Assembly (NCBI GenBank): GCA_026392815.1
Contig: JAPLBI010000015.1
Span: 1 to 11,269, forward strand
DNA: 11,269 nt
Reading direction: 5' to 3'
Origin: Actinomycetota bacterium
Lineage (GTDB): Bacteria > Actinomycetota > Actinomycetes > Nanopelagicales > Nanopelagicaceae
This document shows positions 1 through 11,269 of this stretch, one piece after another. The notes under the pieces were generated by a model that saw only the letters and a list, made by a program, of their open reading frames with translations, was not told the origin of the DNA and did no database searches. Each line of letters opens with the position of its first letter. Positions within the stretch are counted from its first letter, which is position 1. A program made the position numbers and the translations under genes.

Positions 1-717
1 TTTATCGCCAAGAGCATCAGCGGGGGGTATGACGGCCGCGGGGTTTGGAAGATAAAGAACCACGATGATTTGGATGAAGTTCTCAACGAGATTCCACAGC
101 TATTAATTGAAGAGTTGATTGAATTTGATTTTGAGATTGCAGTAATGGTTGCACGTTCAGCGCATAGCCAAGCAGTTACGTGGGCGCCAACCCAAACCAT
201 TCAATCTGATGGGATCTGTACCAGCACCATTTCACCAGCTCCCAAACTTTCTTCAGAACTTGCCGAGAAAGCGCAGCACCTAGCGCTCTCAATTGCGAAC
301 GACCTTGCCTTAATTGGAGTTATGGCAGTTGAGATCTTTGTTAAGGGAGAACAATTGTTTATCAACGAACTTGCCATGCGCCCACATAACTCCGGTCACT
401 GGACTATCGAAGGCGCAAAGACCAGCCAATTTGAACAACACTTGCGCGCCATTCTCGATCTTCCGTTGGGAGATCCTTCAATGGTTGCCCCTTACGCAGT
501 TATGGGAAATATCTTGGGCGGCGATAAAACAGATATGTTCCGGCCTTACCTACATTTAATGGCGCGTAATCCAGATCTGAAGTTCCATCAATATAAGAAA
601 GAGATCCGCAAAGGGCGAAAAGTTGGCCACGTTACCGTTGTAGGCGAAAACCTTCTAGAATTAACTGAAGTTATCGCCCACGCGCGCGACTATATGAGCG
701 GAGAAATCGATGAGTGA
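1..717 (+). CDS. purK: PurK, N5-carboxyaminoimidazole ribonucleotide synthetase (5' end outside window)
   Basis: PurK uses ATP and bicarbonate to convert AIR to N5-CAIR in cytosolic purine synthesis. The frame is open from base 1, so the gene begins upstream of the window; the methionine codon at 70 is internal. About 238 codons remain of a family usually 370-390 residues long. Visible are the ATP-grasp glycine loop GGYDGRG (bases 22-42), the ATP-grasp/substrate segment [14 protein letters not shown] (from about 361) and the C-terminal small domain with GHVTVVG (about 628-648). The stop at 715-717 overlaps the purE start by 8 bp, so the two genes are translationally coupled. Bases 443-485, coding for [14 protein letters not shown], reappear exactly at 1259-1301 inside the broken 3' end of ugd. 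Function is secure from motifs and from adjacency to purE. Confidence 0.95.
443..485 (+). repeat. 43-bp direct repeat, copy A (native, within purK)
   Basis: This stretch is identical base for base to 1259-1301. It is in frame in purK and encodes the conserved [14 protein letters not shown] segment, so this is clearly the source copy. The flanks differ immediately on both sides (t442 against c1258; t486 against c1302), which fixes the repeat at 43 bp. Confidence 0.97.
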
Positions 718-1216
718 TGTAGCAATCATCATGGGATCAGATTCTGATTGGCCGGTAATGGAAGAAGCGGCGAAGGCCCTTGATTCATTTGGAATTAGTT
801 ACACCGTCGATGTTGTCTCAGCCCATCGCATGCCAGAGGAAATGGTTGAGTTTGCAAAGAATGCAGCGACAAAGGGTTACAAGGTAATCATCGCTGGTGC
901 AGGTGGAGCTGCACATTTACCTGGAATGGTCGCCTCGCTTACAACGCTTCCAGTAATCGGTGTTCCAGTCTCGCTTAAGAATTTAGAAGGTATGGACTCA
1001 CTGCTATCAATCGTTCAGATGCCAGCAGGAATTCCAGTTGCAACTGTAGGAATCGATAACGCCAAGAACGCCGGAATTCTCGCTGCGCGCATTATCGGAT
1101 CTTCAGATGCAAACGTGGCAAAGAAAGTCGAAGCGCAGTTGGCCGATATTCGCGAAGAAGCTAAAGCAAAGGGCGCAAATTTAAACGCACGTCGAAATAC
1201 AAAAACTGGTTTTTAA
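710..1216 (+). CDS. purE: PurE, N5-carboxyaminoimidazole ribonucleotide mutase (class I)
   Basis: This 168-residue protein matches the normal length of class I PurE, which isomerises N5-CAIR to CAIR, the step after PurK. Landmarks are the phosphate-binding GSDSDW (residues 9-14), the catalytic-His motif SAHRMP (37-42, usually SAHRTP) and [14 protein letters not shown] (about 63-76). Presence of PurK next door agrees with the class I mutase rather than the class II AIR carboxylase. The ATG at 710 lies inside the purK stop region (8-bp overlap) with a purine-rich gcggag just upstream. The C-terminal tail is basic and complete, ending at 1216. Only three bases separate it from the original stop of the convergent ugd gene (1220-1222), and no terminator hairpin is visible between the two. 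Confidence 0.97.
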
Positions 1217-1219
1217 CTC

Positions 1220-1270
1220 TTAATCTGAGCGACCGAGAGCGTGAACGCGCCAACCTGCTGCGCGCCATTC
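1220..1270 (-). pseudogene. ugd: Detached C-terminal remnant of UDP-glucose 6-dehydrogenase
   Basis: Read on the minus strand in a frame different from the main ugd frame, these bases code for EWRAAGWRVHALGRSD and then a TAA at 1222-1220. The family characteristically ends with a segment like DPEEWRAAGWTYRALGR, so this is the authentic end of the ugd gene. It is cut off from the rest by the purK-derived 43-mer (which supplies its first few codons), the missing UDP-binding domain and a frame change. The true stop lies three bases from the purE stop, a compact convergent arrangement. Confidence 0.82.
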
Positions 1271-1301
1271 TCGATCTTCCGTTGGGAGATCCTTCAATGG
1301 T
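1259..1301 (+). repeat. 43-bp direct repeat, copy B (purK-derived insertion in 3' end of ugd)
   Basis: This is an exact copy of purK bases 443-485 in the same orientation, 816 bp downstream. It lies between two pieces of the ugd gene, read on the minus strand: DSPALDI ends at 1303 and the UGDH C-terminal remnant EWRAAGWRVHALGRSD ends at the stop 1220-1222. The left edge shares at least nine bases with what native ugd probably had, because tggcgcgca codes for W-R-A in the ugd frame. That is a microhomology signature. It is either a templated insertion with deletion of ugd sequence or an amplification/assembly chimera. Confidence 0.93.
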
Positions 1302-2313
1302 CGATATCAAGTGCGGGGGAGTCACGAACATCATCGCTATCGGGCTTAAATGTCGCACCGAGTACGGCAATTTTATATTGCGTTAAATCTTCTGAAAGAT
1401 CAGCGCGCACCACATCGATTACGCGCTGACGTGCACGTAGGTTGATGGCATCAATCTCGCGTAAGAATTCGAGCGCTTGATCAGCGCCAAGTTCTTGTGC
1501 GCGCGCCATAAAGGCACGGATATCTTTTGGCAGACATCCGCCACCAAAACCAATACCTGCCTGCAAGAAGCGATTTCCAATTCGTGGGTCGTAACCGATC
1601 GCTTTTGCAAGCACAGTGACATCTCCGCCGGCGGCTTCACAAACTTCAGCCATAGCGTTGATAAATGAAATCTTCGTTGCCAGAAATGAGTTTGCCGCAA
1701 CCTTTACAAGTTCCGCGGTTGGAAGATCGGCGCGAATCCATGGGGTTCCAAGTTCGATGATCGGTTTGTATACCTCTTTGAGAATCTCTTCAGCACGATC
1801 GTTAACCACACCAACCACGAGGCGGTTAGGGGTCAAAGTGTCTTCTACTGCAAAACCCTCACGAAGAAATTCTGGGTTCCAAGCTAAATCAGCCTGTGGT
1901 GCAGAAGTTGCCAAAATATCGCGCAGCGCTTGGGCGGTGCCCACTGGAACTGTTGATTTTCCAACAACGAGTGAGCCGTCCTTTAAATGTGGCGCGATCG
2001 CTGCAACGGAAGATTTCACATATGTTAAATCGGCGGCAAGGCCATCTTTACTCTGCGGTGTTCCAACACAAATAAAGTGAACGTCGGCATCAGCAACTGC
2101 TGAAAAATCTGTTGTAAATGAGAGTCGCCCGGTCTTCATCTCTGCTGCGAGCAAAGTATCTAAGCCTGGTTCATAGAAAGGAAGTTCGCCACGAGAAAGC
2201 AGATCTACCTTGTGCTGGTCGGTATCAACGCCAACAACTTCAAAGCCAAGTGATGACATACATGCTGCGTGAGTAGCTCCGAGATAGCCACAACCAATAA
2301 CTGAGAGTTTCAT
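1294..2313 (-). CDS. ugd: UDP-glucose 6-dehydrogenase, C-terminally truncated and probably disrupted
   Basis: Ugd oxidises UDP-glucose to UDP-glucuronate with two NAD+, feeding surface-glycan synthesis. The 339-residue frame has the NAD-binding GCGYLG (residues 7-12), ICVGTP (about 81-86), NPEFLREG, the active-site motif FGGGCLPKDIRAF with catalytic Cys260, and the start of the UDP-binding domain, AVLGATFKPDSDDVRDSPALDI. It then stops after two foreign residues (D, H). Family members are usually about 430-450 residues, so almost the whole C-terminal UDP-binding domain is absent. The frame breaks where a 43-bp copy of purK begins, and the real C-terminus survives beyond it out of frame. As written the product should lack half of its active site and be non-functional. 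It starts 23 bp after the LCP gene and may also have its own leaderless promoter (2322-2327). Confidence 0.9.
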   Translation of the reverse strand: MKLSVIGCGYLGATHAACMSSLGFEVVGVDTDQHKVDLLSRGELPFYEPGLDTLLAAEMKTGRLSFTTDFSAVADADVHFICVGTPQSKDGLAADLTYVKSSVAAIAPHLKDGSLVVGKSTVPVGTAQALRDILATSAPQADLAWNPEFLREGFAVEDTLTPNRLVVGVVNDRAEEILKEVYKPIIELGTPWIRADLPTAELVKVAANSFLATKISFINAMAEVCEAAGGDVTVLAKAIGYDPRIGNRFLQAGIGFGGGCLPKDIRAFMARAQELGADQALEFLREIDAINLRARQRVIDVVRADLSEDLTQYKIAVLGATFKPDSDDVRDSPALDIDH

Positions 2314-2321
2314 AGGGTTTT

Positions 2322-2327
2322 AGTCTA
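2322..2327 (-). promoter_or_regulatory. Possible -10 box TAGACT for leaderless ugd
   Basis: On the minus strand TAGACT stands 8 bases before the ugd ATG (2313-2311). No good Shine-Dalgarno sequence lies at the usual distance; the nearest purine run, agaaggtg, is about 17 bases away. This matches the TANNNT-N6-9-start pattern seen at several genes here. No clear -35 box is visible. It would let ugd be transcribed separately from the LCP gene. Confidence 0.4.
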
Positions 2328-2336
2328 AAGCACCTT

Positions 2337-3461
2337 CTATTTGATTTCCCCGCATGGATTTTCCGCTGCGGTACGCGTCTTAAATTTATCGACAATAACT
2401 GGCTTTGCAGATGCTGATGCCGATGAAGATGAACTTGCTGATGGTGATGGAGTCACTTCATCTACCAGCGCTGCATCGTCGCGAATTCTCGTCCACAAAT
2501 CAGCGCTTAGAACTGGATCCCAAATTACAACCGATCCAGCGGTGGGATGTCTGCCATTTGCAGTCGTAAGTGGAACTGTCAAGGTACGAACATTTCCGGA
2601 AGAGAGTCCGCGCATCTGCTTAGCAAGATCCAATAGATCGTTCTTGCTTAAGTTCTCATCCATTTTTATGGTAGAGATCGCGGCATTTAAAAAGTTAACT
2701 AATTTAATTGGATTTAGCAGCACTCCAGAACTGGTTGCCTTCTTGATTACTGAACTCATAAATTGTTGTTGACGTTGCATACGTCCGATATCGCCGCGCC
2801 CATCAAAGTCACGGGTGCGAACATATTTGAGGGCTTCGATTCCATCAAGGGTATGTGTGCCAGCGCTGAGCACTAGGTGGCTCTTTGGATCATCGATATC
2901 TACCTTGGTACAGACTTCAATACCGCCAAGAGCATTTACGATTCCAGCGAAACCAGCAAAGCTCACTTCAATGTAGTGATCCATCTTCAGATTTGTAGCA
3001 CGTTCGATAGTTTCGATAAGAAGCGGTGCGCCACCGAATGCGAAGGCGGCATTTAACTTATTCTCACGATCAGGAATCTGCGATTTTCCATCTGTGCTCA
3101 AATGAGCCGGAATCGTTACGAGCGAATCACGCGGAAGTGATACCAGAAAGGCTTTATCGCGGTTCTTGCTGATGTGAACCAACAACATCGTGTCAGATCT
3201 TCCGCCAGCTGCAGTCTTGGTACTTCCAACGCGCAGGGCTTTCATCTCTTCTTTAGTTAGACCTTCACGCGTATCTGATCCAACCAATAAATAGTTAAGT
3301 GCTTTAGATGTTTTCTCAGGGCGATTATCTAGCCCAGCGAAGACGCTAATGCGATCGATCCTGCCGCTTACTTGGCCTAATCCGATCCAAGATAGCGATG
3401 CGAGAAGAACTACACCCACAGAAAGTGATGTAATAACCTTTACTGCTCGCGTCGACTTCAC
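2337..3461 (-). CDS. LytR-CpsA-Psr (LCP) family cell-wall glycopolymer ligase
   Basis: LCP proteins move lipid-linked glycopolymers onto peptidoglycan at the outer face of the membrane. This 374-residue protein has a short basic N-terminus, one membrane anchor (about residues 9-30) and an extracytoplasmic LCP domain. Conserved segments are GGRSDTM (86-92), SLPRDS (108-113), NKLNAAF (134-140) and the arginine-rich VRTRDFDGRGDIGRMQRQQQ (214-233), which carry the polyprenyl-phosphate and Mg-binding residues. The tail has a serine/alanine-rich linker (about 337-352) and no LytR_C domain. The start is a GTG at 3461: an in-frame TAG lies four codons upstream, and a TAGAGT -10 box ends six bases before it. 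It is divergent from the glycosyltransferase gene and upstream of ugd, which suits a wall-glycan locus. Confidence 0.93.
   Translation of the reverse strand: MKSTRAVKVITSLSVGVVLLASLSWIGLGQVSGRIDRISVFAGLDNRPEKTSKALNYLLVGSDTREGLTKEEMKALRVGSTKTAAGGRSDTMLLVHISKNRDKAFLVSLPRDSLVTIPAHLSTDGKSQIPDRENKLNAAFAFGGAPLLIETIERATNLKMDHYIEVSFAGFAGIVNALGGIEVCTKVDIDDPKSHLVLSAGTHTLDGIEALKYVRTRDFDGRGDIGRMQRQQQFMSSVIKKATSSGVLLNPIKLVNFLNAAISTIKMDENLSKNDLLDLAKQMRGLSSGNVRTLTVPLTTANGRHPTAGSVVIWDPVLSADLWTRIRDDAALVDEVTPSPSASSSSSASASAKPVIVDKFKTRTAAENPCGEIK
2410..2451. repeat. Degenerate hexamer repeat encoding Ser/Ala-rich linker
   Basis: Seven consecutive six-base units of the general form GATGNN (one of them changed to cttgct) run on the plus strand. 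On the coding minus strand they give the low-complexity proline/serine/alanine linker in the C-terminal tail of the LCP protein. Such tracts can vary in copy number by slippage. The unit is a multiple of three, so gain or loss would keep the frame. Confidence 0.6.
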
Positions 3462-3467
3462 ATACGA

Positions 3468-3473
3468 ACTCTA
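3468..3473 (-). promoter_or_regulatory. -10 box TAGAGT for leaderless LCP gene
   Basis: TAGAGT on the minus strand is followed by six bases and then the GTG start (3461-3459). This is the spacing expected if transcription begins at or next to the start codon. There is no Shine-Dalgarno sequence, and the whole gap to the divergent glycosyltransferase start is only 36 bp. No convincing -35 is seen. Confidence 0.55.
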
Positions 3474-3482
3474 CTTGGGCGA

Positions 3483-3488
3483 TAGCGT
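3483..3488 (+). promoter_or_regulatory. Possible -10 box TAGCGT for glycosyltransferase operon
   Basis: TAGCGT ends nine bases before the ATG at 3498, giving a transcript with a leader of only a few bases. It lies back to back with the -10 box of the divergent LCP gene within a 36-bp gap, so the two promoters probably share regulation. An aaggg at 3491-3495 is too close to the first ATG to serve as a good ribosome site, but could serve the second ATG at 3510. Confidence 0.4.
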
Positions 3489-3497
3489 AGAAGGGTT

Positions 3498-4481
3498 ATG
3501 TCGACATCTATGGGCGAGTTATCTGTCTCACCAGCAGTTAGCGTGATTCTTCCCGTTCTAAATGAAGAGGCGCACTTAGCAGAATCCATTTCGGCAATCC
3601 TTTCCCAGGATTATCGCGGGGCTTTTGAAGTAATTCTCGCTCTCGGCCCATCTCAAGATCGCACAGATGAAATTGCAAAGTCGCTATCAGCCAGAGATCC
3701 GCGAGTTAAATTGGTAGCCAATCCAACTGGAAAAACAGCGACTGGGCTTAATTTGGCAGTAGCTGCTTCTACACATCCAATAATTGTTCGCGTTGATGGC
3801 CATGCAAAAATTCCACATGACTATCTGACTCTGGCAGTTGAAATTCTTAAGCAAACTGGCGCCGTAAACGTTGGCGGAGTTATGGCTGCAGAGGGAGTAA
3901 GTAGCTTTGAAAAGGCGGTTGCACGTGCGATGCGCAGCCCTTTAGGAGTTGGAGCATCTCGTTTTCATACTGGTGGAGAAGCCGGAGAAGTAGACACCGT
4001 TTATCTCGGAGCATTTAAGCGTGAAGCAATTAACCAAGCAGGTGGCTTTGATGAGCGATATACCCGCGCACAGGATTGGGAGTTAAATTTTCGATTGCGC
4101 AAAGACGGTGGATTGATTTACTTTGATCCTAGACTTCAAGTTACATATCGCCCGCGCCCGAATTTAAGAAAGTTAGCAAAGCAGTATTTTCAGTATGGAA
4201 CTTGGCGAAGAGTAGTTTCGCGTAGCCATAGCGGAACAATTAATTTACGTTACTTAGCGCCACCGGTGACGCTAATCGGTTGTGTAGCTTCAGTAATCGG
4301 TGGATCTTTGATCCATCCAATTCTCTATATTCCGGTCTTTGTTTATGGAGTTTTTGTGGGCCTATCTGCAGCGCTGATTTCGCGGTCAATCCGTGAATTC
4401 TTTTCACTTCTATCGATTATTCCAACAATGCATTTCGCTTGGGGCGCGGGGTTCATCACCTCAACTAAAACGCTGCGGTAG
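3498..4481 (+). CDS. Family 2 glycosyltransferase with C-terminal membrane segments (ExoA-like)
   Basis: This 327-residue protein probably adds a sugar from a nucleotide donor to a lipid-linked glycan at the inner face of the membrane. The GT-A domain shows VSVILPVLNEE (15-24 region), a DXD-type metal site VDGH (99-102), GGFDERY (182-188) and the acceptor/base region AQDWELNFRLR (191-201). A QYFQYGTWRR motif follows (229-238), then two or three hydrophobic segments (about 254-295 and 302-322). The layout resembles ExoA-type transferases of succinoglycan-like pathways; donor and linkage cannot be read from sequence. Start is ATG 3498; ATG 3510 (residue 5) is an alternative. It stands 11 bp before the export permease and heads the plus-strand cluster. 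Confidence 0.88.
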   Translation: MSTSMGELSVSPAVSVILPVLNEEAHLAESISAILSQDYRGAFEVILALGPSQDRTDEIAKSLSARDPRVKLVANPTGKTATGLNLAVAASTHPIIVRVDGHAKIPHDYLTLAVEILKQTGAVNVGGVMAAEGVSSFEKAVARAMRSPLGVGASRFHTGGEAGEVDTVYLGAFKREAINQAGGFDERYTRAQDWELNFRLRKDGGLIYFDPRLQVTYRPRPNLRKLAKQYFQYGTWRRVVSRSHSGTINLRYLAPPVTLIGCVASVIGGSLIHPILYIPVFVYGVFVGLSAALISRSIREFFSLLSIIPTMHFAWGAGFITSTKTLR

Positions 4482-4484
4482 CCT
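4479..4484 (+). promoter_or_regulatory. Possible internal -10 box TAGCCT overlapping GT stop codon
   Basis: The glycosyltransferase stop codon TAG forms the first three bases of TAGCCT, and eight bases later comes the ATG of the ABC permease (4493). No Shine-Dalgarno sequence precedes that ATG. This could be a secondary, leaderless promoter for the export genes. The stop codon supplies the TA for free, so the evidence is modest. Confidence 0.33.
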
Positions 4485-4492
4485 TTACCCAT

Positions 4493-5320
4493 ATGAGCGC
4501 TCCTGTAACCGTTTACGAACCCTTTCGCGCTGGTCTGCCACCGCTGGGTTCATATCTGCGCTCCCTTTGGGCCCGCCGCTCATTTATCTCAGAGTTTTCA
4601 AGGTCCGAACTTCGTGAGCAACACTACGGCTCGGTCTTTGGCCAACTCTGGTTGGTCTTGAATCCACTTCTTCTATCAGGCGTTTACTTTCTCTTGATCT
4701 ACATCATTGGTGGCCAAAGCGATGCCACTCGATACGGACATCTAACCGCTAGCCTCTTTCTCTTTTATTTGATCAGCAATAGCTTAACTGGCGGCGTTAA
4801 ATCAATTACCGCTGGCCAGCGTTTGATTTTAAATACCGCCTTCCCACGCGTGATGCTTCCAATTTCTGCATCGGTGATTGCCTTATTTAAATTTATTCCA
4901 ACCTTATTTATCTTCTTCATTATGCGAACATTTCTTGGCCTTGAGTATTCGTGGAATATGTTCTGGGCTATTCCGGTATTGCTGATCGCCTTATTGATGG
5001 GTCTTGGAATGGCGATTCTGATCTCTTGTATCAACGTCTATTTCCGAGATATCGCCAGCTTCCTGCCTTACATGACTCGCAGCCTTCTTTACTTATCTCC
5101 GATTCTTTATCAGGCAAGTGACTTAACGGGAGAGTTAAAGCGTTTTGAGATAGTAAATCCAATTTTCTATCTCCTTGATGCGTGGTCACAAGTAATGGTC
5201 TATGCCCAAGCCCCAGATTTATTCTCGTTAGCGCATGCACTCATCTGGGCGCTAGCAATCTTTTTCATCGGTACTTATTTCTTCTTATCTAGGGAGCGTG
5301 ATTTCGCTGTCCGCCTCTAA
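4493..5320 (+). CDS. ABC-2 type polysaccharide export permease (Wzm/TagG-like)
   Basis: This is the membrane subunit of an ABC exporter that carries lipid-linked glycans across the cytoplasmic membrane. The 275 residues have a cytoplasmic amphipathic N-terminus (YLRSLWARRSFISEFSRSEL, 21-40), then about six hydrophobic spans (approximately 50-73, 84-101, 122-145, 158-180, 193-207 and 247-265). Family landmarks are YGSVFGQLWLVLNPLL, FPRVMLPISA (118-127), NVYFRDI (181-187) and YLSPILYQ. Length and motifs match ABC2_membrane exporters of O-antigen, teichoic acid or other wall glycans. Start ATG 4493 is 11 bp after the glycosyltransferase stop. The 3' end overlaps the ATPase gene by 23 bp, which suggests coupled synthesis of the two halves. 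The substrate is not deducible. Confidence 0.92.
   Translation: MSAPVTVYEPFRAGLPPLGSYLRSLWARRSFISEFSRSELREQHYGSVFGQLWLVLNPLLLSGVYFLLIYIIGGQSDATRYGHLTASLFLFYLISNSLTGGVKSITAGQRLILNTAFPRVMLPISASVIALFKFIPTLFIFFIMRTFLGLEYSWNMFWAIPVLLIALLMGLGMAILISCINVYFRDIASFLPYMTRSLLYLSPILYQASDLTGELKRFEIVNPIFYLLDAWSQVMVYAQAPDLFSLAHALIWALAIFFIGTYFFLSRERDFAVRL
5291..5295 (+). promoter_or_regulatory. Ribosome-binding site (aggga) for the ATPase GTG start
   Basis: The purine run aggga lies inside the end of the permease gene, just before the GTG at 5298. The spacing is short (two bases), but no other start with a better site lies near. This supports the 23-bp overlapping start. Confidence 0.4.
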
Positions 5321-6113
5321 TTCACAAAATTCAATTCACCCGAAAAATGGTCTCGCCGTTTCGGTGCAGAACGTTGGACTTACCTATAAGACTTCGGTTG
5401 TAAAGCGACCTACTTTAAAAGCGCGCCTAAAAACTATTGGACGTTCAAACAAACACACTCGAGTAGTTAACGCGCTAAATAGCGTGAATCTTGATGTCCA
5501 CTACGGCACGGTGCTCGGAGTCATAGGATCAAACGGCGCCGGCAAATCTTCGCTGATGCGAGTTATCTCCGGAATCGTTCCCCCAACTCAAGGACGCATT
5601 GAAGTTCACGGTTCCGTTAGTACGCTCTTGGCCCTCGGCGTTGGCTTTAACCCGTCTATGACCGGGCGCGCAAATGTTTACTTAGGTGGACTTGCTGCGG
5701 GAATGTCGCGCGCTGAAATTGATAGCCAGTTTGATGCGATCGCTGAGTTTTCAGAGCTTGGAGATGCAATAGATGCTCCAATGCGCACTTACTCATCTGG
5801 AATGTATGCGCGCCTGGCATTTTCAGTAGCGGCAACGGTGCAACCAGATATTTTGATAGTTGATGAAGCCCTCAGCACTGGTGATGCGCACTTTAAAGAG
5901 AAGAGCCTTAACCGCATTAAAGAGCTACGCACCGCAGACCGTGCTCTAATTTTAGTTAGCCACGCCATGGCAACGATCGAAGATGTTTGTAATGAGGTTG
6001 CTTGGCTTCATAAAGGTAAGTTGATGGCGCGCGGAAATCCAGCGGAGATTATCAAGCAGTATCGCGAATTTATGCAGGTCGGAAAGAGCGCAGCAGCAAA
6101 TGAGGATGTCTAA
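5298..6113 (+). CDS. ABC polysaccharide exporter ATPase (Wzt/TagH-like)
   Basis: This is the ATP-hydrolysing partner of the preceding permease, 271 residues. It has the extended N-terminal region before the Walker A box that is typical of glycan exporters (residues 31-55, VKRPTLKARLKTIGR). Walker A is GSNGAGKS (77-84), then the signature YSSGMYARL (165-173), Walker B ILIVDE (185-190) and the switch histidine in SHAM (H222). The SSGM(Y/Q)ARL signature is characteristic of the Wzt/TagH/RfbE group. It ends soon after the nucleotide-binding domain, so it lacks the carbohydrate-binding C-terminal domain of E. coli O9a-type Wzt. Glycan recognition at chain end is therefore probably not by this subunit. 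The GTG start overlaps the permease, and the end overlaps the SpoIID gene by 14 bp. Confidence 0.93.
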   Translation: MISLSASNSQNSIHPKNGLAVSVQNVGLTYKTSVVKRPTLKARLKTIGRSNKHTRVVNALNSVNLDVHYGTVLGVIGSNGAGKSSLMRVISGIVPPTQGRIEVHGSVSTLLALGVGFNPSMTGRANVYLGGLAAGMSRAEIDSQFDAIAEFSELGDAIDAPMRTYSSGMYARLAFSVAATVQPDILIVDEALSTGDAHFKEKSLNRIKELRTADRALILVSHAMATIEDVCNEVAWLHKGKLMARGNPAEIIKQYREFMQVGKSAAANEDV

Positions 6114-7353
6114 AAAGCCTCTGATTGCTCTTGCAATCTCAATTGCTATCTCACCGATCACTTTCCTGCCAAACGCTGCCAACGCTGAGACAGTTCCAGC
6201 AACTTTTGCATTTCAAGGAAGTGGCTACGGCCATGGTGTCGGAATGAGTCAGATCGGTGCCAGAGCGAAAGCTTTAGCCGGTGAATCCGCGACCGCTATT
6301 TTGCAGTACTACTACACCGGAACAATTGTTGAAACTGTGACTGATACCCAAATTCTTCGAATTAACCTTGGAAATTTACTCACATCTGCGAAGTTAAGAA
6401 GTGACTCTAAGGGTGCAGAACTTCAACTATTTGCAGGTGATTTAGGTGAAACACAAACGGCCATACCTTTACTTACCTTTCCAAGCAAGACCTCACTCAA
6501 TTTGAATTTAAGTGATGGGCTAATTGCAATTAGTACAACGCGGGGAACTACTACCAAAGCAATTACGACCGGAAGTTCTTTCACTCTACGTTGGTCTGGA
6601 ACTCGCTATCAAGATGGTTCACCAACTGTTATTTCGCTGACAACTAATGGCACAACGAAAAAATATCGCCATGGACAGATTTCCCTCAAAGTAATTAGAG
6701 ATAAAACTTTGGGAAAGCGATTGGCGATTATCAACTCTGTGCGCCTACAAGATGAGTATCTATGGGGGATTGGTGAGGTGCCCTCATCTTGGCCAACCCA
6801 AGCGCTAGAGGCGCAAGCGATCGCATCTAGAACATATGCGTACGCAAAATCTACAAAGATCCGCCCCGCCTGTGATTGCCATTTATACGCAACGATCAGC
6901 GATCAAACCTTTGCTGGTTATTCAAAAGAGAGCGAACCTAGATTTGGGGAAATATGGAAGGCGGCAGTTAACCGAACTGCAGGATCGATAATTACCTACG
7001 AAGGTCGTCCAATTACCGCTTACTTCTCTTCATCATCGGGCGGTACAACAGAAACATCAGAGCACGCCTGGGGTACTGCAACCCCTTACACAGTTAGCGT
7101 TCCTGATAGCGCAAGCGTTGATGTCGCACTTAATCCTCGCTTTGCTTCATGGACCAGAGAAATACCTCAAGCAGTTGTCGCTCAGGCTTTTGCACTTCCG
7201 GATGTTATTTCGTTAACAGTTCTATCAAATAACCCTGCAGGATCGGTCGCGCTAATTCAAGCGATTAGTTCAGATGGATCATTTGCCCTACTTCGCGGTG
7301 AAACTTTTAGAAGCCGTAGCAAACTGCCTTCAGCTTGGTTTTCACTGAAGTAA
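6100..7353 (+). CDS. Secreted SpoIID/LytB-domain protein
   Basis: This is a 417-residue exported protein. It has a basic start, a hydrophobic core and a clear signal peptidase site (ANA-ET, cleavage after residue 29). Directly after the signal lies GYGHGVGMSQIGA (42-54). The central SpoIID core is EVPSSWPTQALEAQAIASRT (226-245), followed by SSSSGGTTETSEHAWG (310-325). SpoIID of Bacillus is a peptidoglycan lytic transglycosylase in engulfment; actinobacterial relatives are present without endospores and probably act on the cell wall. The GHGVGMSQ block here is N-terminal, whereas in B. subtilis SpoIID it is C-terminal. A cysteine pair (C258, C260) could form a disulfide. Its start (ATG 6100, or ATG 6106) overlaps the ATPase gene, so it belongs to the export operon. 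The family assignment is firm; the exact reaction is not. Confidence 0.88.
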   Translation: MRMSKKPLIALAISIAISPITFLPNAANAETVPATFAFQGSGYGHGVGMSQIGARAKALAGESATAILQYYYTGTIVETVTDTQILRINLGNLLTSAKLRSDSKGAELQLFAGDLGETQTAIPLLTFPSKTSLNLNLSDGLIAISTTRGTTTKAITTGSSFTLRWSGTRYQDGSPTVISLTTNGTTKKYRHGQISLKVIRDKTLGKRLAIINSVRLQDEYLWGIGEVPSSWPTQALEAQAIASRTYAYAKSTKIRPACDCHLYATISDQTFAGYSKESEPRFGEIWKAAVNRTAGSIITYEGRPITAYFSSSSGGTTETSEHAWGTATPYTVSVPDSASVDVALNPRFASWTREIPQAVVAQAFALPDVISLTVLSNNPAGSVALIQAISSDGSFALLRGETFRSRSKLPSAWFSLK

Positions 7354-7369
7354 TCTCAATTTTATCTAG

Positions 7370-8305
7370 TTAGTTAGCGTGCAGGATGGAATTCAACCCA
7401 CCCCAAGTACCGGTACGCATTACAACTTCTAAACCACCGGTTAGAGAATTACGACGGAAGAGCAAGTTACTGGCACCAGAAAGAGATGCAGCTTTCACAA
7501 TTTCACCATCTGGAAGTTTTACCTTTGATGCCGCAGTTATATAAGTTCCTGCCTCAATGACGCAGTTGTTGCCAAGTGAAATCCCAAGTCCAGAATTTGC
7601 ACCGAGCAAGCACTTTTCGCCAACTGAGATAACTTCTTTTCCACCACCACTTAGGGTGCCCATAATTGAAGCGCCACCGCCAACATCGCTTCCGTCACCA
7701 ACAACCACGCCCGCTGAAATTCGACCTTCCACCATGGATGTTCCCAAAGTACCAGCGTTAAAGTTAACAAATCCTTCATGCATAACAGTTGTGCCAGAGG
7801 CTAGATGCGCACCTAGCCGCACACGGTCAGCATCTGCAATTCGAACACCAGAAGGAATTACGTAATCAACCATGCGCGGGAATTTATCGACACCGAATAC
7901 TGTGACATGGCCATATTTGTTTCGTAGCGCACCACGAATTAATTCAAATCCTTCAACGGCGCATGGGCCAGCAGAAGTCCAAACAACGTTGGCGAGCAAC
8001 CCGAAGATGCCATCCATAACCGCGCCATGTGGCTTGATTAAGCGATGTGAGAGTAAGTGAAGGCGTAGGTAGGCATCAGCAGCGCTTGTTGGCGCCACGT
8101 TGAGATCAATCTCAATAGATATAACTTCACGTCTAACTTTTCTGACTTCATCTACACCGGCAAGTTCAGCAAGCGCAGTAGATACTTTTGAAGTATTCGC
8201 ACCGAGTGCTGGTTCTGGGAACCAGACATCCAAAAGTGTTTCTCCAGAATAAGTTGCTATTCCGTGGCCAGATGCCAGATGTGGCGAATTTTGCGAAGCA
8301 GACAT
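7370..8305 (-). CDS. dapD: DapD, tetrahydrodipicolinate N-succinyltransferase (actinobacterial type)
   Basis: DapD transfers succinyl from succinyl-CoA to tetrahydrodipicolinate in the succinylase branch of lysine/meso-diaminopimelate synthesis. The 311 residues match the roughly 310-320 of mycobacterial and other actinobacterial DapD, not the 274-residue enterobacterial form. An N-terminal alpha/beta domain includes GIATYSGETLLDVWFPEP. A left-handed beta-helix follows (about 150-270) with hexapeptide-type turns and the conserved stretch HEGFVNFNAGTLGTSMVEGR, then a C-terminal KAASLSGASNLLFRRNS segment. The ATG at 8305 follows a TAGGCT box by six bases. The gene is convergent with the SpoIID gene (16-bp gap, no visible hairpin terminator) and divergent from the LOG gene. 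It supplies the diaminopimelate used in the wall. Confidence 0.96.
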   Translation of the reverse strand: MSASQNSPHLASGHGIATYSGETLLDVWFPEPALGANTSKVSTALAELAGVDEVRKVRREVISIEIDLNVAPTSAADAYLRLHLLSHRLIKPHGAVMDGIFGLLANVVWTSAGPCAVEGFELIRGALRNKYGHVTVFGVDKFPRMVDYVIPSGVRIADADRVRLGAHLASGTTVMHEGFVNFNAGTLGTSMVEGRISAGVVVGDGSDVGGGASIMGTLSGGGKEVISVGEKCLLGANSGLGISLGNNCVIEAGTYITAASKVKLPDGEIVKAASLSGASNLLFRRNSLTGGLEVVMRTGTWGGLNSILHAN

Positions 8306-8311
8306 GCGATA

Positions 8312-8317
8312 AGCCTA
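8312..8317 (-). promoter_or_regulatory. -10 box TAGGCT for leaderless dapD
   Basis: On the minus strand TAGGCT is followed by six bases and then ATG (8305). There is no Shine-Dalgarno sequence. The spacing is identical to that at the LCP gene. It lies 16 bp from the opposite-strand -10 box of the LOG gene, so the two promoters are back to back in a 41-bp gap. Confidence 0.55.
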
Positions 8318-8333
8318 ACCCCTATCCTTCCCC

Positions 8334-8339
8334 TATTCT
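8334..8339 (+). promoter_or_regulatory. -10 box TATTCT for leaderless LOG-family gene
   Basis: TATTCT ends seven bases before the ATG at 8347, with no purine-rich ribosome site between. This supports the ATG at 8347 as the start. Upstream extension of the frame would run through the divergent dapD gene and promoter. Confidence 0.55.
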
Positions 8340-8346
8340 TTGCCAC

Positions 8347-8895
8347 ATGCGTATCGCCGTTTACTGTTCTTCATCCCTTGCCATCGATCCCAAATACATC
8401 GACCTGGCTCATTCGTTGGGTGCAGGAATTGCCGCTCGCTCTTGGGAATTAGTCTCAGGTGGTGGACATATTTCGGCGATGGGAGCGGTATCCCGCGGTG
8501 CACGCGAGTCCGGTGGCAAAACTATCGGAGTCATCCCGCAGCGCTTAGTAGATATTGAATTTGCCGATAAAGAGTGCGATGAACTGCACGTCGTGGATTC
8601 GATGCGCAATCGAAAGGCGATGATTGAAGATCTTTCCGATGCATTTATTGCGCTACCTGGTGGCATCGGAACGCTGGAAGAGCTCTTTGAAATTTGGGTT
8701 GGGCGATTCTTAAAGTTTCACACTAAGCCAGTCATTGTTTTAGATCCTTATGATTTATATGCTCCGCTTGCTACCTTGATTGATCATCTAGAAGAGCATG
8801 GTTTTGTAAAGCCAGGGCAGCGAGAGCTTCTACATTGGGCAAAGAGCGTTGACCAAGCGTTGGATATCGCAACTAATAACTCCAGTAGTAAGTAG
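8347..8895 (+). CDS. LOG-family nucleoside 5'-monophosphate phosphoribohydrolase (TIGR00730)
   Basis: LOG-family enzymes cleave the N-glycosidic bond of (modified) AMP-type nucleotides, releasing the base and ribose 5-phosphate. The 182-residue Rossmann-fold protein has MRIAVYCSSS, a glycine loop VSGGG (36-40), the conserved SMRNRKAMI (85-93, catalytic Arg region) and PGGIGTLEE (104-112), whose glutamate is part of the active site. The old label 'lysine decarboxylase' for this family is wrong. I chose ATG 8347 because family members start with this M-x-(I/V)-A-V-Y-C strand and a -10 box sits just upstream. The frame stays open further upstream, but that part lies across dapD. In M. tuberculosis a LOG protein (Rv1205) also lies near dapD. 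The gene ends 9 bp before the SRPBCC gene. Confidence 0.9.
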   Translation: MRIAVYCSSSLAIDPKYIDLAHSLGAGIAARSWELVSGGGHISAMGAVSRGARESGGKTIGVIPQRLVDIEFADKECDELHVVDSMRNRKAMIEDLSDAFIALPGGIGTLEELFEIWVGRFLKFHTKPVIVLDPYDLYAPLATLIDHLEEHGFVKPGQRELLHWAKSVDQALDIATNNSSSK

Positions 8896-8904
8896 AGCGA
8901 GCAA

Positions 8905-9360
8905 ATGTCTAACACACTTAGAATCACAATTACTTTGCCATGCTCTCAAGAACGGGCTTGGGCGGCGATCGCGGATTGGGAATCACAGGGAAACTGGATG
9001 CTGCAAACTAAAGTTTGGGTTACTTCACAAATTCGCGAAGGCGCTGGAACTTCGATCTCAGCATTTACAGGTCCGCTCTATAAGTTCTATCCGAAGTTTT
9101 CATCGCTTGGTCTTTTGGACACCATGGTTGTAACAAAGTGGCAACCACCTGAGATTTGCGATGTAGTGCACACGGGAAAAGTTCTTAAAGGAACCGGTTC
9201 ATTTGTACTTTCACCGATTAACTCCACATCAACAAAATTCAATTGGTCAGAGACAATTGAGTGTTCTCGCTTAAAGTTTCTAGCGATCGCACCGTTTCTC
9301 TGGGTTGGGGTGCGAATCTCATTGGCTCGCCTCTCCACATCACTGCGCCCACGCGAGTAA
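8905..9360 (+). CDS. SRPBCC (START/Bet v1-like) family protein
   Basis: This is a 151-residue protein of the SRPBCC superfamily, small helix-grip folds with a deep cavity for hydrophobic ligands. It has the usual order: a first strand LRITITLPCSQERAW, AIADWESQGNWM, the GAGTSISAFTGP turn, then LDTMVVTKWQPPEICDVVHTGKVLKGTGSF, a pattern frequent in actinobacterial members. The last strand and long helix follow (FNWSETIE, FLWVGVRISLARL). The ligand and function are unknown; names such as 'polyketide cyclase' or 'dimerase' are only family labels. It begins 9 bp after the LOG stop with a weak agag ribosome site and is probably cotranscribed with it. Its TAA stop is also part of the -10 box proposed for the next gene. 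Confidence 0.82.
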   Translation: MSNTLRITITLPCSQERAWAAIADWESQGNWMLQTKVWVTSQIREGAGTSISAFTGPLYKFYPKFSSLGLLDTMVVTKWQPPEICDVVHTGKVLKGTGSFVLSPINSTSTKFNWSETIECSRLKFLAIAPFLWVGVRISLARLSTSLRPRE

Positions 9361-9363
9361 CCT
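9358..9363 (+). promoter_or_regulatory. -10 box TAACCT for leaderless sigma-4-like gene, overlapping SRPBCC stop
   Basis: TAACCT contains the TAA stop of the SRPBCC gene and ends seven bases before the ATG at 9371. The bases between (tggggct) contain no good Shine-Dalgarno sequence at a workable distance. The arrangement fits a leaderless start whose -10 box reuses a stop codon. Confidence 0.45.
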
Positions 9364-9370
9364 TGGGGCT

Positions 9371-9565
9371 ATGACTGCGCCCCTTACCTTGGCTGAGGCC
9401 TTGGCGCAGTTGCCCGAGGAGGAGCGGATAATCCTCTCGCTCCATTACCTTCGCCAGATGGCGGTCAGCGATATCGCCACCCTTTTAGGCGTTCCTGAAA
9501 AATCGGTCTCAACCGTCATGGCTTCTGGAAAAACTCGCATCACCGCCCTGCTTGGAATGGGCTAA
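9371..9565 (+). CDS. Stand-alone sigma-70 region 4-like HTH protein (64 aa)
   Basis: This 64-residue protein consists almost wholly of a sigma region 4-type helix-turn-helix. LPEEERIILSLHYLRQMAVS resembles the helices that open region 4.1/4.2, IATLLGVPEKSVSTVMASGK (35-54) the recognition HTH, and KTRITALL the final helix. In full sigma factors this domain contacts the -35 element and the RNAP beta flap; regions 2 and 3 are absent here. It may bind DNA or RNA polymerase on its own as a small regulator, but that is inference. I chose ATG 9371, not the in-frame ATG at 9305, because the longer form would lie inside the SRPBCC gene and add a tail unlike the family. It lies between SRPBCC and DUF3117. 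Confidence 0.75.
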   Translation: MTAPLTLAEALAQLPEEERIILSLHYLRQMAVSDIATLLGVPEKSVSTVMASGKTRITALLGMG

Positions 9566-9670
9566 TTGCGCCTCCGATTTCATACTCAGCCAGTTCTGCG
9601 AGATACTTCTCCTCTTAAGTAACCAACGGCGCAATCTAGCCGACATTTATGTATCAAAGGAGTTCTCCCC
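9566..9670. other. Longest intergenic region (105 bp) before the DUF3117 gene
   Basis: No open frame of note lies here. An 8-bp inverted repeat (attgcgcc at 9565-9572 and ggcgcaat at 9628-9635) encloses 55 bp, and a small 5-bp hairpin (tactt/aagta, 9604-9608 and 9617-9621) sits within it. Neither is a convincing terminator, as there is no T-run. The stretch should hold the promoter of the DUF3117 gene, but I cannot place a -10 box with confidence. Confidence 0.5.
9656..9662 (+). promoter_or_regulatory. Strong Shine-Dalgarno sequence AAAGGAG for DUF3117
   Basis: AAAGGAG lies eight bases before the ATG at 9671 and is the clearest ribosome-binding site in the window. It contrasts with the leaderless-type starts of most neighbouring genes and suggests high, leadered expression of this small protein. 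It also fixes the start over the later in-frame ATG codons. Confidence 0.85.
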
Positions 9671-9850
9671 ATGGCAGCCATGAAACCCCGTACTGGTGAT
9701 GGACCCATGGAAGTAACCAAGGAAGCGCGCTCGTTAGTTATGCGTATTCCGCTAGAAGGTGGCGGCCGCCTTGTCGTCGAACTCAACCCCCAAGAAGCAA
9801 ATAATCTCAGCGCCGCCCTTGAAGCAGCTGTAGCACTTATCAAGAAGTAA
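9671..9850 (+). CDS. DUF3117 family small protein (59 aa)
   Basis: This 59-residue protein starts MAAMKPRTGDGPMEVTKEAR and continues through MRIPLEGGGRLVVELNPQEA to a short helix ending IKK. This matches the DUF3117 family, highly conserved across Actinobacteria and including M. tuberculosis Rv1211, which has been described as calmodulin-like. The role is not established. The protein is full length: conserved N-terminus, strand-rich middle with the glycine turn EGGG, and C-terminal helix. It has the strongest Shine-Dalgarno sequence of the window. Its 3' end is 9 bp before the pepA start, so the two are probably cotranscribed. In M. tuberculosis the family member lies downstream of dapD and a LOG gene, as here. 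Confidence 0.93.
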   Translation: MAAMKPRTGDGPMEVTKEARSLVMRIPLEGGGRLVVELNPQEANNLSAALEAAVALIKK

Positions 9851-9859
9851 GTAACTCTT

Positions 9860-11269
9860 GTGCTTCAGCCGATTGCTGTAGACCTTAAATCTTTATCTGA
9901 TGCGCTCGCTGATGCGCAATCAATCGCAATTGGGTTTACGCAAGCGAGTAAAAATCCAGAGAAAAAACTAGAGAAAAATCTAGAAAAAGAAGTAAAACCG
10001 GAATACAACTTCCCGTCTCACCTTAAGTTAATTGAAAAATTAGAAGAAACTTTTGAGATAGACCTGCGCGATGAATTGGCCTTCTTCGCGGCAACTGGAA
10101 AAGCTGGCGAAATTTTTGAAATTCCTGTTTCATCAAATCACTTTGCTGCCGATCGAATTCTCTTAATCGGACTTGGTGATGAAACAACTTCTGCGATACG
10201 TCAAGCAGGCGCCGCTCTTGGAAGAAAAGGTCGGGGCAAAGCGGTAACAATCGCATCGCTCTGTGTCTCTGACAACCAGCAGTTAAAAGCTTTTGCAATT
10301 TCGACACAACTGGGCGCTTATATTTGGACACAGAAAACAGGGCCAACTCAAGAGATTCCACTCTTTCTATTTCATACAGATTCCCCAGCGGCAATTAATG
10401 ATGCTTCAATGATCGCAAACGCCATTTCTCGCACTAGAGATCTGATTCATACCCCATCAAATATTAAGACCCCGCTCTGGCTCGCAGATGAAGCGGTGAA
10501 GATCGCCGCCGACAACGGCCTAGAGATAAAGGTTTTAGCAGGTAAAGATTTGGCAGAATTCGGCGGTTTACGTGCAGTCGGAAATTCATCACCAAAGCCC
10601 GGACCACGTTTCGTTCAAATCTCATATCACCCAAAGGGTAAGAAGAAATCTGCCGGAATACTTCCGCACGTTGTAATTGTCGGTAAAGGAATCACATTTG
10701 ATACTGGCGGTGTATCTCTAAAGCGCCCTTACGAATTTATGACAGCGATGAAATCCGATATGGCTGGCTCTGCTGCGGCGTTAGGCGCTATCTCTGCTCT
10801 TCCATATTTCCAGCCGCAAGTACAAGTAACAGTATTGATGATGCTCGCCGAAAATGCGCTATCTGGTACTTCCCAACGTCCAAGTGATGTCATTACCCAC
10901 TACGGTGGCAAGACCGTTGAAGTATTAGATACAGATGCAGAAGGTCGTCTAGTGCTTGCCGATGGCATGGCCTATGCCGATATAAATTTAAACCCTGATT
11001 ACCTAATCGATATTGCAACACTTACTGGCGCAGCAACACTTGGCTTAGGTAGACAACACGCTGCGATGTATACGCGAGATGAGAAAGTAGCCAAGAGTTT
11101 TTCAGAAGCGGGGGAGCGATCCGGAGACCGCGTCTGGCATATGCCGTTGGTAGATGACTATAAGGAAGCTCTGGAAAGTCCAATTGCAGATTTAAGCCAC
11201 ATCACATCGAAGAAACATTTCAGTGCAGGCTCGGTCACTGCAGCTCTCTTTCTAGAGCACTTTGCCGGG
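9860..11269 (+). CDS. pepA: PepA, leucyl aminopeptidase family M17 (3' end outside window)
   Basis: M17 aminopeptidases are cytosolic, two-metal, hexameric enzymes that remove N-terminal residues in peptide turnover. The frame is open from GTG 9860 to the end of the window (470 codons), lacking only the last few tens of residues. Catalytic-domain landmarks are GKGITFDTGG with K276 and D281, K288 in VSLKRP, MKSDMAGSAAA with D300, and DTDAEGR with D359, E361 and catalytic Arg363. The usual first residue of the NTDAEGR signature is Asn, here Asp357. YLIDIATLTGA and FSAGSVTAA(L)F follow. An N-terminal lysine/glutamate-rich stretch (residues 31-46) contains three copies of a four-residue unit. The start is the first GTG after the DUF3117 stop; no strong ribosome site is visible, so a slightly later start is possible. 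Confidence 0.93.
   Translation, partial: MLQPIAVDLKSLSDALADAQSIAIGFTQASKNPEKKLEKNLEKEVKPEYNFPSHLKLIEKLEETFEIDLRDELAFFAATGKAGEIFEIPVSSNHFAADRILLIGLGDETTSAIRQAGAALGRKGRGKAVTIASLCVSDNQQLKAFAISTQLGAYIWTQKTGPTQEIPLFLFHTDSPAAINDASMIANAISRTRDLIHTPSNIKTPLWLADEAVKIAADNGLEIKVLAGKDLAEFGGLRAVGNSSPKPGPRFVQISYHPKGKKKSAGILPHVVIVGKGITFDTGGVSLKRPYEFMTAMKSDMAGSAAALGAISALPYFQPQVQVTVLMMLAENALSGTSQRPSDVITHYGGKTVEVLDTDAEGRLVLADGMAYADINLNPDYLIDIATLTGAATLGLGRQHAAMYTRDEKVAKSFSEAGERSGDRVWHMPLVDDYKEALESPIADLSHITSKKHFSAGSVTAALFLEHFAG
9956..9991 (+). repeat. Three imperfect 12-bp tandem units in the pepA N-terminus
   Basis: Three successive 12-base units, ccagagaaaaaa, ctagagaaaaat and ctagaaaaagaa, code for PEKK, LEKN and LEKE. 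They form a charged, probably helical insertion ahead of the conserved M17 N-terminal domain. This is consistent with recent slippage expansion that kept the frame. Confidence 0.7.

Follow-up and report, generated by a model that had tools for sequence, protein, structure and literature searches.

A short purK-derived patch in a truncated ugd gene of an actinobacterial draft genome, probably an artefact of reads or assembly

The window, by which we mean the whole 11,269-nucleotide stretch analyzed, contains no N and carries purK, an intact purE and, convergent with them, a gene that is probably ugd (Table 1). The product of this last gene matches the NAD-binding domain PF03721 over profile positions 1–187 of 187 (207.5 bits) and the central domain PF00984 over positions 2–92 of 94 (109.1 bits), but the UDP-binding domain PF03720 is incomplete, with 22 of 103 positions and 27.2 bits against a cutoff of 30; the intact relative L024 covers all 103. 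The general nucleotide-sugar dehydrogenase model TIGR03026 scores above its cutoff over positions 1–338 of 413. As the UDP-glucose models TuaD and AglM stay below their cutoffs both here and in the intact L024, we regard the name ugd, and UDP-glucose as the substrate, as probable only, judging from these profiles.

Table 1. Coordinates of the features at the ugd lesion (window positions; L004, L006 and L016 denote loci of relatives)
Feature	Position	Strand	Basis
Copy source within purK	443..485	+	purK frame open from contig start to 717
purE, intact, convergent with ugd	710..1216	+	
Leftover native ugd 3' end (WRAAGWRVHALGRSD-stop), other frame	1220..1269	-	comparison with relatives
Left junction, 11-bp TGCGCGCCATT = purK 443-453 = native ugd of L004, L006, L016	1259..1269	.	
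purK-only patch, 32 nt, copy of 454-485	1270..1301	+	repeat and relatives
Right junction, native ugd restarts at 1302	1302..1310	-	comparison with relatives
Truncated ugd frame, 339 aa, codons 1-337 native	1294..2313	-	ORF and domain profiles

The lesion consists of a copied patch and a deletion at the same site. The sole repeat reported in the window (seed 14, length at least 18) is an exact direct repeat of 43 bp, in which 443–485 of purK recurs at 1259–1301 of ugd, the two starts lying 816 bp apart. A preliminary description of the locus had called the latter an exact copy of the former, and the identity is indeed 43 of 43. The longest exact match within 20-kb stretches of a complete relative, 280 kb in all, was 20 bp, so the 43-bp match is not due to chance. 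The patch proper is nevertheless 32 nt rather than 43, because positions 1259–1269 are also identical to the native ugd of L004, L006 and L016. By comparison with 13 relatives, the sequence is native as far as 1269 and from 1302 onward, and base by base exactly 243 native nucleotides (81 codons) are absent in between in all 13 comparisons, for a net loss of 211 nt. The same description had put the replaced part of the UDP-binding domain at about 80 codons, in agreement with this count, and had correctly seen the frame stop two residues after DSPALDI, the protein ending DSPALDI-DH. When the assembly was searched for the missing segment with a 99-aa query, only the C-terminal remnant was matched, and the idea of a missing domain residing on another contig was rejected on this ground.

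The two junctions differ. At the left one, 11 bp are common to purK and native ugd: TGCGCGCCATT matches 11 of 11 bases in L004, L006 and L016, against 5–10 of 11 in the remaining 28 of the 31 relatives tested. The shared bases at this edge had thus been noticed before, but their number is 11 and not nine. At the right junction, most relatives have a G before the window's first native bases where the window has the T of purK, and the purK sequence past the junction diverges from native ugd; the right join therefore appears to lack microhomology, with slight uncertainty as this is judged from relatives, the native right flank of the species itself having been lost. A template switch judged by microhomology at both junctions would thus find 11 bp on the left and none on the right. 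Beyond the patch, the native remnant WRAAGWRVHALGRSD-stop, with its stop at 1222–1220, lies in a frame different from that of the ugd ORF. The description of a true C terminus surviving intact in another frame applies to this remnant, though not to the E ahead of it: the codon of that E takes in base 1270, a purK base, and is thus partly patch-encoded, and the position is mostly K or L in relatives of 434 aa.

Relatives were obtained by a scan of named genomes, of which the best 80 of 584 were kept. The closest among these are nearly all metagenome-assembled genomes (MAGs). Some are titled Candidatus Planktophila (L035, L040) or Candidatus Nanopelagicaceae (L061, L062, L066), names that suggest a freshwater lineage; L034 and L067 carry odd names. 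The 65 loci (L004–L068) gave 58 distinct ugd ends, two others leaving the contig and five duplicating another row. In all 58 distinct 3' ends with a readable stop the protein has 433–437 aa, and the short form is private to the window assembly: a conserved gene is broken here. This alignment with close relatives had been proposed as a check, and it agrees with the proposed anatomy of a patch with loss of native sequence. In plasmid records, the matches to purE, purK and ugd were distant only. Against seven relatives, the first 330 codons of ugd are constrained and undecayed, with nucleotide identities of 77–82%, amino acid identities of 91–97% and differences mostly at third positions; the break is therefore either very young or not real.

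The assembly comprises 1,228,979 bases in 207 contigs and is 82% complete and 3% contaminated. We surveyed 40 of the contigs for errors, that of the window (C37) included, covering 350,642 non-N bases. They hold eight direct exact repeats of at least 20 bp, seven of them at least 26 bp, with the window's own counted, while the 280 kb of the complete relative hold none above 20 bp. Two of these repeats are private and fall within conserved genes. In argS, an exact 26-bp tandem duplication (L135, own contig C23, 6154–6205) splits the gene into two frames, and the pieces match, in different frames, the N-terminal domain of arginyl-tRNA synthetase and the remainder of the argS model. All 30 genus relatives with a match across the site (36 searched) lack the duplication, 27 of them being exactly 26 nt shorter and the other three 25, 28 and 29 nt. 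No second argS match was found in the same genome. As a frameshift in the only argS match is very unlikely for a living cell, this duplication very probably represents an error of assembly. A second tandem duplication, exact, 51 bp long and in frame, lies in an sdhA-like gene (L136, own contig C24, 399–502) for the flavoprotein of succinate dehydrogenase/fumarate reductase; it is absent in all 28 relatives matched across the full query and in one spanning partial match (36 searched). A 29-bp repeat pair in L141, inside a SucB-like protein that has two lipoyl domains, looks natural, and the repeats in L138, L139, L149 and L153 may be natural too, private status referring to the argS and sdhA comparisons only. 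The other 39 contigs surveyed contain, the L141 repeat aside, no second dispersed patch-like exact copy of at least 18 bp. Between contigs, the only exact matches of at least 22 bp join L118 to L147 and L135: L118 (4.4 kb) overlaps the exact ends of these two at 97.6% and 97.7% identity and is probably the sequence of a second strain bridging them.

Gaps were a further source of evidence. The surveyed contigs contain 17 short N runs of 1–106 bases, spread over 12 contigs, and the sizes of four were compared with relatives. A run of 106 Ns replaces 21–23 native bases (five relatives matched of six) and is about 85 too long; it is not a mask, since a mask would retain the native length. Measured against three relatives, a run of 28 Ns (L159) has 19 bases too many; a fourth relative gives an excess of 13 and a fifth one of 1. 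Another run lies in a region that is 112 nt shorter than in the one relative that could be matched on either side, and 55 bases ahead of this run are unaligned. The run in L131 agrees with four of six relatives to within 6 bases and is off by 9 and 21 from the other two. One of the four is clearly mis-sized. A search for copied patches beside all 17 runs (80 nt per side, same-contig matches of at least 14 bp) returned one inverted match and one self-palindrome only.

From the anatomy of the lesion and the other local errors observed in this assembly, we infer that the lesion is probably an artefact of reads or assembly and not a mutated gene. Sequencing coverage would have failed inside ugd, and the contig coming from the purE side would have had at its end a tail that was chimeric or had been extended wrongly. 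Through the 11-bp match, this tail would have crossed into purK close by and picked up 32 bases, after which the next piece, beginning CGATATC inside ugd, would have been joined bluntly with the loss of 243 native bases. A strain-mixture draft with wrong local joins suffices to explain what is seen. The artefact is supported by the other private local errors of the assembly (26 bp in argS, 51 bp in sdhA and one mis-sized gap), and a match of 11 bp on the left with none on the right fits one chimeric jump followed by one blunt join. The undecayed ugd and the perfect copy point to an artefact or to a very recent event. On the other hand, the errors in argS and sdhA are tandem duplications, a type different from a dispersed patch; the 40 contigs surveyed show no other such patch and the window no N; of the N runs compared, only one was clearly mis-sized; and a local donor with an 11-bp entry homology is equally expected of a real template switch. 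The preliminary description had favored a mutation in the cell or a chimera from multiple displacement amplification (MDA) over an assembly error, a preference that is not supported, given the other private local errors, the argS frameshift among them. It had also considered nine bases too short for an assembler overlap, an argument that leaves out of account a blunt join made after a chimeric read or contig tail. For MAGs, Chen et al. 2020 (PMC7111523) describe local assembly errors that no reads support, as well as scaffold joins with duplicated flanks. As in such cases, a wrong local join would here spoil a protein-coding gene, and the assembly likewise contains a gap of the wrong size and further private errors; the duplications described there flank N gaps, whereas in ugd a dispersed copy of 32 nt stands in for 243 nt.

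No biological interpretation of the lesion has been established, and a local artefact is the likelier reading. The template switch with deletion proposed at the outset keeps its purK-templated patch, its loss of native sequence and its left microhomology, but not its place as the likelier origin. We consider it unlikely that replication or repair very recently switched strands at the 11-bp microhomology to purK, some 0.8 kb away, copied 32 nt and came back to ugd 243 nt downstream of the switch, so that the dehydrogenase was inactivated. Such an event would account for the exact entry microhomology seen with some relatives, for a same-strand donor at a distance of 816 bp and for a precise patch that leaves purE intact. 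Microhomology is, however, absent from the right junction itself, no short form occurs among the 58 distinct 3' ends of relatives, and the same assembly carries other local errors. A hint of a guided return, found post hoc, comes from purK 514–526 (TTGGGCGGCGATA), 29 nt past the copied segment, which resembles the native right flank: it equals the flank of L006 in 13 of 13 bases and those of L007, L008 and L016 in 12 of 13, with 8–11 in the other 27 of the 31 relatives. Among 1496 random stretches of the assembly, the observed score was reached by 0 for L006, 2 for L007, 0 for L008, 26 for L004 and 24 for L033, these relatives having been picked after the match was seen, with L016 and the remaining relatives left out. 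This homology carries little weight, owing to the post hoc choice of relatives and because the window lacks purK 486–521, so that the second homology did not act in this form. It is improbable that a real two-step switch, with an 11-bp entry homology, a return homology of up to 13 bp at purK 514–526 and 36 nt skipped, recently inactivated a nucleotide-sugar dehydrogenase in a dominant strain of a streamlined actinobacterium, where phages, for instance, might have exerted selection on surface sugars. A hairpin explaining the skip of the 36 nt of purK 486–521 found no support (z 0.80; 152 of 200 shuffled sequences fold equally well).

An amplification chimera, from single-cell MDA or library PCR and assembled as genomic, is doubtful as a specific cause; it is a subcase of the artefact, and most of the probability that we give it falls within the latter. 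A jump at short microhomology to neighboring DNA is in its favor, and a 32-nt patch would presumably fit within one read, but one molecule would need two jumps, unless assembly made the join on the right. Chimeras produced by MDA are for the most part inverted, which would speak against this origin for the direct copy. MDA is also somewhat disfavored because the overlaps of the strain-variant-like L118 suggest a strain mixture, and thus a metagenome and not a single cell; many dispersed patches, as MDA might leave, were not seen either, with none of at least 18 bp in the surveyed contigs besides those of the window and L141. Far less credible than any of these is a natural, lineage-specific short ugd with a functional 339-aa protein. 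Its N-terminal and central domains are matched, but the UDP-binding domain is cut down and the old C terminus still follows out of frame, and we rejected this reading on the uniform length of the 58 relative ends. The artefact thus remains our preferred reading.

Microhomology-mediated template switching (MMBIR) leaves a short insertion templated nearby, a deletion at the site and microhomology at the junctions. The ugd lesion is alike in the nearby-templated insertion, the deletion and the microhomology at one junction; it differs in having no microhomology at the return junction, and its presence in a cell's DNA is only conjectural. In short-patch double illegitimate recombination of bacteria, a short stretch of the cell's own genome replaces another at microhomology, as would be the case here, except that the exchange in ugd loses 211 nt net and lacks a second microhomology. 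A literature search for the exact phrase short-patch double illegitimate recombination gave no match, one on Acinetobacter nothing on such a mechanism, judged by title and start of abstract, and one on MDA chimeras no match.

Read as biology, the join would enter a false loss of ugd and a false mutational signature into the record of the species. Seen as an error, it shows that broken genes in draft assemblies are flagged by exact private repeats of about 25–55 bp when these are checked against relatives. Should reads prove the lesion real, it would be a clean natural case of short-range templated insertion in a small-genome bacterium.

The surroundings of the gene can also be compared among the loci. 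In the window and others, such as L005–L010, ugd and purE almost abut; many relative loci have a similar 394–396 nt from the ugd stop to the purE match, and in L024 a 120-aa CoA-binding-domain protein (PF13380) lies between the two genes at 2907–3269.
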